Assembly: GCF_014132355.1 (NCBI RefSeq)
Contig: NZ_BLZO01000025.1
Coordinates: 62,001 to 126,000, forward strand
DNA length: 64,000 nucleotides
DNA from: Okeania sp. KiyG1
GTDB lineage: Bacteria > Cyanobacteriota > Cyanobacteriia > Cyanobacteriales > Microcoleaceae
Direction of reading: 5' to 3'
The notes below the pieces were generated by a model. It searched no databases, was not told the origin of the DNA, and saw nothing but the letters and a program-made list of their open reading frames with translations. The position numbers were made by a program, and so were the translations under genes. The number at the start of each line of letters is the position of its first letter. Position 1 is the first letter of the stretch. Of this stretch, positions 1-64,000 are shown piece after piece.

Positions 1-247
1 TTCCAACTCTTATCCTTTCTTCCTCCTGACTCCTGACTCCTGACTCCTCTCATCATACAATAACTAATTATCCGGATACTATATCAGTGGCCAAAACAAT
101 AGTCAGAGTGATTTTTCGGGTAGCAAAAGCCGAAAATGCTCACTTTTTTAACAATAACTTCTGAAAAGCTCATACTTTTTCCAGACATAAATTGCCTAAA
201 ACCAATATCAGTCAATGCGCGCGATATTTAATCAGCAAGCCCTAATT
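1..247. repeat. Partial family-2 miniature element plus short tandem repeats
   Basis: Positions 27-55 carry a CTCCTGA-type heptamer tandem repeat. Positions about 85-243 are an inverted copy of 2049-2297: the same blocks (GGCCAAAAC, AAAAGCCGAAAA, TGCCTAAAACCAATATCAGT) occur in reverse order, and the copy ends in CAGCAAGCCCTAA, the terminal repeat of the family. The other end lies outside or is eroded. No gene is visible here. Confidence 0.6.
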
Positions 248-248
248 A

Positions 249-473
249 CTAGGGAGTCTTCTGTAATTCTGGTCTTTCTTCGGCCAAAATTGCCCCTTCT
301 ACAGGACAAACACTTAGGCAAATTCCGCAGTCAATACAGGTATCAAAATCTATCCAATACCAATCATTTCCCTTAGTATTTTTACCAGGTCCTTCGTGGA
401 TGCAAGCAACGGGACAAGCTCCAACACAGTCAGCAACACCTTCGCAAATATTAGTAACAATTGTATGTGGCAT
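249..473 (-). CDS. Two-cluster bacterial-type ferredoxin
   Basis: This 74-residue protein is a small soluble electron carrier of the bacterial 7Fe/8Fe ferredoxin type. Cysteines at 10, 16, 20 and 24 form one cluster motif, and C46-x2-C49-x2-C52-x3-C56 followed by proline forms a classical [4Fe-4S] motif. The length is normal for the family. Cyanobacterial ferredoxins of this type are distinct from the plant-type [2Fe-2S] PetF, and their partner cannot be told from the sequence. The gene stands alone, with repeat DNA on both sides. The ATG at 473 is preceded by an AT-rich leader without an obvious Shine-Dalgarno site. Confidence 0.88.
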   Translation of the reverse strand: MPHTIVTNICEGVADCVGACPVACIHEGPGKNTKGNDWYWIDFDTCIDCGICLSVCPVEGAILAEERPELQKTP

Positions 474-861
474 TTTAATTATTTTATAATGTCAAAACTC
501 AAAATTTTTAGGGGATATTTCCCTGTTGTTAAGAGGAGAGTTAAGTCGATATTTTTTTCTAGGAAATATAGACTTTCTCCACCAATAATATCATGTCCGG
601 ATAATTAGCAATAGAACTCTGTTCCGCTGACGCGTTAACGTTTGTGATAGCATTCCGTAAGGAAAGTTGTGCGCCAGCAAACAAAAAACTTTCTCCTTTT
701 CCTCCTCTTTATTCTTTATTCTTCTTTCTTCCCTCCTGACTCCTGAGTTCCCCTCCCCTCCTGGGAGGGGTTAGGGGTGGGTTGGGAGGGGTTAGGGTGG
801 GTAGACTCCTGAGGACTCCGTCGTTTATTTATAAGTATTCAACCGAACATGATATAATAGG
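474..861. other. Intergenic spacer with short dispersed repeats
   Basis: No gene is visible. It contains a variant of the recurring GCATTCCG...GCGCCAGCAAAC motif near 648-682, CT-rich heptamer repeats near 700-745, and a GGGGTTAGGGGTGGG tract near 765-800. Confidence 0.5.
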
Positions 862-1878
862 TTAATTTAACTTTTCCAAAAATGCTTCATAAGTTTGAGA
901 TTTAGAGCCAAAAACATAATTAGGAGAAGAAACTGTAATATCTGTACCACCTACTTTTCTGAGATGATTAATTGCTGGTAATAACATTTCTTGTTTCACT
1001 ACAATTGTCGCAGCATACCAGTCATTTTTTTCCCCAGAATATACTTTAGCAATAGTCGGTCCTTGTAAACCGGTAATGCCACTTAATCCACTTTTATTCA
1101 TTAACAAATCACCTATTTCATCTGCCGACTTTCCATCTACATTTGCAGTTATCGACACATATTTTTTTGACTCCATCTGAGCTTCAATTAACTCTAAAAA
1201 GACCTTAGTTGTTTCCAACTTAGCTTCACTTTCTTGTAACAAACGTTTATTACCAATTAAACAAGCTTGAGACTTAAGAAGTGTACCTCCTTCAATTCGC
1301 TTTAAACGATTTTCTCTAAGGGTTGTGCCAGTGCTAGTTACATCAGCAATCATATCAGCATATCCCATACTTGGTGCGGCTTCCATTGCACCTTGTACTG
1401 CTACTAAGGAAAAATGTACAATTAACTTTTCATACAACCATTTTCGAGTCAGGTTATTATATTTTGTAGCAATTCTGAGATTTTTACCTTTCTCTTTAAA
1501 TAGTAAAGTTAGCTCTGCTAAATCTTCTATGGAAGACACATCTACCCAACTTTCCGGAACAGCTAAAACAACTTCACATTTACCATAACCTAATTTATCC
1601 CAAATAACTATTACATCATCATCGGATTGACTTTCTTCAGAAACTACGTCATAACCTGTAATTCCTAAGTCAACACTTCCTTCTTCTACTTTTGTAAATA
1701 TATCTGCTGCTCTTTGAAATAATACTTTTACTTGTGGCAAGGCAGGAATAGAGCCGAAATATTGTCTTTCACTGGGTCTAGATACAGTTAAACCACAAGC
1801 GGATAATAAGTTCATGGCTCCTTTTTCTAATGCACCTTTACTGGGTAAAGCTATTTTTAAAATTTGCTCGGCGGTCAT
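862..1878 (-). CDS. hisG: ATP phosphoribosyltransferase, long form (HisG)
   Basis: HisG catalyses the first step of histidine synthesis, condensing ATP with PRPP in the cytoplasm. The 338-residue protein opens with the IALPSKGALEKGA block, has the periplasmic-binding-protein-like catalytic core (GSVDLGITGYDV), and a PRPP-binding loop DVTSTGTTLREN near 178-190. The last ~100 residues look like the HisG_C regulatory domain that defines the long, histidine-inhibited form. Short-form HisG instead works with HisZ, and many cyanobacteria use that arrangement, so a long form is notable. A HisS-family gene lies about 1 kb upstream on the same strand, too far for a tight operon. The ATG at 1878 is followed upstream by a run of TCAGTTA tandem repeats. 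Confidence 0.88.
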   Translation of the reverse strand: MTAEQILKIALPSKGALEKGAMNLLSACGLTVSRPSERQYFGSIPALPQVKVLFQRAADIFTKVEEGSVDLGITGYDVVSEESQSDDDVIVIWDKLGYGKCEVVLAVPESWVDVSSIEDLAELTLLFKEKGKNLRIATKYNNLTRKWLYEKLIVHFSLVAVQGAMEAAPSMGYADMIADVTSTGTTLRENRLKRIEGGTLLKSQACLIGNKRLLQESEAKLETTKVFLELIEAQMESKKYVSITANVDGKSADEIGDLLMNKSGLSGITGLQGPTIAKVYSGEKNDWYAATIVVKQEMLLPAINHLRKVGGTDITVSSPNYVFGSKSQTYEAFLEKLN

Positions 1879-2942
1879 ATCAGTTATCAGTTATAAGTTA
1901 TCAGTTATCAGTTATTAGTTATAGCGCTGTGCGCAGGCAACAAGCAACAGGCAACAGCTCCGGAAGGGGGAAGAAAAAACCGTTTGCGCAGCATTCCGAA
2001 GGAATAGTATAAAACTTTTAACTATTGGAAAGTTCTTGTAATTTGTAAATAGGGCTTACCCATCTAATATCAAAGCATTGACTGATATTGGTTTTAGGCA
2101 AATTATGTCTGGAAAAAGTATGAGCTTTTCAGTTTCTGTGGTTAAAAAAGTGATTATTTTCGGGCAGCAAAAGCCGAAAAATAACTCTTAATATTGTTTT
2201 GGCCACTGACTCTGTAATTCCCATTTATTCTACCTCCTAACTACTGCCTACTGCCTACTGCCTACCCTAGCAAAAAGAGTTTATTCAGCAAACCCTAAAT
2301 ATGCCAGTGTACATTGCTATATCAGTATCTCTATCTCTGGAATAAGGAGGCTTAAAATCTGGAATATTCTCTTTTTTGATCTCCTTAAAAGGCTATGCTT
2401 TATAAACATCTTTCTTGACATAAAACGTAGACATTATAGACAAGTTATATACGAGTCTTTAAAAGGTTTTTGTCAGAGAAAAAGTGTATTAAAAAGTAAT
2501 TTTTTTGATGACTTAAGTAGTTTTTCCTATCTACTATGATTTTTTCTCCCTTCTCCCCTGTTCCCTGCTCCCCTGCTCCCCACAAGGTTTTCAGGAGTTC
2601 CTTATTAGGGATAGTTTAAAAGGGGAGGTTATTTACCAGAATTTTTCGGTCATTTGATGTAAGCATTTAGCTATTAGCGGTCATCTCTTCGGTGCGGAAT
2701 GTGCTCGGATTAACCTTTTAATGAATGAAGTAAAAATTTGTTTAACTTAATACTACATTTTCAACCCATAAATTGAAGCACAAGAAAGACTTGTTTTGAG
2801 TTTTTAACCTATACAATTCAATCTAATGAAACCCATGGCTGTTTGCGCAGCATTCCGCAGGAAAAACTGATGACTAAATGCTGACGGCTAAAGGTTTATC
2901 ATTTGATTTAAGGATATTAATTTTTCAGTAATTCAAGTATTT
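1879..2942. other. 1-kb repeat-rich spacer
   Basis: No gene is visible. It holds TCAGTTA-type tandem repeats (1880-1922), a GCGCAGCATTCCGAAGG motif (~1985-2003), a family-2 miniature element (2049-2297, listed separately), a CCCTGTTCCC tandem tract (~2555-2582) and a further TTTGCGCAGCATTCCGCAGG motif near 2840-2860. Confidence 0.6.
2049..2297. repeat. Family-2 miniature element (AGGGCTTGCTGA ends)
   Basis: It starts TAGGGCTTACC and ends TTCAGCAAACCCTA, an imperfect terminal inverted repeat. The same ends bound a comparable element at 53844-54090, and an inverted homologous copy fills 85-247. Internal blocks are shared (TTTTAGGCAAAT, GGGCAGCAAAAGCCGAAAA). It has no coding capacity, which fits a MITE mobilised by an element elsewhere. 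Confidence 0.6.
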
Positions 2943-4460
2943 CTAACTTTTTACTACTTCATTTAATTCCAAATTTTGCTTTTCCCCAGACTCCAGGTTT
3001 TGCAAAAGTACTTTACTATCTTGTTGTTCTACAGAATTTAAAATAATTAAAAATGGAATATTATGCTTAACTGCATACTCAATATTATTTTCAATATTTC
3101 TCCCGATAATATCAGTTTCTATCCGCAAACCTAACTTTCTTAATTTTTCAGCAATTTCGACAGTATAAACATAATCATCTGAACTCATACCAACTACCAA
3201 AATTTCGACAAATTGATAATTATTGATATTCAAATGAGATTTTTCAGCTAATACTTGTCTGAGTTCTTCCATTACATAAGAAAAACCAGTTGCTGGAGTT
3301 TCTTTGCCTCCTAAACTAACAATTAAATCATCATATCTACCACCACCACATAATTTTCTTTCTCCTAAGTTGCTATCAGAAATTTCAAAAACCATACCTG
3401 TATAATATTGGAGACCCCGACTAATTCCGAGGTCAATATTAATACGATTTTTATCTACATTAAAGGCATCTAAACTTTCAAGAATATCTTGTAATTGTTT
3501 TAAGCCGTAATCATCAATACTGTAAGCTGAAAGTAATTTTTCTGTTTCTTTTAAAACAGCATTCGGCTCTCCTTTTAGTTGACTCAACTCTGTCATAAAA
3601 TCTAATGCTTGATTCAGCTGTTTAGTTTGATTTTGATGTTTGATTTTTACTAACAAACGATCAACTATTTCTTCAGGTTCACGAGTGCTTGAGAGTTCGA
3701 TATTCATACTTTCGAGAAACTCAAAAATGGCTGTTCTAGCCTCCTCTTCTTCTAAATTTTGTAGGAGGTCTGTAATTTTTTTTGTCGTAATATTTTTACC
3801 TGGTTGTTGTTGAGCAGAAGAATTTTTTTGAAACGCTGGATAAATTTCAGAGAGTAAATTTTCTACTACTTGTTTACCTTCTTTTCTCAGAGTTTCCATC
3901 TGAGTAAGTAGAAAACTACGAAGACGAGTATCTAACTCAAGATGGTCGAGGAATTTGTTAATAACTCCAACATGACCAATAAACATTTGATATTCAGTTA
4001 AACCTAAACTGTCTAAACCTTGACAGGCCATAGAAATAACTTCCGCATCAGCGATCGCCCCTTTTGCCCCAATTAACTCTATTCCCATTTGGGTAAATTG
4101 ACGATATCTTTCTTTCTGAGGCTTTTCATAGCGAAATACTGGTCCTGTATAATACAGTCTTACTGGCAGGGGTATTTCTTGGAAGTTGTCCAGATAAGCA
4201 CGGACCACTGAAGCTGTAAATTCTGGCCTGAGACAGAGGCGACGGTTACGATAAATAAAGTCGTAGAGGCGAGAAACTATGTCCTCACCAGATTTTTTCA
4301 GATAGAGTTCAGTATATTCTATTAGTGGTACATCTATGGGTCGGTAACCATAAGATTCAAAGCTATCACTCAGTGCATTTTTGATTTGTTTATCAATGTG
4401 ATAGGTGTTTGGCAGAATGTCCCTGACACCTCTGACTCGTTCTACTTTTGTGGTTTGCAT
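2943..4460 (-). CDS. hisS: Histidyl-tRNA synthetase family protein with internal insertion
   Basis: This 505-residue class II synthetase homologue would charge tRNA-His with histidine. Visible features are LRPEFTASVVRAY (77-89), motif 2 FRYEKPQKERYRQF (109-122), the histidine-binding block SRGLQYYTGMVF (~345-356), CGGGRYDDLI, and a C-terminal anticodon-binding domain ending in the LLQNLESGEKQNL region. It is longer than the usual ~430 residues because of a low-complexity, charged segment between about 190 and 330. HisZ, the catalytically dead paralogue, normally lacks the anticodon domain, so true HisRS activity is more likely here. The long HisG downstream is the only histidine neighbour. 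The ATG at 4460 lies in AAAACC-rich sequence. Confidence 0.82.
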   Translation of the reverse strand: MQTTKVERVRGVRDILPNTYHIDKQIKNALSDSFESYGYRPIDVPLIEYTELYLKKSGEDIVSRLYDFIYRNRRLCLRPEFTASVVRAYLDNFQEIPLPVRLYYTGPVFRYEKPQKERYRQFTQMGIELIGAKGAIADAEVISMACQGLDSLGLTEYQMFIGHVGVINKFLDHLELDTRLRSFLLTQMETLRKEGKQVVENLLSEIYPAFQKNSSAQQQPGKNITTKKITDLLQNLEEEEARTAIFEFLESMNIELSSTREPEEIVDRLLVKIKHQNQTKQLNQALDFMTELSQLKGEPNAVLKETEKLLSAYSIDDYGLKQLQDILESLDAFNVDKNRINIDLGISRGLQYYTGMVFEISDSNLGERKLCGGGRYDDLIVSLGGKETPATGFSYVMEELRQVLAEKSHLNINNYQFVEILVVGMSSDDYVYTVEIAEKLRKLGLRIETDIIGRNIENNIEYAVKHNIPFLIILNSVEQQDSKVLLQNLESGEKQNLELNEVVKS

Positions 4461-4529
4461 AAAAAAAACTTGAGAAGGTTATTCAGAGTTTTCATTCCTT
4501 AATATAATAGGAATTTATACGCAGTCATT

Positions 4530-4612
4530 CTGTGACGTTATCCCATCGTTAACCGCCAGCGGTATAACGGGGGCTTCTCTTCGCAGATAAAGTTTCCTGT
4601 TTCCCCGGCAGA
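4530..4612 (-). repeat. Right-end hairpin of the 4.6-kb IS605-type remnant
   Basis: The sequence around GTGACGTTATCCC...CCGCCAGCGG...GGTATAACG, beside the tnpB 3' end, recurs at 11534-11665, where the same TGTGACGTT, TATAACG and GATGAGACCCACC blocks appear in the same order. This identifies it as an IS right end that probably overlaps the omega-RNA scaffold. Confidence 0.45.
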
Positions 4613-4975
4613 CTAACGTCTTACGCCTCCACAGGCAGACAAGATGAGACCCACCTCGTTTAATGCTTTATTTAATATGTTGATTACAGCATTTGCCTCC
4701 TGTAGAGGAGCTATGCTTACATATGTTGTGTCCATCACTAAATTGCACTTCGGACAAGAATGAGTTCTAACTGACAATGTTTTTGATACTTTCTGACCGC
4801 AATTACTGCAATTAGTTGATGTATGATGAGGACTTACTTTGATAACATAACAACCGCGTTTCACCGCTACTGCTGCAAGTTTTTCCAGAAAAACTCCCCA
4901 AGCAACATCATATATTGATTTTGATAGTTTAGTGTTTCTAGCTAAACCTTTAATATTAAGGTCTGCCTTCGGCAC
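4613..4975 (-). pseudogene. tnpB C-terminal fragment (IS200/IS605 family), truncated
   Basis: Only the last ~120 codons of a TnpB RNA-guided nuclease remain, and the apparent start is a GTG inside the former gene. The blocks IYDVAWGVFLEKL, CSNCG and CPKC (zinc ribbon) are intact. Just after CNLVMD, about ten residues (TTYVSIAPLQ) are inserted where the family has the third RuvC aspartate followed by NAAINIL. The underlying ~30 bp contains a CTCCTGTAGAGGAG palindrome, so a small repeat probably jumped into the catalytic motif. A tnpA remnant lies divergently at 5101, as in IS605-type elements. The gene is certainly inactive. Confidence 0.8.
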
Positions 4976-5008
4976 GTCGCTCTGCGTCTACAACAGCAAT
5001 TAAGTCAT

Positions 5009-5096
5009 AGGACTTACGCAGATACGCTATATATAGTACTCATAACTATTGTCCAATAGTTACTGGACTCTATACACAGTGTCTTTGCGTAAGTCC
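5009..5096. mobile_element. Family-1 miniature element (AGGACTTACGCA ends)
   Basis: This 88-bp element is bounded by AGGACTTACGCA and TGCGTAAGTCCT, a perfect 12-bp inverted repeat. The interior has a TATATATAG block and the palindrome ACTATTGTCCAATAGT. Near-identical copies occur at 5463 and 15811. It lies between the divergent tnpB and tnpA remnants. Confidence 0.8.
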
Positions 5097-5100
5097 TGAA

Positions 5101-5355
5101 GTCAGTCATTTGAGTAAATTCATAGCTAATCTCAAAACCTTTTCCAGTCAGTTAATCAGGAGAGATTTTAAGGATTATTTAGCAAGATTTTATCGGAAAC
5201 CTGTACTGTGGACTGGTTCTGATCATGACTTACGCAAAGGTACTATATATAGAAATAAAAACTATTGGACAATAGTAACAAGCGCTATATGTAGCGCCTA
5301 TGCGTAATTTATACTTATTTTGTTGTTAGTTGCGGAGGCGTAACATTGAACAACT
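5101..5355 (+). pseudogene. tnpA (Y1 transposase) fragment split by a miniature element
   Basis: Positions 5110-5225 encode the TnpA C-terminal block SKFIANLKTFSSQLIRRDF ... KPVLWTGS. Positions 5309-5355 continue, in another frame, with YFVVSCGGVTLNNF, which in IS200/IS605 TnpA follows directly after the WTGSY-like motif. The intervening ~80 bp is a family-1 miniature element (5226-5306). The N-terminal half with the HUH motif is absent, and the catalytic-tyrosine region (normally a QYxxxQ motif) is cut off by another miniature element at 5358. The gene is dead, but it is a clear marker that the miniature element transposes. Confidence 0.75.
5226..5306. mobile_element. Family-1 miniature element inserted in tnpA
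   Basis: It carries GACTTACGCA and TATGCGTAA ends and the internal palindrome ACTATTGGACAATAGT. It lies in reverse orientation relative to 5009-5096 and interrupts the TnpA reading frame between WTGS and YFVVSCGG. Confidence 0.7.
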
Positions 5356-5357
5356 TT

Positions 5358-5445
5358 AGGACTTACGCATGAACGCTATTTGTATGGGATTTTAGCGGTA
5401 ATTTAACGGACAACAACCCTATAAATAGTGCTTTTTGTGATTCCT
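5358..5445. mobile_element. Diverged family-1 miniature element
   Basis: The left end is AGGACTTACGCA and the right end is degraded (TTGTGATTCCTGA). The internal CTATAAATAGTGC block is shared with the copy at 5463. It directly truncates the tnpA fragment. Confidence 0.6.
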
Positions 5446-5462
5446 GAACTTAAAAAAATATT

Positions 5463-5551
5463 AGGACTTACGCAGATACTCTATATATAGCGCTCCAAAC
5501 TATTGTCCAATAGTCTTTGGACTCTATAAATAGTGCCTTTGCGTAAGTCCT
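5463..5551. mobile_element. Family-1 miniature element
   Basis: It has intact AGGACTTACGCA / TGCGTAAGTCCT ends and the internal ACTATTGTCCAATAGT palindrome. It is almost the same as 5009-5096 and 15811-15899, implying recent copying. Confidence 0.8.
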
Positions 5552-5604
5552 GAAATATGTTAAGCATCAAATAACTCCAACGCTAATTAATTAGTAGATT
5601 GGCA

Positions 5605-5660
5605 ACTTCCCTCCCGTTAAATTGAAGATTATAACGGCAGACCCCTTGCCGAATAAGTTG
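5605..5660. repeat. IS right-end type hairpin (CTCCCGTTAAAT...)
   Basis: The CTCCCGTTAAATTGAAG and ATTATAACGG blocks recur at 11830, 45654 and 45883. At 45654 they directly follow the TTGACATC boundary typical of IS200/IS605 right ends. Confidence 0.4.
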
Positions 5661-5761
5661 GCAAGCCATCGCTATCCTATAGCACTACCAAATTACACAC
5701 TCACTTTTGACTTATGCGTAGTTATACTAATAGCTGATTTTTGTCTACCTCTAACATAATT

Positions 5762-6720
5762 ATGTATTCAAACCTGCCCAATAGTTGGTTTCGCGTTGCC
5801 AGAAGTGAAGATTTATCTGCCAAAGGAGTCATACCACTTCATTACTTCGGAAAAGACTTCGTACTATTTCGTACAGAAGATGGCAAACCTCATATTTTTG
5901 ATGCTCACTGTCCTCACTTAGGCGCTCATCTTGCTCATGGAGGTACAATACAAGGCCAAACTCTGAGATGTCCTTACCACGGTTGGCTCTGGGATACAAA
6001 TGGACAATGTGCTGCTATTCCTTATCCAGATAAACCCAAACCCAAAGCAAAAATACAGAGTTGGCCTGTACTTGAGCTTAATGGTCTCATAATGATGTAC
6101 CATCACCATCAAGGAAAACTGCCAGACTGGGAAATACCTCAAATACCAGAATTAAATTCGGTTGAATGGACTCCCCTACGTTTAGTCCGTCAGTGGAAAG
6201 TCCGCACTACCCTTCAAGATTATATGGATAACAGTGTAGATGTCTCTCACTTATATAATTTGCACAGCCGTACTTTTAAAAGCGCTCATAGTCATGGGGT
6301 AGAAATTGACGGACCAATTTTAACTCATAGAATGTCTCAGAAATATAATTTATCTTCTTTAGCAGCAGGAAAATTAGTATTAGAAGATGGTTCAGTTACT
6401 ACTATTTATTACGGACCTGCTTATGATGTGAGTTTTTACTGGACAGAAGGAAAGTTAAAGTTAGGTTTGTTAACTATTTTTACAGGTACACCTATAGATA
6501 ATGAGTATCTTGATATTGCCATATTTTATAGTGTGAAAAAGTTCTACCTTTTCCTTTAAGTTTGATTTTAAATAAGATGTTAAAACAAGATGTTTTAGAA
6601 ACTTTTGAACAAGATGTTAGTATTTTAGAGAATAAAAAAGATATTCATAATCCACCTTTATATCAAGATGATGGTCCTCTGCGTCAGTCTCGAAATTGGG
6701 CAAGTCAATTCTACTCTTGA
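5762..6720 (+). pseudogene. Rieske [2Fe-2S] oxygenase alpha-subunit-like protein, frameshifted
   Basis: The protein resembles Rieske non-haem iron oxygenases such as ring-hydroxylating alpha subunits and KshA-like enzymes. The Rieske motifs CPHLGAH and CPYHGW lie near residues 50-80 (counting from the ATG), and the mononuclear iron motif NSVDVSHLYNLH near 155-166. The frame breaks at an AAAAA run near 6536-6540. One extra A would join it to an open frame reading VLPFPLSLILNKML and ending SRNWASQFYS at 6720, giving about 319 residues. A TTG start at 5741 is possible, but the ATG at 5762 begins the conserved block YSNLPNSWFRVA. The substrate is unknown. It may be a real lesion or a homopolymer error. 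Confidence 0.75.
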
Positions 6721-7012
6721 AAAAGGCAGAAGGAAGAAGGAAGAAGGAAGAAGGAAAAGGGAATTACCTCAATGACCTAAAAATGGCTAGAACCCTGGTT
6801 CAATAATTGATAATTGATAATGGATAATTGATAATTATCTCTCCCTAAAACGGATAGGATTGAATAAAAGGAAAAAATTTATTCTCTTGGTCGATTGGAT
6901 ATGGCGAGGAAACCTCGCCATCCCTCGACCGCTTTTTCCCCTTTAAAGCGGAGGCTTTAAACCTGAATTATTGAATTATTGAATTATTGAATTATTAATT
7001 ATTCAGTAATTA

Positions 7013-7091
7013 AGGATTTACGCCTTTTGATCTAAAAGACTATTCCTGTCTATATTTGAGCCTATTTTCTACCTCTATTTTGTGTAAGTCC
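7013..7091. mobile_element. Degraded family-1 miniature element
   Basis: The ends AGGATTTACGCC and TGTGTAAGTCCC are decayed versions of AGGACTTACGCA / TGCGTAAGTCCT, and the spacing (~79 bp) fits the family. Confidence 0.5.
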
Positions 7092-7489
7092 CATTAGGAA
7101 AATTAGTGCGATCATCTTGCTCGCGTTATGAATCATCATAATTACAACTGATAACTGAAATGACCCGATTTCCTAACTATAGTGGCAACTTTTATAAACC
7201 CAAAAGAAAAAAACAAACCCAAAAAAACTTTTTCCTATTTCTCCTTTCTTCAAGTCTAGCAAAGTTAAAAATAAAACAGCCTGCATCCAACTACAAGCTG
7301 TTAAAAATTTCCTCAAAATTTTCTCTCAATTTAGAAAGAAATTCATCTAATTTTTGGTTTATTACTGATAGTTATAACAACAAAATATATAAACCAAGCA
7401 TGACAAAAATATTCAACTCAGAACTAATATCATGTGCCCCTTCCAGGGGAGCTACGCTATCGGTAAAATAGTTATAATTATGCTTATAT

Positions 7490-7534
7490 TTTTGCTCTAG
7501 CGATCAGACAAGTATTTAAAGGGCTAGAGCAAAA
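7490..7534 (-). terminator. Inverted repeat downstream of rplL, candidate terminator
   Basis: There is a perfect 12-bp inverted repeat, TTTTGCTCTAGC ... GCTAGAGCAAAA, with a 21-nt loop. It lies about 60 bp past the rplL stop. The stem has its own A/T ends, so either strand could give a short U run, and it is the natural end of the rplKAJL transcript. Confidence 0.55.
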
Positions 7535-7595
7535 CTACAAACAAAATTTTATTATAACTAATCACCCGGTTTTCTACTTTTGTCGTTATAACTAA

Positions 7596-8000
7596 CTATT
7601 TAACTGTAACTTTAGCTCCTGCTTCTTCTAATTGCTTCTTAATATCTTCAGCAGCTTCCTTAGGAATACCTTCTTTAATTGGCTTAGGTGCAGATTCTAC
7701 CAACTCTTTTGCTTCTTTCAGACCCAAACCTGTCAGGGCACGAACAACTTTAAGAATAGCAATTTTCTTATCTGAAGGAAACTCTTCAAGAATGGCATCA
7801 AATTCTGTCTGCTCTTCAGCTTCTTCAGCAGGAGCAGCAGCTCCAGGAGCACCAGGCATACCCATAGGCATCATCATGCCACCAGCCGGAGCAGCAGCAC
7901 TAACACCAAAAGTTTCTTCTATTTGTGTAACTAATTCAGATGCTTCGAGCAAAGAAAGAGACTTAAGTTGTTCTAGAATTTCATCGGTTTTTGCAGACAT
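7596..8000 (-). CDS. rplL: Ribosomal protein bL12 (L7/L12)
   Basis: This 134-residue stalk protein recruits translation factors to the 50S subunit. It has the N-terminal dimerisation helix, an Ala/Gly/Pro/Met-rich hinge (~38-60), and the conserved C-terminal domain with [24 protein letters not shown] and EAGAKVTVK. The length is normal. It follows rplJ on the minus strand after ~140 bp, the classic rplJ-rplL order, and a candidate terminator lies just downstream. Confidence 0.97.
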
Positions 8001-8142
8001 TAGTAATCTCCTATTTTTGTTAGTTTGCGGTTATTTTTTGCTAGAAATTTGACTTTTTATTACCTTTAATATAGTTAAATTACTGGAATTATTCTCATAA
8101 TAAAACTGATAGGATATTAGTCAAAAATTCATCTTTTTTGTG

Positions 8143-8714
8143 TTAGGCACCATCGCCTTGTTGTTCTTTTTCTGAGATTGCTTTAATAGCTCTATTTACA
8201 GAAGCTGGAACCTCATTAATACCAGTAGCAAGCTGAGTAGGTACAGCATTTAGACCAACAGCCAACTTAGTAGCTATACTGTTAAGAGCACCAGCCACTT
8301 TAGCAAGCAACTCTTCCTTAGATGGTAGATCGGCGATCGCTTTAACCTGGTCTTGATCCAGCAGTCGCCCTTCCATCACGCCACCCTTAAATTCTGTTTT
8401 TTGGTGGTTTTTTGGAATTCTTGGTACGCTTTGATAGCACCGCCGATATCATCTTTCAGGAATAAGAAAGCATTAGATCCTGCCAGCAACTGTTCCATAG
8501 GTTGCCAGTTAGCATCTTCTTTAACTGCAATTCCCATCAGAGTATTTTTGGCTATAGTGCAAGAGCTACCGGTAGGGAGTAGTCGTCTACGCAAGTCTGT
8601 AATTTCTGCCACGGATAGTCCGTGATAATCAACTACAAGTGCAAGCTGACTTTCACTCAAGTTTTGCTTGATGTCTGCCAACATCTCTTGTTTTTGTTCC
8701 TTCGTTTTGCCCAT
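8143..8714 (-). pseudogene. rplJ: Ribosomal protein uL10 gene with a one-base frameshift
   Basis: L10 anchors the L7/L12 dimers to 23S rRNA and is essential for normal growth. Positions 8714-8376 encode the N-terminal 112 residues (MGKTKEQKQEML ... KKQNLRVA, then stop), and 8379-8143 encode the rest (VMEGRLLDQDQVKAIADLPSKEELL ... EKEQQGDGA) in another frame. The family has a RGGVMEGR-like junction. Restoring one G in the AGGGTGG run near 8384-8388 gives exactly that and a ~190-residue protein of normal length. Because the gene should be indispensable, an assembly indel is the first explanation; programmed or slippage frameshifting is the alternative. rplL follows normally. Confidence 0.85.
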
Positions 8715-8745
8715 ATTTATAGCAGTACAAAAATAGATTAGGACC

Positions 8746-8834
8746 AGGACTTACGCATAACCACCCGATTTAGTAGGGGCGAATGGCATTTACCCTTACA
8801 GATGGTGTATAATTCCATTTTTTGCGTAAGTCCT
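8746..8834. mobile_element. Family-1 miniature element, GGGGCGAATGGC subtype
   Basis: The ends are AGGACTTACGCA and TGCGTAAGTCCT. The interior differs from the ATTGTCCAAT subtype: it contains TAGTAGGGGCGAATGGC followed by a TTACCCTTACA arm, a version of the small mobile palindrome seen at 41572. It sits about 30 bp upstream of the rplJ start. Confidence 0.75.
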
Positions 8835-8931
8835 GAGGACGTTTATAAATCCTCAAACTGAGTCAGGTATTACTTCTGACTTCTGACTTCTAACTTCTGA
8901 CTTGCGCGTAGCGCCATATCACCTCCTTGAC

Positions 8932-8970
8932 AAACCAAAAACCCTGGCGGACTATACTATCTGCCAGGGC
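8932..8970 (-). terminator. Hairpin plus T-tract ahead of rplJL, attenuator candidate
   Basis: On the minus strand, CCCTGGC ... GCCAGGG (7 bp plus further partial pairing, ~14-nt loop) is followed by TTTTTGG. It lies between rplA and rplJ, where bacteria often have an L10-leader or attenuator that sets the ratio of rplKA to rplJL expression. Its exact function is inference. Confidence 0.6.
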
Positions 8971-9359
8971 AAAGAATTATGAATCCAAAACAAGTAATTT
9001 AGTAGAGATTTTGACAAAAATCCCTTAATACCTGTTTTTGAATAGTTAATTCTTGAACCTCGGCAGGAAATTAAGCTCTTAGCACCTACTGTCTTCAGCT
9101 CTTTGATTTTGATTTTTTTAGCTTGAGAAATTTTATTTAACTAGCTATCAGCAATTAGCCAGCCTCCTATCGGAGGAACTTCGTTAACAGCCATCAGCTT
9201 TTAGTAGCTCTGGGAAAAATACCCGGTTTCCAATGTGCAGGATAGCCCTCGGAGGAGTTAAAATCTCCTTTCCGTTCCGGAATGCTCCGCAAACGAAGCC
9301 ATTTCAAAAAAAACCTGCTGAAAGCTGACCGCTGACCGCTGACCGCTTACTTAAATAGA

Positions 9360-10076
9360 CTAAGCTTCTGCTTCTAATTTTAGATCCCGCAGGGCGCTAA
9401 CTTCAATTTGAATTGATGGTCCCATTGTTGCTGATACAAATATACTACGCCAATAGCGACCTTTTGCACCAGAAGGACGGTTACGGTCAATACAATCTTG
9501 TAAAGCCTTTAAGTTGATCAGTAAATCCTCTGCAGAAAAAGAAGCTTTACCAAACATAACATGAACTATACCTGTCCGGTCGGCTCTAAATTCTAACTTA
9601 CCTGCCTTAAATTCGTCAATAGCTTGTGCCAGATCTAAAGTTACAGTACCCCCTTTAGGAGATGGCATTAAACCTCTCGGTCCTAATAAGCGTCCTAGTT
9701 TGGCTACTTGAGGCATCACATCAGGTGTAGCGATCAACGTATCAAAATCCATCATCCCTTTGCTAATTTCTTCAATTAGCTCCTCTGAGCCAGCTAAGTC
9801 CGCTCCTGCGGCCAGAGCTTCGTTAACTTTTTCACCTTTGGCAATGACAGCAATTCGGATTGTTTGACCAGTTCCTTTGGGTAGTGCAACTGTAGTTCTT
9901 AGCTGTTGATCTGTATACTTAGGATCGATCCCTAAACGAATATGAGCTTCTGCTGCTTCTGGGAATTTTGCTGTAGCTGTTTCTTTTAAAAGTTGAAGCG
10001 CCTCTTGAGGTTCATAAGGTCGCTCTTCTACTTTTTTTCTCAGTTCTTGTAATCTACGAGAGACTTTTTTTGGCAT
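9360..10076 (-). CDS. rplA: Ribosomal protein uL1
   Basis: This 238-residue L1 stalk protein of the 50S subunit is also the usual translational repressor of its operon. Diagnostic blocks are [54 protein letters not shown] (L1 signature) and the C-terminal [12 protein letters not shown]. It is full length and follows rplK after ~115 bp in the conserved secE-nusG-rplK-rplA order. Confidence 0.97.
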
Positions 10077-10192
10077 TTTATTCTCCTGGGGTACTTAACG
10101 AAGCTCTGCTTCTCCCCCTAAATATCAATTTACTTTTGCTTCTATTTCTACTGTAGAATGCAGATATTTCGGGACTGGATTAATTAATCAAA

Positions 10193-10618
10193 TCAATCAG
10201 CAATCGTAATACCCATATTTCTCGCTGTGCCTGCTACAATTTTCATCGCAGCATCAATGTCATTGGCATTGAGGTCTGGCATTTTTGTTTGGGCTATTTC
10301 TTGCAATTGAGCTTGTGTAATTGAGCCTACCTTTGAACGATTTGGTTCACTTGAGCCACGTTCTACACCTGCTGCTTTCTTAATTAAGACCGCTGCAGGA
10401 GGAGTTTTCAGCACAAAAGTAAAACTACGGTCCTCATAAACCGAGATTTCTACTGGAACTACCGTACCAGCTTGGTCTGCAGTTTTGGCGTTATACTCTT
10501 TACAAAACGCCATAATATTCACACCATGCTGACCTAAAGCAGGACCTATCGGCGGAGAAGGGTTAGCCTTTCCCGCCGTAATAGCCAACTTGATCAGCGC
10601 CACGACTTTTTTTGCCAT
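10193..10618 (-). CDS. rplK: Ribosomal protein uL11
   Basis: This 141-residue protein binds the GTPase-associated region of 23S rRNA and takes part in stringent signalling through RelA. It has the N-terminal [27 protein letters not shown] block and a C-terminal RNA-binding domain ending in [12 protein letters not shown]. Its ATG overlaps the nusG stop by one base (TAATG), implying translational coupling. Confidence 0.97.
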
Positions 10619-11292
10619 TATTTATGCTTTTCTACCTGATTAAATTCTAATTCTACTGGCGTATCTCGTCCAAAAATGGATAATAGCGCTTTCAATTTAC
10701 CTCTTTCTGGACTTACTTCAATTACATCACCTTCAAACTCTTTGAATGGCCCTGAGAGCACTGTAATATGATCTCCTTCTGCCACTGTCACCTTGAGCAT
10801 TGGGTCTTGCTCTTGAGCTCGTTTAAAGACTCTTTCTACTTCTGAAGGAGTTAGTGGTAACGGCTTAACATGACCACGACCCCTTCCGTAGCGACGCTTT
10901 TGTTCAGCCCCTACAAAGTTAATCACATGTGGGGTACTTTTGACAACCTGCCATGCTTCGTCATCAATTGTCCATTTTTTTTGTTCCTCTATCCAATTTA
11001 GCCTCATTTGTACTAATACATAGCCAGGAAAAACTTTTTCATCACTATGTTGGCGACTGCCATCTTTACGAAGCTTAACTGCGGGTATATGAGGTATTTC
11101 TATTTTAAATATTTTATCTGCAACATCAAGAGTTTGAATACGCTGGGTTAAATTAGCTTTAACTCGTTTTTCGCAACCAGAGGCCACTTGTACTGCATAC
11201 CACCGTAATTCTCCTTTGAGAAACTCTCTGGAGTTTTCTTCTTCTTGGTTTGATTGCGTTGTATCTTGTGTTTCTTCTGGATATAATGTCAT
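10618..11292 (-). CDS. nusG: Transcription elongation/antitermination factor NusG
   Basis: NusG binds RNA polymerase and affects pausing, Rho termination and transcription-translation coupling. The NGN domain begins at [18 protein letters not shown], and the KOW domain contains [25 protein letters not shown] chose the ATG at 11292, giving 224 residues, rather than the upstream TTG, because this ATG overlaps the secE stop as ATGA, a normal coupling arrangement. The acidic ~30-residue N-terminal extension before the NGN domain is also seen in other cyanobacteria. Confidence 0.95.
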
Positions 11293-11513
11293 CCAAACAC
11301 CACCCCAGCTGCCCAACTAAAGAACTCATCTACTAGATAAATAATTGTTGCCGAGAGAATAACCATTAACAGTACAGCAACAGACTCACTGATTAGCTGC
11401 TCTCTGCTTGGCCATACTACTTTATCTAGTTCTTCTTTTGTTTCTTTGAAAAAAGCTAGAAGCTGGAAACTTTCCTTATTTTCTTGTACTCTAACTTCCT
11501 CTTTTTTGGCCAC
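11289..11513 (-). CDS. secE: Preprotein translocase subunit SecE
   Basis: This 74-residue single-pass membrane protein clamps SecY in the SecYEG channel. It shows the conserved FFKETKEELDKVVWPSREQL amphipathic helix at 25-45, followed by one transmembrane helix (VAVLLMVILSATIIYLV). Its stop overlaps the nusG start. The length is typical of cyanobacterial SecE. Confidence 0.95.
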   Translation of the reverse strand: MAKKEEVRVQENKESFQLLAFFKETKEELDKVVWPSREQLISESVAVLLMVILSATIIYLVDEFFSWAAGVVFG

Positions 11514-11533
11514 AATAAATTATCTCCCTAAGT

Positions 11534-11665
11534 TGTGACGTTCTGCCTAGTTAAGCTAGCGCTATAACGAGGGGTTCCCTCCCTCACAGAAAAGGGCTTC
11601 CTGCGTTTGCTGGTTGAGCATCCTCGCGCGCGTCCACAAACTGCAACGATGAGACCCACCGCCGT
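11534..11665 (-). repeat. Solo right end of an IS605-type element
   Basis: The TGTGACGTT, GCTATAACGAGGGG and GATGAGACCCACC blocks match, in order and orientation, the right end beside the tnpB fragment at 4.6 kb. No transposase gene is attached. Confidence 0.45.
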
Positions 11666-11817
11666 TTTGTATTGTCCAGTTCTGTAATCACCTAGCTACC
11701 TTCTGTGATTTTACCGACAAATCAGTTCGGCTTTCAGGTGCGTATTACCGCTACTCGATTTGGGCATTAATTATAGCATAATTGATGTTACTTTACTGTA
11801 GAGATGAGTTTTGTTTC

Positions 11818-11886
11818 CGGTCGCAAGTCCTCTCCCGTTAAATCGGAGATTATAACAGGAGACCCAGAGCGACATTTAGTTGGATT
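11818..11886 (-). repeat. IS right-end type hairpin abutting a miniature IS
   Basis: GGTCGCAAGTCCTCTCCCG, then GGAGATTATAACAGGAG, repeats the pattern at 45654 and 45872. It ends directly against the TCAA end of the miniature element at 11887. Confidence 0.4.
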
Positions 11887-12180
11887 TTGACTACTCCCCG
11901 CAGCTGTTGCCGAGGGGATTCTAAGTTGATACTACGCAACACCGATAAATCCTTGTTGCTTCGTTTCTCATGATTCTGACCAAAGATATGTTCTTTGGGG
12001 ACGATGTCATTGTGCCCCTACACAGTCGGCTTAAGCTCTAAACTTAGCTTTCTGCTTACTTTTGTTTAAACGTTTGTACATCCAGATAATAGCACCGGAC
12101 AACTAAAGAAGTCTTGTCTAAACGACTCGCTTGTTTTCATCCCCCGCTTAAAACACGCTTGCTCTCAACGTTGCTTTTCG
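11887..12180 (-). mobile_element. TnpB-less IS608-like miniature element, copy B
   Basis: This 294-bp element has no open frame. On the minus strand it begins with CGAAAAGCAACGTTGA, directly after TTAC (12181-12184), and ends GGGGAGTAGTCAA at 11887. TTAC at the left end and TCAA at the right are the cleavage tetranucleotides known for IS608. The left-end hairpin and the block CTTCTTTAGTTGTCC match the start of the tnpB pseudo-element at 40071, and the right end matches its end at 41940. The interior keeps the GTGTAGGGGCAC...TCCCCAAAGA 3' tnpB/omega-RNA region. Confidence 0.78.
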
Positions 12181-12192
12181 GTAAGAATTAAG

Positions 12193-12265
12193 CGCGCCCT
12201 GGAGGACTCGAACCCCCGACATCAGGTTTTGGAGACCTGCGTTCTACCAACTGAACTAAGAGCGC
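12193..12265 (-). tRNA. trnW: tRNA-Trp (CCA anticodon)
   Basis: The 73-nt cloverleaf has an acceptor stem GCGCTCT/AGGGCGC, D arm AGTTCAGTTGGTAGAAC, anticodon stem CAGGT with loop CTCCAAA (anticodon CCA), and T arm GGGGGTTCGAGTCCTCC. The discriminator base is G, as expected for bacterial tRNA-Trp. CCA is not encoded. It lies between rplS and secE, its usual place upstream of secE-nusG in many bacteria. Confidence 0.97.
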
Positions 12266-12365
12266 ATAGTTGAGGTCTTAGATTCAACCTTAATGACCTC
12301 TACTTAATGTACTATAACATAACTTTTCATCAAGTTCCAAATAATTTCTTAAACCATCTTGGAGA

Positions 12366-12749
12366 CTATAAAGGGCGATCGAATCTTTGCTTCACACGAG
12401 TGGCCTTACCAACACGATCTCTTAAGTAATAGAGTTTAGCTCTACGGACTTTACCTCTACGGATTAATTTTATACTAGCAATCCTAGGAGAATGAAGCAA
12501 AAATACCCTTTCTACCCCGACACCTTGGAAAACACGACGGACTGTAATAGTTTCATTGATTCCTCCATTCCGCATGGAGATTACAGTACCTTCATAGGGC
12601 TGGACCCTTTCTTTTCCTCCTTCTATAATTTTGACTCCGACTTTGACAGTATCACCTACATAAATTTGAGGCAATTTCTTTTTCGAGCCTTGTTTAATGT
12701 TTTCTATTTCCTCGGCTTCAATTGAGCGAATTATTTCTTGGGCTGTCAT
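12366..12749 (-). CDS. rplS: Ribosomal protein bL19
   Basis: This 127-residue protein lies at the 30S-50S interface. Recognisable blocks are [26 protein letters not shown] and the C-terminal [31 protein letters not shown], the L19 signature. It is full length. In cyanobacteria rplS commonly lies next to tRNA-Trp and secE-nusG, as here. Confidence 0.97.
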
Positions 12750-12904
12750 AATATTCTTTAAAACTCACAATCTGTAAGTATATATCAATTATTATGAGCA
12801 ACGCAAGCAGCAAAAAAATGATGAAAGACTGCCCATTGCTGATCGAATATTACTTTTGCTAGCTTGATGATTATGCCTTGGACATCTTAGTCAGTATTTG
12901 AGTC

Positions 12905-12993
12905 AAGACTTACCCATAACCATCTTATGTATTAGGGGTTAATGACCGTTAACCCCTACAAATGGTGTATAATCGCGTTTTTGCGTAAGTCCT
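12905..12993. mobile_element. Family-1 miniature element, palindrome subtype
   Basis: The left end is decayed (AAGACTTACCCA) and the right end intact (TGCGTAAGTCCT). The interior has TAGGGGTTAATGACC / GTTAACCCCTACA, a variant palindrome. Its layout matches the copy at 8746, including GGTGTATAAT. Confidence 0.65.
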
Positions 12994-13190
12994 GTGAGTA
13001 AAGAAAAAGGGTTGCCCTGCTCGCGTAATGGTAGATAATTCTTGGTACGGGAGCATCTTGCTCCCACTGCGGTGTCTCGTGACAAAAATAATGACAATGC
13101 ACAACCAATAGGAAAATTATCTCCGTTAAAAAATAAACTTTCCGCATTAAAGCTTAATCATCTTAATATTAATGTGGAGATATTGTGGAG

Positions 13191-13465
13191 TTGACTACTC
13201 CCCAGACTCAAGTCACGGGGATTCTAAGTAGATACCACGCAACAGGATAAATCCGTCTTGCTTCCTCTATTCTTAGCTGACCAAAGATATATTCTTTGGG
13301 GACAAGTCAAAGTGCCCCTACACAGTCGGCTAAGGCTAATACCTAGCGTTCTGCTTACTTTTTGTTAAAAAAAATAGCACAGGACAACTAAAGAAGTCTT
13401 GTCTAAACGACTCGCTTGTTTTCATCCCCCGGTTAAAACACGGGGGCCTTCAACGTCGCTTTTCG
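13191..13465 (-). mobile_element. TnpB-less IS608-like miniature element, copy A
   Basis: This 275-bp element on the minus strand starts CGAAAAGCGACGTTGAAGG after TTAC (13466-13469) and ends CGGGGAGTAGTCAA at 13191. The left hairpin is CCCCCGTG-TTTTAA-CCGGGGG. It is homologous end to end with copy B (11887-12180), and its two ends match those of the 1.87-kb tnpB pseudo-element at 40071-41940, so it is a deletion derivative that keeps both ends. Confidence 0.8.
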
Positions 13466-13654
13466 GTAATATGTCCCAAATTTTATAGAAGCCATTTGGT
13501 ATCTTGATTTGAGCCATGGAGTCGTCCGTGGGATAGAGGCAATAGGAGAAAAAGGTGGAAAAATATTCCCCATATTTATTCGTTCCGCCCCAATCCCAAC
13601 GTACCTTATGGAGTGGGACTTTTCGCGGTATCAGTTAAAATATCTATAGGGAAA

Positions 13655-15415
13655 ATGAATACTCAACCCCCAAATCGTGGAGCTGAAACTCCTAAATCAC
13701 CAGAAGAAGTCCTGAAATTAGTGATTCAAGACTTAGATAGTTTTCGTCAAAATCTGACAAGTCAGTTAAGCCAAGATATAGACAAACTGAGAGTCGAGAA
13801 AGAACAGCTTAGTGAGGATGTAAGTAAATTACGAAAGCAATATGAACAGTTGCAATCTCAACAACTGGAATCTCTATCTCAGCGACAAATAGCCCAGCAA
13901 CAATTATGGCTTAAACAACTAGCTCAGGTTTTGGCTAATAATTTACAAAAACAGTTAGGCCAAAAAATTAGAGATTTAACGGAGAGTGTCGATCCGGGAC
14001 TACAACAAGCTGGTATTCCTGGGGGAGAGTTACCAATGACTAATCCTTTAAATGACTATTATGGGACTGCTAATGAATTTGGAGATTCTTTATCTAATGT
14101 TGTGAGTGGGACATTTGATGCATTAAAACAAGAGTTGGATAGTTACCAAAGTGACCTTTCTGTACAGTTAAATAGTATGCGTAGTATGGAACAGCAGGGT
14201 GAGGTCATTCTAGAAGCTTTGGTCAGTCGTCTTCAGGCACAACTGGAAAATAGTAGTGTAGTTTCATCTGGAACTTATGAAGTTTCTCAGTCTGGGTCTA
14301 AGAACTCGGCAAATACTACTTCTTCAGGAAAATCAATGTTGACGACACCTCCTGTGGAGTCCTCAGAAGTATCTCCTAAGTCCAAAACTGAGTCTACTGC
14401 CAAACCTAAAAAATCTGCTTCTCAAGTTCAGGTAGGTTTGATTTTGGCTTTACTTTCTGCAGCACTTTTATCTTTATTTAATGTTTGTATTAAAGTTATA
14501 CTCAATACGCCTCCACAACCTAGTACAATTTTCGGCTTATTTCCGGTGGAAGGGTTGATAAATCCTAATGTTGGTAATTCTTTGTTAATTTTATTACTAC
14601 GACTCATTGTAGTGATGTTGTTGATGCCTATAGTCGCAACATTTCTCTATCCTGCGGTTTGGAGCGATATTGAGCGACTGATCAAATCTAGAAATTTTTC
14701 TTTATGGTGGAAGGTTATTGGTAGTGCTTTCTTTTTGTTCTTATCTCAGGTATTGATATATATTTCTATAGGTAATATACCTACTGCTATTGCTATTACA
14801 ATTTTCTTTATTTATCCAATTATTACTGTTTTAGTATCTTGGGGATTATTTGGCGATCGCCCTTCTATGGTAAGAATTTTTGCTATGGTTTTGATTGTTA
14901 TAGGAGGGTTTTTAGTTCTTCCTAGTGGAGAGGGTGATTATCAACAAGGAATTTTGGCTGCTGTGGGTGCTGGAATTACTTTTTCTGGGTATGTTGTTCT
15001 CACACAAATGTCAGCTGGAAAACTTCATCCTATTCCTTTTAGTTTAGTGAATTTTGCCGGAATTTTTGTATTTTCTGCTTTAGGTTTGATGATGCCTTTA
15101 CCTATAGAATGGTCGGTTAATATTAATATTGACCCTAGTGTTAATGTATGGTCTGGTTTAATTGTTGGTGGTATTATTCTGGGGATTTTAACACTTTCTA
15201 GTTATGTATTAAATAGTTTTGCTATTAGATTTGCTGGAGCTGCAAGAGCATCTATAATTGGTACTTCTGGTCCGGCTTTAACTGCTTTATTTGCTCTTTT
15301 TGTTATTGGAGAAGTTTTATTATTCAAACAAATTGTGGGAATGTTATTGGTAATTATTGGTGTTGCTGCGATGAGCTTTGAAAGAATGTTTGCAGCAAGG
15401 CAAAAAACAAGTTAA
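13655..15415 (+). CDS. EamA/DMT-family transporter with N-terminal coiled coil
   Basis: This is a predicted inner-membrane drug/metabolite transporter of unknown substrate. Starting at the ATG at 13655 (preceded by AGGGAAA) it has 586 residues. The first ~195 are hydrophilic and rich in Gln, Glu and Leu heptads (e.g. LRVEKEQLSEDVSKLRKQYEQL), predicting a coiled coil. A Ser/Thr/Lys-rich linker follows, then about ten hydrophobic helices with two EamA-like halves (GNIPTAIAITIFFIYPIITVLVSW; AARASIIGTSGPALTALFALFVIGE). Typical DMT proteins have ~300 residues, so the soluble front half is an addition. A GTG/ATG start upstream (13613) would add 14 unlikely residues. Confidence 0.85.
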   Translation: MNTQPPNRGAETPKSPEEVLKLVIQDLDSFRQNLTSQLSQDIDKLRVEKEQLSEDVSKLRKQYEQLQSQQLESLSQRQIAQQQLWLKQLAQVLANNLQKQLGQKIRDLTESVDPGLQQAGIPGGELPMTNPLNDYYGTANEFGDSLSNVVSGTFDALKQELDSYQSDLSVQLNSMRSMEQQGEVILEALVSRLQAQLENSSVVSSGTYEVSQSGSKNSANTTSSGKSMLTTPPVESSEVSPKSKTESTAKPKKSASQVQVGLILALLSAALLSLFNVCIKVILNTPPQPSTIFGLFPVEGLINPNVGNSLLILLLRLIVVMLLMPIVATFLYPAVWSDIERLIKSRNFSLWWKVIGSAFFLFLSQVLIYISIGNIPTAIAITIFFIYPIITVLVSWGLFGDRPSMVRIFAMVLIVIGGFLVLPSGEGDYQQGILAAVGAGITFSGYVVLTQMSAGKLHPIPFSLVNFAGIFVFSALGLMMPLPIEWSVNINIDPSVNVWSGLIVGGIILGILTLSSYVLNSFAIRFAGAARASIIGTSGPALTALFALFVIGEVLLFKQIVGMLLVIIGVAAMSFERMFAARQKTS

Positions 15416-15902
15416 TTTTGTAATTTTGTTTCAGAAATCTTGAAAATTACAAGGGTAGGAGTCAGGAGTCAGGAGTAGGGGAGTAGGGGAGTAGGGGAGT
15501 AGAGAGTAGTGAGGAGAAACGAGGAATTAATTAGAAGATAGTCAGATATATTTGTTCCTTGATTTTTCTGCTATTATTCTGCCTTCTATCCTAATTTTTT
15601 GAGGGTTTTCAACTGAAAACCAGACATTTTTTTCTACCTAAAAAGGCTAAATTCTTTATCTGTCAGTGCTTTTAGATTTGCTCGGTAAGCCCTGTTTAGA
15701 TGTTGCTGTAATGGTAATAATATTTATTATTGATGGAATGTAAAATTGTGATTTTTCAGATAAATTCCAGACAAAAAATATTCAACATTCAACAACACCA
15801 AAATATCTATAGGACTTACGCAGATACGCTATATATAGCGCTTAAAACTATTGTCCAATAGAATTTACACTCTATAAATAGTGCCTTTGCGTAAGTCCTG
15901 AT
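15416..15902. other. Spacer with short tandem repeats and a miniature element
   Basis: No gene is visible. It holds GGAGTCAGGAGT and AGTAGGGG tandem repeats (15455-15510), an unremarkable AT-rich stretch, and a family-1 element at the end. Confidence 0.55.
15811..15899. mobile_element. Family-1 miniature element
   Basis: The AGGACTTACGCA / TGCGTAAGTCCT ends are intact. The interior is almost the same as the copies at 5009 and 5463, 10 kb away, with a slightly damaged ACTATTGTCCAATAG palindrome. It abuts the trehalase stop. Confidence 0.8.
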
Positions 15903-17180
15903 CTAAATATTGTCAAACTTTAGATGTTCCGCAAAGACTTTAAAAATAGCATTAGTCCAACCAAAGCCATGAACAGATGGACCATAACAGCCATCTCCAG
16001 CAATTTCCCCTACATTCACAACATTATACTTTTCCCAGAGGCTGTGTTCCTTAGTTTCTGTTCCATCTTGATTTGTGATAGAAATACCCTGATCGTAAAC
16101 AGTGAAACAATTTTGACACCATTTTTGTCGAATTCGCATTGCGTCATCGTCATATCCATATTTCTCTAATCCCTCAACTACGATCCACTGAAGGGGTGCC
16201 CAACCATTAGGAAAAGCCCATTGCCTTCCTGATACTTCTTGCAGGGAAGTAACAAGGCCACCGTGATGTTCAAATACAGGTAGCCATTTTCGTACCATTT
16301 TCTCAGCTTGGTCTTTTTCCATTAGTCCCGCCCATAGGGGAAAAAAGCCTGCTAATGATAAATGTGGATTGCGTCTTTTTTTCTGGTAATTATAATCAAA
16401 GAAAAACTCGCGATCGCTATCCCATAAATACTGATTGATGAATTCTTTTCGCTTTTTTGCCCTCTCTTCCCACTCAGCTACAGAATCATTTTGTCCGAGA
16501 ATTTTTTTAGCTTTAGCAATATCAAGTTCTCTAATATAAAGAATAGAATTTAAGTCTACAGGTATGTGGTCTAACCAAAGATCGTCACATCTTGTGGAAT
16601 GATCCCAACCACTTTCACAACAAGCCAATTCGTGTAAATAATTTACATCAAAATAGCGGGATAATCCTATTGATGGTGAGTTTTTGTCAGGAAAAAAAAC
16701 TAAGCGGTTATTATCTTTTGTTGTTGCCATCCAGACATTAATGTGTTCTTTTTCTGCTATTTCAGTCATCTCGGCTAAAAAAATTTTTGCTTCATCATCC
16801 CGCTTTTGAGATATCATTACGTCGTAAGCAAGCCACATCAATTGTGTAAAGAAAGGTGGTTGACTGCGAGAAGTAAAATAATATCTACTACCATTAGGAA
16901 TAATTTCAAAACGCTCGAATAAAACAGCTAAATTTTTTGTCATATAAATAATGTATTCTTCATAGTCTGTTCCTATTAATCCGAGGGCTATAAAATAGGA
17001 ATCCCAATAATACATTTCTTGAAACATTCCTTGATGGCTAGGAACTAAGTATGGATGAGGTAAATCAAGTAACGTACCACCTTTGTTTTCTTGTTTCTTA
17101 GCTTCACGCTGTAAGCTATGCCAATAGTTATTAATATATTCTAGTACTTGCTCAACTTGTTTTTTCTGTAAATTTTTCAT
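15903..17180 (-). CDS. GH37 trehalase-family glycosidase
   Basis: The protein probably hydrolyses alpha,alpha-trehalose to glucose. From the ATG at 17180 it has 425 residues (a GTG three codons upstream is an alternative). The GH37 signatures are visible: GMFQEMYYWDSYF near 53-65, matching the family's PGGRFxExYxWDxY, and QWAFPNGWAPLQW, matching QWDxPxGWAPxQ, near 320-332. There is no signal peptide, so it should act in the cytoplasm. No trehalose-synthesis gene is nearby. Related (alpha/alpha)6-barrel enzymes with other substrates cannot be excluded. Confidence 0.82.
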   Translation of the reverse strand: MKNLQKKQVEQVLEYINNYWHSLQREAKKQENKGGTLLDLPHPYLVPSHQGMFQEMYYWDSYFIALGLIGTDYEEYIIYMTKNLAVLFERFEIIPNGSRYYFTSRSQPPFFTQLMWLAYDVMISQKRDDEAKIFLAEMTEIAEKEHINVWMATTKDNNRLVFFPDKNSPSIGLSRYFDVNYLHELACCESGWDHSTRCDDLWLDHIPVDLNSILYIRELDIAKAKKILGQNDSVAEWEERAKKRKEFINQYLWDSDREFFFDYNYQKKRRNPHLSLAGFFPLWAGLMEKDQAEKMVRKWLPVFEHHGGLVTSLQEVSGRQWAFPNGWAPLQWIVVEGLEKYGYDDDAMRIRQKWCQNCFTVYDQGISITNQDGTETKEHSLWEKYNVVNVGEIAGDGCYGPSVHGFGWTNAIFKVFAEHLKFDNI

Positions 17181-17512
17181 AATACTCACTTTGGTTCAAC
17201 AAAATTTTGGCGTTTGTGAAGCGCGTGTATGATATTAATCCTAATTATTTAGGAATCAGGAGTCAACCCACCCCTAACCCCTCCCAACCCACCCCTAACC
17301 CCGACCGTGGAGGGGAGGGGAAGTCAGGAGTCAGGAGGAAAGAAAGAAGAAGAAAGAGTAGTAGAAGGAGAAAGTTTTTTGTTTGCGCTCTTATCCGGAC
17401 AAGATACCATACCTCTTTTCACCAACGCCAAAATTTTAAGACTACTAATAAGATAGTAATACTAATATATTAATCTTAAATTAAGTTTTTTATTCTTTAA
17501 AATGCTTACTTT

Positions 17513-17709
17513 AATACCAAATTCACGCAAAGGTAGTTACATCTTAGTTGATGATTTATTCCTACAATAAAAAATATAAATCCCATAAATTCTAACAATT
17601 CAACCTTTTTTTCCTCTTTGTTTATTCTATTTTTCTTTCCCTCCATACCTATTCCCTATTCCCTGTTCCCTATACCATGACTGTAGCAATATTTTATGAA
17701 ATTGGTATA
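17513..17709. repeat. Family-6 miniature element (ATACCAATT ends)
   Basis: It begins TAATACCAAATTC and ends TATGAAATTGGTATAA, an inverted repeat. The right-hand block TGTAGCAATATTTTATGAAA is shared with the copy at 36763-36913. The interior has captured CCCTGTTCCC tandem repeats. Confidence 0.6.
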
Positions 17710-18262
17710 AGAGTAAGTATTTCCTGCGGAATGCTGCACAAATAGCATTTCTGTTTGTCATGCTACGCAAAAAGCTTTTGAAAGAATCAAGCAACGACTA
17801 AGGTTCGCTAATGACCAATTTCATTAATAACTTTTCATTCTTTTTCTAGACTAATTCTTCCTGCCAAAATAATGAGTTAATAACTTATAGCTGATAGCTG
17901 ATGGCTGACCGCTGAATGCTTACCTTTAAGAAGATATGTTGAACTAATAAAAAGACTCAATATCAAGTGTTGTTCTCCGGCAATGGAAAAGAGATTAAGA
18001 GAATATTATTGGAGAAGAAAGAAAAAGTGTATGAGGACTTAAACTCCAACTAATTGTCAACACCCTGTAGACAGTGGCGTATTAAACCTAGAAAGATAAT
18101 GGCTAATAATAAAAATTATTAAAAGTTAGAAATAGGTATATTTTAGTCAACTTAACTACTGGCTACTGATAAGTACTAAAAAGACTTTAAGTTTTTGTCG
18201 CAAACATCGTTCAGAATAGTATGGTATTTCTAAAGTTAATGTTCTCCTCTAAATGTTGAAAA

Positions 18263-18358
18263 AATATATCCAGAAAAGAGGGAGTAGGGATTAGCGGGAA
18301 AGAATTGATAATTTCTGTGCGATAGTTAATTTTATTTTTGATTATCGGAGATGTCTAA
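18263..18358. repeat. Family-5 miniature element (GGAGATGTCTAA end)
   Basis: It contains CCAGAAAAGAGGGA at the left and TTTTTGATTATCGGAGATGTCTAATA at the right, split here for length. The same pair bounds 45931-46073 and, in reverse, 42664-42761. Confidence 0.55.
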
Positions 18359-18444
18359 TAAATATCTGATATTTCTGCCAATTCTAGTGGTGAGCATTTC
18401 CTGCGGACTGCTGCGCAAACAGCTATTAGCGGTCAGCTAGAGCG

Positions 18445-18625
18445 CAACAATACTCTCTCATATAGGACAGTGTTTAAATCAATATAGACTTTAAGGGCAA
18501 GGGAAGCACTTTTGTAGTAAGACAATTAAATATTGCTTTTTCCTAAACTAAAAGCAATAGCTGAAGTCTGCAGTTCCTCCGGAGGAGGCTAGCTGAAGTC
18601 CGCAGTTCCGACCATAGGAGGCTGG
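18445..18625. repeat. Dispersed ~170-bp intergenic repeat, copy 1
   Basis: Blocks CTCTCTCATATAGGACAGT, TTTTGTAGTAAGACAATTAA and AAAGCAATAGCTGAAGTC recur in the same order at 58983-59135, and a more decayed reverse copy lies near 37436-37560. It has no coding potential. Confidence 0.65.
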
Positions 18626-18775
18626 CTGACTGCTGAATGCTTACTTCTAGTGTTCCCTCTTGAATTTACACCTAACACCTATCACCTACCACCTACAAGG
18701 CCATAATTCTCAAATTTTCTCAACTATGTACCGCTCAACTAAACTTACTCAAACTGAACGAGAAGGTCTGAAAGT

Positions 18776-20019
18776 CTAGTCAAACGCAAGTGGATCGACC
18801 ACTACAGGGTTAAACGGCAAACCCTTTATTCCTTGGTCAAAGACATCAGGAATTACTTTTTTAATAATGTTCAACGACCCATTGACATCTGCATTTAATA
18901 ATTTATTTTCTCTGGTTTTATACAACCCTCTTGTTACTCTTTTTCCACTAAATTTCGGTTTTTGTTCTCCATATTTCGGTAAATCATCCCCATCTAAACA
19001 GCTCGATTGAGATGTATAGGATTCTTCGGTAATTATTACTTTTATTCCTCTTAGTTGGGCTTTATACCTTAACATCTCTATTAACCTATAGTGAGGGATA
19101 TTCACAAATTGTTGATTGTTCTTTTTCCCTAATTTTATCTCTTGTTTCCAAGTCTGATTCTGCCCAATAATTAAGGTTCCTATTTCATGCTTGATACACC
19201 AATTTATTACCCTTTTACTTGCTGTATGGAGATAGTTTTCTACTCGACAATTTCGTTTCGGCTAAGAGCCGACATGAATGTGAGTTAATTTTTTTAACCG
19301 ATGAGAATTACTTTGATTGTGGTTGGTTTTTAGTTGGGATTGTAAATAAGAGCGTTGTTTATTATAAAAGGTGTTAATTGCTTTTAATGGTCTGCCTTTA
19401 ATCAACAGAGGTGTAGTTCCTGTTTGATTTGTCGTTACAGCTATTAAGTTATTTACTCCTAAATCTACTCCTGCTATTTGTTGATTTTCTGTTGTTGACT
19501 CCGATTTTTCATAGACTATTTCTATTATGTAACAGCTACTTTTGGGGATAATTCTGGTTTCTATTATTTCTGTCTGTGAAGTGTGGATTTTTATTTCACT
19601 CATTGACAGATGACAAATTCCTTTTTTTCAGGTTTTTTTGTATATTGATTCATCAGGATAGGGCAGAATATTTCGGCATGCATTTTTTATGTTTATATTT
19701 GGGGATTTTTGGTTTCCCTAAAAATTTATTTGACTGTTTTTGCAACTCTCTTAAAGCCGCAAAATAACTACTCCAAGCTGAGTCTAATATCAATGATTAT
19801 TTGCTCACTTACTTTGGTAGGTAAAGCTTGATAATCTTCACTTTTAGATACCTGGTGATACAGTTGATTAAAGCTTAGTTTCTTTTTGTTTTCAAAGAAG
19901 TATTGACGATAATAATAGTTAGCTAAATTGAATAAATTTTTCGACAAAAAAGCCTTGTGGTCTATTTCTGACCACAAATAATGTGATTTGGTAATAACAT
20001 GACGTTCAACTAGCTTCAT
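18776..20019 (-). pseudogene. Broken tnpB (IS200/IS605 family)
   Basis: Three frame fragments on the minus strand make one TnpB: 20019-19768 (MKLVERHVITKSHYLW, N-terminus), 19603-19262 (IAGVDLGVNNLIAVTTNQ, the first RuvC aspartate) and 19105-18776 (VIITEESYTSQSSCLDGDDLP and LLNADVNGSLNIIKK, the second and third RuvC motifs). At least two frame breaks and lost starts separate them. The zinc-ribbon cysteines are replaced (SQSSCLDGDD), as in the intact TnpB at 31290. No clear right-end hairpin with a TCAA end was found downstream. Confidence 0.8.
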
Positions 20020-20419
20020 ATCCTAATTGTAGCTGATAACGACTCAATGAATAGACAACTGAGCAAAATTACTCATTTTAGTTTGATAGCTATAATTATG
20101 AGTAAGTTTGATGAACTTTAGATAAGTTTTTGCTTTCTGTATTTACCCCCATATTCCGCACTTCAATTTGTAACATAAAAATCAGTATAAAATCCGTAGC
20201 TTGCTTAAGTATTTATACTATATAAATTATCTTCATTTACCTCAATCGAGAGTCAAATTCTCAGATTACTTATGCCAGCATAAACACTTACTGAATCCTT
20301 GACTCCTATTGACCACTATAATTTACTTCTTACTTCTTACTTTTGAATGCATGACTTTTGACTTATTTTTTTATACTACATTTTGTGCTGCGGAATGTGG
20401 GATGTACGGTTTCCACGAA
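20020..20419. other. AT-rich groEL upstream region
   Basis: About 400 bp lie between the tnpB remnant and CIRCE, with GACTTTTGACTT-type repeats near 20325-20365. No groES or other gene is present. Confidence 0.5.
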
Positions 20420-20446
20420 CTAGCACTCTACCTCGCCGAGTGCTAA
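20420..20446 (+). promoter_or_regulatory. CIRCE operator (HrcA site)
   Basis: TAGCACTC - nine bases - GAGTGCTAA is the CIRCE inverted repeat with the correct spacer length. It ends 31 bp before the groEL start, so HrcA should repress this gene until heat or other stress. Confidence 0.92.
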
Positions 20447-20477
20447 ATTTTTATTTGGAAGCAATAGGAGAAAGTAT

Positions 20478-22160
<1,683 letters not shown>

Positions 22161-22256
22161 TATTGCCTGTCTATTTAGTACTAGAAGGCAGAAAACTTTA
22201 TGGTTTATGGTATCTGCTTCGCCACCCTGTACTAAAGTCTTATATTAATTTGCCTA

Positions 22257-22310
22257 AAACGGGATGGATGAATTGAGATGATGTTCACCTTTCCCGTTTC
22301 CTTTTTTATA
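22257..22310 (+). terminator. Possible groEL terminator
   Basis: AAACGGGA ... TCCCGTTT forms an 8-bp stem with a 27-nt loop, followed by CCTTTTTTATA, about 100 bp after the groEL stop. The long loop makes this a modest call. Confidence 0.4.
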
Positions 22311-22397
22311 TCTCTTGCAAAAGTCTTTCTTAAAACTTCAAACTTCTGACTTCTGACTTCAATAATAAGCAATTTTCCTTTCTGCCTTGTGCCTTTT

Positions 22398-23036
22398 TCA
22401 ATCAATTCCTTCTAGCGCAATTTGAGTTAAGCGTTTGAGAATGCGGAGTACATCATAAAGTTCATTACCAGGATTAATAGTAATAAACATTTTTGAAAGA
22501 GCATATTGTGGTGGTTCTCCATTAACTAATTTAACAAATATAAAACCGCCACCTGTAGAAATCATCCCATAATTAGGGCGACTTGGATGAGGATTTGCTA
22601 ACATATAAGCCAGAATTTGACCCCGTCCAGCTTCAGTAGAAAATTCAGCTTTTTTAGACTCAATTACCATTGCCCAGAATTGGTCTTTTAACACCAAAGT
22701 ATCAATCTTACCTTTAATAATAATATCTTCATCTTCGACTGCTAAATTAATCGCAGGTTCGGAACGAATATACAATGGATAAAGAAAAAATCCCCCAATA
22801 AATAAAATTGGGTCAACTACTGCCATCCTCACAACATTTTCTAGCACTGGCGGATAATCTGTTAGGTTAATAAATCCAGCTTTTACTTTATCTAGGAGTT
22901 GTTTTTCTAAGTCAGTAAGTTCTGGTAAATTATCTTGCCATTCCCGGAAAAATTCCTCGTCTTGGTTTTTTTGAAGTCCGAAGTTATCAATAAGATAGCG
23001 GATGTTGACGTCTTTTGCTGGAAGAGTTTGAGTCAT
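22398..23036 (-). CDS. PD-(D/E)XK nuclease-like protein (HsdR N-terminal type)
   Basis: This 212-residue protein belongs to a cyanobacterial group often labelled restriction endonuclease subunit R. The core KGKIDTLV (D112), VIESKK (E126, K128) and RGQILAYML (Q140) fits the PD-(D/E)XK fold with a Q motif, as in HsdR N-terminal domains. No helicase, methylase or specificity subunit is adjacent, so it is not a type I restriction system by itself. It lies beside an antitoxin gene and 0.6 kb from a STAND NTPase. A role in defence or in IS-related DNA processing is inference. Confidence 0.7.
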   Translation of the reverse strand: MTQTLPAKDVNIRYLIDNFGLQKNQDEEFFREWQDNLPELTDLEKQLLDKVKAGFINLTDYPPVLENVVRMAVVDPILFIGGFFLYPLYIRSEPAINLAVEDEDIIIKGKIDTLVLKDQFWAMVIESKKAEFSTEAGRGQILAYMLANPHPSRPNYGMISTGGGFIFVKLVNGEPPQYALSKMFITINPGNELYDVLRILKRLTQIALEGID

Positions 23037-23169
23037 AGTTTTTGAGGAAATTTTATTGCAAATGATTTTCTACTTTTAGTATATAATTTTGATATTGTAA
23101 TTGGAAAAATTGCCCCAAAATGACAGGAATTGGTGAGACAGCTAGTTAATTTTTAATTAAAAAAATGAT

Positions 23170-23445
23170 ATGACCAACTATTCACTCACAGATTTCGAGC
23201 ATAACCCTAAGTATTTTGTGCAGCAAATTAAAGAAATACAAAAACCCATAGTCTTAACAGTTAATGGTAAAGCAGAAATAGTTATTCAAGATACAATTGC
23301 CTATCAAAAATTACTAGAAAGATTAGATTATGCTGAATCAGTTGCGGCAATTCGCCAAGGAATAACAGAATTTGAACAAGGCAATTTCAGTTATCAGTTA
23401 TCAGTTATCAGTTATCAGTATTTATGTCTGAAGCTAGAGGCTTGA
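23170..23445 (+). CDS. Phd/YefM-family antitoxin with repeat-derived tail
   Basis: Residues 1-71 form a Phd/YefM antitoxin (YSLTDFEHNPKYFVQQIKEIQKPIVLTVNGKAEIVIQ, then a YQKLLERLDYAESVAAIRQGI helix). After FEQGNF at codon ~74, the rest (SYQLSVISYQ...) is translated TCAGTTA tandem repeat, so the native C-terminus, which normally binds the toxin, has been replaced. No RelE/Doc toxin follows. The DNA-binding half could still act as a repressor. Orphan status and tail replacement suggest a decaying module. Confidence 0.78.
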   Translation: MTNYSLTDFEHNPKYFVQQIKEIQKPIVLTVNGKAEIVIQDTIAYQKLLERLDYAESVAAIRQGITEFEQGNFSYQLSVISYQYLCLKLEA

Positions 23446-23607
23446 AATATTGAATAGAATATTTTTATTATCCTCTTGAAAAGGGTGGCTTGAAATATTA
23501 TTTGTTTTCATAAAAATCTGCTTGTGTTACATAATAATGTTACAATAAACCGGATTGATGAGAGATATATTTCCTATGGTAAAGGATTTAATACAAACCC
23601 GGTTTCT

Positions 23608-24993
23608 CTACTTTTTATTTGATATTAAATATTTTTTCCAAACAGGATTTAGAGTAAATACTGTCAAATTATTCTCTAATTGCCTATCTAATAATAACCG
23701 TTTTTTCAGGGATTGAATTACGTTTACAGATTCCTGAATAGATAGTTCTGATTTTCTAATTGTTTCTCCTATTGAAATTGGTTGGTTTTGGTTGGCAATT
23801 TTCTCCATTATTCTGATTTCCACAGGAGATAAATTCTCAAATTGTTGTTCTAATTCTGCTTGTAATGCTTCTGGTAAAATTAGGGTTTCATATTCCATAA
23901 ATTCTGCTACTTGACCGCTAAATAATTCTTGAATTGTTGTTGCTACTATATCTAACCATCGGGGATTTCCTTGATAATTATTAATCAATTTTTCCCAGGA
24001 TTCTCGATCTGCTAATTGGCGTTTTTGGCATATTTCATTTGCAGCAGCTCCTAAACTTCCTAAAATTAAGGTTCGTACTGGATAATTTTCTGTTTCTAAT
24101 TTGGTAATTTCTGGGATTTTTTCTCTACTTATTAATAGCAAACAACTTTGATGGGAGACTGTGACAAGTAGTTGAAAAAAATCCTGATAATCTTCATAAC
24201 CAGATTTGTATTGACCTGCAAGTTTTCCTGGAGCAAATAATTTTTGTACGTCATCAAATATGATGCAGCAACGATATTTTTTCAGGTATTTTTGTAGTTC
24301 TGATAATAGGGTTTCTATATTGTCTGAAGTTTTTGTTTCTGGTGCGAAAATTTGCAGGAGGTTAGTGAGAGTTGTGGTGAGGGTGGGAGAAAAGCGGAGG
24401 GTGCGATAAATGATGTAATTAAACGTAGGGGTTTGGTCTCCAAACCCATTTATTTCCTGGATTAATTGTAGAGAAAGAGTAGTTTTGCCAATACCACTTA
24501 TTCCTAAAAGTGAGATTACACGAAGGCGATCGCTCACTATCCATTTTGATAAGGTAGAAAGTTCCTCTGTGCGACCGTAAAAATTGATAATTTCCGGTGC
24601 TTTGTCTAGGTCGATAATATATTGAGTTGGTGTTTGTGGAGGGTTGGTTTTTGTTGAAGAATTGCGAGGGTTTGACGGACAGATATTAATGTTATTTGTT
24701 ATGTTATCTCTACCAATAGCCAAATTGTAAATTTTTGCATTTTCTAATATTGTTCTAAAATTTGCTTTAGTAATATTTTCACCCAGTATTTCCGATAAAA
24801 TTTTCCATAATTTAGCGCCGATATACCTAACATGAGTTTCGCTAGCATAAGTTTCCTCAGCAATCTTTTTGTAAGTCTGACCTTCTAAAGTACGTTGCAA
24901 TATAGTTTTTTGCAAGTAGTCTAAATTTTCTCCAGTATGGTCATAAATTAGCTCTTCAGCCAACTTCAAAACTTCTTGAATATCCATATCCAT
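23608..24993 (-). CDS. STAND/NB-ARC NTPase with vMAP-type N-terminal HTH domain
   Basis: This 461-residue predicted signal-transduction ATPase has an N-terminal ~85 residues (YLQKTILQRTLEGQTYKKIAEETYASETHVRYIGAKLWKIL) resembling the HTH-like domain of vWA-MoxR-associated proteins. Then come FYGRTEEL (138-145), Walker A GISGIGKTT (164-172), Walker B RCCIIFDDVQ (241-250), a sensor-like LLLISREKIP, and a C-terminal winged helix. It stops without the WD40 or TPR sensor repeats that follow in many relatives. It is divergent from the GTPase gene at 25168 (175 bp apart), which suggests shared control. A role in immunity-like responses is inferred from family context only. Confidence 0.85.
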   Translation of the reverse strand: MDMDIQEVLKLAEELIYDHTGENLDYLQKTILQRTLEGQTYKKIAEETYASETHVRYIGAKLWKILSEILGENITKANFRTILENAKIYNLAIGRDNITNNINICPSNPRNSSTKTNPPQTPTQYIIDLDKAPEIINFYGRTEELSTLSKWIVSDRLRVISLLGISGIGKTTLSLQLIQEINGFGDQTPTFNYIIYRTLRFSPTLTTTLTNLLQIFAPETKTSDNIETLLSELQKYLKKYRCCIIFDDVQKLFAPGKLAGQYKSGYEDYQDFFQLLVTVSHQSCLLLISREKIPEITKLETENYPVRTLILGSLGAAANEICQKRQLADRESWEKLINNYQGNPRWLDIVATTIQELFSGQVAEFMEYETLILPEALQAELEQQFENLSPVEIRIMEKIANQNQPISIGETIRKSELSIQESVNVIQSLKKRLLLDRQLENNLTVFTLNPVWKKYLISNKK

Positions 24994-25167
24994 ATATTAG
25001 GAAATGTTAGGGGGTTGGGAAAATTATAGCTAACAAATCGTACATTTCCTACAAATCCTACAAGCAAATTGAAGGGAAATTTCCAACAATTCCAACTGAC
25101 AAAGCCAGAATCTATGAGGAAAGATGGATTATTAGGACATTATTATAGATGAACTAATCCGCAAGTT

Positions 25168-26322
25168 ATGAATACTTACTCAGTTATTATGCTTGGGCCA
25201 CGGGGTTCTGGGAAAACTGTGTTCTTAGCAAGTATGTACAAAAAGCTATCTACACAGGGGAAACTAGGCTTTTTTCTGAAAGTTGAAAGCACAGAAAAAA
25301 GAAAGCGTTTGAATAATATCTACACACAAGTAGCTTTTGAGGAAGAATGGCCAAGGGGAACAAGAATGTCTGAAGTATCGGAATGGGAATTTACTTGTCG
25401 TGTACAAACACAAAGTTTGTCTACTTATGATGCCTGTAAATTTGCTTATATAGACTACGCAGGAGGTAGATTAATTGACGAAATGGAGGAAGAAGATGAG
25501 GAGTTTAACAGTATAACCAAGAACGCAGATATTATGCTAGTCTTACTAGATGGTCAAAAACTTTGTGGTTTGATGGGTGGGAAAAGATCGGACATGATCT
25601 GGGCTGCCAAAGATTTGCCAAGTATGTTACAGCAGGTGCAAGACAATCAACGCAGGCCAGTACATTTTGTTATTAGTAAATGGGATATTGTTGAACCATA
25701 CTATAACCTCAGAAAAATACGCGATCGCCTACTTGAAATTGAGGAGTTTACTAATTTAGTCAGAGCTAGAAATCAAGCTGGTATTCCAGTCAGACTAATT
25801 CCTGTAAGTTCAGTTGGCAAAGGATTTGCGACTTTAAACAAAGATGGTAGTATGGCAAAAAACGATGGTGTTTTCCCTAAACCATTTCAGGTTGAAGTAC
25901 CTTTAGCTTGTACTTTACCTGACATCATTGAAAAGAAGGTTCAAGAATTGAGGCAAAAAATAGCAGCAGAACAAGCTAGAGAAATTGAAGTTAAGCCAGA
26001 ATTAAATTGGAGAGACAAATTCGGGAAAACTTTAGGTTCTATTGGTCAGGGAGTCAAAACAATACAGAAATTTTTACCTAAAGGATATCGGTTTGATGAA
26101 GATATTCTCGAAGTTTTAATTGAATTTGCCGAAAAACCTGCTAGAGAAAAAAAAGCAGTGGCTCAAAGAAGAACGGAAGAGTTGCGTATTAAACAAGCAA
26201 AATCTCTCAACAAAGTTGTTGATGAAAAAACAGCACTAGACTCTGCTGTTAATTCTTTTTTGTCAATTAGAAATCAACTAGATATTGATTTTCCAGAATC
26301 GGATTTGAGAAATGTATTATGA
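25168..26322 (+). CDS. Conflict-system-like P-loop GTPase
   Basis: This 384-residue GTPase-like protein has Walker A/G1 GPRGSGKT (10-17), G3 DYAG (96-99), a G4-like SKWD (170-173) and a G5-like PVSS (212-215), which place it among TRAFAC-class GTPases rather than ATPases. The C-terminal third is basic and helical (EKKAVAQRRTEELRIKQAKSL). It overlaps the WD40 gene by four bases (ATGA), so the two are translationally coupled. Such GTPases occur with WD40 or other effector genes in NTP-dependent conflict systems described by comparative genomics (the double-GTPase and GTPase-associated families), but that specific assignment is my inference. Confidence 0.78.
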   Translation: MNTYSVIMLGPRGSGKTVFLASMYKKLSTQGKLGFFLKVESTEKRKRLNNIYTQVAFEEEWPRGTRMSEVSEWEFTCRVQTQSLSTYDACKFAYIDYAGGRLIDEMEEEDEEFNSITKNADIMLVLLDGQKLCGLMGGKRSDMIWAAKDLPSMLQQVQDNQRRPVHFVISKWDIVEPYYNLRKIRDRLLEIEEFTNLVRARNQAGIPVRLIPVSSVGKGFATLNKDGSMAKNDGVFPKPFQVEVPLACTLPDIIEKKVQELRQKIAAEQAREIEVKPELNWRDKFGKTLGSIGQGVKTIQKFLPKGYRFDEDILEVLIEFAEKPAREKKAVAQRRTEELRIKQAKSLNKVVDEKTALDSAVNSFLSIRNQLDIDFPESDLRNVL

Positions 26323-27869
26323 ATCAAGAAGTTTGGTGTTTTTTAGTAAGTGGAAATAAGTACCTTGACTATAGAACAGTTGTGGCTCCTAATTTTATGC
26401 GCGAACAGAATTATACGCTCATACTTGCTCGGGTAGCAGAAGGAGAAATAACTGACGAAGGTACTGCATATTACCGGAAAATTATTAACTCTAAAGTAGG
26501 AGATTTAACTTTAGTTTTCCGAATTATTGAAGCTTTGGAAATAGATATAGGTATTTCTGGAGATGGTGTTCTTAAAGACTCATTTGGTAGAGTCATTAGT
26601 TTAATTGAAGGTTTTGTTTTTAAAGGTGATTTTCCTGCAAAAAATCTTGTAGTAACTTCAGAAGATTTTGATAAAATTCACCAGCAAATTATTGAGTATT
26701 ATCAACAGTTTTGGCATGAAACCAGCCCAATTCCTGCCTATGCTTCTCAATCGTTTTCATTATCAGAAAAAGAAAAGGATGATAATCCTTTTCAACTGAT
26801 TAAATTAGAAAATTATATTGCTGGAAATAAACCTCAAAAACAAGCCAAATTAGTAACTAACGAACAATTATCAGAAAACGAAAAATTTAAGGAAGAATCT
26901 TTAGGCGATCGCTCTATTCCTCCGTCATGGCAATTTAACATTATCAAGGAATTTATTGACGAAAATAGGTTTGGCTTAGAAATTAATTCAATTGCTATAT
27001 CTCCTAATCGTCAAGAAATTGCCATTCGATACGATCAAAACAAAATAGTTATTCAAAGTCTTGAAAGTTTTGAAGAGAGGACACTGTTATATGAAATAGA
27101 ATTACTGGTGGGAAATGCAACTCCAATTATAATTGACTCTACTGGTAAATTTCTCGTAACTTCTGTCATTGAAAGATTTGATGACAATATTATCAAACTT
27201 TGGGATTTAAACACGGAAGAATTTAAACAATTGGGGAGTAATGGAATAAGCGGCTTCAATAGAGTACAAGCAGTAGCTTTTCATCCTGATAGTGAGACAG
27301 TTATTACTGGTGGGAGTGACGGAAAAATTAAACTATGGGATGCAACTGTAACAGGGGAAATAACAACTCAACCTATCCCAAAACATGATACTCAAATTAG
27401 GTGTATGGCAGTTGATAAAAAGAACAATATTCTTGCGAGTGGAGACAAACAAGGTAATATTAAAATTTGGGAATTAGGAGTAGGAAGTCTCACGGAAAAA
27501 ATGACTATTTCTGCTGACACACGCTCTATTAATTCATTAGCGTTTTCTCCCAATGGTAAAATCCTGGCGACTGGTGGTGATAACTGCATCATCAAACTAT
27601 GGAATGCTGAAACAGGTGAATTATACGATCGCCACCAAAGAAAACATTCAGCTATTGTTAACTCGGTAGCTTTTAGCTCTGATGGGAAGTTAATTGCGAG
27701 TGGAGACGATGATGGAAATATTAAAATTTGGAGTCTGAAAAGTCAAACCGCTGTTTTTGTAGGGAATAAACATACAAAAGCTGTAACTTCAGTAGTGTTT
27801 ACTCGTGATGGCAAACTCATTAGTGGTGGTAAAGATGGTAAGTTGATTACATGGGAGCAAATCAAATAG
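26319..27869 (+). CDS. WD40 beta-propeller protein with unassigned N-terminal domain
   Basis: Of 516 residues, the first ~140 form a domain I do not recognise (MNQEVWCFLVSGNKYLDYRTVVAP...; it may be an adaptor or effector-associated domain). A low-complexity linker follows. From ~215 on come WD40 blades: clear ones are AVAFHPDSETVITGGSDGKIKLWD, LAFSPNGKILATGGDNCIIKLWN and VAFSSDGKLIASGDDDGNIKIW, each split by a variable loop (described here in parts). About six to seven blades would make one propeller. The ATG overlaps the GTPase stop, so the GTPase and sensor/scaffold are made together. Confidence 0.82.
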   Translation: MNQEVWCFLVSGNKYLDYRTVVAPNFMREQNYTLILARVAEGEITDEGTAYYRKIINSKVGDLTLVFRIIEALEIDIGISGDGVLKDSFGRVISLIEGFVFKGDFPAKNLVVTSEDFDKIHQQIIEYYQQFWHETSPIPAYASQSFSLSEKEKDDNPFQLIKLENYIAGNKPQKQAKLVTNEQLSENEKFKEESLGDRSIPPSWQFNIIKEFIDENRFGLEINSIAISPNRQEIAIRYDQNKIVIQSLESFEERTLLYEIELLVGNATPIIIDSTGKFLVTSVIERFDDNIIKLWDLNTEEFKQLGSNGISGFNRVQAVAFHPDSETVITGGSDGKIKLWDATVTGEITTQPIPKHDTQIRCMAVDKKNNILASGDKQGNIKIWELGVGSLTEKMTISADTRSINSLAFSPNGKILATGGDNCIIKLWNAETGELYDRHQRKHSAIVNSVAFSSDGKLIASGDDDGNIKIWSLKSQTAVFVGNKHTKAVTSVVFTRDGKLISGGKDGKLITWEQIK

Positions 27870-28180
27870 ACATCTTCGATAATCAAAAATAAAATCAATT
27901 CTTATTGCCTTTGTTGCACAAATATCAGTCCTTGCAGTGTAATACTTTATCATTAATAAAATTTATTGATAAATCCTTGTTTTATAATGCTTCTAAAACT
28001 TTTATGCAACAAAGGCATTCTTATCTATAAATTATTAATACTCTCCCTTATTCCCTGTTCTCTCTTTTTGAGTGGCCAAAAAATTATGATTTTGGGCAGA
28101 CAACCATAGAAAGATTAGGGGAAAATTATTCCTCCTACCTCCTACCATAAACACTCATAATTTTTCAGCAAACTCTCCTG
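27870..28180. other. Spacer made of nested miniature elements
   Basis: A family-5 element starts at the WD40 stop (GACATCTTCGATAATCAAAAA) and is interrupted by an IS5-like MITE (27906-28017). After it come CCCTGTTC repeats, then a family-2 right half (GTGGCCAAAA, TTTTGGGCAGAC, TTTTCAGCAAACTC) to about 28175. Confidence 0.55.
27906..28017. mobile_element. 112-bp MITE with 13-bp ends and 7-bp target duplication
   Basis: TGCCTTTGTTGCA at the left and TGCAACAAAGGCA at the right are perfect 13-bp inverted repeats. TTCTTAT flanks both sides (27899-27905 and 28018-28024), a target-site duplication. The end sequence resembles IS5/IS4-group ends. It interrupts a family-5 miniature element, so it is the younger insertion. 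Confidence 0.82.
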
Positions 28181-28209
28181 TTGACAAAACCAATAATTTT
28201 GTTTATACT
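28181..28209 (+). promoter_or_regulatory. Sigma-70-type promoter of the HTH gene
   Basis: TTGACA (28181-28186) and TATACT (28204-28209) are separated by exactly 17 bp. Transcription would begin near 28216, about 75 nt before the ATG. The leader contains a poly-T stretch and the palindrome AACTATTGTCCAACAGTT just before the ribosome-binding site. Confidence 0.75.
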
Positions 28210-28291
28210 TATTTCCAGGTAACTTCTTTTTTTTTTTATATTTTCCCATTCTAGTATATTTAACTATTGTCCAACAGTTGAGGAAAAAATC

Positions 28292-28765
28292 ATGGGTACT
28301 AAAGAAGCATCTTTTTTATTAGGTATGTCTCGTCAACGTTTATTAGTTTTACTCGCTCAAGGAAGAGTCAAAGGAGCCGAAAAAAAAGGTAGATTCTGGG
28401 AAATACCAGCTTTTGAGAATGGAATGCCCGTAATAATTCCGGCTCGGCGCGGTCCGAAAGGTATGTGGCGCAAGAAAGAAACTACTACACCAAAAATGAT
28501 TCATGTCAATCAACACAAAATTAAAAGTAATAAAGGTAAGCCTCCAGCAGAATTGGAAGCTGTAGTGTCACTCAAACACGGCAATAATAACTATTATGGT
28601 TATGAGTTATATATTTCAGGTCCTTGCCAAATCGTCTATCGACCTTACAAACCAGCAAGTTGTGGCGCTCACTTGTGGATTAATACTTTTGATTCTGTGC
28701 AATTCATAGATACTAAATCCAATCCAGCCACTGCAAGGCAATCTAGCAAACAAATTTACGCCTAG
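28292..28765 (+). CDS. Excisionase-like HTH protein
   Basis: The 157-residue protein begins with a MerR/excisionase-type helix-turn-helix (TKEASFLLGMSRQRLLVLLAQGRVKGAEKKGRFWEIP), followed by a basic linker (RRGPKGMWRKK) and a C-terminal region (ELYISGPCQIVYRPY) that I do not recognise. GAGGAAAAAATC before the ATG is a good ribosome site, and a consensus promoter lies upstream. It may regulate the accessory island or a lost mobile element; a palindrome in its leader could be its own operator. Confidence 0.7.
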   Translation: MGTKEASFLLGMSRQRLLVLLAQGRVKGAEKKGRFWEIPAFENGMPVIIPARRGPKGMWRKKETTTPKMIHVNQHKIKSNKGKPPAELEAVVSLKHGNNNYYGYELYISGPCQIVYRPYKPASCGAHLWINTFDSVQFIDTKSNPATARQSSKQIYA

Positions 28766-28789
28766 CCTGGTTTCAAAGGCAGTCCGATC

Positions 28790-28930
28790 ATCACCAAAAA
28801 ATATTTCCAAGCTCAGAGCAGCTCAACTGACAATAACTTCAGCAGGCTTTGTGCTGTTTGTGGGAAATCGTCTATCTGACAAATTAGTAGGGACGTTCCA
28901 TAGAAGATCCCTACATTGTTTTGATATCTA
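28790..28930. repeat. Duplicated segment, copy 1
   Basis: AACTGACAATAACTTCAGC, AGGCTTTGTGCTGTTTG and GGGAAATCGTC (split for length), followed by ATCTGACAAAT and the 3' end of the Uma2 gene, recur in the same order at 33270-33606. Confidence 0.7.
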
Positions 28931-29842
28931 TTACTCCAAAAGTTTCTGAACTTCCTCAACACTCAAACCAAGAGTTTCAGAAACTTCCTCCATACTTAAA
29001 CCCATTGCCAACAACCGAGAAATAGCATTCCTTTGGACAAGCAACGCCTTTTCAAGTTCAGACTCAGCACGTTCAGCTCTTGCTTTTTCAATTTCCGCAC
29101 GTTCGTTTCCTATTAACAGCAAATTACCTTCTGCATCCCACCAACGTAACCACAACATAAATTGATTGTCATAATTACCTTGCCAAAGTCCTAATTCTAC
29201 CCCCAAACGCTCAATAGGATAGTGACCCCGCTCATTTGGTGACATCTGCTGGTAATACCCATCCACCAAGTGATAAACTTCCAGATGACCACTTGTAATT
29301 TCGTAAATGCCATAATAAGGAATTCGGATAACCTGTTCGTATACCCAAAACTTTCCAGGTTTAATTTTCTTTCCCTCAGATGTTCGGGATACAGGCGTTC
29401 GATCTCGTTCTTCTGCACCATCACCTGATGCCAACTCTAAAGCAATAAATGGTGCAATATGTTCTCGCCAGATAACATAAGAGCGACGATATTGACCATC
29501 AAGTAAAGGCGGTACATTAGGAACATAAAACCAATCTGGGCAAACTGCACCTTGTTCGGGAGGGTCTGTTTCCCGCCAATAGATGCCACAGTCTTGTCCG
29601 ATCGCATATTCTCCATCAGGGTGAATACGCTGCAAAACAGGAGTAATGGAATCTGTAAGAATAATACTTTGGGGATGCTCTTGGAAGTTTTTCACAAATG
29701 TACCGTCTGACTCTGGCAGTTGGGTATGGTCTGGAAAAGACGGTGGTAGTTCAGTTTGAATTTTTGTTTCTGTCATCACTAACCCATCCATATTTGATAT
29801 GTTGTCTGATTTTAACAAAAATCTAGTTGTTTTTTTAGGCAT
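28931..29842 (-). CDS. Uma2-family endonuclease-like protein with coiled-coil/HTH tail
   Basis: Uma2 (DUF820) proteins have a restriction-endonuclease-like fold and are hugely expanded in cyanobacteria, with unknown function. In this 303-residue copy the core runs from about residue 90 to 250 (CPDWFYVPNVPPLL, then FIALELASGDGAEERD, then KFWVYEQVIRIPYYGIYE). A coiled coil (ERAEIEKARAERAESELEKAL) follows, ending in a short HTH-like motif (AMGLSMEEVSETLGLSVEEVQKLL). Translation may start at 29842 or at the internal ATG at 29776 (MTETKIQ). Its 3' end has a decayed duplicate at 33540-33606. Confidence 0.82.
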   Translation of the reverse strand: MPKKTTRFLLKSDNISNMDGLVMTETKIQTELPPSFPDHTQLPESDGTFVKNFQEHPQSIILTDSITPVLQRIHPDGEYAIGQDCGIYWRETDPPEQGAVCPDWFYVPNVPPLLDGQYRRSYVIWREHIAPFIALELASGDGAEERDRTPVSRTSEGKKIKPGKFWVYEQVIRIPYYGIYEITSGHLEVYHLVDGYYQQMSPNERGHYPIERLGVELGLWQGNYDNQFMLWLRWWDAEGNLLLIGNERAEIEKARAERAESELEKALLVQRNAISRLLAMGLSMEEVSETLGLSVEEVQKLLE

Positions 29843-29873
29843 TGCTGGCCAGAAAATGTATAATATGTTGTAG

Positions 29874-29967
29874 TTGTAGGTTGGGTTAAGCGATAGCGCA
29901 ACCCAACAAATCTATGTATAACTGTTACTTTCTTTGTTGGGTTTCATAACTTCAACCCAACCTACAA
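29874..29967. repeat. Small inverted-repeat element (TTGTAGGTTGGGTT ends)
   Basis: TTGTAGGTTGGGTT ... AACCCAACCTACAA bounds 94 bp, with internal AGCGATAGCGCAACCCAACA. This is the widespread cyanobacterial GGTTGGGTT repeat. The cofH stop codon (29962-29964) lies inside its right end. Confidence 0.7.
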
Positions 29968-31200
29968 ATACTTAAAACTTTTGACTTCTAACTTCTGACT
30001 TTTAAATTTTGACTTTTGACTTGGTTGATAAAGTGTATCCCTCTGCCGATCGCTTCTCCCCAAACTCCTAATAGCTTCTTGCAAATTTTCGACTTCCATA
30101 CAAGTACCTCCGACAGCACCTGCCATTGTTGTAATATGCTCTTCCATTAACGTACCGCCAATATCATTACACCCCCACTTCAACGCTTCTTTTGCTCCAT
30201 CCAAACCAATTTTTACCCAACTTGGTTGATGATTAATAATCCAATTTCCTAAAAATATTCTCGACACTGCTGTTAATAACAAAACATTCAGCAAAACAGG
30301 TTGGTCGCGCCCCACTCTCCGACGCAAAGGTGCAGGTGCTTCTTGTCCGACAAATGGTAATAAAATAAATTCTGTTATTCTCGCAGGATAATTTTTCTCA
30401 ATGGCAGTTTGTTGGAGCGATCGTAATCTCTCCAAATGTAAAATCTGTTGTTGAGGGGTTTCAATATGACCGCACAACATTGTACTTGTGGTTGGCATTC
30501 CCAAGCGGTGTGCTGTGCTGACTATTTCTAACCAAGTCGCTGTATCAATTTTTTCTGGGCAAATAACTCTTCTGACTGCATCATCCAAAACTTCCGCAGC
30601 AGTACCTGGCATCGACCCCACCCCCTCATCCCGCAAAGCAGCAATTACATATTCATAACTTACGCCATCCTCTCTAGCAATAAACTGTACCTCCTGGGGA
30701 GAAAAAGCGTGTAAATGTAATTGAGGAAACTCATCTTTAATACCTTTTACTATTTGCAAATAATAAGATAAAGATTTACCTGCAATTTTAGCTTGAAGAT
30801 TTAATCCTCCCTGCATACAAATTTCTGTTGCCCCTCGTTGTACTGCATCATTAGCTTTTTCCAGAATTTGACCAATATCTAACCAAAAAGCACCCGCATC
30901 TCCCTCATCTCGGCGAAAAGCACAAAAACTACAATGTTGTTCGCAAATATTGGTGAAATTTATATTGCGGTTGATAACGTAAGTAACAGTATCTCCTACT
31001 TGTTGTTGTCGGAGTTTATCTGCGGTTTTCTGGATAGTAGTTATTTCTGTGGGAAGTTGAGTTAAGGGAAGTTTTCCGAAATTTGCTTGAGAAGTTGGGG
31101 ATAACAATAATAGTGTTTCTGCTGTAGATAGGTCATAACCTTCTAAAGCGCGATTTAAAATTGTCTCTAGGTTTTGGTTTGTCAAGTTGAAAGCGGTCAT
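29962..31200 (-). CDS. cofH: FO synthase subunit 2 (CofH), radical SAM
   Basis: CofH joins 4-hydroxybenzyl or tyrosine-derived units to a ribityl-diaminouracil on the way to the deazaflavin FO, used by photolyases and F420. The radical-SAM cluster motif C86-x3-C90-x2-C93 (CEQHCSFC) is intact, with MQGGLNLQ and the C-terminal [12 protein letters not shown] block. The native protein should end near [12 protein letters not shown]; the last ~17 residues ([17 protein letters not shown]) are translated GACTTTTGACTT tandem repeat, and the stop lies in a repeat element. cofG is not in the window. Confidence 0.9.
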
Positions 31201-31230
31201 ATTTATCAGGTTAAAAGTAAGAGTGAGAAA

Positions 31231-32690
31231 TTGATGTCTCCAGGGGTTAAAACACCCTGAATTCTAAGCGGATGTGCTGGCTGCGGGCGCTATTGCCACG
31301 CGACGCACTGCTTACGATATTTTCTAGTTAGATCGTCCAACTTATATCGTTGTGGAAGCATCAAAACTTCCCTACCAACCTTGGCTAAATCTAAACTTAG
31401 CTGTGTTGCTACTTTTTTGATAATATTTCCAGCGCCATTAGCATCGGCATTAATCAATTTACCTGTTGCTGAACGGTACAAGCCACGATTAACACGCTTT
31501 CCTGATGGCTCCCACCTTTTGGGTTTTTCACCAAATGTCGGTAAGAAATCTTCATCTAGAAAACTAGCCTTACTCGTGTAACTTTCCTCAGTCTCAACAA
31601 ACTTAATTCCATACCGCTCAGACAATTCAGCTATCCTGGCTTTTAACTTGGCTGTTGGTATTTGAACAAACTGTTGGTTATTCTTCTTGCCGATGTTAAT
31701 GCTATCTTTTTGGCGTTGATTCCACCCAAAAACTATTGTGCCTATTTGATGCTCAATACACCAGTTGAGCACAAATCTAGCTGCTTTGTTCACATTATCC
31801 CGCATCTGACGGTTGCGCTTTTCAGTAATAGCTGCTAAGTTATCGTCCCAGTAGTCACCAGACTGGCCTGATTTTATTTTGGCTACTTGCTTGTTGTACC
31901 ATTGATTTTGAGATTTAACCTTTTTCCCATCAACTATAAAAGCCTTTCCCACATTACTCACACAGGTTAACCAGTTATTTAATCCTGGGTCTATGCCTAA
32001 GACGTTTTCTGCTATTGGTTGGCCTTTTTCTAGTGTAGGTTGCTCATAAACAAATTCTAAATAGAAGCAGTTGTTTCTGGGAACAAATCTCAATTCTTTA
32101 ATTTGATTGAAATCTAAGTTGCTAGGCATTGGCAATAAAAAGTGGTCTATTCCAAACCATGCTTTGACTTGCTTACCTAGAGGGAACTTAAGCATTCCAT
32201 TCACTAGCTTGACCCAGCGTGCTGGATAACTAACGACTGCTAAACCATTCTTTTTGCGGTATTTTGGTGGTTTTGGCTTTTGTGCCAGTTCACCTGAAGT
32301 AAACATTTTGGCAAGTCTTGCATAAGAGTTGAAGGACTCAATTACAGAATGTAATGTCTGTTGGGCACAGGCTGAACGCATAGCCTTAAAATGCAGATTA
32401 CTTTTTAACTCAAAATCTAGTTCAGCTTTAGACACAAAGCGTCCTGCTTTAAATAGCATTTGACGACAATAGTAAATACCACAATTTGTCAACTTATTTG
32501 CTTCTGTGCATAGGTATTCAAGCACAGCCATTACTTCTGAGGTATTCTTGACTAGGTGTTGTTGACATCCATACATTAATTAATTATCACCTCCTGTGGA
32601 TATAATAGCACTATTAAATACCGCTTTATTACCCGCGGGTCGTTATTCAACCAGGGGATAAATCTTCCGGGAACTTTCTGAGCGCCATTT
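31231..32690 (-). mobile_element. IS200/IS605-family element carrying only tnpB
   Basis: The right end on the minus strand is ACCCCTGGAGACATCAA, ending TCAA at 31231 like the other elements here. Upstream of tnpB are candidate left-end hairpins (CCCGCGGG near 32633; TTCCCGGAAG near 32665). The left boundary is uncertain because no TTAC was found. An omega-RNA is expected to overlap the tnpB 3' end and right end; its guide would be the bases just outside 31231. Confidence 0.65.
31290..32576 (-). CDS. tnpB: TnpB RNA-guided nuclease (IS1341-like), intact, zinc ribbon degenerate
   Basis: This full-length 428-residue TnpB is the ancestor-type protein of Cas12 and cuts DNA next to a TAM using an omega-RNA. 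RuvC residues are D196 (LGIDPGLNNW), E331 (ETEESYTS) and D378 (INADANGAGN). The CxxC...CxxC zinc ribbon expected between 335 and 370 is missing, replaced by KASFLDEDFLPTFGEKPKRW, a trait shared with the broken copies at 18776 and 40199. A strong AGGAGGTGA Shine-Dalgarno precedes the ATG. No tnpA is present, so mobility would depend on another copy. Confidence 0.88.
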   Translation of the reverse strand: MYGCQQHLVKNTSEVMAVLEYLCTEANKLTNCGIYYCRQMLFKAGRFVSKAELDFELKSNLHFKAMRSACAQQTLHSVIESFNSYARLAKMFTSGELAQKPKPPKYRKKNGLAVVSYPARWVKLVNGMLKFPLGKQVKAWFGIDHFLLPMPSNLDFNQIKELRFVPRNNCFYLEFVYEQPTLEKGQPIAENVLGIDPGLNNWLTCVSNVGKAFIVDGKKVKSQNQWYNKQVAKIKSGQSGDYWDDNLAAITEKRNRQMRDNVNKAARFVLNWCIEHQIGTIVFGWNQRQKDSINIGKKNNQQFVQIPTAKLKARIAELSERYGIKFVETEESYTSKASFLDEDFLPTFGEKPKRWEPSGKRVNRGLYRSATGKLINADANGAGNIIKKVATQLSLDLAKVGREVLMLPQRYKLDDLTRKYRKQCVAWQ

Positions 32691-32750
32691 TTTAGGTTTT
32701 CCAGGATTATAACAAACGAATACTACATTTTCTACAAATAATACAAAAAA

Positions 32751-33200
32751 ATGAGGCAAAGTTTCTCAAAATTCCTAACATTAATAGGTCGTGGCGGTAA
32801 TGACGAACTCTTTGGTGGCAGAGGAAATGACACATTAACAGGTGGTGGCGGTGCCGATGATTTTATTTTCAGCAGCAATAGAGCTTACAGGAGAAACGAC
32901 TTGGGCGTTGATACTATCAGAGACTTTCGACCTAACGTTGACGACATCGTTCTCAATACAGACACATTTGTTACCCTCCGCAGTGAAATAGGAGAAGGAT
33001 TTAGCATTGAGCGAGAATTTGCATCCGTTAGAAACAGACAAGCTGTTGCTGGTTCTGTCGCAGATATCGTTTACGTTCGCTCCACTGGAGACTTATATTA
33101 CAACCCCAATAGTGCTTTACCTGGTTTTGGCGGTGGAGGAAAAATCGCGACATTAGAAGGTGCGCCGAGAATTAGCGCGTCTGATTTCGTCTTGGAGTAA
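32751..33200 (+). CDS. Short RTX-type calcium-binding protein, probably truncated
   Basis: The 149 residues hold a few glycine-rich RTX nonapeptides (GGNDELFGGRGNDTLTGGGGAD), then a C-terminal module with DTIRDFRPNVDDIVLN and DLYYNPNSALPGFGGGGKIATLEGAP ending SASDFVLE. The same module closes the 479-residue RTX protein at 33622, so this is likely the tail of a formerly larger secreted protein. The N-terminal MRQSFSKFLTLIG does not look native. Confidence 0.7.
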   Translation: MRQSFSKFLTLIGRGGNDELFGGRGNDTLTGGGGADDFIFSSNRAYRRNDLGVDTIRDFRPNVDDIVLNTDTFVTLRSEIGEGFSIEREFASVRNRQAVAGSVADIVYVRSTGDLYYNPNSALPGFGGGGKIATLEGAPRISASDFVLE

Positions 33201-33621
33201 TTATGTCTTGGAAGTGTTCATCAAAATTTAGGAGGCTCAAAGCATTTTAAATTTCGCAAAAATATTTATTCGCTCAGAGAGTTTAACTGACAATAACTTC
33301 AGCAGGCTTTGTGCTGTTTGTTTTTGGGAAATCGTCACAGTATTAAGGTAGAAAATTTTGATTTTCCTAATTTTTGACTTCTCCTGATATTGACAGCACT
33401 TTTGAGAATGGTGAGATAAAGCTAAAGAATACTATAGCTCATGCAACCATGTATGGGTAAGTTTGGGTAAGTTTAGTAGAACGGATTATCTGACAAATAA
33501 GTAGGGATGTTCTACAGAACATCCCTACATTGCTTTGATATCTATTACTCCAAAATTTCCTGAACTTCCTCAACACTTAAACCGAGAATTTCTGAAATTT
33601 CCTCTTATTTTTATATGGTTC
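33201..33621. repeat. Duplicated segment, copy 2, with a Uma2 3' remnant
   Basis: It carries AACTGACAATAACTTCAGC...TTTGTGCTGTTTG (33286-33322), then ATCTGACAAATAAGTAGGGA and a decayed copy of the final ~20 Uma2 codons (33540-33606). The order matches 28790-28990. No other gene is seen. Confidence 0.65.
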
Positions 33622-35061
33622 CTAAGCTCGCAAAATAAAGTCGCCTGCAGTTAAAGTTAAAGCAGTATCTACATTAGCAAACTGAGCACCATTACCAAAA
33701 CCTCCTGCAGCACCATTTGGATTATAGAATAAGTTACCAGTTGCTGTACTTTGAACAATTAAAGCTGGAGAAGTCTCAGCAGCAGCATCTGAGGCAACCA
33801 CATCAAATTCACCATTAACACTAAATCCTGCTCCAGCATTACTTTGGAGCGCAGCAAAAGTAGTCTTGTCAAGGAGTATCAAGTCTTGCCCTTGATTGAA
33901 ATCAGTAATTGTATCTACACCTATATCTACCGTCGGGAATGGACTATTACTGTTGAAGATGAAGCGGTCAATACTTGCACCACCAATTAGAGTATCGTTG
34001 CCAGCACCACCATTGAGGCGATCGCGACCATTACCACCACTTAAAATATCATCACCATCACCACCAAGTAGATTATCAAACCCAGTCCGACCTTCCAAAA
34101 CATCATTGCCATTACCACCTATTAGTAGGTCACTACCTCCACCACCATTTAAAATATCATCGTTATTACCGCCAGATAGAGTATCGTTTCCAATCTGACC
34201 TGCCAAAATATCATCGCCATCACCACCTCTGAGCAGGTCATTACCCCTACCACCAAGTAACCAGTCTCTTCCATCAAAACCATTTAAAGTATCATCACCT
34301 CCAAGACCGGAGAGAAAATCCCCTGTATCGGAACCGTTGAGTGGATCGTCACCTGAAGTACCTACCGTATTTTCTAAAACACTGATGCGGGCGATTTCAT
34401 TACCAGCACCATCATTGTCTGTGGTGAAATCAGCGTCAGAGCGTGCTTGTAAAATATTCCCTGGTGCGCCACCACCTTCTCGCACACTGCCAATAAAACC
34501 AGGGTGTAGTTCAACTGTTCCACCTTCATCTACTCCTGTATCTGGAGTCATTGGACCTAGTCCTGCTGCATTTCCAGAAATTTCGTCATTTTCTTCCGTT
34601 CCTGCATCCCAAACTCGATTTCCAGTAACAAAAAAATCCTCTCCTAAGAAACCACCATTGTCATCAAAAATCTCAAAGGCAACGGGATTGCCATTACCAA
34701 TAAAGGCATCATTACTGGGCAGAATCATAGAAGCATAGCTAAAGTATCTGTCCTGAGTTTCATCTACTGTAAATCCCCCAACACCAATATCTCCTAGGAA
34801 AAAATCTGGTCCAACTATTCCTTGAGTATTACCAGCTCCACTACTGGTAAATTCAGTAGATAGGGTAGTTGTAAATCCAACTGTTGGGTTAATAGTAGCA
34901 TCTTCAGCTAATCTTTCCAGACCAGGAGTAGCAGTTTCGCCTTCATTAAAAAGATCAAAGCCACCATCATGAAATCCCACCCACATCTGAGAGAAGAATA
35001 TACTACTACTGGGACTTGCTCCAGAAGCTACATTCTGAACTAAAACTGTAATCTCAGCCAT
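33622..35061 (-). CDS. Spondin-domain and RTX calcium-binding secreted protein
   Basis: The 479 residues begin with a spondin-like domain (ITVLVQNVASGASPSSSIFFSQMWVGFHDGGFDLFNEGE ... ASMILPSNDAFIGN; described in parts). From ~245 to 365 come RTX nonapeptides of the GGxGxDxLx type (about twelve), which bind calcium outside the cell, and then a DTITDFNQGQDLILL / GNLFYNPNGAAGGFGN C-terminal module. There is no Sec signal peptide, consistent with type I secretion through a C-terminal signal. Cyanobacterial RTX proteins serve as surface-layer, motility or adhesion factors; the role here is unknown. Confidence 0.85.
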   Translation of the reverse strand: MAEITVLVQNVASGASPSSSIFFSQMWVGFHDGGFDLFNEGETATPGLERLAEDATINPTVGFTTTLSTEFTSSGAGNTQGIVGPDFFLGDIGVGGFTVDETQDRYFSYASMILPSNDAFIGNGNPVAFEIFDDNGGFLGEDFFVTGNRVWDAGTEENDEISGNAAGLGPMTPDTGVDEGGTVELHPGFIGSVREGGGAPGNILQARSDADFTTDNDGAGNEIARISVLENTVGTSGDDPLNGSDTGDFLSGLGGDDTLNGFDGRDWLLGGRGNDLLRGGDGDDILAGQIGNDTLSGGNNDDILNGGGGSDLLIGGNGNDVLEGRTGFDNLLGGDGDDILSGGNGRDRLNGGAGNDTLIGGASIDRFIFNSNSPFPTVDIGVDTITDFNQGQDLILLDKTTFAALQSNAGAGFSVNGEFDVVASDAAAETSPALIVQSTATGNLFYNPNGAAGGFGNGAQFANVDTALTLTAGDFILRA

Positions 35062-35603
35062 AAATTTTTTTCCTCACTAATGACCATATTAATGCAGAAT
35101 AGTTTAGCATAGCAAATACAATTTATGAACATATAGGATATATTTATACCTATTTTTGATACATATAAACTAATTTAACTTGATTGAAATCAATTAATTA
35201 AGGCTCAATTTAAATAGAACAAAATAAAATTAATGTCTAAAAAAATAAAATTAATCTAATTTCTACTAAAAAAATATTTGACGCTGCTGAATACAATATA
35301 AGTCTCATAATAGCGCCAAATAAAAAGGATATTTTCAAGAGGTACAAAGTTTTACTAATTTAGGGAATAGAGATTAGAGATTAGTATTCAACTGTACCTC
35401 ATGCTTCATCAAAAGTGCTGTAAGTAGATAAATATACATCTCCAATAATCAAAAATTAAATCAATTATTGCACTTTTATTCATCAATTATTTCCCTATAT
35501 TCCCTACTCCCTCACTCTATATTCATCAATTATTTCCTCAATAGTACTAGAAATGCTTTTTCCAGATGAGCTGTTCCCTGTTGCTTATTCCCTGCTATAT
35601 AAG
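35062..35603. other. AT-rich spacer with repeat fragments
   Basis: No gene is visible. It contains a family-5 fragment (ACATCTCCAATAATCAAAAA near 35444), CTCCCTATTCC-type repeats (35490-35515, 35575-35595) and a TTCATCAATTATTTCC direct repeat. Confidence 0.5.
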
Positions 35604-36506
35604 TCAAGCTACAGATTCAGATTGAACTGCTACTCTTTCCACTTCTAAGCAAACTTGCTCTACTGTCGGAGTAAAACCCAGGAATAGCTGCACCTTTTTT
35701 GCAAATTCTTCTGGGTTACCGCTGACATAGAAGTTAGTACAGTGCGGAGGGCGATCGCTTGATATCCCCAAACGTTGAAGTTCCCGAGCAGCACTGCGAA
35801 CAACAGCGATGGCAGGGTCTACTACCTGTACTGAATTGCCTAAAATTTCTCTAAATAAATGAAGTAGGTGTGGATAGTGAGTACATCCTAAGATCAGGGT
35901 ATCTATCTGTTGTGCAATTAGGGGTTTAAGATATTGTCGTACTACCTCAAAAGTATACACATCATTAATGCGGCCTTGTTCAATTAATGGTACTAAAGCA
36001 GGCGCTCCTACTTGAAATACTAAAACTGAAGGATCTAATTTAAGAATAGTATTTAGATAAGCATTGCTGTTGACTGTCTGTCGAGTGGCGATGACGCCTA
36101 TTTTTTTGCTACCTCTGTTGACAACTGTATTTGCACCAGGTTCAATCATACCAATAATAGGAAAATTGTATTCGACTGCTACTCGATCTATTGCTGCAGC
36201 AGTAGCAGTATTGCAGGCAACGATCGCCATTTTTACGCCTTGATTTTGCATCCATGTTAGCACTTGACGTACAAATAGTACGATTTCTGCCTGAGATTTT
36301 GTACCATAGGGGAGTCGTGCTGTATCAGCAAAATATATAAAGGTCTCTCCGGAGAGTTGACAATATGATTCTTTTAAGACACCAATTCCGCCCACACCAC
36401 TATCAAAGATGCCAATTGGATTTCTCTGTAGTTGTCTAGATTGAGTTTGCCCTAGGTAAGAGGTAATATATTTACCCTTATTAAATTGATAAAAAATATT
36501 TGTCAT
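35604..36506 (-). CDS. murI: Glutamate racemase
   Basis: This cytoplasmic enzyme converts L-glutamate to D-glutamate for peptidoglycan. The catalytic cysteines lie in VACNTATAAA and LGCTHYPHLL, and the substrate loop is GIFDSGVGGIGVL. The ATG at 36506 gives 300 residues, still ~25 longer than usual at the N-terminus. A TTG at 36548 would extend it further but has no proper ribosome site. Confidence 0.93.
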   Translation of the reverse strand: MTNIFYQFNKGKYITSYLGQTQSRQLQRNPIGIFDSGVGGIGVLKESYCQLSGETFIYFADTARLPYGTKSQAEIVLFVRQVLTWMQNQGVKMAIVACNTATAAAIDRVAVEYNFPIIGMIEPGANTVVNRGSKKIGVIATRQTVNSNAYLNTILKLDPSVLVFQVGAPALVPLIEQGRINDVYTFEVVRQYLKPLIAQQIDTLILGCTHYPHLLHLFREILGNSVQVVDPAIAVVRSAARELQRLGISSDRPPHCTNFYVSGNPEEFAKKVQLFLGFTPTVEQVCLEVERVAVQSESVA

Positions 36507-36762
36507 CGTTACAATAGAATTGACAAAAAATAGTAGGTTTGGAGCCAAACCTTTCTAGATAGGAATAAATTAGGGTGAGCATCTATCATTTGCTGCTGAC
36601 CCTTTACCTTTAAGCACTATAGTGTCGATCGAAACCGGATTTCACTCTGAATCTTAAATCTAATTGTTGAGATTATTCATGTTAGACAAAGTTCAAAAAA
36701 AAAGAGTCAAAAGTCAAAAATAGGTATTGCTTATGGAAAACACAAAGGCAAAAATTTTATCT

Positions 36763-36913
36763 AATACCAAATTCAAGAAAGATTGTTACAGTAAAATCCA
36801 GGGGTCAAAGAATTGGAAAATTGGCACTTGTTCCCTCTCATAACTAACACCTAACACCTAACACCTAACACCTAGAAATCAATCACTGTAGCAATATTTT
36901 ATGAAAATGGTAT
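36763..36913. repeat. Family-6 miniature element, copy 2
   Basis: TAATACCAAATTCAAG at the left and TGTAGCAATATTTTATGAAA ... TGGTATAA at the right match the copy at 17513-17709. The interior has captured CACCTAA repeats. Confidence 0.6.
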
Positions 36914-37092
36914 AAGAAGTATTTGATGTCGCTTTGCAAACAAAAAATCTGACTCTATTTCGTGAATTAAGTAAGTCTAAATAATTTTATTAATAATCAA
37001 GATTATTTAGCTAATAATTATCGATTTCTATTTAGATAGATATAATACTTTTTTATTGAAAATTGTTATAAATGAGCTGAAAAGATCGCCTA

Positions 37093-37309
37093 TAATACCA
37101 ATTTGATAAATGTTTGCTACATTTTCTTGAGCGGGGAGTAGCGGAGTGGGTAGGGACGTTGTATGCAACGTCCGTACATCGAAGTAAAGATAAGAATAAT
37201 TAACAATAACTAGCGTGCTAAATTATCAAAAAAGTTATTCAGTCTGTGTTAATTACTTAATAATTGAATTCAAATTTAAGTATAGCATTCTTTTTCAAAT
37301 TGCTATAAC
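37093..37309. repeat. Family-6b miniature element
   Basis: TAATACCAATTTGATAAATG and CTACATTTTCTTGAG at the left and TCAAATTGCTATAA at the right recur at 53395-53593, including the internal TTAATTACTTAATAA block. It carries a GGGACGTTG...CAACGTCCGTAC palindrome. Confidence 0.6.
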
Positions 37310-38384
37310 AAGGAACAGATAACAAATAACAAAGAACAGGGAAGGGAGCAGTTAGAAAAACATTTTCTAGTCTAATATTCCTCATTTGCATAAGGTAAGC
37401 ATTTCCTGCGGAATGCTGCACAAACAGCATTCAGCTATTGCTTTTCGTGTAGCTTTAAAGCTGTATTAATTGAGCTAGAATTAATCTTACTACAAAATTC
37501 GTTAAAGTCTATATTCATTTAAACTAGGTCCTTAAAAGCAGGGTATTATTGCTGAGAGCTTACTGCTTACTGCTTACTGCATAAGTCCTAACCAATTCTT
37601 TCTTAGTTATATAAATAATTTTTATGCATAATTATATAGAGATAAATAACTCAAAAAATTCGATATAAATTCAGACAAAGATTATTTTTAGGTAAAGGAA
37701 AGGTTAAGAATATGAGGAAAACTATCAATAAACTTATAAATTTTATCTGTTAGCTTAGTATAAATACTTAACTTGAAGTAAAATGGAAAAATACATAGTT
37801 TATAATTTTTGTAAAATATGTTTATATTTGTAAACCGGAATATTCAAGAATGTTGGCAATTAGCTCTTCAAAAAACAGGCAACGGCATATTTGATTAGAA
37901 CCTCAAGACAAACGAAATATTTTATTCCACAAACTTACAGCACTTTTTAGGATAGTAAGGTACGCTTTTAAGGCTAATCTTTTTTTCCCTACTCCCTACT
38001 CCCTACTCCCTACTTCCTACTCCCTACTCCCTACTCCTTAAAGTCCTAAAATTTTGTACCTCATCAACTCCAAAACTGCTGTAAAAGCAATTTTGGGATA
38101 TGCTGATTCAGAAATTGTCCACTTAATTTCAAGGTGATATAGGCCACCAATCTTAAACAAGTTTGGGAGTAAATTCAGGTGTTTAATCATCAGTTAATAA
38201 TTACTGATTTGGTAATGCTTTGAGTGAATTAATACAAAGAATTTGAGCATCAGAAAACCATCAATATTTACCAGTTATTACTTCATCTGGAACTATATTT
38301 AAAGTCGTTCAATATCTTAAACGAAAAAGATTTAAGAACAAGTTACTCAAATTTTACAATAGTCATTAATTATTTTTATTATCT

Positions 38385-39773
38385 ATGTTTCCTTACTTAA
38401 ATAACCATCTTGATTTAGGTTCCACAGTAAAAGATTTACAACTTCATAGTATCCGGGTTGAAATTGATACATCAGGAATTAGATTAGCTAAAGTTTTTGA
38501 AGAAAATCCCCTACTTCCAGGTATTATTTTAACAAAATCGGGTAAATTCATTGGTATGGTTTCTCAACAGCAATTTCTCAAAACGTTGAGTCGCCAATAT
38601 GGAAGAGAAATTTTTTTAAATCGTTCTGTTAAGGTATTATACGACTTTATTAAGTCTGAATTATTAATCTTCCCAGGAGATACACCTATTGTAGATGCTG
38701 CTGATAAAGCAGTAAAGAGACCTCAAGAATTTATTTATGAACCAGTTGTTGTAGAAAATTCTCCAGAAGATTATCAAGTTTTAGAAACTCAAAAATTACT
38801 TATTGCTCAATCTTATATTCATCAACTTGCCAAAGATTTATTGCAGAAACAAACTCAAGCACAACTAATTCAAACAGAGAAACTTGTAATGTTAGGGCAA
38901 ATGGTGGCAGGTTTAGCCCATGAACTGAGAAATCCAATTAATTGTGTGGCAGGTAATTCTAAGTTTATGTCTGGTTATTATCAAGACTTTCTGAAATTGA
39001 TTAATACTTATGAGAAAAATATTCCTGAACCTATAAAAGAAGTTGAAGATTTCAAAGAAGAGATTGATTTTGAATTTGTCAAACAAGATTACTTGGAGAT
39101 GATGAATAGTATAGAAATTTCGGCTGACCGAATGATGCAACTTGTTAGTAGTCTCCGCAATTTTTCTCACATGGAAGGTACCAAACACCAAGAAACAAAT
39201 ATTCATGAATGTTTGGATGGTACTCTATTAATTTTAAAGAATCGTTGGAAGATTAGTAGAGTTGAAATTATTAAAAATTATGGAGATTTACCTTTGGTTT
39301 TGTGTCATTCTGGTCAAGTTAGTCAAGTGTTTATGAATTTGATTACGAATGCTCTTGATGCTCTAGAAGAAAATCAAGAAAAAGAAACTGATAGTAGACC
39401 GGGTAAAATATGGATTCATACTGAAGTTAAAAATTTATCTGAAAATACAGATCAAAATGTAGATAAATCTGCTAATGAGGTAGAATTAAATTCTAATTAT
39501 GAGATGAAAAGTAGTGTAATTGCTACTGAAAATACTAAAGCAATTTATGGTTGGCTCTCAATTCGTATCATTGATAATGGTCCTGGTATTCCTTATGAAA
39601 TTCAAAAGCAAATTTTTGATAAATTTTTTACTACAAAAGCTGTAGGTAAAGGTACTGGCTTAGGATTAACAATTAGTTATCAAATTGTTGTTGACAACCA
39701 TCAGGGAAAGTTACATATTAACTCAACTCCAGGAGTAGGAACTGAATTTGAAATATTGTTGCCTATCAAGTAA
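38385..39773 (+). CDS. Sensor histidine kinase with CBS-like N-terminal region
   Basis: The 462-residue kinase has no transmembrane segment and is probably cytoplasmic. Residues ~20-130 resemble a pair of CBS motifs (LPGIILTKSGKFIGMVSQQQFLKTLSR). A linker helix leads to the H box AHELRNPIN, with the phospho-acceptor His179. Then come the N box NLITNALDAL, G1 DNGPGIP, F box FDKFFTTK and G2 GKGTGLGLTIS of the HATPase domain. The dimerisation region is longer than usual, with an acidic insertion (ENQEKETDSRPG...) before G1. No response regulator is adjacent, so it is an orphan. Confidence 0.88.
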   Translation: MFPYLNNHLDLGSTVKDLQLHSIRVEIDTSGIRLAKVFEENPLLPGIILTKSGKFIGMVSQQQFLKTLSRQYGREIFLNRSVKVLYDFIKSELLIFPGDTPIVDAADKAVKRPQEFIYEPVVVENSPEDYQVLETQKLLIAQSYIHQLAKDLLQKQTQAQLIQTEKLVMLGQMVAGLAHELRNPINCVAGNSKFMSGYYQDFLKLINTYEKNIPEPIKEVEDFKEEIDFEFVKQDYLEMMNSIEISADRMMQLVSSLRNFSHMEGTKHQETNIHECLDGTLLILKNRWKISRVEIIKNYGDLPLVLCHSGQVSQVFMNLITNALDALEENQEKETDSRPGKIWIHTEVKNLSENTDQNVDKSANEVELNSNYEMKSSVIATENTKAIYGWLSIRIIDNGPGIPYEIQKQIFDKFFTTKAVGKGTGLGLTISYQIVVDNHQGKLHINSTPGVGTEFEILLPIK

Positions 39774-40040
39774 AACTTATGAGGTTAATTAGTTGTTTTT
39801 GATTGAGTAAAAATTTTGGACGTATGTTAGTAGCGATCGCTCAAAATTATCTTTCATATCTAGCATTTAAGATAATTTAGACCAATGGATCAAAATAATA
39901 CTATACTTATTAAACACTTCAATTATTAAGTAGTATTTTTAGCAGTTATTTGTATGAAGTAAAGATATCTTATTCGTTACCTAAATAACATCGGAGCATG
40001 AAAGCAATCGTCTTTTAAGCGATGGATGAAAGGCTACTCG

Positions 40041-40067
40041 TCGGATTTTAATCCGATGTATTTTTTT
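40041..40067 (+). terminator. Possible terminator before the IS pseudo-element
   Basis: TCGGATT-TTAATCCGA forms a short hairpin, followed by GTATTTTTTT. It lies ~270 bp past the kinase stop, so its link to that gene is uncertain. Confidence 0.35.
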
Positions 40068-40198
40068 GAGTGAAAAGCCACGTTGAAGGTCCCCGTGTTT
40101 TAATCGGGGGATGAAAACAACCGAGTCGTTTAGACTAGACAACTAAAGTAGTCCTGTGCTATTATTTATCACAATAAATTTTCCAGCCCTCGTTTCAA

Positions 40199-41850
40199 AT
40201 GTACTCTTGTCAGCAAGTTTTAGTAAATAAAAATTCTGAATTAATTGCTATCTTAACATTCTTATGCGAAGAGTCTCACAAGCTAACTAACATGAGAATA
40301 TATTATGGTCGGCAATTATATTTTAAGTCTCACAAAACTCTGGGCAAGTTTGACGCAGGAATTAGTCTATAAACACAACTATCATTACAAAGTTTTATAT
40401 TCGCTCTTCAGCACAACAAATATTGAGAACTGTAGCTGAATCCCATAGGCTCTTATTATAGTCTAATTAAAGCCTACAGAGAAGGAAAAATCTCAGACAG
40501 ACCAAGGATTCCTAACTACAGAAAAAAAGGAGGAATGGCTACAGTTAGTTACCCAACTCATGCATTAAAACTTAAAGATAATTAAATTAGAGTACCACGC
40601 TTAGAATACCTGTAAACGCTGGTTTGGAGTAGATAGCTTTTTAATTTCAGTGCCTAGTATAAGAGCATTTTCTGCTATTAAAGAACTGAGAATATTACCA
40701 AGGAACAGATGTTTTTATTGGTTATGGTGTCTATGAAAAAGAAGTGTTCAATAATTGATAATTGATAATGGATAATTGATAATTACCTCTCCCTAAAAGG
40801 AAGAGGATTGAATCAAAGGAAAATTTTTCTTGTTTCTCCTTAAAAGGAGAGGCTTTAAACCTTAATTATTCGGTAATTAAACCTCAATTAAATCAAGAAA
40901 ATTTCTTAGGAATAGACCAAGGTTTAAATAATTGGTTGACCTGTGTATCGAATGTAGGAACAAGCGCGGGTTGTAGATGGGAAACACCCACCCCTTTAGT
41001 TCCCCCAGGGCTAATTCATTGTCGCGCCTAGAATATTTACAACTGTATATTTTTGGTTAACTCACCTAGCAAGATGCACAAAATCTCAAAATTTCAAAGG
41101 ATACAATTTTTCGATCGCGTGACGATGAATGGACCTTACTCCCCATCCCCCACTCCCCTACTTCTTTTTTCTCTCGTGACAATAAATAGACCCTGCTCCC
41201 GGGAGGATAGGGGTGGGTTGGTACAACAAACAAGTATCAACTCTTAAAGAAAATCAACCGACTGGATTTTGGTCAAATAAACTAGCTGCCATTACAGAAA
41301 AGCGTAACCGCCAAATCCGTGACGGTATTAATAAAGCAGCCAGAATAGTAATTAATCATTGTTTAAAAATCTTATGGGTACAATAGTTTTTGGTTGGAAT
41401 AAAGGATATCCACCCTTTAATTCCCCCCTTACTAAGAGGGGATAGGGGGATAGGAAAAAAAAGTAATTCAGAATTTGTACCAATTGCCACAGCTAGACTC
41501 AAAGAAAGAATAGCTCAGTTGTGTGATGAATATGGAATAATATTTATAGAAACCGAAGAAAGTTATACTTGTAGGGGCGAATGGCATTCGCCCCTTCGTT
41601 TTTAGATGGTGACGATCTGCCTATTTATGGTGAAAAACCCAATGATTGGAAACCTAAGTCTTTCAGACAAGCTTCTCTAACAGGAAAAAGAATAAAGCGT
41701 GGTTTGTATAGAAGTAGTAATAATTGGTGTATTAATGCAGACTGTAAGGTCGCTGCAAATATCATCACAAAAGTAAACAGAAAGCTAAGTTTAGACTTAA
41801 GCCAACTGTGTAGGGGCACATTGACTTGTCCCCAGAGAGTTTATCTTTAG
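40199..41850 (+). pseudogene. tnpB pseudogene with several nested repeat insertions
   Basis: Its start MYSCQQ and later blocks (NNWLTC, AARIVINHCLK, RLKERIAQLCDEYGI, ETEESYT, FLDGDDLPIYGEKP, INADCKVAANIITK) are collinear with the intact TnpB at 31290. The frame is broken many times. Insertions include a family-4 repeat (40746-40884), a ~250-bp block rich in CCCCACTCCCC (about 40975-41222), a short GGGGATAGGGGG tract (41405-41460) and the small palindrome GTAGGGGCGAATGGC...CGCCCC at 41572-41598, which interrupts the ESYTS motif. The catalytic NADANG has become NADCKV. Confidence 0.85.
41572..41598. repeat. Small mobile palindrome inside tnpB
   Basis: GTAGGGGCGAATGGC joined to ATTCGCCCCTTC is a near-perfect 27-bp palindrome. 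It splits the codons between ESYT and SFLDGDD, which are contiguous in the intact homologue, so it was inserted. Variants occur at 43323-43374, 8775, 12935 and 47005. Confidence 0.75.
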
Positions 41851-41940
41851 TCAGCTAAGAATAGACGGAGCAACACCGATTTATCCTGTTGCGCAGTATC
41901 TACTTAGAATCCCCGTGACTTGAGTCCGGGGAGTAGTCAA

Positions 41941-42082
41941 GATTTCTATAACCCTCAAACTCTAATTTTTCAGCTATATCCTGATAATTAAGCCCACCCT
42001 GATGAAGTTCTAAAGCTCTTTGTTTGTGAAGTTTCTTAGGGCTATGTTTTGAAGATAGAGGTTGATTTACCTGATTGGACAC
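41941..42082 (-). pseudogene. Small HTH protein truncated by an IS right end
   Basis: The protein begins MSNQVNQPLSSKHSPKK and contains LHKQRALELHQGGLNYQDIAEKLEFEGY, a helix-turn-helix-like sequence. The IS right end (TCAA at 41940) cuts it after GYRN; the remaining codons to 41900 come from the IS hairpin. Its ATG lies just upstream of the preceding gene's stop (overlap 42067-42082), so the two formed an operon. Confidence 0.6.
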
Positions 42083-42339
42083 ATAATCTCCGAGGGGGCT
42101 AATAACTTCCCCTCAAAAATCATAGACCTTTTTTGCTCATCTTTAGACTCAAGAGAATCAAGCCATTCCTCAATAATCATTCTACAAATTTCTGTTGTTG
42201 ATATTCCGCTCTGTTTCGCAACTTTCTCTAACTTGGGCATCTTCTTTTTGCTAATCCTCAGACCTATAGATTTTTTGGTCAAGGCTTCAGGGTCTTCTTT
42301 AAATGTCCCATCAGAGTTTCTCGGTCTTCGTTTCTTCAT
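42067..42339 (-). CDS. Small CopG/ribbon-helix-helix-like protein
   Basis: This 90-residue, lysine-rich protein has KKRRPRNSDGTFKEDPEALTKKSIGLRISKKKMPKLEKVAKQSGISTTEICRMIIEEWLDSL (given as a description of residues 2-63 rather than an exact string). The LRI...strand followed by two helices suggests a ribbon-helix-helix DNA-binding fold. It overlaps the truncated HTH gene downstream. The pair resembles plasmid or mobile-element accessory genes; the function is unknown. Confidence 0.6.
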   Translation of the reverse strand: MKKRRPRNSDGTFKEDPEALTKKSIGLRISKKKMPKLEKVAKQSGISTTEICRMIIEEWLDSLESKDEQKRSMIFEGKLLAPSEIMCPIR

Positions 42340-42960
42340 ACCTTTAACCTTTGCTAGCCATTGCTAAATTCTATTTTAGCAGGGGATATGGGGTTTGATA
42401 AATTATATGAAATCCGGTTATACAATTGTCTCACTCTATACTTCCATTCAACATAGGCTTAACGAAGTCAGAAGTCAGAAGTCAGAAGTTAGAAGCTAGA
42501 AGTTAGATAGAGGAGCCGTCAGTAGGGCAACGTACAGAAGTTGTTTTTGTAACGAGGATTTGAGCCCCCTACAAAAACATTTGGCCTGAAAAGGCGGGGT
42601 TTTAGACCCAATTATTTTGATAAAATGTCGGTATATCCCTAGATACAGCAAATTTCAGACTAATAGACATTTCCAATAATAAAAAATCAAATCAATTATC
42701 GCACAGAAACTATCGATTCTTTCCCCCTATTCACTACTCCCTCTTTTCTAGAGATGTCTAATTTGGTACAACTGACGGGGTCAATATTTTGTGCTTGTTC
42801 GCTATCCTAATTCCTATCTTCCCTACTACTCCCTAAAACTATCAACATAATTACCTCATAACGCGCGGAAACTGCTGTAATTCCTACTCTCATCCTTCCT
42901 TTTCTTCCAGCTAATGTATGTCGCCAATCCGACAGCTCTCCTGACTAACTACTGAATTAT
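42340..42960. other. Repeat-rich spacer
   Basis: It contains GAAGTCAGAA repeats (42468-42510), an AAAGGCGGGGTTTTAGACC block (42590-42610), a family-5 element (42664-42761) and CCCTACTACTCCC repeats. Part of a tnpB reading frame runs past the IS right end (42911-42960). No other gene is seen. Confidence 0.5.
42664..42761. repeat. Family-5 miniature element (AGACATTTCC/GAGATGTCTA)
   Basis: It starts TAGACATTTCCAATAATAAA and ends CTCTTTTCTAGAGATGTCTA, an inverted repeat, with the shared TCAAATCAATTATCGCACA block. Compare 18263 and 45931. Confidence 0.6.
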
Positions 42961-43418
42961 TTGACAGTCCCCACTCTAATAGAGATGGGGATTCTTGGCT
43001 CAATGACTCACCATCACCTAGCAGGATATCTCCAACTAAGCCAGAGTGCGTGTCTCCCCAAGCGTAAGTTCCGGTGTGTCCCACCGTACATAGTGCTTTT
43101 TGTAGGATGTTTCTTGCAGCATTTACATCTCTATCTGCTTCATACCCACAGTGAGGACAAACATGGGTTCTTACAGACAGAGACTTTTTCACAACTTCCC
43201 CACAGTTAGAACAATTCTGACTTGTATAGTTAGGTGGTACTGCTACTGTAGACTTGCCATACTTAAAACCAAAATATTCTAGCCAGCCACGGAAAGTTGA
43301 CCAAGCAACATCACTGATTGATTGTAGGGGCGAACGGCCGAAAGCTTGCGCATAACTATCGTTAACGCCCCTACGAGCCTTCGATTTTTTACCATACCTT
43401 TTACATTCAAAAATGTCT
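42961..43418 (-). pseudogene. tnpB C-terminal fragment with right end and omega-RNA hairpin
   Basis: Reading on the minus strand, LNVKGMVKNRRL (near 43395) is followed by a ~52-bp palindrome insertion (43323-43374), then SISDVAWSTFRGWLEYFGFKYG, CSNCG (about residue 200 of the original), CPHCGYEADRDVNAARNIL and the usual TVGHTGT tail. The classic zinc ribbon and third RuvC aspartate (DRDVNAARN) are present, so it is a different TnpB lineage from 31290. The right end GAATCCCCATCT...GTGGGGACTGTCAA finishes with TCAA at 42961. The open frame begins only at an internal Met. Confidence 0.8.
43323..43374. repeat. 52-bp palindromic insertion in tnpB
   Basis: GTAGGGGCG at one side and CGCCCCTAC at the other bound a core with a GCGCATAAC segment. 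Removing it rejoins TnpB blocks KNRRL and QSISDVAW, so it is an insertion of the same mobile palindrome type seen at 41572. Confidence 0.7.
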
Positions 43419-43716
43419 TGAGAAAATCATCTATTTTCTACAGGCGACTGAAGTCGCCCGGAAAGCTTTTCATCCATGGGCTGAAGCGACATGGTTTTCA
43501 AGAAGAGCGAATTCGCCCGATAATAACTAATTATCCGGATTATATATTATTTATCTAGACAAATACTTGACACCCATTGCTAGCCTTGGCTATCATACAA
43601 ATAGTACGTTAGTAAGTTAAATGAGGGTAAAAGTCTCTTCACCAGTCAATTGAGAAACTGAATCTCTTTTTTGATCTATCTGAGTCAAGTCACTCAATTA
43701 TTAAGGAGAAATAAAA

Positions 43717-44052
43717 ATGAATATTCAAGAAATAGTTATTGAGCAAATCTGCAAGGAGTTTAAAATCGATCCCAACAATGATAATCAGCAACTTTCAGTA
43801 GAAAACCTCAAAGATATTATCCGATGTACAACAAACAAAATGCTTATGGCACATTTTCAAATTTTACTAGATAACTATCTCGAAAATAGTGATAAAAATT
43901 ATGCCCTACATCAACTCAGTGTTTTCGCAAATATAGAATCAGAAAATAATGCCAATGAAATAAAAAAATTAAGTGGTTTTCATGATATTGGCAAACAAAT
44001 TGCAAATATTGAAGTTAGATTTCTAGAAACAACTCTTGGCTTAAGAACTTAG
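43717..44052 (+). CDS. Hypothetical 111-residue protein
   Basis: I do not recognise this family. The protein is hydrophilic and mostly helical, with VIEQICKEFKIDPNNDNQQLSVENLKDIIRCTTNKMLMAHF at residues 7-47 and GFHDIGKQIANIEVRFLE near the C-terminus. AAGGAG eight bases before the ATG is a strong ribosome site, which supports a real gene. It lies downstream of and convergent with psbA, with no operon partner. Confidence 0.65.
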   Translation: MNIQEIVIEQICKEFKIDPNNDNQQLSVENLKDIIRCTTNKMLMAHFQILLDNYLENSDKNYALHQLSVFANIESENNANEIKKLSGFHDIGKQIANIEVRFLETTLGLRT

Positions 44053-44250
44053 CTTTAATAATTAAATAATCTCTTTGAGCTTGAGGAAAAAGTAATTAAG
44101 AAAAAAGAAGGAATAAGTGAATGAGAATAATCTTCGACATTGAAAACCGCTGTAAGTCACAATTGTAAGAAACCCTTCTGTCTTCCTTCCACCAAAGTAT
44201 AAATATTCAGGCGGACATGATATTTCCTATTGCTTATTAAGCTTTTAAGC

Positions 44251-44282
44251 AAAAAAAAAAGCCCTCTAAATAGAGGACTTTT
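44251..44282 (-). terminator. psbA intrinsic terminator
   Basis: On the minus strand, AGTCCTCTA-TTT-AGAGGGCT is followed by ten Ts, a textbook intrinsic terminator about 25 bp past the psbA stop. Confidence 0.9.
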
Positions 44283-44303
44283 GATAATTCAATCAACTAA
44301 AAA

Positions 44304-45365
44304 TTAACCATTGATAGAAGGAGCTTCTACAGCAGCTAAATCTAGAGGGAAGTTGTGAGCGTTACGCTCGTGCATTACTTCCATACCTAAGTTAGCGCGG
44401 TTAATAATGTCTGCCCAAGTATTTACTACACGACCACTAGAATCGATGATGGACTGGTTGAAGTTGAAACCATTCAAGTTGAAGGCCATTGTGGACACAC
44501 CTAGAGCGGTGAACCAAATACCTACTACTGGCCATGCTCCTAAGAAGAAGTGTAAGGAACGGCTGTTGTTGAATGATGCATATTGGAAGATTAAACGACC
44601 GAAGTAGCCGTGAGCTGCTACGATGTTGTAAGTTTCTTCTTCTTGACCGAACTTATAACCGTAGTTCTGAGATTCTGTTTCAGTTGTTTCACGTACTAAG
44701 CTAGAAGTTACCAAAGAACCGTGCATTGCACTGAACAATGAACCACCGAATACACCTGCTACACCTAACATGTGGAATGGGTGCATTAATATGTTGTGCT
44801 CTGCTTGGAACACTAACATGAAGTTGAATGTTCCGGAGATTCCTAAAGGCATTCCATCGGAGAAGCTTCCTTGTCCAATAGGATAGATTAAGAATACTGC
44901 TGTTGCTGCTGCTACAGGAGCGGAGTAAGCAACACAGATCCAAGGACGCATACCTAAGCGGTAAGATAGTTCCCACTCACGACCCATGTAGCAAAATACG
45001 CCAATGAGGAAGTGGAAGATTACTAGCTGGTATGGGCCACCGTTGTAGAGCCACTCATCCAAACTTGCTGCTTCCCAGATAGGATAGAAGTGTAGACCGA
45101 TAGCGTTGGAGGAAGGTACTACTGCACCGGAAATGATGTTGTTTCCGAACATTAAGGAACCAGCGACGGGTTCGCGGATACCATCAATGTCTACAGGAGG
45201 AGCTGCTACAAATGCGATGATGTAGCAGATAGTAGCTGTTAACAAGGTAGGGATCATTAATACACCGAACCAACCGATGTATAAACGATTGTCTGTGCTG
45301 GTAATCCAGCTACAGAACTTTTCCCATACGTTAGCGTTTTCACGCTGTTGTAAGGTAGTTGTCAT
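44304..45365 (-). CDS. psbA: Photosystem II reaction-centre protein D1, E130 type
   Basis: D1 binds the primary donor, pheophytin, QB and most of the Mn4Ca cluster in the thylakoid membrane. The 353 residues show TyrZ Y161, D170, E189, H190, H198, H215, S264, H272, H332, E333, H337, D342 and the processing site A344. Residue 130 is Glu (MGRE-WELS), the form associated with high-light D1 variants that strengthens the hydrogen bond to pheophytin. The C-terminal extension after A344 is only nine residues (AVEAPSING), like that of plants and shorter than the usual cyanobacterial 16. A consensus promoter and terminator flank it, so it is monocistronic. Confidence 0.98.
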
Positions 45366-45452
45366 AGTATGTATGATTGCTGTTATGTATGTATGAAATT
45401 TTCGAGGTACGGTGGTGCAGGTATTTTTTTGTTTGCCTGCGCCGTTGTTAAT

Positions 45453-45481
45453 AATATAGCTAGTTTATTTCGTTTTGTAAA
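45453..45481 (-). promoter_or_regulatory. psbA: psbA promoter
   Basis: TTTACA (45481-45476) and TATATT (45458-45453) are separated by 17 bp on the minus strand, matching the conserved psbA promoter. The untranslated leader would be about 80 nt and contains a repeated CATACATA segment just before the start codon. Confidence 0.85.
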
Positions 45482-45643
45482 GATGTTTAATTCATAAGGT
45501 TTTAAATAGAATGTATAAGTTGAGCTTATTTTAACTGGGTCCTGACCCTGGGGAACTGGGACAAGAGGTGCATCGAATTAAGAAATCCGGTTTCTTAGGA
45601 GAAACCAGGTTTCTGGGCTACTCATCAAATTTCTGGAAGCTCA

Positions 45644-45830
45644 TTGACATCCTCTCCCGTTAAATCGAAGATTATAACGGGAGATTCCCAAACCTCACGA
45701 TTTAGGTTTACTGCTTAAGTGGCACTTATCTAGACTGTTGCCAGTCCCCGACAGTACGCCTACACAGTCAATTTAGTCCACGGTCTGCCCGACCGCAGTG
45801 ACACCTCAATGGTATCATATGCCTATTATA
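45644..45830 (-). mobile_element. Miniature IS200/IS605-type remnant with TCAA right end
   Basis: The boundary TTGACATCCTCTCCCG on the plus strand is the reverse of CGGGAGAGGATGTCAA, the canonical right end ending in TCAA. It is followed by the CGAAGATTATAACGGGAG hairpin and a 3'-tnpB-like block (GTACGCCTACACAGTC). No open frame remains. Confidence 0.5.
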
Positions 45831-45871
45831 TCATACTTCTATCTCAATGGAGTGCTTATTTTTGTTTGGTC

Positions 45872-45922
45872 GCGATTCATCTCCCGGTAAATCGAAGATT
45901 ATACCGGGAGTCCTCTCACTCC
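45872..45922 (-). repeat. IS right-end hairpin copy
   Basis: GGTCGCGATTCATCTCCCGG and CGAAGATTATACCGGGAG repeat the 45654 hairpin. It resembles 11818-11886, including the GGTCGC prefix. Confidence 0.4.
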
Positions 45923-45930
45923 ATTTTTGA

Positions 45931-46073
45931 TAGACATCTCCAGAAAAGAGGGAACAGGGAACACCGGAGCTGGGAACAGGGAACCCACCCCTCGCCCCTC
46001 CCCTCCCAGGAGGGGAATAATTGATAATTTATGGGTAAGAATTGATTTTATTTTTGATTTTGGAGATGTCTAA
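45931..46073. repeat. Family-5 miniature element
   Basis: TAGACATCTCCAGAAAAGAG at the left and TTTTGGAGATGTCTAA at the right are inverted repeats. The interior has filled with AGGGAACAGGG tandem repeats and an ACCCCTCGCCCCTCC tract. Confidence 0.65.
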
Positions 46074-46133
46074 TATCTACTCCTCGAATGTGCCAGCCTT
46101 GCTTGATGCAAATGCACCCCATCTGGGGCCGGG

Positions 46134-46562
46134 CTAAAAGCTGGGGCTGGGGTCAACAGTATTGGCAACTTTGAACTCTGTCGCACCCACTTCCTGCAGG
46201 GAGAATGTAATGGGAATAGCCCTGGAAGCAGCCCTACAAAAATCGGGTATCAGACGGATGAATGTGGCAGTCGGAGGCTGGTATTTGTCCAATACGGCTA
46301 TGAAGTCCTCTTTCTTCGTGCAGCCAGTGCTAGTCACTAAGATCGTTACTGTTTTTTCAGTTACTTGTAGTCCATGCAATGTTTCTATAACTGGCTGATA
46401 TTGACTGATATAGTCATCGATCTCGCTTGCTGAAGCAGTGGGAGTTGCGACACAAAAGATTACCGTAAATAGCAGGGTTGCTAGACCGAGTGCCACTCTT
46501 GAGAGTGCTTTCTTCAAGGGAAGATATGCTTGGAATTTGCTTTTAAGTGTTGTATTTAACAT
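46134..46562 (-). CDS. Secreted hypothetical protein
   Basis: The 142-residue protein has a signal peptide: basic KSKFQAYLPLKKALSR, a hydrophobic core VALGLATLLFTVIFCVA and a cleavage site after TASA (~46). The mature ~96 residues contain two cysteines (STGCTKKED and PDFCRAA) that could form a disulfide. The alternating strand/helix pattern (VTILVTSTGCTKKEDFIAVLD) resembles small thioredoxin-like or inhibitor folds, but I cannot assign a family. The upstream region is repeat-rich and there is no operon. Confidence 0.7.
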   Translation of the reverse strand: MLNTTLKSKFQAYLPLKKALSRVALGLATLLFTVIFCVATPTASASEIDDYISQYQPVIETLHGLQVTEKTVTILVTSTGCTKKEDFIAVLDKYQPPTATFIRLIPDFCRAASRAIPITFSLQEVGATEFKVANTVDPSPSF

Positions 46563-47095
46563 AGTGTTGCAATTAATGTGTTTTAGAATCTTGGCCTTAA
46601 ATTAAGGCAACATAAATCTTAGGATGATGGAGGCTGAAAGCTTGCTATCCTCACCAGTATAAGTGGAATGGTGCAGCAAACTAAAGGATATTGGCTCCTA
46701 GTTTGAAGACCGTCCCGGCCCACTTAACGAAGTCAGAACTCATTTGTGAACCCACCCTAACCCTTCCCAGGAGGGGAAGTAGGGGATTTGAGTAAGGCTC
46801 CAAAAATATTTCGCTGTGCGCAGGTAACAGCTCATCTGGGGGAATAAATTGCCGATAATATAAGACTTTTAGCTATTTGGCCTCTCCTGCAATTTGTGAA
46901 TATACCAGCGCTCATTGCTATATTTCGCCTTAAAAGGCGGGGTTTTAAACCCACAGGACTTACGCACAGACACTAAATCCAGTGAGGGCGCAATTCGGAG
47001 CTTGGCGTTAGCCAATGCCATTCGCCCCTACATATGGCGTTTTCAAGGTTGATTTGCGTAAGTCCTGACCCAATTATTTTGATAAAAAAAGACAG
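46563..47095. other. Spacer with a family-1 element
   Basis: No gene is visible. It holds a CCACCCTAACCC tract (46750-46775), an AAAAGGCGGGGTTTTAAACCC block (46931-46953) and a family-1 element (46955-47066). Confidence 0.5.
46955..47066. mobile_element. Family-1 miniature element, palindrome subtype
   Basis: The ends AGGACTTACGCA and TGCGTAAGTCCT are intact. The interior is enlarged to 112 bp by a GAGGGCGCAATTCGG...CCATTCGCCCCTACA palindrome. It ends 29 bp before the PPK2 start. Confidence 0.75.
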
Positions 47096-48583
47096 ATGTT
47101 AGAAACCTTAGATTTAGAACTGTCCCTAGATAAAGAAACTTATATAAGCAAGCTCGAAGCTTTAATGCAGAAGTTAAGAACCCTACAGAGAGCTTGCTGG
47201 CAAAAGAAATTACCTGTGCTGATAGTATTAGAAGGTTGGGCAGCTGCTGGTAAAGGTGCTTTAGTTCAACAAATAGTGGGAAATATGGACCCGCGAGGAT
47301 TTGTGGTACATCCAATTTGGCCTGCTACAGCACAAGAACGACAATATCCTTTTATGTGGAGGTTTTGGCAAAGACTTCCGAGAGCGGGACAAATTGGATG
47401 TTTCTATCATAGCTGGTACACTCATGTCCTGGAAGAGCGACTATTTAAAAGAGTGTCAGAGGCAGAAATTCCTATAAGATTAGAGCAAATTAATGCTTTT
47501 GAGCGTCAGATGGTGGATAATGGGGTGGCGATCGCTAAATTCTGGATTCATTTGAGCAAAAAAGAATTGAAGAAGCGTTTAAAAAAAACTGCTGCTGATT
47601 CTTTAAAAGCTTGGCGGGTCAGAAGTGAAGACTGGCAACAAGCAAAAAATTATGAACGATATACTGTTTTTGCTGAAGAAATGCTGATTCATACCAACAC
47701 AGGATTTGCTTCCTGGACATTGGTGGAAGGAAACTCTCAACGTTGGGCAAGAGTCAAAGTTCTGACAGAAATGGTCTCAACTTTGAGCGAAGCTTTGGAT
47801 GGACTGCAGATTCAGGCCACACCACTCAAAAATCCTCTTCAAGAACAGCTCAAATCAAGGGAACCAGATTTTTTAGCTGAAGTAGATTTGACCCAAAGCT
47901 TATCTCCAAAACAGTATAAAAAATCTTTACGGCAGCAGCAAGCACTTTTGAATAAACTGCAATTGGAAATTTACAAACATCAAATCCCTGTGCTGGTAAT
48001 ATTTGAGGGTTGGGATGCTGCGGGTAAGGGTGGGGCAATTAAAAGATTAACGGATAATTTAGACCCCCGAAGTTATGTAGTTAGTGCTTTTGCTGCACCA
48101 ACGGAGTCAGAAAAAGCCTATCATTATCTCTGGCGGTTTTGGAAACAGTTGCCAGAAGCAGGAAATATTGGTATTTTTGACCGCAGTTGGTATGGTCGAG
48201 TTTTGGTGGAGCGGGTGGAAAGATTTGCTACAGAGTCAGAATGGCAACGTGCATATCAGGAAATTAATGAGTTTGAGGGACAATTGACCAGTGCAGGTTA
48301 TGTTTTGGTCAAATTTTGGTTACATATTAGTCAGGAGGAACAATTAAGGCGATTTACTGAGCGACAAAATGACCCATTTAAGCAGTATAAGCTTACAGAG
48401 GAGGATTGGCGCAATCGAGAAAAGTGGGAAGTTTATGAAGTAGCTGTTAATCAAATGATTGAGCTTACAAGTACGCCTACTGCACCTTGGACTTTAATTG
48501 GGGGTGATGATAAACATTATGCTCGTGTTAAAGTAATCCAAACAGTGACGGAAGCAATTAATGCTCAACTTAAGTACCGATAA
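47096..48583 (+). CDS. Fused two-domain PPK2, polyphosphate:AMP phosphotransferase-like
   Basis: PPK2 enzymes move phosphate between polyphosphate and nucleotides; the fused two-domain class generally makes ADP from AMP. Each half of the 495 residues has a P-loop: EGWAAAGKGA (46-55) and EGWDAAGKGG (304-313). The second half has the canonical IFDRSWYGRVLVERV motif. In the first half this reads CFYHSWYTHVLEERL, losing the Asp and Arg, so only the C-terminal domain is likely catalytic, as known for fused PPK2s. It stands alone, right after a family-1 element that may have displaced its promoter. Confidence 0.9.
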   Translation: MLETLDLELSLDKETYISKLEALMQKLRTLQRACWQKKLPVLIVLEGWAAAGKGALVQQIVGNMDPRGFVVHPIWPATAQERQYPFMWRFWQRLPRAGQIGCFYHSWYTHVLEERLFKRVSEAEIPIRLEQINAFERQMVDNGVAIAKFWIHLSKKELKKRLKKTAADSLKAWRVRSEDWQQAKNYERYTVFAEEMLIHTNTGFASWTLVEGNSQRWARVKVLTEMVSTLSEALDGLQIQATPLKNPLQEQLKSREPDFLAEVDLTQSLSPKQYKKSLRQQQALLNKLQLEIYKHQIPVLVIFEGWDAAGKGGAIKRLTDNLDPRSYVVSAFAAPTESEKAYHYLWRFWKQLPEAGNIGIFDRSWYGRVLVERVERFATESEWQRAYQEINEFEGQLTSAGYVLVKFWLHISQEEQLRRFTERQNDPFKQYKLTEEDWRNREKWEVYEVAVNQMIELTSTPTAPWTLIGGDDKHYARVKVIQTVTEAINAQLKYR

Positions 48584-48839
48584 AATAAGTTGATTTTTAT
48601 TTTTAGCTTCGCTGAAGTAAGGTATGAAACTGATGAGTGAGTAGATATTAATAGTAAGTAAAAATAGAGCGTCTCTTTTAACTACTAACTAATGACTACT
48701 AACTACTGATTACTGACCACTAAAAATTATACAATAATTCAGCAACGCCTTATTTTTTATGTTATGAGAAAGACTGCATCAATCAAGTTAGCTGATTAAG
48801 CAAACAATCAAACTTTTCTAAGGAAAAAATCAAAAAATT
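48584..48839. other. Short spacer with ACTAAC repeats
   Basis: It contains TAACTACTAACTAATGACTAC-type tandem repeats (48680-48722, described in part) and a purine-rich AAGGAAAAAATC stretch before the next gene. Nothing else is seen. Confidence 0.45.
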
Positions 48840-49826
48840 ATGCTGATAATTTTAACAAGAATAGTATTCTTAATACTGTTAATTTGTATAATTAAGTCAC
48901 TCTGGGATAGTTCTGGTGGAGATAAGAAAAATTTAATTTCTAAGTTGTTGTTAGTATTTTCAATTATTCTGTTAATACTGGCATTTTATGCACCAGATAG
49001 TCCAGTAGGAGCTGCTGTTTTTAGGTTTCTAGCTTTTGCTTTTAAACCACTTGGTTTTTCGATTATACTTTTGATCTATGCCACTACTCTCATATCGAAT
49101 GGGGGGATAAAAAGTCCAGCTCCAACTCTGATTATTACAGCTTTAATAGTTCTGATAATTTCTAGCTCGCCAGTATTTGCTGTATGGGCAGCTCAACAAG
49201 CAGAAGAGGACGCTATAGAACTTGTTTCTGTATCAGCTTGTTGTGACGAAAAAGCAGATGCGATTGTATTATTGGGTCAGGGAACAACTCAGCCAGTAAT
49301 ACCAGACAGAATACAAGTTCAGCTTACTAAAACAGCAGAGCGGATTATTTATGCATCTCAACTATATAAGAAAGGTTTAGCTCCCTATATTATAGTAAGT
49401 GCTGGTCCGAGAATTGGAGATGATAATAGTACGGTTGAAGCTGTAGATATCAAGAACATTTTAATTGAATTGGGTGTTCCAAGAGGGGCTATTATTCTAG
49501 AACCAGATGGAAGGACTGTCTATGAAAGTGCCATTGAAACAAGGGAAATTTTGGATGCAAAAGGTTTAGACACTGCAGTTATTCTTGTTACTTCTGCTGT
49601 TAATATTCGTCGTGCTAGTTTAACTTTTACTGATATAGGAATGAGGGTTATTCCAGCTCCAACAGATTTTAATACTGTAAATCCTTATGAAGATTCTTCC
49701 TATCGTTTTGTACTAGCAGATTTTCTACCTAATGCTCAAGCACTTTTACTAACTACAGAAGTTTGGGAAGAATATTTAGCTTTATTTTACTACTTCCTAC
49801 GCGGTTGGTTAGCTCCTGGTTTTTGA
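48840..49826 (+). CDS. YdcF/DUF218-family membrane protein (ElyC/SanA-like)
   Basis: The 328 residues start with four to five hydrophobic helices (e.g. ISKLLLVFSIILLILAFYA and TLIITALIVLIISSSPVFAVWA), followed by a DUF218 domain from ~140: ADAIVLLGQG, a GLAPYIIVSAGPR strand, EPDGRTVYESAIETREIL and VTSAVNIRRASLTF. Proteins of this family influence cell-envelope polysaccharide or peptidoglycan metabolism in E. coli (ElyC); the activity here is unknown. The domain should face the periplasm. AAGGAAAAAATC before the ATG supports the start. Confidence 0.85.
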   Translation: MLIILTRIVFLILLICIIKSLWDSSGGDKKNLISKLLLVFSIILLILAFYAPDSPVGAAVFRFLAFAFKPLGFSIILLIYATTLISNGGIKSPAPTLIITALIVLIISSSPVFAVWAAQQAEEDAIELVSVSACCDEKADAIVLLGQGTTQPVIPDRIQVQLTKTAERIIYASQLYKKGLAPYIIVSAGPRIGDDNSTVEAVDIKNILIELGVPRGAIILEPDGRTVYESAIETREILDAKGLDTAVILVTSAVNIRRASLTFTDIGMRVIPAPTDFNTVNPYEDSSYRFVLADFLPNAQALLLTTEVWEEYLALFYYFLRGWLAPGF

Positions 49827-50353
49827 GGAAGTATTTTCAACTAACTATATTGTTTTTACATAAGCATTCAGCCGTCAGCTATTAGCTAGCTTCCTATGGT
49901 CGGAACTGCGAACTTCAGCTATTAATTTGGAGGAAGATAAAAGCAACCTTTGAAATTGAATTTGAATAAAAATTACTGGTAAAGTCCCTTTCCTAAACCT
50001 TAGAAGTAATTACTCATTACTAATTGCTGTTAACGTAGTTCCGACCTAGGAGGCTAACTGACTGCTAATAGCTGTTTGCGCAGCATTCCGCAGGAAATGC
50101 TTATGTTTTTACTGAAACAAAATCTAAATTTATGCCCCTCAAAAAATTGGAATAGCAGAGGGGCATTTTTATGATCTTTAATAATGATTTTGATGATAAT
50201 TTATATTCAAAAAATTCACTAAATAATTTGTAGTGAATTTATAGCAGTCGAAGCAAAGGTTAGGAAATATCAAAAGCTTAAAACTCAAACAATGCCAGAT
50301 ATTTCCTTCTTCCTTCTTCCTTCTTCCTTCTTTCTTCTTTCTTCTGCCATACC
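49827..50353. other. Spacer with repeat motifs and a terminator
   Basis: It includes CAGCTATTAGCTAGC-type repeats, a TTTGCGCAGCATTCCGCAGG motif (50068-50092), a terminator (50132-50170) and a TATAGCAGTCGAAG repeat followed by CTTCTTC tandem repeats (50240-50345) that recurs at 51197-51332. Confidence 0.55.
50132..50170 (+). terminator. Intrinsic terminator
   Basis: ATGCCCCTC ... GAGGGGCAT is a 9-bp perfect stem with a 17-nt loop, followed by TTTTT. It lies ~300 bp past the DUF218 gene. Confidence 0.7.
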
Positions 50354-50684
50354 TTAATCTTCTTCCAAAGATATTATTTCTAATGGGTCATAATTACTAG
50401 AGGACGTAGTTGTTGGATTGTTATCTGAATTAGAAGGAGAAGCAGTAGAAGCAGGAGAAGCAGGAGTAGATGGCTGCTCATTTATGCTTTTTTTACCACC
50501 AGGCACTAAAAAAGTAACAATCAACCAAATACCTAAAAATATCAATAACAATCTAATCACAAAATCTTGTCCGGGAGGCGCTTTTGGCGGTTTCTTTTGG
50601 TGCTTCGAGTTTAACTTTAATAGATTCAGTTTCGATAGTGTTATCGTCTTTTACATCAAACGAAAGAGAAAATTGCTTGCCCAT
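50354..50684 (-). pseudogene. Small membrane-anchored protein, frameshifted
   Basis: Two overlapping frames make one ~110-residue protein. The ATG at 50684 starts MGKQFSLSFDVKDDNTIETE and runs to EAPK. Removing one A from the AAAA run near 50600 continues as KPPKAPPGQDFVIRLLLIF and into the frame 50560-50354: a transmembrane helix (LLLIFLGIWLIVTFLV), then a Ser/Pro/Thr-rich tail ending SLEED. GTG at 50560 could also start the second half separately. I do not recognise the family; it looks like a single-pass anchor with a disordered tail. Confidence 0.6.
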
Positions 50685-51367
50685 ATTTGTTATTCCTATT
50701 GTGGCAAATATTATGGTTAAGATATTAAGATAATTTTAGTAATATTTTGAGTTTAATTTGAGAAAAAATTATTTAGGAGCCATACATTTATCTTTTCCTT
50801 TATAGATTTAATACCTCACACTTAGCCCTCGGTGTCTACAATTGCTTGGAGTTTGTAGAGGCGGAGGGACAGTTTTTCAGTATTCCTATCTACTTTTTTT
50901 CTTCTTCAATTGATACAGCTCATTTTTAACAAGAACTAACAATTTTTTCATGGATTTTTAATATAAAAGCGGTTAGCAGTCAGCAGTCAGCAGTCAGCAA
51001 GATTATTTTTCTAAAGCTAACTAAGGGAATTTAAACCCCTCCTAAACAATCCTGCGCTTGGGGTTACAGGGGATTTAACCAGAGCTGCTAAAAGCTGAAT
51101 TTCGCAGTTCCTCTGCAAGAAGCTAGCTGTTTGCGGAGCATTCCGGTACGGAAATGCTAAAAGCTGATAGCTAGTTAATTTTTTTTGTATCTTTAAACTA
51201 TAGCAGTCGAAGGAAATGTTAGGACAGATCAAAAGCTTAAAACTCAGACAAAGCCAGATTTTTCCTTCTCTGGTAGATAACTAAACACCTTATTCCTTTT
51301 TCCTTCTTCCTTCTTCCTTCTGCTATATCTACAATCATAACATTATCTAAAATCTAAAATAATTACT
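50685..51367. other. Repeat-rich spacer before the ABC exporter
   Basis: It contains CAGTCAGCAGT tandem repeats (50970-51000), a TTTGCGGAGCATTCCGG motif (51131-51147), and the second copy of the TATAGCAGTCGAAGG ... CTTCTTCC repeat (51197-51332). No gene is visible. Confidence 0.55.
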
Positions 51368-53122
51368 ATGGCTCAATCTTCTCAAGTACGACTGCAAAAA
51401 TTAGCCTCCTATTTAGGTCCCCACTGGAAAAAGTCATCATTAGGAGTTTTTTCTCTACTAATAGTCAATAGTTTAGGAATTTATATTCCCAAATTAATTA
51501 GTCAAGCAATAGATGATTTAAAAGTAGCAACTAAAATTGATGAATTTTTATACTATGTAGTAGCAATTATAATTTTTGCCTCCATTATGTGGGTAATTAG
51601 AATAGTATCGCGCATACTCATATTTGGAGTAGGGAGACAGGTAGAATTTGACCTCAAACAAAAGATTTTTAATCGACTCTTAAAATTAGAGCCATCCTAT
51701 TTTAGTAATAATACAATAGGAGATTTAATTAACCGCGCCACAAGTGATGTTGATAATATCCGCAGGTTATTAGGTTTTGCAGTATTAAGTATTAGCAATA
51801 CAATTTTTGCTTATGGTTTAACTCTGCCAGTTATGCTTTCTATTAATGTACGGTTAAGTTTATTAGCAGTTTCTGTTTATCCTATCATGCTAATACTGGT
51901 GAAAATATTTAGTAATAAATTGCAGAGTCAACAATTAGCTGTACAAGAAGAACTTTCTAATATGAGCGATTTGATTCAAGAGGATATGAATGGTATTTCT
52001 CTTATCAAAATTTATGCTCAAGAGGAAAATGAGCGACAAGGTTTTAGTGATTATAATCAGCGACTTTTAGAGGCAAATTTAGAGTTGGCTAAAACTCGTA
52101 ATATTCTTTTTCCTATTCTAGTTAGTTTAGCAAGTTCAAGTTTATTAATATTGCTAATGAATGGGTCAATATACTTGGAAAATGGTGAATTAACGGTTGG
52201 TAATTTTGTAGCTTTAATTCTTTATGTTGAGCGTTTAGTTTTTCCCACTGCATTACTAGGTTTTACTATTACTGCTTATCAAAGAGGAGAAGTAAGTATT
52301 GATCGTATAGAAGCTATTCTCACAGTTGAACCGAAAATTAAAGACCATGAATCACCTCTAGATTTTCCAAAAGTGGTAAAAGGTTGGGTAAAAAGCCAAG
52401 GGTTAACATATACTTATCCGGGTAGTAAAACACCAGCCTTAGACAACATTAATTTTCTGATTCAACCAGGAGAAACTATTGCTATTGTCGGTTCTATTGG
52501 TGCAGGAAAATCAACTTTAGCAAATACATTACCTCGACTTTTAGATATTAATATTGACCAACTATTTATAGATGGCTATGACATAACTCAACTAAAATTA
52601 ACAGATTTACGCAGGGCGATCGCCTACGTTCCTCAAGAAAGTTTTCTCTTCAGTACAACAATTAAAAATAACATCTGTTATGGCGACCCATTAGCAAAAC
52701 AAATAGAAATAGAAGTGGCTGCTAAACAAGCACAAATTCACGAAGAAATTCTCACCTTTCCCCAACAATATGAAACGATAGTTGGAGAAAGAGGGATTAC
52801 TTTATCAGGAGGACAAAGACAAAGAACGGCATTAGCAAGAGCATTATTAGTTGATGCCCCAATATTAATTTTAGATGATGCACTTTCCAGCGTAGATAAT
52901 CAGACAGCAACTCATATTTTGCAAAATTTATCAACTGGAACTCAAAAGAAAACTGTAATTTTTATTTCTCATCAAATGTCTGCTGCTGCTACTGCCAATA
53001 GAATTTTTGTCATGGATAAAGGCAAAATTATACAAACTGGAAATCATGCAGAATTAGTAGAGCAAACTGGATTATATCAGTCACTTTGGAATGAGCAAAA
53101 ATTAAAGCAGTTATTAGAATAG
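51368..53122 (+). CDS. ABC exporter, fused membrane and ATPase domains (MdlB/MsbA-like)
   Basis: This 584-residue half-transporter should work as a homodimer in the inner membrane. Six transmembrane helices occupy ~20-300 (SLGVFSLLIVNSLGIYIP, YYVVAIIIFASIMWVI and others). The ATPase domain has Walker A GSIGAGKS (375-382; Ile-Gly-Ala where Ser-Gly-Ser is commoner), signature LSGGQ (479-483), Walker B ILILDD (499-504) and a switch histidine in VIFISHQMS. The substrate cannot be told; lipids, peptides or drugs are all possible. No accessory gene is adjacent. Confidence 0.92.
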   Translation: MAQSSQVRLQKLASYLGPHWKKSSLGVFSLLIVNSLGIYIPKLISQAIDDLKVATKIDEFLYYVVAIIIFASIMWVIRIVSRILIFGVGRQVEFDLKQKIFNRLLKLEPSYFSNNTIGDLINRATSDVDNIRRLLGFAVLSISNTIFAYGLTLPVMLSINVRLSLLAVSVYPIMLILVKIFSNKLQSQQLAVQEELSNMSDLIQEDMNGISLIKIYAQEENERQGFSDYNQRLLEANLELAKTRNILFPILVSLASSSLLILLMNGSIYLENGELTVGNFVALILYVERLVFPTALLGFTITAYQRGEVSIDRIEAILTVEPKIKDHESPLDFPKVVKGWVKSQGLTYTYPGSKTPALDNINFLIQPGETIAIVGSIGAGKSTLANTLPRLLDINIDQLFIDGYDITQLKLTDLRRAIAYVPQESFLFSTTIKNNICYGDPLAKQIEIEVAAKQAQIHEEILTFPQQYETIVGERGITLSGGQRQRTALARALLVDAPILILDDALSSVDNQTATHILQNLSTGTQKKTVIFISHQMSAAATANRIFVMDKGKIIQTGNHAELVEQTGLYQSLWNEQKLKQLLE

Positions 53123-53394
53123 AATTCTGAATTTATAATTTATAATTTATAATTCTTAATTCAGGAGCCAGAATTAATAAATTTAATACCATTTTTGATG
53201 TTGTAAATTATCTTTTTGGTCAAATAGACTTTTATATAAAGTATGCGAAACGGATGCTTATTATTTGAACACTTTCTTTTTTAATGCTTGGTATTATACT
53301 AAATTTTCCACCCATAAGCAGATATTTAAACTCCGCTTTTAAAGGTAGTATTTGACTCTTTTACCGAAAAATTGTGGTCTAAAGCCTCCCCTTT

Positions 53395-53593
53395 TAATAC
53401 CATTTCTCAAAAACTTTTCTACATTTTCTTGAGTAGGGAACCCACCCCTAACCCCTCCCAGGAGGGAGAAATAAAAATAATAATAATTAATATTAAATTG
53501 ACTCAAATTAGCAAAAAGTTTATGAGGATAGTTTAATTACTTAATAACTGAAGTTTTACCTAAGTATAGTATTACTTTTGGTAATTGATATAA
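53395..53593. repeat. Family-6b miniature element, copy 2
   Basis: TAATACCATTTCTC, CTACATTTTCTTGAG and TTTAATTACTTAATAAC match 37093-37309 in order. The interior has captured an ACCCCTAACCCCTCCC tract. Confidence 0.55.
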
Positions 53594-53843
53594 GGGGATA
53601 AAAAGCGGTTGAGGGATGGCGTTTTGCTGGCGCATAACTACGTTAACGGCTGTCGCCGACATATAAAGCGGAGCGACTCTGATAAGAGCGGCTCTCCTCG
53701 CCATATCCAATCAACCAAGAGAAAAGAGCATATTCCTTATGTCAAGCCTCCTTATTGCAGAGGTACTGTTAACTGTTAACTGATAACTGATAACTGAAAT
53801 GACTGTCATTATCCTGTAATTATCTTCTTTTAATTTGGTATAA

Positions 53844-54090
<247 letters not shown>

Positions 54091-54122
54091 AGTAAAAATT
54101 CAAAAACAAAAAGGAGAAAATT

Positions 54123-54698
54123 ATGCTGGCAACTGAGCAAAAATATTACTCTACCGAAGAGTATTTAGAACTGGAAGAAGCAGCAGAATTTAGAAGTGAA
54201 TATCGTCAGGGGGAAATAATTCAAATGGTTGGATGTACACCAAATCACAATTTAATTTATGGTAACTTTTATGCTGCACTGAAGTATGCACTAAAAGGTA
54301 AACCATATTGAGTATTTATGACTGATTTACGTTTATGGATACCTGAATCTAGACTTTATACTTATCCAGATGTAATGGTTGTTGCTATTCCTTTAGTCTA
54401 TGCTGAAAATAGACGGGACACTATTACTAATCCTCTAATAATTGCAGAAGTATTATCAAATTCTACAGAAAGCTATTACCGAGGAAAAAAAATTGAGTAT
54501 TACCGAAGTATGAGTAGTTTTCAAGAATATATTTTGATTGACCAATATAGGAATCATGTAGAACAATTTAGCAAGACTGAAGAGGGGAAATGGTTATTAT
54601 CAGAATTTAGTAATTTAGAAGATAATTTGTATTTAAGTTCTGTTGAATCTGGAATATCTTTACAGGATATTTACGAAGAAGTTGAATTTGAGGAGTAG
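54123..54698 (+). pseudogene. Uma2-family gene interrupted by an in-frame TGA
   Basis: The frame reads MLATEQKYYSTEEYLELEEAAE ... LKGKPY, then TGA (54309-54311), then continues without a shift as VFMTDLRLWIPESRLYTYPDVMVV ... IIAEVLSNST ... GKKIEYYR, ending EEVEFEE (191 codons). The PD-(D/E)XK-like residues (YPDVMV, AEVLSNST, YYRGKK) survive. The family has a charged residue at the stop position, so a single substitution such as CGA to TGA explains it. AAGGAG precedes the ATG. It is the head of a Uma2-derived block that continues to 58807. Confidence 0.85.
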
Positions 54699-54834
54699 GA
54701 AGTAGGAACAGTAGTGAGTAGGGAGTAGGGAGTAGGGAATAGAAAATTAATTATTTTGGGAAAAATTTAGAAAATCTCTATAGCAATTCCCATCTCTGAG
54801 TGACGCATAAAATTCATTAATTTGAGAAACGCTA

Positions 54835-55180
54835 TAGTTTTACCAGAATTAAAAATTTCTCTACTAAATCAAGCATTGGAACTTAGTCGAAACATGAATT
54901 AACGGTTAGATAGCACTTGGTTAATGGAACAATTTCAAACATATACAGGACTTACGCATTTTTCCGGCAAAAACACCATATATACCATAGTGCTATAGTT
55001 TTTATCTACTATATGTAGTGCTTAGTCGAAACATGAATTAACGGTTAGATAGCACTTGGTTAATAGAACAATTTCAAACATATACAGGAATTACGCATTT
55101 TTCCGACAAAAACACTATATATACCATAGTGCTATAGTTTTTATCTACTATATGTAGTGCCTTTGCGTAAGTCCTGATAT
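54835..55180. repeat. Uma2 3' remnants duplicated with family-1 elements
   Basis: TTACCAGAATTAAAAATTTC and CTTAGTCGAAACATGAATTAACGG are the end of a Uma2 gene related to the array downstream. This end and the attached family-1 element (54957 and 55086 copies, ACAGGACTTACGCA) are repeated in tandem with a ~130-bp period. The first element copy is truncated by the second Uma2 remnant. Confidence 0.65.
55086..55175. mobile_element. Family-1 miniature element next to Uma2 remnants
   Basis: The left end AGGAATTACGCA is slightly changed, the right end TGCGTAAGTCCT intact. The interior CCATAGTGCTATAG is a third interior type for the family. Confidence 0.65.
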
Positions 55181-55437
55181 AGCGTTTTTCAGACTAATGA
55201 GGTACACCTATTTTTATTTCTATTCTATTCTTTTCCCTTTTCCCTAAAACCAACGAATTTTGTACCTCACCACTGTGGGAATTGCTATTGAGAATTGCTA
55301 TAAAAATAACTCAGCTTGCCAATAAATTTGTTGAAAAAGTAGATAAATAATGAGTAACTTACAAACCAAAATTTTAGCTGATACTTAGATAACTGCAACT
55401 TGGTCAGAATATTTACAAGTGCTAGAAAGTATAGATA

Positions 55438-55752
55438 ATGAATATTATTGACTTAGAAAAATATCCAGCACCAGACTTAGTAATAGAAGTTGCTAATAGT
55501 TCGCTTTCTGATGCTCAAGGAGAAAAACTTATTTTATATGAAAATATCGGAGTGGGAGAATATTGGATAATTGATGTACAAAATGTGCAAGTAATTGCAT
55601 TTGCTGTAGCAGATAGAGGTAGTAAACAAATTCAAGAATCTCTTGTTTTACCAGAATTAAAAATTTCCCTACTTGATGAAGCACTTCAACTTAGTAGGAA
55701 TATGAATCAACGGTTAGTTGGAGCTTGGTTAATGGAAAAATTTCAGCAATAA
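55438..55752 (+). pseudogene. Uma2 C-terminal fragment, array copy 1
   Basis: The 104-codon frame holds APDLVIEVANSS, GEKLILYENIGV and EYWIIDVQN, the second half of a Uma2 domain. The first catalytic PDxxV segment of the family is missing because an internal deletion fused the N-terminal start to this half out of frame. The start codon arises from TAATGAATATT. Protein production is unproven. It differs from copy 2 at codon 44 (Ile against Val). Confidence 0.7.
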
Positions 55753-55845
55753 AAATAACTCAGCTTGCCAATAAATTTGTTGAAAAAGTAGATAAATAAT
55801 GAGTAACTTACAAACCAAAATTTTAACTGATACAAAGTATAGATA

Positions 55846-56160
55846 ATGAATATTATTGACTTAGAAAAATATCCAGCACCAGACTTAGTAATAGAAGTTG
55901 CTAATAGTTCGCTTTCTGATGCTCAAGGAGAAAAACGTATTTTATATGAAAATATCGGAGTGGGAGAATATTGGATAGTTGATGTACAAAATGTGCAAGT
56001 AATTGCATTTGCTGTAGCAGATAGAGGTAGTAAACAAATTCAAGAATCTCTTGTTTTACCAGAATTAAAAATTTCCCTACTTGATGAAGCACTTCAACTT
56101 AGTAGGAATATGAATCAACGGTTAGTTGGAGCTTGGTTAATGGAAAAATTTCAGCAATAA
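55846..56160 (+). pseudogene. Uma2 C-terminal fragment, array copy 2
   Basis: It has the same 104-codon frame, with GEKRILYE (Arg instead of Leu). Its 5' part lacks the ITATWSEYLQVL segment because of a ~42-bp deletion (CTGATACAAAGTATAG junction). Confidence 0.7.
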
Positions 56161-56295
56161 AAATAACTCAGCTTGCCAATAAATTTGTTGAAAGAAGTAG
56201 ATAAATAATGAGTAACTTACAAACCAAAATTTTAGCTGATACTTAGATAACTGCAACTTGGTCAGAATATTTACAAGTGCTAGAAAGTATAGATA

Positions 56296-56610
56296 ATGAA
56301 TATTATTGACTTAGAAAAATATCCAGCACCAGACTTAGTAATAGAAGTTGCTAATAGTTCGCTTTCTGATGCTCAAGGAGAAAAACTTATTTTATATGAA
56401 AATATCGGAGTGGGAGAATATTGGATTGTTGATGTACAAAATGTGCAAGTAATTGCATTTGCTGTAGCAGATAGAGGTAGTAAACAAATTCAAGAATCTC
56501 TTGTTTTACCAGAATTAAAAATTTCCCTACTTGATGAAGCACTTCAACTTAGTAGGAATATGAATCAACGGTTAGTTGGAGCTTGGTTAATGGAAAAATT
56601 TCAACAATAA
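56296..56610 (+). pseudogene. Uma2 C-terminal fragment, array copy 3
   Basis: GVGEYWIVD type, with the full 5' leader. It is the first half of the first 907-bp dimer. Confidence 0.7.
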
Positions 56611-56678
56611 AAATAACTCAGCTACTTAGATAACTGCAACTTGGTCAGAATATTTACAAGTGCTAGAAAGTATAGATA

Positions 56679-56993
56679 ATGAATATTATTGACTTAGAAA
56701 AATATCCAGCACCAGACTTAGTAATAGAAGTTGCTAATAGTTCGCTTTCTGATGCTCAAGGAGAAAAACTTATTTTATATGAAAATATCGGAGTGGTAGA
56801 ATATTGGATAGTTGATGTACAAAATGTGCAAGTAATTGCATTTGCTGTAGCAGATAGAGGTAGTAAACAAATTCAAGAATCTCTTGTTTTACCAGAATTA
56901 AAAATTTCCCTACTTGATGAAGCACTTCAACTTAGTAGGAATATGAATCAACGGTTAGTTGGAGCTTGGTTAATGGAAAAATTTCAACAATAA
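56679..56993 (+). pseudogene. Uma2 C-terminal fragment, array copy 4
   Basis: GVVEYWIVD type. The leader is shortened: CTCAGCT joins straight to ACTTAGATAACTG, removing the ATGAGTAAC start. It is followed by an extra 66-bp partial copy of the 3' end (TTAGTAGGAATATGAATC...). Confidence 0.7.
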
Positions 56994-57202
56994 AAATAAC
57001 TCAGCTTAGTAGGAATATGAATCAACGGTTAGTTGGAGCTTGGTTAATGGAAAAATTTCAGCAATAAAAATAACTCAGCTTGCCAATAAATTTGTTGAAA
57101 GAAGTAGATAAATAATGAGTAACTTACAAACCAAAATTTTAGCTGATACTTAGATAACTGCAACTTGGTCAGAATATTTACAAGTGCTAGAAAGTATAGA
57201 TA

Positions 57203-57517
57203 ATGAATATTATTGACTTAGAAAAATATCCAGCACCAGACTTAGTAATAGAAGTTGCTAATAGTTCGCTTTCTGATGCTCAAGGAGAAAAACTTATTTT
57301 ATATGAAAATATCGGAGTGGGAGAATATTGGATTGTTGATGTACAAAATGTGCAAGTAATTGCATTTGCTGTAGCAGATAGAGGTAGTAAACAAATTCAA
57401 GAATCTCTTGTTTTACCAGAATTAAAAATTTCCCTACTTGATGAAGCACTTCAACTTAGTAGGAATATGAATCAACGGTTAGTTGGAGCTTGGTTAATGG
57501 AAAAATTTCAACAATAA
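57203..57517 (+). pseudogene. Uma2 C-terminal fragment, array copy 5
   Basis: GVGEYW type. It lies exactly 907 bp after copy 3, with the full leader. Confidence 0.7.
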
Positions 57518-57585
57518 AAATAACTCAGCTACTTAGATAACTGCAACTTGGTCAGAATATTTACAAGTGCTAGAAAGTATAGATA

Positions 57586-57900
57586 ATGAATATTATTGAC
57601 TTAGAAAAATATCCAGCACCAGACTTAGTAATAGAAGTTGCTAATAGTTCGCTTTCTGATGCTCAAGGAGAAAAACTTATTTTATATGAAAATATCGGAG
57701 TGGTAGAATATTGGATAGTTGATGTACAAAATGTGCAAGTAATTGCATTTGCTGTAGCAGATAGAGGTAGTAAACAAATTCAAGAATCTCTTGTTTTACC
57801 AGAATTAAAAATTTCCCTACTTGATGAAGCACTTCAACTTAGTAGGAATATGAATCAACGGTTAGTTGGAGCTTGGTTAATGGAAAAATTTCAACAATAA
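57586..57900 (+). pseudogene. Uma2 C-terminal fragment, array copy 6
   Basis: GVVEYW type, exactly 907 bp after copy 4, with the same shortened leader and trailing partial 3' copy. Confidence 0.7.
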
Positions 57901-58109
57901 AAATAACTCAGCTTAGTAGGAATATGAATCAACGGTTAGTTGGAGCTTGGTTAATGGAAAAATTTCAACAATAAAAATAACTCAGCTTGCCAATAAATTT
58001 GTTGAAAGAAGTAGATAAATAATGAGTAACTTACAAACCAAAATTTTAGCTGATACTTAGATAACTGCAACTTGGTCAGAATATTTACAAGTGCTAGAAA
58101 GTATAGATA

Positions 58110-58424
58110 ATGAATATTATTGACTTAGAAAAATATCCAGCACCAGACTTAGTAATAGAAGTTGCTAATAGTTCGCTTTCTGATGCTCAAGGAGAAAAAC
58201 TTATTTTATATGAAAATATCGGAGTGGGAGAATATTGGATTGTTGATGTACAAAATGTGCAAGTAATTGCATTTGCTGTAGCAGATAGAGGTAGTAAACA
58301 AATTCAAGAATCTCTTGTTTTACCAGAATTAAAAATTTCCCTACTTGATGAAGCACTTCAACTTAGTAGGAATATGAATCAACGGTTAGTTGGAGCTTGG
58401 TTAATGGAAAAATTTCAACAATAA
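58110..58424 (+). pseudogene. Uma2 C-terminal fragment, array copy 7
   Basis: GVGEYW type, 907 bp after copy 5. Confidence 0.7.
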
Positions 58425-58492
58425 AAATAACTCAGCTACTTAGATAACTGCAACTTGGTCAGAATATTTACAAGTGCTAGAAAGTATAGATA

Positions 58493-58807
58493 ATGAATAT
58501 TATTGACTTAGAAAAATATCCAGCACCAGACTTAGTAATAGAAGTTGCTAATAGTTCGCTTTCTGATGCTCAAGGAGAAAAACTTATTTTATATGAAAAT
58601 ATCGGAGTGGTAGAATATTGGATAGTTGATGTACAAAATGTGAAAATTATTGCATTGTCCGTGGTGGATGGAGGTAGTAAACAAATTAGAGAATCTCTTG
58701 TTTTACCAGGATTAAAAATTGCTCTACTTGACGAAGCGCTTCAACATAGTCGAAATATGAATCAACGCTTAGTTGGAAGTTGGTTAATGGAAAAATTTCA
58801 GCAATAA
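58493..58807 (+). pseudogene. Uma2 C-terminal fragment, array copy 8 (terminal, diverged)
   Basis: The first 50 codons match the other copies, but from VQNVKIIALSVVDGGSKQIRESLVLPGLKIALL on (residues 48-80) it differs at many positions. As the outermost copy it was apparently only partly replaced during amplification and keeps older sequence at its 3' end. Confidence 0.7.
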
Positions 58808-59233
58808 AAATAACTCAGCTTAAAAATAAATCATCTTGGCTGAGTCAGATATTTATTAATATATTTATCACAAAAAAATTATCTTTTCTGTAGCTGGTTT
58901 AATACACCACCATCTTAGAAATTGTTTGAGGTTTGTAGACACTAAGTGGGTAAGCATTCAGCTAGCTCGCTGTCAGCTATCAGCAACAAGACTCTCTCAT
59001 ATAGGACAGTATTGAAATTAACAACTGACTTTAAGGGTAAGGGAGGCAACTTTTGTAGTAAGACAATTAAATATTGCTTTGATCCTAAACTAAAAGCAAT
59101 AGCTGAAGTCCGCAGTTACGACCATAGGAGGCTAGCTGATGGCTGACGGCTGAATGCTTACCTAAGTGGTGTGTACAAAACTATCCATAAGCAATTTTCC
59201 CTTCTGCCTTCTGCCTTCTGCCTTCTGACTTCT
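58808..59233. other. Spacer with dispersed repeat copy 2
   Basis: It contains the 58983-59135 repeat (see 18445-18625), TTAGCTAGC-type motifs and CTTCTGC tandem repeats (59200-59230). A 66-codon frame at 58946 is repeat sequence. Confidence 0.55.
58983..59135. repeat. Dispersed ~150-bp intergenic repeat, copy 2
   Basis: CTCTCTCATATAGGACAGT, TTTTGTAGTAAGACAATTAA and AAAGCAATAGCTGAAGTC follow the order of 18445-18625, 40 kb away. Confidence 0.65.
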
Positions 59234-59611
59234 TCAATTACAATTTGTCAGATATTCTGTCCAAACATATCCTGTAACTGGCTCAATAATCTTGACCCAA
59301 AACAAACCTTCGATTCCATCCGCAGTTTCTAACTCTACTGTATCTCCATCATCAACTGTACCAACAACATTACCATTAGGTACTTCTCGGACATTCAGAA
59401 CAAGACGTTCATTTGTAGAAGAACTTGGCATTGAAACTTCACAACTATCAACAGCAGCTAATAAAAATTTATCGGTTTTTTCAGTTAAAACTTGATTTGC
59501 TATTTGTGATTTAGCCAAAGCGGGGGATGTATTAATAGGTAGAACTTTCACACCTAAAATCGAGAATAAAATTAGGGGAATTATAGTTAAAGATAGTTGC
59601 TTAATATTCAT
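59234..59611 (-). CDS. Secreted SH3-like (bacterial SH3_3) protein
   Basis: The 125-residue protein has a signal peptide (LSLTIIPLILFSILGVKVLP, cleavage probably after ALA at ~33). The mature part holds a bacterial SH3 domain: LVLNVREVPNGNVVGTVDDGDTVEL, then GLFWVKIIEPVTGYVWTEYL. Two cysteines (VDSCEVS and LTNC at the end) may form a disulfide. Such domains bind cell-wall or protein ligands in the periplasm; the partner is unknown. Confidence 0.82.
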   Translation of the reverse strand: MNIKQLSLTIIPLILFSILGVKVLPINTSPALAKSQIANQVLTEKTDKFLLAAVDSCEVSMPSSSTNERLVLNVREVPNGNVVGTVDDGDTVELETADGIEGLFWVKIIEPVTGYVWTEYLTNCN

Positions 59612-59941
59612 TTTTAGTTAAAGTTATCTAACTCAAGTTATAGAATAAATAATAACATAAATAAAAACTATAGTCTGAATAAATTCAACAAGTAATTAAT
59701 CTACTTGTGTTAATTTTATTTGTACTCTTTCTATAGCAATCCCAAATTATTTGTCAAAAATCTAAGGATACATAAAAACTCTGAAATGTTTATTCCTGTT
59801 CCTTAAATTACCGAATAGTTAATATGTAAAACATCTCCTTTAAAGGAGAAACAAGAAAAAATTTTCACGCTCCGCATCAATCCTCTTCTTTTCAGGGAGA
59901 AGTAATAATTAATTATTAATTATTAATTGTTGAATATAGTT
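59612..59941. other. Spacer with family-4 repeat
   Basis: AT-rich. ATAGCAATCCCAAAT...TTTGTCAAAAATC (59733-59762) recurs at 60775, and a reverse family-4 repeat fills 59812-59938 (CTCCTTTAAAGGAGAAACAAG, split, then TTATTAATTATTAATTG). Confidence 0.5.
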
Positions 59942-60328
59942 TTATGGAAATATTATTCTACCTCTAAAGCCACGATCGCTTCTAAAGATAAATACAGTAC
60001 CTTGTTTTTCAACTTGCATAGTAGCATTTCCATTATTAGTATTGATACGATAAGTTCCATCAGTAGGATATTTATTTAGAGAGAACTGAGTACTAAGAGA
60101 ACCATCCCATTCAATATCAAACTTTACACCAGAGTTGCTTGTAACTACATTGACATTACAACGTCCTGTAGACCGAACTCTACCATCAAAATCAATTAGG
60201 ACACAAGCAGCACGCCTTTGTTCAGTCTTTGACTCAGCGATACTCTTAGGAGCAGTAAAGCCAACTAAAATTACACAAAATGTTAAAGTTGTGATTAACT
60301 TATGTAGAAAAAATAACGATTTATTCAT
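59942..60328 (-). CDS. Secreted hypothetical protein
   Basis: From the ATG at 60328 it has 128 residues (a TTG nine bases upstream is less likely). It begins MNKSLFFLHKLITTLTFCVILVGF, a signal peptide ending near SIAES. The mature ~100 residues are beta-rich with two cysteines (RAACVLIDFDGRVRSTGRCNVNV) and RGFRGRIIF at the end. It is a small, probably periplasmic protein of unknown family; similar cysteine-paired barrels occur in uncharacterised cyanobacterial proteins. Confidence 0.68.
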   Translation of the reverse strand: MNKSLFFLHKLITTLTFCVILVGFTAPKSIAESKTEQRRAACVLIDFDGRVRSTGRCNVNVVTSNSGVKFDIEWDGSLSTQFSLNKYPTDGTYRINTNNGNATMQVEKQGTVFIFRSDRGFRGRIIFP

Positions 60329-60959
60329 TTTAATCAACTTAATTTGACTGGATAATTTATATTATACTTTTCCTAACTTAAAATTGATGATTGCTGACCA
60401 GAGTATGAGAATTTTAATTTTGAAGAAACAGCAAATTTAATGGTTGATTAAAAATGCTTACTCCGTCAAAAAAAATGTCCTTTATAGATGAAAGTAAAGT
60501 TATGATAATTGAGATTACTTGTAAGCATTTAGCTAGCTCCCAGTCAGCGCTTCCCTGCGGGATGCTACGCAAACAGCAATTAGTAATTATTCATTACTTC
60601 TCAGGCTTTGCAAGGGGACCTATGTCAGTAACTTTTTATTCAAACTCAATTTCAAAGGTTGCTTTTACCTTCCCCAAAATTAGCTGATAGCTAATAGCTG
60701 AAGGCTGTTTGCGCAGCATTCCGCAGGAAATACTTACGATTACTTAACAAACAATAATAACTGAAGTTATGATATAGCAATCCCAAATGATTTGTAAAAA
60801 ATCTCCGCATAGATAAAAACTTTAAGACTTTTACCCACTATTCCCTGTTCCCTAAATTTAAAGATATTTTTACCTGCAATTGAAATAGGATGGCGATACA
60901 TAGTAGTCTTAAATGATTTGTCAAAAACTCACTCATAGAAAACTAAAAAATAGAACATT
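60329..60959. other. Spacer before leuB
   Basis: No gene is supported. It has GCATTTAGCTAGCTCC and CTGCGGGATGCTACGC motifs (60530-60580), TTTGCGCAGCATTCCGCAGG (60709-60729), and two related ATAGCAATCCCAAAT / TGATTTGTCAAAAAC segments (60775-60830, 60900-60955). A 77-codon frame at 60454 is repeat-derived. Confidence 0.55.
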
Positions 60960-62036
<1,077 letters not shown>

Positions 62037-62478
62037 GCAAAGATATGTTCAACAATTAATAATTAATAATTAATAATTAATAATTACCTCTCCTTGAAAA
62101 CGGACAGGATTAACTCAAAGGAAAATTATTTCTTGTTTCTCCTTAATAGGGCGGTAGGGCCCAGACGTCCTTAAAGCACGCGCTTGCCCGATGCAATGGC
62201 AGGGCTACGAAACGAGAGAGCTTACACAATGCGCGCCAGCGAGCGTGTGGGAGTATGTCACGATTTAAAGAATTTAATCAAGTAGTGTGCGGAAATTTAT
62301 TAATGGTCAAACTCAATTAGAAATTACTTTTGACCTTTGACTTCTGACCGCTATATACTGACCAGGAGTAACCCAAGCTCAATAGCTAACGGCAATTTCT
62401 TTTCTGTACTGAAAGTGAAGCTCAAAAATTATCAGTACAGTCAACTCCACTTGAACAAATAGGAAAAGGAAACAAATT
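62037..62478. other. leuB-terB spacer with family-4 repeat
   Basis: AATTAATAATT tandem repeats and CTCTCCTTGAAAAC...CTTGTTTCTCCTTAA (62050-62150) are a family-4 repeat. A GC-richer patch (62150-62260, GGCGGTAGGGCCC, CGCGCCAGCGAGCG) stands out in the AT-rich surroundings, but I cannot assign it. Confidence 0.5.
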
Positions 62479-62970
62479 ATGGCAACAAATGAAGAGCAAA
62501 TGATAGAAGGTTCGGAATACCTGAAAAGAACTATAGGTATTTCTTCAGCTCCTTTTGAAGCATATCTTAATTATGGGTATGCGTTACTCGCTATTGCTGG
62601 AGCTGATGGGGATGTGCCAGAAGCAGAGATGAACTGGTTAATAAATCATCAACGGATAGTTGGCGCTCCTGAAGAAGCGATCAAAAAATACAAAGAATTT
62701 GACTACAAGAATGCCAAGTTGGAAGACTTGTTGCCCAATATAAAAACAGATGTTCCTAACTGGTCAGCACCAAGAACATTACTTTATCATGCTATTAAAA
62801 TGTCTCGGGCTGATAAAGATTACGCAAAGCAAGAGGAAGAAGCTGTAAAAAAAGCGGCTAAATTGTTGGGAGTTGAAGATGATATTACCCTATCTCTAAA
62901 TATATTAGTAGAGATGGAAGAAAAAGTTGAGAGTATGCTGAAGGCGCTGATCCATACTGAAACTTTATAG
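62479..62970 (+). CDS. TerB-like protein, copy 1
   Basis: The 163 residues are all-helical, with two acidic metal-binding-type motifs: AGADGDVPEAEMNW (39-52) and SRADKDYAKQEEE (113-125), as in TerB/DjlA-like domains. TerB proteins take part in tellurite or stress responses and in membrane-linked sensing; the role here is unknown. AGGAAAAGGAAAC before the ATG is a strong ribosome site and is conserved upstream of the second copy at 63806. A small hairpin follows the stop (62999-63026). Confidence 0.85.
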   Translation: MATNEEQMIEGSEYLKRTIGISSAPFEAYLNYGYALLAIAGADGDVPEAEMNWLINHQRIVGAPEEAIKKYKEFDYKNAKLEDLLPNIKTDVPNWSAPRTLLYHAIKMSRADKDYAKQEEEAVKKAAKLLGVEDDITLSLNILVEMEEKVESMLKALIHTETL

Positions 62971-62998
62971 TTAGTAAAATTATTAGCTAGTGTTCAAT

Positions 62999-63026
62999 AA
63001 AGCAGGTTTTTAGGAAAAGCCTGCTT
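62999..63026 (+). terminator. Hairpin after terB, duplicated downstream
   Basis: AAGCAGG ... CCTGCTT forms a 7-bp stem without a strong T-tract. The same hairpin, with flanking TTTGCAAGTTGATATACAC, recurs at 63267-63345. Confidence 0.4.
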
Positions 63027-63135
63027 GATTAATTCAAACTTTGTATTTGCAAGTTGATATACACTAGATATCTCCATAAAAGAGGGAATAGGGAATAGGA
63101 AATAGGGAACAGGGAAAAATAATTAATAATTTATG

Positions 63136-63345
63136 GAAGTGTTGTTGAAAGTTTTGAGTTAGGCAAAGATATATTCAACAATTAATAATTAATAATTAAT
63201 AATTAATAATTAATAATTAGGGCTTGCTGATTAATTCTCAAACCATTGAAAAGTACCAGTATTCCAGACAGCAGGTTTTTAGGAAAAGCCTGCTTTATTA
63301 ATTCAAATAATTAATATTTGCAAGTTGATATACACTAGATATCTC
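63136..63345 (+). repeat. Segmental duplicate of leuB 3' end and terB 3' flank
   Basis: GTTGTTGAAAGTTTTGAGTT and GGCAAAGATATATTCAACA copy the leuB 3' end (62010-62055), and 63262-63345 copies the terB downstream hairpin region (62995-63075). A family-2 left half (TTAGGGCTTGCTGATTAA, 63228) lies between. Confidence 0.75.
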
Positions 63346-63530
63346 CAATAAAAGAGGTAATAGGGAACAGGGAACCCACCCCTAACCCCTCCCAGGAGGG
63401 AAGTAATTGATAATTTATGGAGATAGTTTTCTACTATAGCGCTATATAATTACCACAAGTAAGGCAAGCTGAATAGCTAAGTGTACTGGCTTTCTTCTAC
63501 TGACTGTGACACTAAAAAATTGTCAGTACA

Positions 63531-63690
63531 TTGACATCCTCCCCGGCCTAAAGGCACGGGGATTCCTACCGAGCCTTAGCTCCTCGGTGGGTTGACGTCT
63601 CACAGGCTGCTGCTACTTTGGCAGTAGTCTGACGCTTGCCTCCACGTCCGTTTAGAGTTTCCGAGTGCCCCCCGGCAACTAATAACACTA
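63531..63690 (-). mobile_element. Solo right end / miniature of an IS200/IS605 element
   Basis: On the minus strand it ends CCGGGGAGGATGTCAA at 63531, preceded by the GGAATCCCCGTGCC hairpin arm: the standard right end with TCAA cleavage site. The body has hairpins (GCTGCTGCTAC / GGCAGTAGTC) like an omega-RNA scaffold, and ends near CCGGGGGGCAC. There is no tnpB. Confidence 0.6.
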
Positions 63691-63805
63691 TAGCATATAT
63701 TCAATTCACTTAACATAAAAATAAAAAGTCGCCCTACAAGGGCGAGGCTTTAAACCCAATTTTTCGGTAAACTCAACTTGAACAAATAGGAAAAGGAAAC
63801 AAATT

Positions 63806-64000
63806 ATGACAACAAATGAAGAGCAAATGATAGGAGGCTCAGAATACCTCAAAAGGACTCAGGGTGTTTCTTCTGCTCCGTTTGAAGCATATCTTAATTT
63901 TGGGTATGCGTTGCTCGCTATTGCTGGAGCTGATGGGGATGTGCCAGAGGCAGAGATGAACTGGTTAATAAATCATCAACGAATGATTGGCGCTCCTGAA
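63806..64000 (+). CDS. TerB-like protein, copy 2 (cut by the window edge)
   Basis: The first 65 codons are visible (MTTNEEQMIGGSEYLKRTQG ... NHQRMIGAPE). They are collinear with and nearly the same as copy 1, including AGADGDVPEAEMNW and the upstream AGGAAAAGGAAACAAATT leader. It is therefore a recent tandem duplicate. Completeness cannot be judged. Confidence 0.88.
   Translation, partial: MTTNEEQMIGGSEYLKRTQGVSSAPFEAYLNFGYALLAIAGADGDVPEAEMNWLINHQRMIGAPE

Follow-up and report, generated by a model that had tools for sequence, protein, structure and literature searches.

Whether eight short open reading frames repeated head to tail in the filamentous marine cyanobacterium Okeania sp. KiyG1 form a working system or the remains of a gene was examined in a 64,000-nucleotide stretch of the draft assembly (the window). 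As the initial annotation had reported, the frames are 104-codon C-terminal fragments of the Uma2 family. They start at 55438, 55846, 56296, 56679, 57203, 57586, 58110 and 58493, with spacings of exactly 408, 450, 383, 524, 383, 524 and 383 bp, and all eight are open. The array looks like a gene cassette that is decaying in an ordinary, repeat-driven way and not like a working system, and is very probably a decaying Uma2 paralogue cassette in which a dead gene was re-amplified. The features of the locus are as follows.

54123 to 54698, forward strand: first Uma2 gene, 191 codons long and interrupted by a single in-frame TGA; a pseudogene here
54720 to 54938 (G000:C25:116720-116938), forward strand: C-terminal debris of another Uma2 copy, containing one TGA, two TAG and one TAA
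54882 to 55160, forward strand: two copies of a 139-bp repeat, 97% alike, linking the Uma2 debris with an element whose ends, CAGGACTTACGCA / TGCGTAAGTCCTG, are TIR-like
55300 to 58820, forward strand: whole array, with eleven 17-bp direct repeats ATAAAAATAACTCAGCT
55300 to 55748, forward strand: unit 1, 449 bp; frame copy 1 at 55438-55752
55749 to 56156, forward strand: unit 2, 408 bp, with a 41-bp deletion; frame copy 2 at 55846-56160
56157 to 57063, forward strand: higher-order unit A, 907 bp (450 + 383 + 74); frame copies 3 (56296-56610) and 4 (56679-56993)
57064 to 57970, forward strand: higher-order unit B, 907 bp; frame copies 5 (57203-57517) and 6 (57586-57900)
57971 to 58803, forward strand: higher-order unit C, partial (450 + 383); frame copies 7 (58110-58424) and 8 (58493-58807)

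The register of the array was set by the 17-bp repeat, which forms the beginning of every unit. Its eleven occurrences (starts 55300, 55749, 56157, 56607, 56990, 57064, 57514, 57897, 57971, 58421 and 58804) delimit ten units of 449, 408, 450, 383, 74, 450, 383, 74, 450 and 383 bp. A duplicated higher-order unit of 907 bp had been proposed from the start spacings and stands: the block is present twice in full, with a single difference over 907 positions, and once more in part. Its proposed composition, a 383 + 524 dimer, is ruled out by this register, in which the 524-bp spacing resolves into a 450-bp unit and a separate truncated unit of 74 bp. The GVG/GVV alternation cited for the dimer holds in copies 3 to 8, with GVG in both copies 1 and 2. 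Origin by unequal exchange or slippage, also put forward earlier, is supported.

A 15-base core of the repeat was found 11 times inside the array and nowhere else in the draft genome (92% completeness), and a dispersed repeat was rejected as the seed of the array on these grounds. The same confinement bears on a rival idea, in which the units would make up an element that moves or recombines site-specifically, with the 17-bp repeat as its target. Both secondary joints, those of the 383-bp and 74-bp units, do have one end at the repeat. However, an 18-bp version of the repeat, in part imperfect, flanks the single-copy gene in two relatives (17/18 upstream and 18/18 downstream in G003; 16/18 and 18/18 in G005), and no recombinase was recognised by Pfam among six window proteins or pieces near the array. 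A mobile origin is extremely improbable. An Rfam search of the window returned only an L10 leader and a tRNA, both away from the array.

Copy number was considered next to repeat length. Stretches of 963 and 674 bp match exactly at an offset of 907, which is far above chance, and since short reads cannot count exact 963-bp repeats, the number of copies could in part be an artefact of an assembly that stands in 198 contigs. A second higher-order Uma2 array elsewhere in the genome (7 copies) contains an exact run of 1,133 bp. Against this, six unit types can be told apart (449, 408, 450, 383 and 74 bp, and a 383-bp unit with a diverged tail), and these cannot derive from one or two units. The related genome G002 holds an array of other units, of 704 bp, at the same locus, though with an exact 867-bp repeat too. 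Assemblers also collapse repeats more often than they expand them. Such a partial artefact of copy number is unlikely.

Sequence comparison showed that each unit descends from a Uma2 gene of about 213 codons. The intact orthologue that the initial annotation had suggested seeking in relatives was found in G009, as a 213-aa protein beginning MSNLQTKI..., and adjoins the same SH3 and leuB genes. Relative to it the copies share disabling lesions, as expected of a pseudogene array. A frame-shifting internal deletion (239 bp net) has the same joint in 8/8 copies, and codon 13, which is present in seven of the eight, is a nonsense codon in all seven. Copy 2 retains its ATG, and its 41-bp deletion takes out codon 13. 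An aborted 12-codon N-terminal start, previously ascribed to each long unit, is indeed present in copies 1, 3, 5 and 7; its ATG is lost in copies 4, 6 and 8, and it is altered in copy 2. A PDB sequence search with the intact relative gave a single weak match, 9y1l.

All eight copies exceeded the cut-off of the Pfam Uma2 model (PF05685) in a genome-wide HMM search; copy 1 scored 56.9 bits against a cut-off of 27, over model positions 90-168 of 172. A full-length PD-(D/E)XK core with the PD aspartate is absent, since the QPD segment lies inside the deleted stretch (copies 1 and 8), and the joint that loses it is common to all copies. The PD aspartate is D83 in all3650 (PMC551604), and the QPD of the array family probably corresponds to it. 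The C-terminal half-motif, a glutamate and a migrated lysine, is retained: copies 1 and 8 have both residues (E126 and K139 in family-alignment numbering), and the two are readable in all eight translations.

All four other assessable Okeania genomes (G002, G003, G004 and G005) have a broken gene at the syntenic place, and degraded remains were found in G022. In G004 three copies of the C-terminal fragment occur, at spacings of 344 and 368 bp. The first-look scan of relatives was used for locus finding only; it scored few candidates per genome, so its match counts are lower bounds. Upstream, the TGA in the first Uma2 gene and the further Uma2 debris with its four stops were found as first described. 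At the corresponding syntenic position, G002, G003 and G004 have that first gene intact (191 aa), and G005 has it shortened (137 aa).

A counter-point to decay is that the C-terminal segment matching the 104-codon frame contains stops in 4/4 relatives and is open, with an ATG, in 8/8 array copies. The fragment could accordingly be a translated product under selection, for instance a dosage-dependent inhibitor or the DNA-binding half of the Uma2 fold, which would pair with the many intact paralogues. The retained E126 and K139 and the intact genes of the same Uma2 subfamily in this genome favour such a product. Comparisons with relatives were mixed under an assumed neutral fraction of 0.785 and with rounded counts. 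Differences between copy 1 and G003 (15.5 replacement, 5.5 silent; p = 0.79) fit neutrality; those from G002 (17/28 replacement, p = 0.03) fit it less well, and both these and the differences from G005 (23/35, p = 0.10) include fewer replacements than neutral and lean to constraint. We read this deficit as probably reflecting constraint before the gene died.

On the other side, the product would have neither the PD aspartate nor the N-terminal half, and the gene is broken in the sister genomes. A promoter-like match overlaps the ATG at 7/8 starts, and promoter-like sites in the region number 17 against a shuffle mean of 23.7. Copies 1-7 differ pairwise at 0-3 of 315 nt, with five variable sites (three replacement, two silent), too few for a selection test. 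A selected 104-residue product is very doubtful. So is a more elaborate proposal, which we consider very improbable: that the deletion-made start codon created a new half-nuclease gene, whose eightfold amplification was favoured as the E/K-bearing product binds or blocks intact Uma2 products, with copy number tuned by recombination at the 17-bp repeat. Given how nearly identical the copies are, recent copying from a single open ancestor best accounts for the open frames.

Copy 8 was correctly described earlier as diverged at its 3' end. It differs from copies 1-7 by 24-26 nt, all but 0-2 of them from codon 51 onward. Compared with copy 1 over 52 codons, its silent divergence reaches 0.36, more than is seen between species for the first Uma2 gene (0.08-0.11), for an ABC gene (0.15-0.16) or for the SH3 gene (0.09-0.27). 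For this reason the tail may derive from a second, older paralogue and not from a copy that decayed, although over so short a stretch gene conversion is possible.

Under the preferred reading of a dead gene re-amplified, the ancestral locus would have held a Uma2 gene of about 213 codons, perhaps with an older paralogue in tandem. The codon-13 nonsense and the 239-bp-net deletion would have arisen in this lineage, and the deletion joint by chance placed an ATG in the reading frame of the C-terminal half, hence the 104-codon open frame. The 17-bp direct repeat, presumably already on both sides of the gene, would have allowed duplication of the dead gene by slippage or short-homology recombination, and further copies could then have been added through homologous unequal exchange, probably of the RecA type. 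Two later rearrangements, both anchored at one end on the 17-bp repeat, would have given the 383-bp and 74-bp units, and amplification of the 450 + 383 + 74 block would have followed very recently. A different tail would have been retained in the last unit, perhaps from the older paralogue. We infer that the array has no function.

Two or more family members in head-to-tail order at a single locus define a Uma2 tandem paralogue cassette, and the array is one. In higher-order repeats of eukaryotic satellite DNA a multi-unit block is amplified and homogenised and an edge unit diverges; the array may resemble these, in process only, and differs in having two full blocks and one partial, in being seeded by a gene and in having no known chromosomal role. 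Tandem Uma2 (DUF820, COG4636) cassettes are already described in cyanobacteria: the portion of the family study consulted reports genes duplicated in tandem as well as a single row of four in Crocosphaera watsonii, and describes tandem duplications as generally rare (Feder and Bujnicki, 2005; PMC551604). The array shares their head-to-tail arrangement, and differs in that its unit is a deleted pseudogene, its copies are more numerous and it has a higher-order block. Large tandem arrays of another nuclease family, RPN, with 11, 3 and 3 copies, occur in Thermosynechococcus TA-1 and, in the sections seen, are not described as pseudogenes (PMC9403480); the Uma2 gene for its part encodes a putative nuclease. 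No description of a Uma2 pseudogene array with higher-order repeats was found in the parts of the open-licence literature covered.

The array is a clean fossil record of the decay and re-amplification of a bacterial gene cassette. Its history is readable: the sequence still shows the short repeat at the flanks, the dead unit, both secondary rearrangements and the recent amplification of the three-part block. It cautions that open frames in arrays need not imply function. Because sister genomes hold different arrays at one place, the locus could gauge rates of tandem duplication in large, repeat-rich cyanobacterial genomes.

The genomic background was sampled over 400 kb, a non-random set that combined one stretch of C58 with the initial 20 kb of each of 19 contigs that the Uma2 searches had already brought up. 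This sample contained 35 tandem loci with periods of 60-2000 bp, about 1 per 11 kb, and the idea that the locus is uniquely repetitive was rejected. None of the 35 overlapped Uma2 when flagged with a set of only five queries, of which two had slightly misplaced ends; 15 lay within one open frame and 20 did not. Uma2 units are often clustered, and both this and the frequency of tandem repeats speak for the decay reading. The genome also contains intact Uma2 cassettes. The largest background locus measured 2,867 bp against 3,526 bp for the array, which is the largest of the 36 and not off scale.

The array at 55300-58820 (forward strand) is best explained overall, and with high probability, as a decaying cassette of Uma2 paralogues. 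Its eight C-terminal frames, each of 104 codons, start at the positions below; their spacings match those in the initial annotation exactly.

55438, forward strand, copy 1
55846, forward strand, copy 2
56296, forward strand, copy 3
56679, forward strand, copy 4
57203, forward strand, copy 5
57586, forward strand, copy 6
58110, forward strand, copy 7
58493, forward strand, copy 8

Copies 1-7 differed pairwise at 0-3 of 315 nucleotides; copies 3, 5 and 7 were identical over this length, as were copies 4 and 6. Copy 8 differed from the others at 24-26 positions, with just 0-2 of these lying before codon 51, confirming the 3' divergence reported earlier for the last copy. A 17-bp sequence, ATAAAAATAACTCAGCT, recurs through the array (11 occurrences, the first at 55300 and the last at 58804) and delimits ten units (449, 408, 450, 383, 74, 450, 383, 74, 450 and 383 bp). 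Its 15-base core occurred 11 times in the draft genome (10.98 Mb, 92% complete), every time in the array. The 383 + 524 dimer proposed previously was not borne out: 524 is 450 + 74, and the higher-order block is 450 + 383 + 74 = 907 bp. The two complete blocks (56157-57063 and 57064-57970) differed at 1 of 907 positions. In the 383-bp unit, 67 bp immediately 3' of the 17-bp repeat are missing; the 74-bp unit consists of the repeat fused to the 3' end of a unit, and the 408-bp unit carries a 41-bp deletion at a different place from that of the 383-bp unit, together with a 1-bp difference in common with unit 1. The number of 907-bp blocks in the assembly may be wrong, as perfectly identical stretches reach 963 bp, longer than short reads span.

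A search of related genomes for an intact single-copy relative, suggested in the initial annotation, recovered a 213-codon gene starting MSNLQTKIKTNTW in G009 (same family, another genus). It is single-copy at its locus and adjoins the same SH3 and leuB neighbours; the contig holds only ~1 kb upstream of the gene, and the ABC-transporter side lies outside it. When aligned with this gene, the array unit kept approximately the first 31 codons, lost 239 bp net and resumed at about codon 112 in a different frame. The deletion joint was identical in 8/8 copies, and the 104-codon frame starts at an ATG located at this joint. A nonsense codon at position 13 was present in 7/8 copies, the codon itself being lost from copy 2. 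The QPD motif falls in the deleted part, and E126 and K139 were retained. Feder and Bujnicki (PMC551604) single out one D and one E as nearly invariant in the family; the QPD aspartate missing from the array would, we infer, be this D.

The order ABC transporter, Uma2, second Uma2, SH3 protein, 131-aa protein and leuB was retained in four Okeania relatives (G002-G005), and the second Uma2 was broken in all four; G001, whose contig stops short of the locus, was left out of this count. Degraded remains of the second Uma2 were kept in G022. In G003 and G005 the broken gene was single-copy. G004 has a truncated gene followed by three C-terminal fragments spaced 344 and 368 bp, and G002 has a 704-bp array in which two units differ at 1/704 positions and the others are diverged or partial. 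Since its joint sequences differ from those of the window array, we read the G002 array as independent. An 18-bp version of the direct repeat flanks the single-copy gene on both sides (17/18 and 18/18 in G003, 16/18 and 18/18 in G005); the seed for duplication therefore probably predates the array.

The copy 8 tail differed from the copy 1 tail by 0.36 silent substitutions per site (52 codons). Across 6 between-species pairs the first Uma2 gene gave silent divergences of 0.08-0.11; the ABC gene gave 0.15-0.16 in 3 pairs and the SH3 gene 0.09-0.27 in 10. Copy 1 stood 0.09-0.26 from the four Okeania relatives (<=102 codons). The closest relative of the copy 1 tail was G003 (91.0%) and that of the copy 8 tail was G002 (89.2%). 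A second, older paralogue fused to the array end would fit these values best, a reading limited by the shortness of the stretch and weakened by the SH3 values of up to 0.27. Conversion from elsewhere may instead account for the tail.

Copy 1 and G003 were separated by 15.5 replacement and 5.5 silent changes (p = 0.79), matching expectation without constraint. The replacement share was lower against G002 (17/28, p = 0.03) and G005 (23/35, p = 0.10), where all p-values assume a neutral fraction of 0.785 and were computed from rounded counts. We take this lower share as constraint that ended when the genes broke. Copies 1-7 have five variable sites (three replacement, two silent), too few for a test. 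A promoter scan did not support expression of the fragments: for 7/8 starts the top-scoring upstream match overlaps the ATG, and the array region held 17 promoter-like matches, fewer than the shuffles (mean 23.7).

Excerpts of the literature describe cyanobacterial Uma2 genes as mostly lying in cassettes of paralogous genes (PMC2701414), and tandem duplications as rare in general, with up to four in a row (PMC551604). The window array is of the same kind as these cassettes but larger, dead and higher-order. The window's own genome gave 135 Uma2 HMM matches, which were merged by script into 129 units; 15 clusters (same strand, gaps <=1 kb) held 51 of these. From profile positions, the clusters on C85, C93, C94 and C109 each look like one broken gene in two pieces, and one C38 cluster includes a split gene counted twice; after correction, about 42/124 units lay in 11 clusters. 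Among these 11 clusters is a second higher-order array, on contig C58.

L020 1831-5995 (about G000:C58:18330-22494), seven Uma2 copies spaced 603-607 bp

Its first two copies are broken; from the third to the seventh, intact and broken copies alternate, beginning and ending with an intact one (77+75 aa when broken, 179-194 aa when intact). The array has a 1207-bp block, exact identity over 1,133 bp at offset 1,207, and a final intact copy whose end is unlike the others. The window pattern is therefore not unique, even within its own genome. Three intact Uma2 genes of 212-223 aa and the same subfamily lie in tandem at L013 2008-4100 (G000:C57), an intact counterpart of the dead window array.

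This genome is rich in tandem repeats, with 35 loci in a 400-kb sample (20 stretches); 20/35 lay outside any single open frame. The window array was the longest of the 36 (3,526 bp, versus <=2,867 bp for sampled loci). An array of ~2.9 kb at L107 15938-18804 (G000:C184) consists of 282-bp units, 99% identical, outside a single open frame. Long tandem arrays outside open frames were also seen at L115 9447-11935 and L103 6717-8323, with offsets of 183 and 66 bp, respectively, in the longest alignments. Beside the Uma2 locus, an element whose ends are TIR-like (in the window, CAGGACTTACGCA...TGCGTAAGTCCTG) is itself tandemly repeated.

54882-55160 in the window, TIR-like element, 139 bp, two copies
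L093 4751-5708 in G005, TIR-like element, 146-bp offset

The 146-bp offset was also seen in G003, and a 139-bp offset in G004. A 20-base pattern from this element matched six places in the window's own genome.
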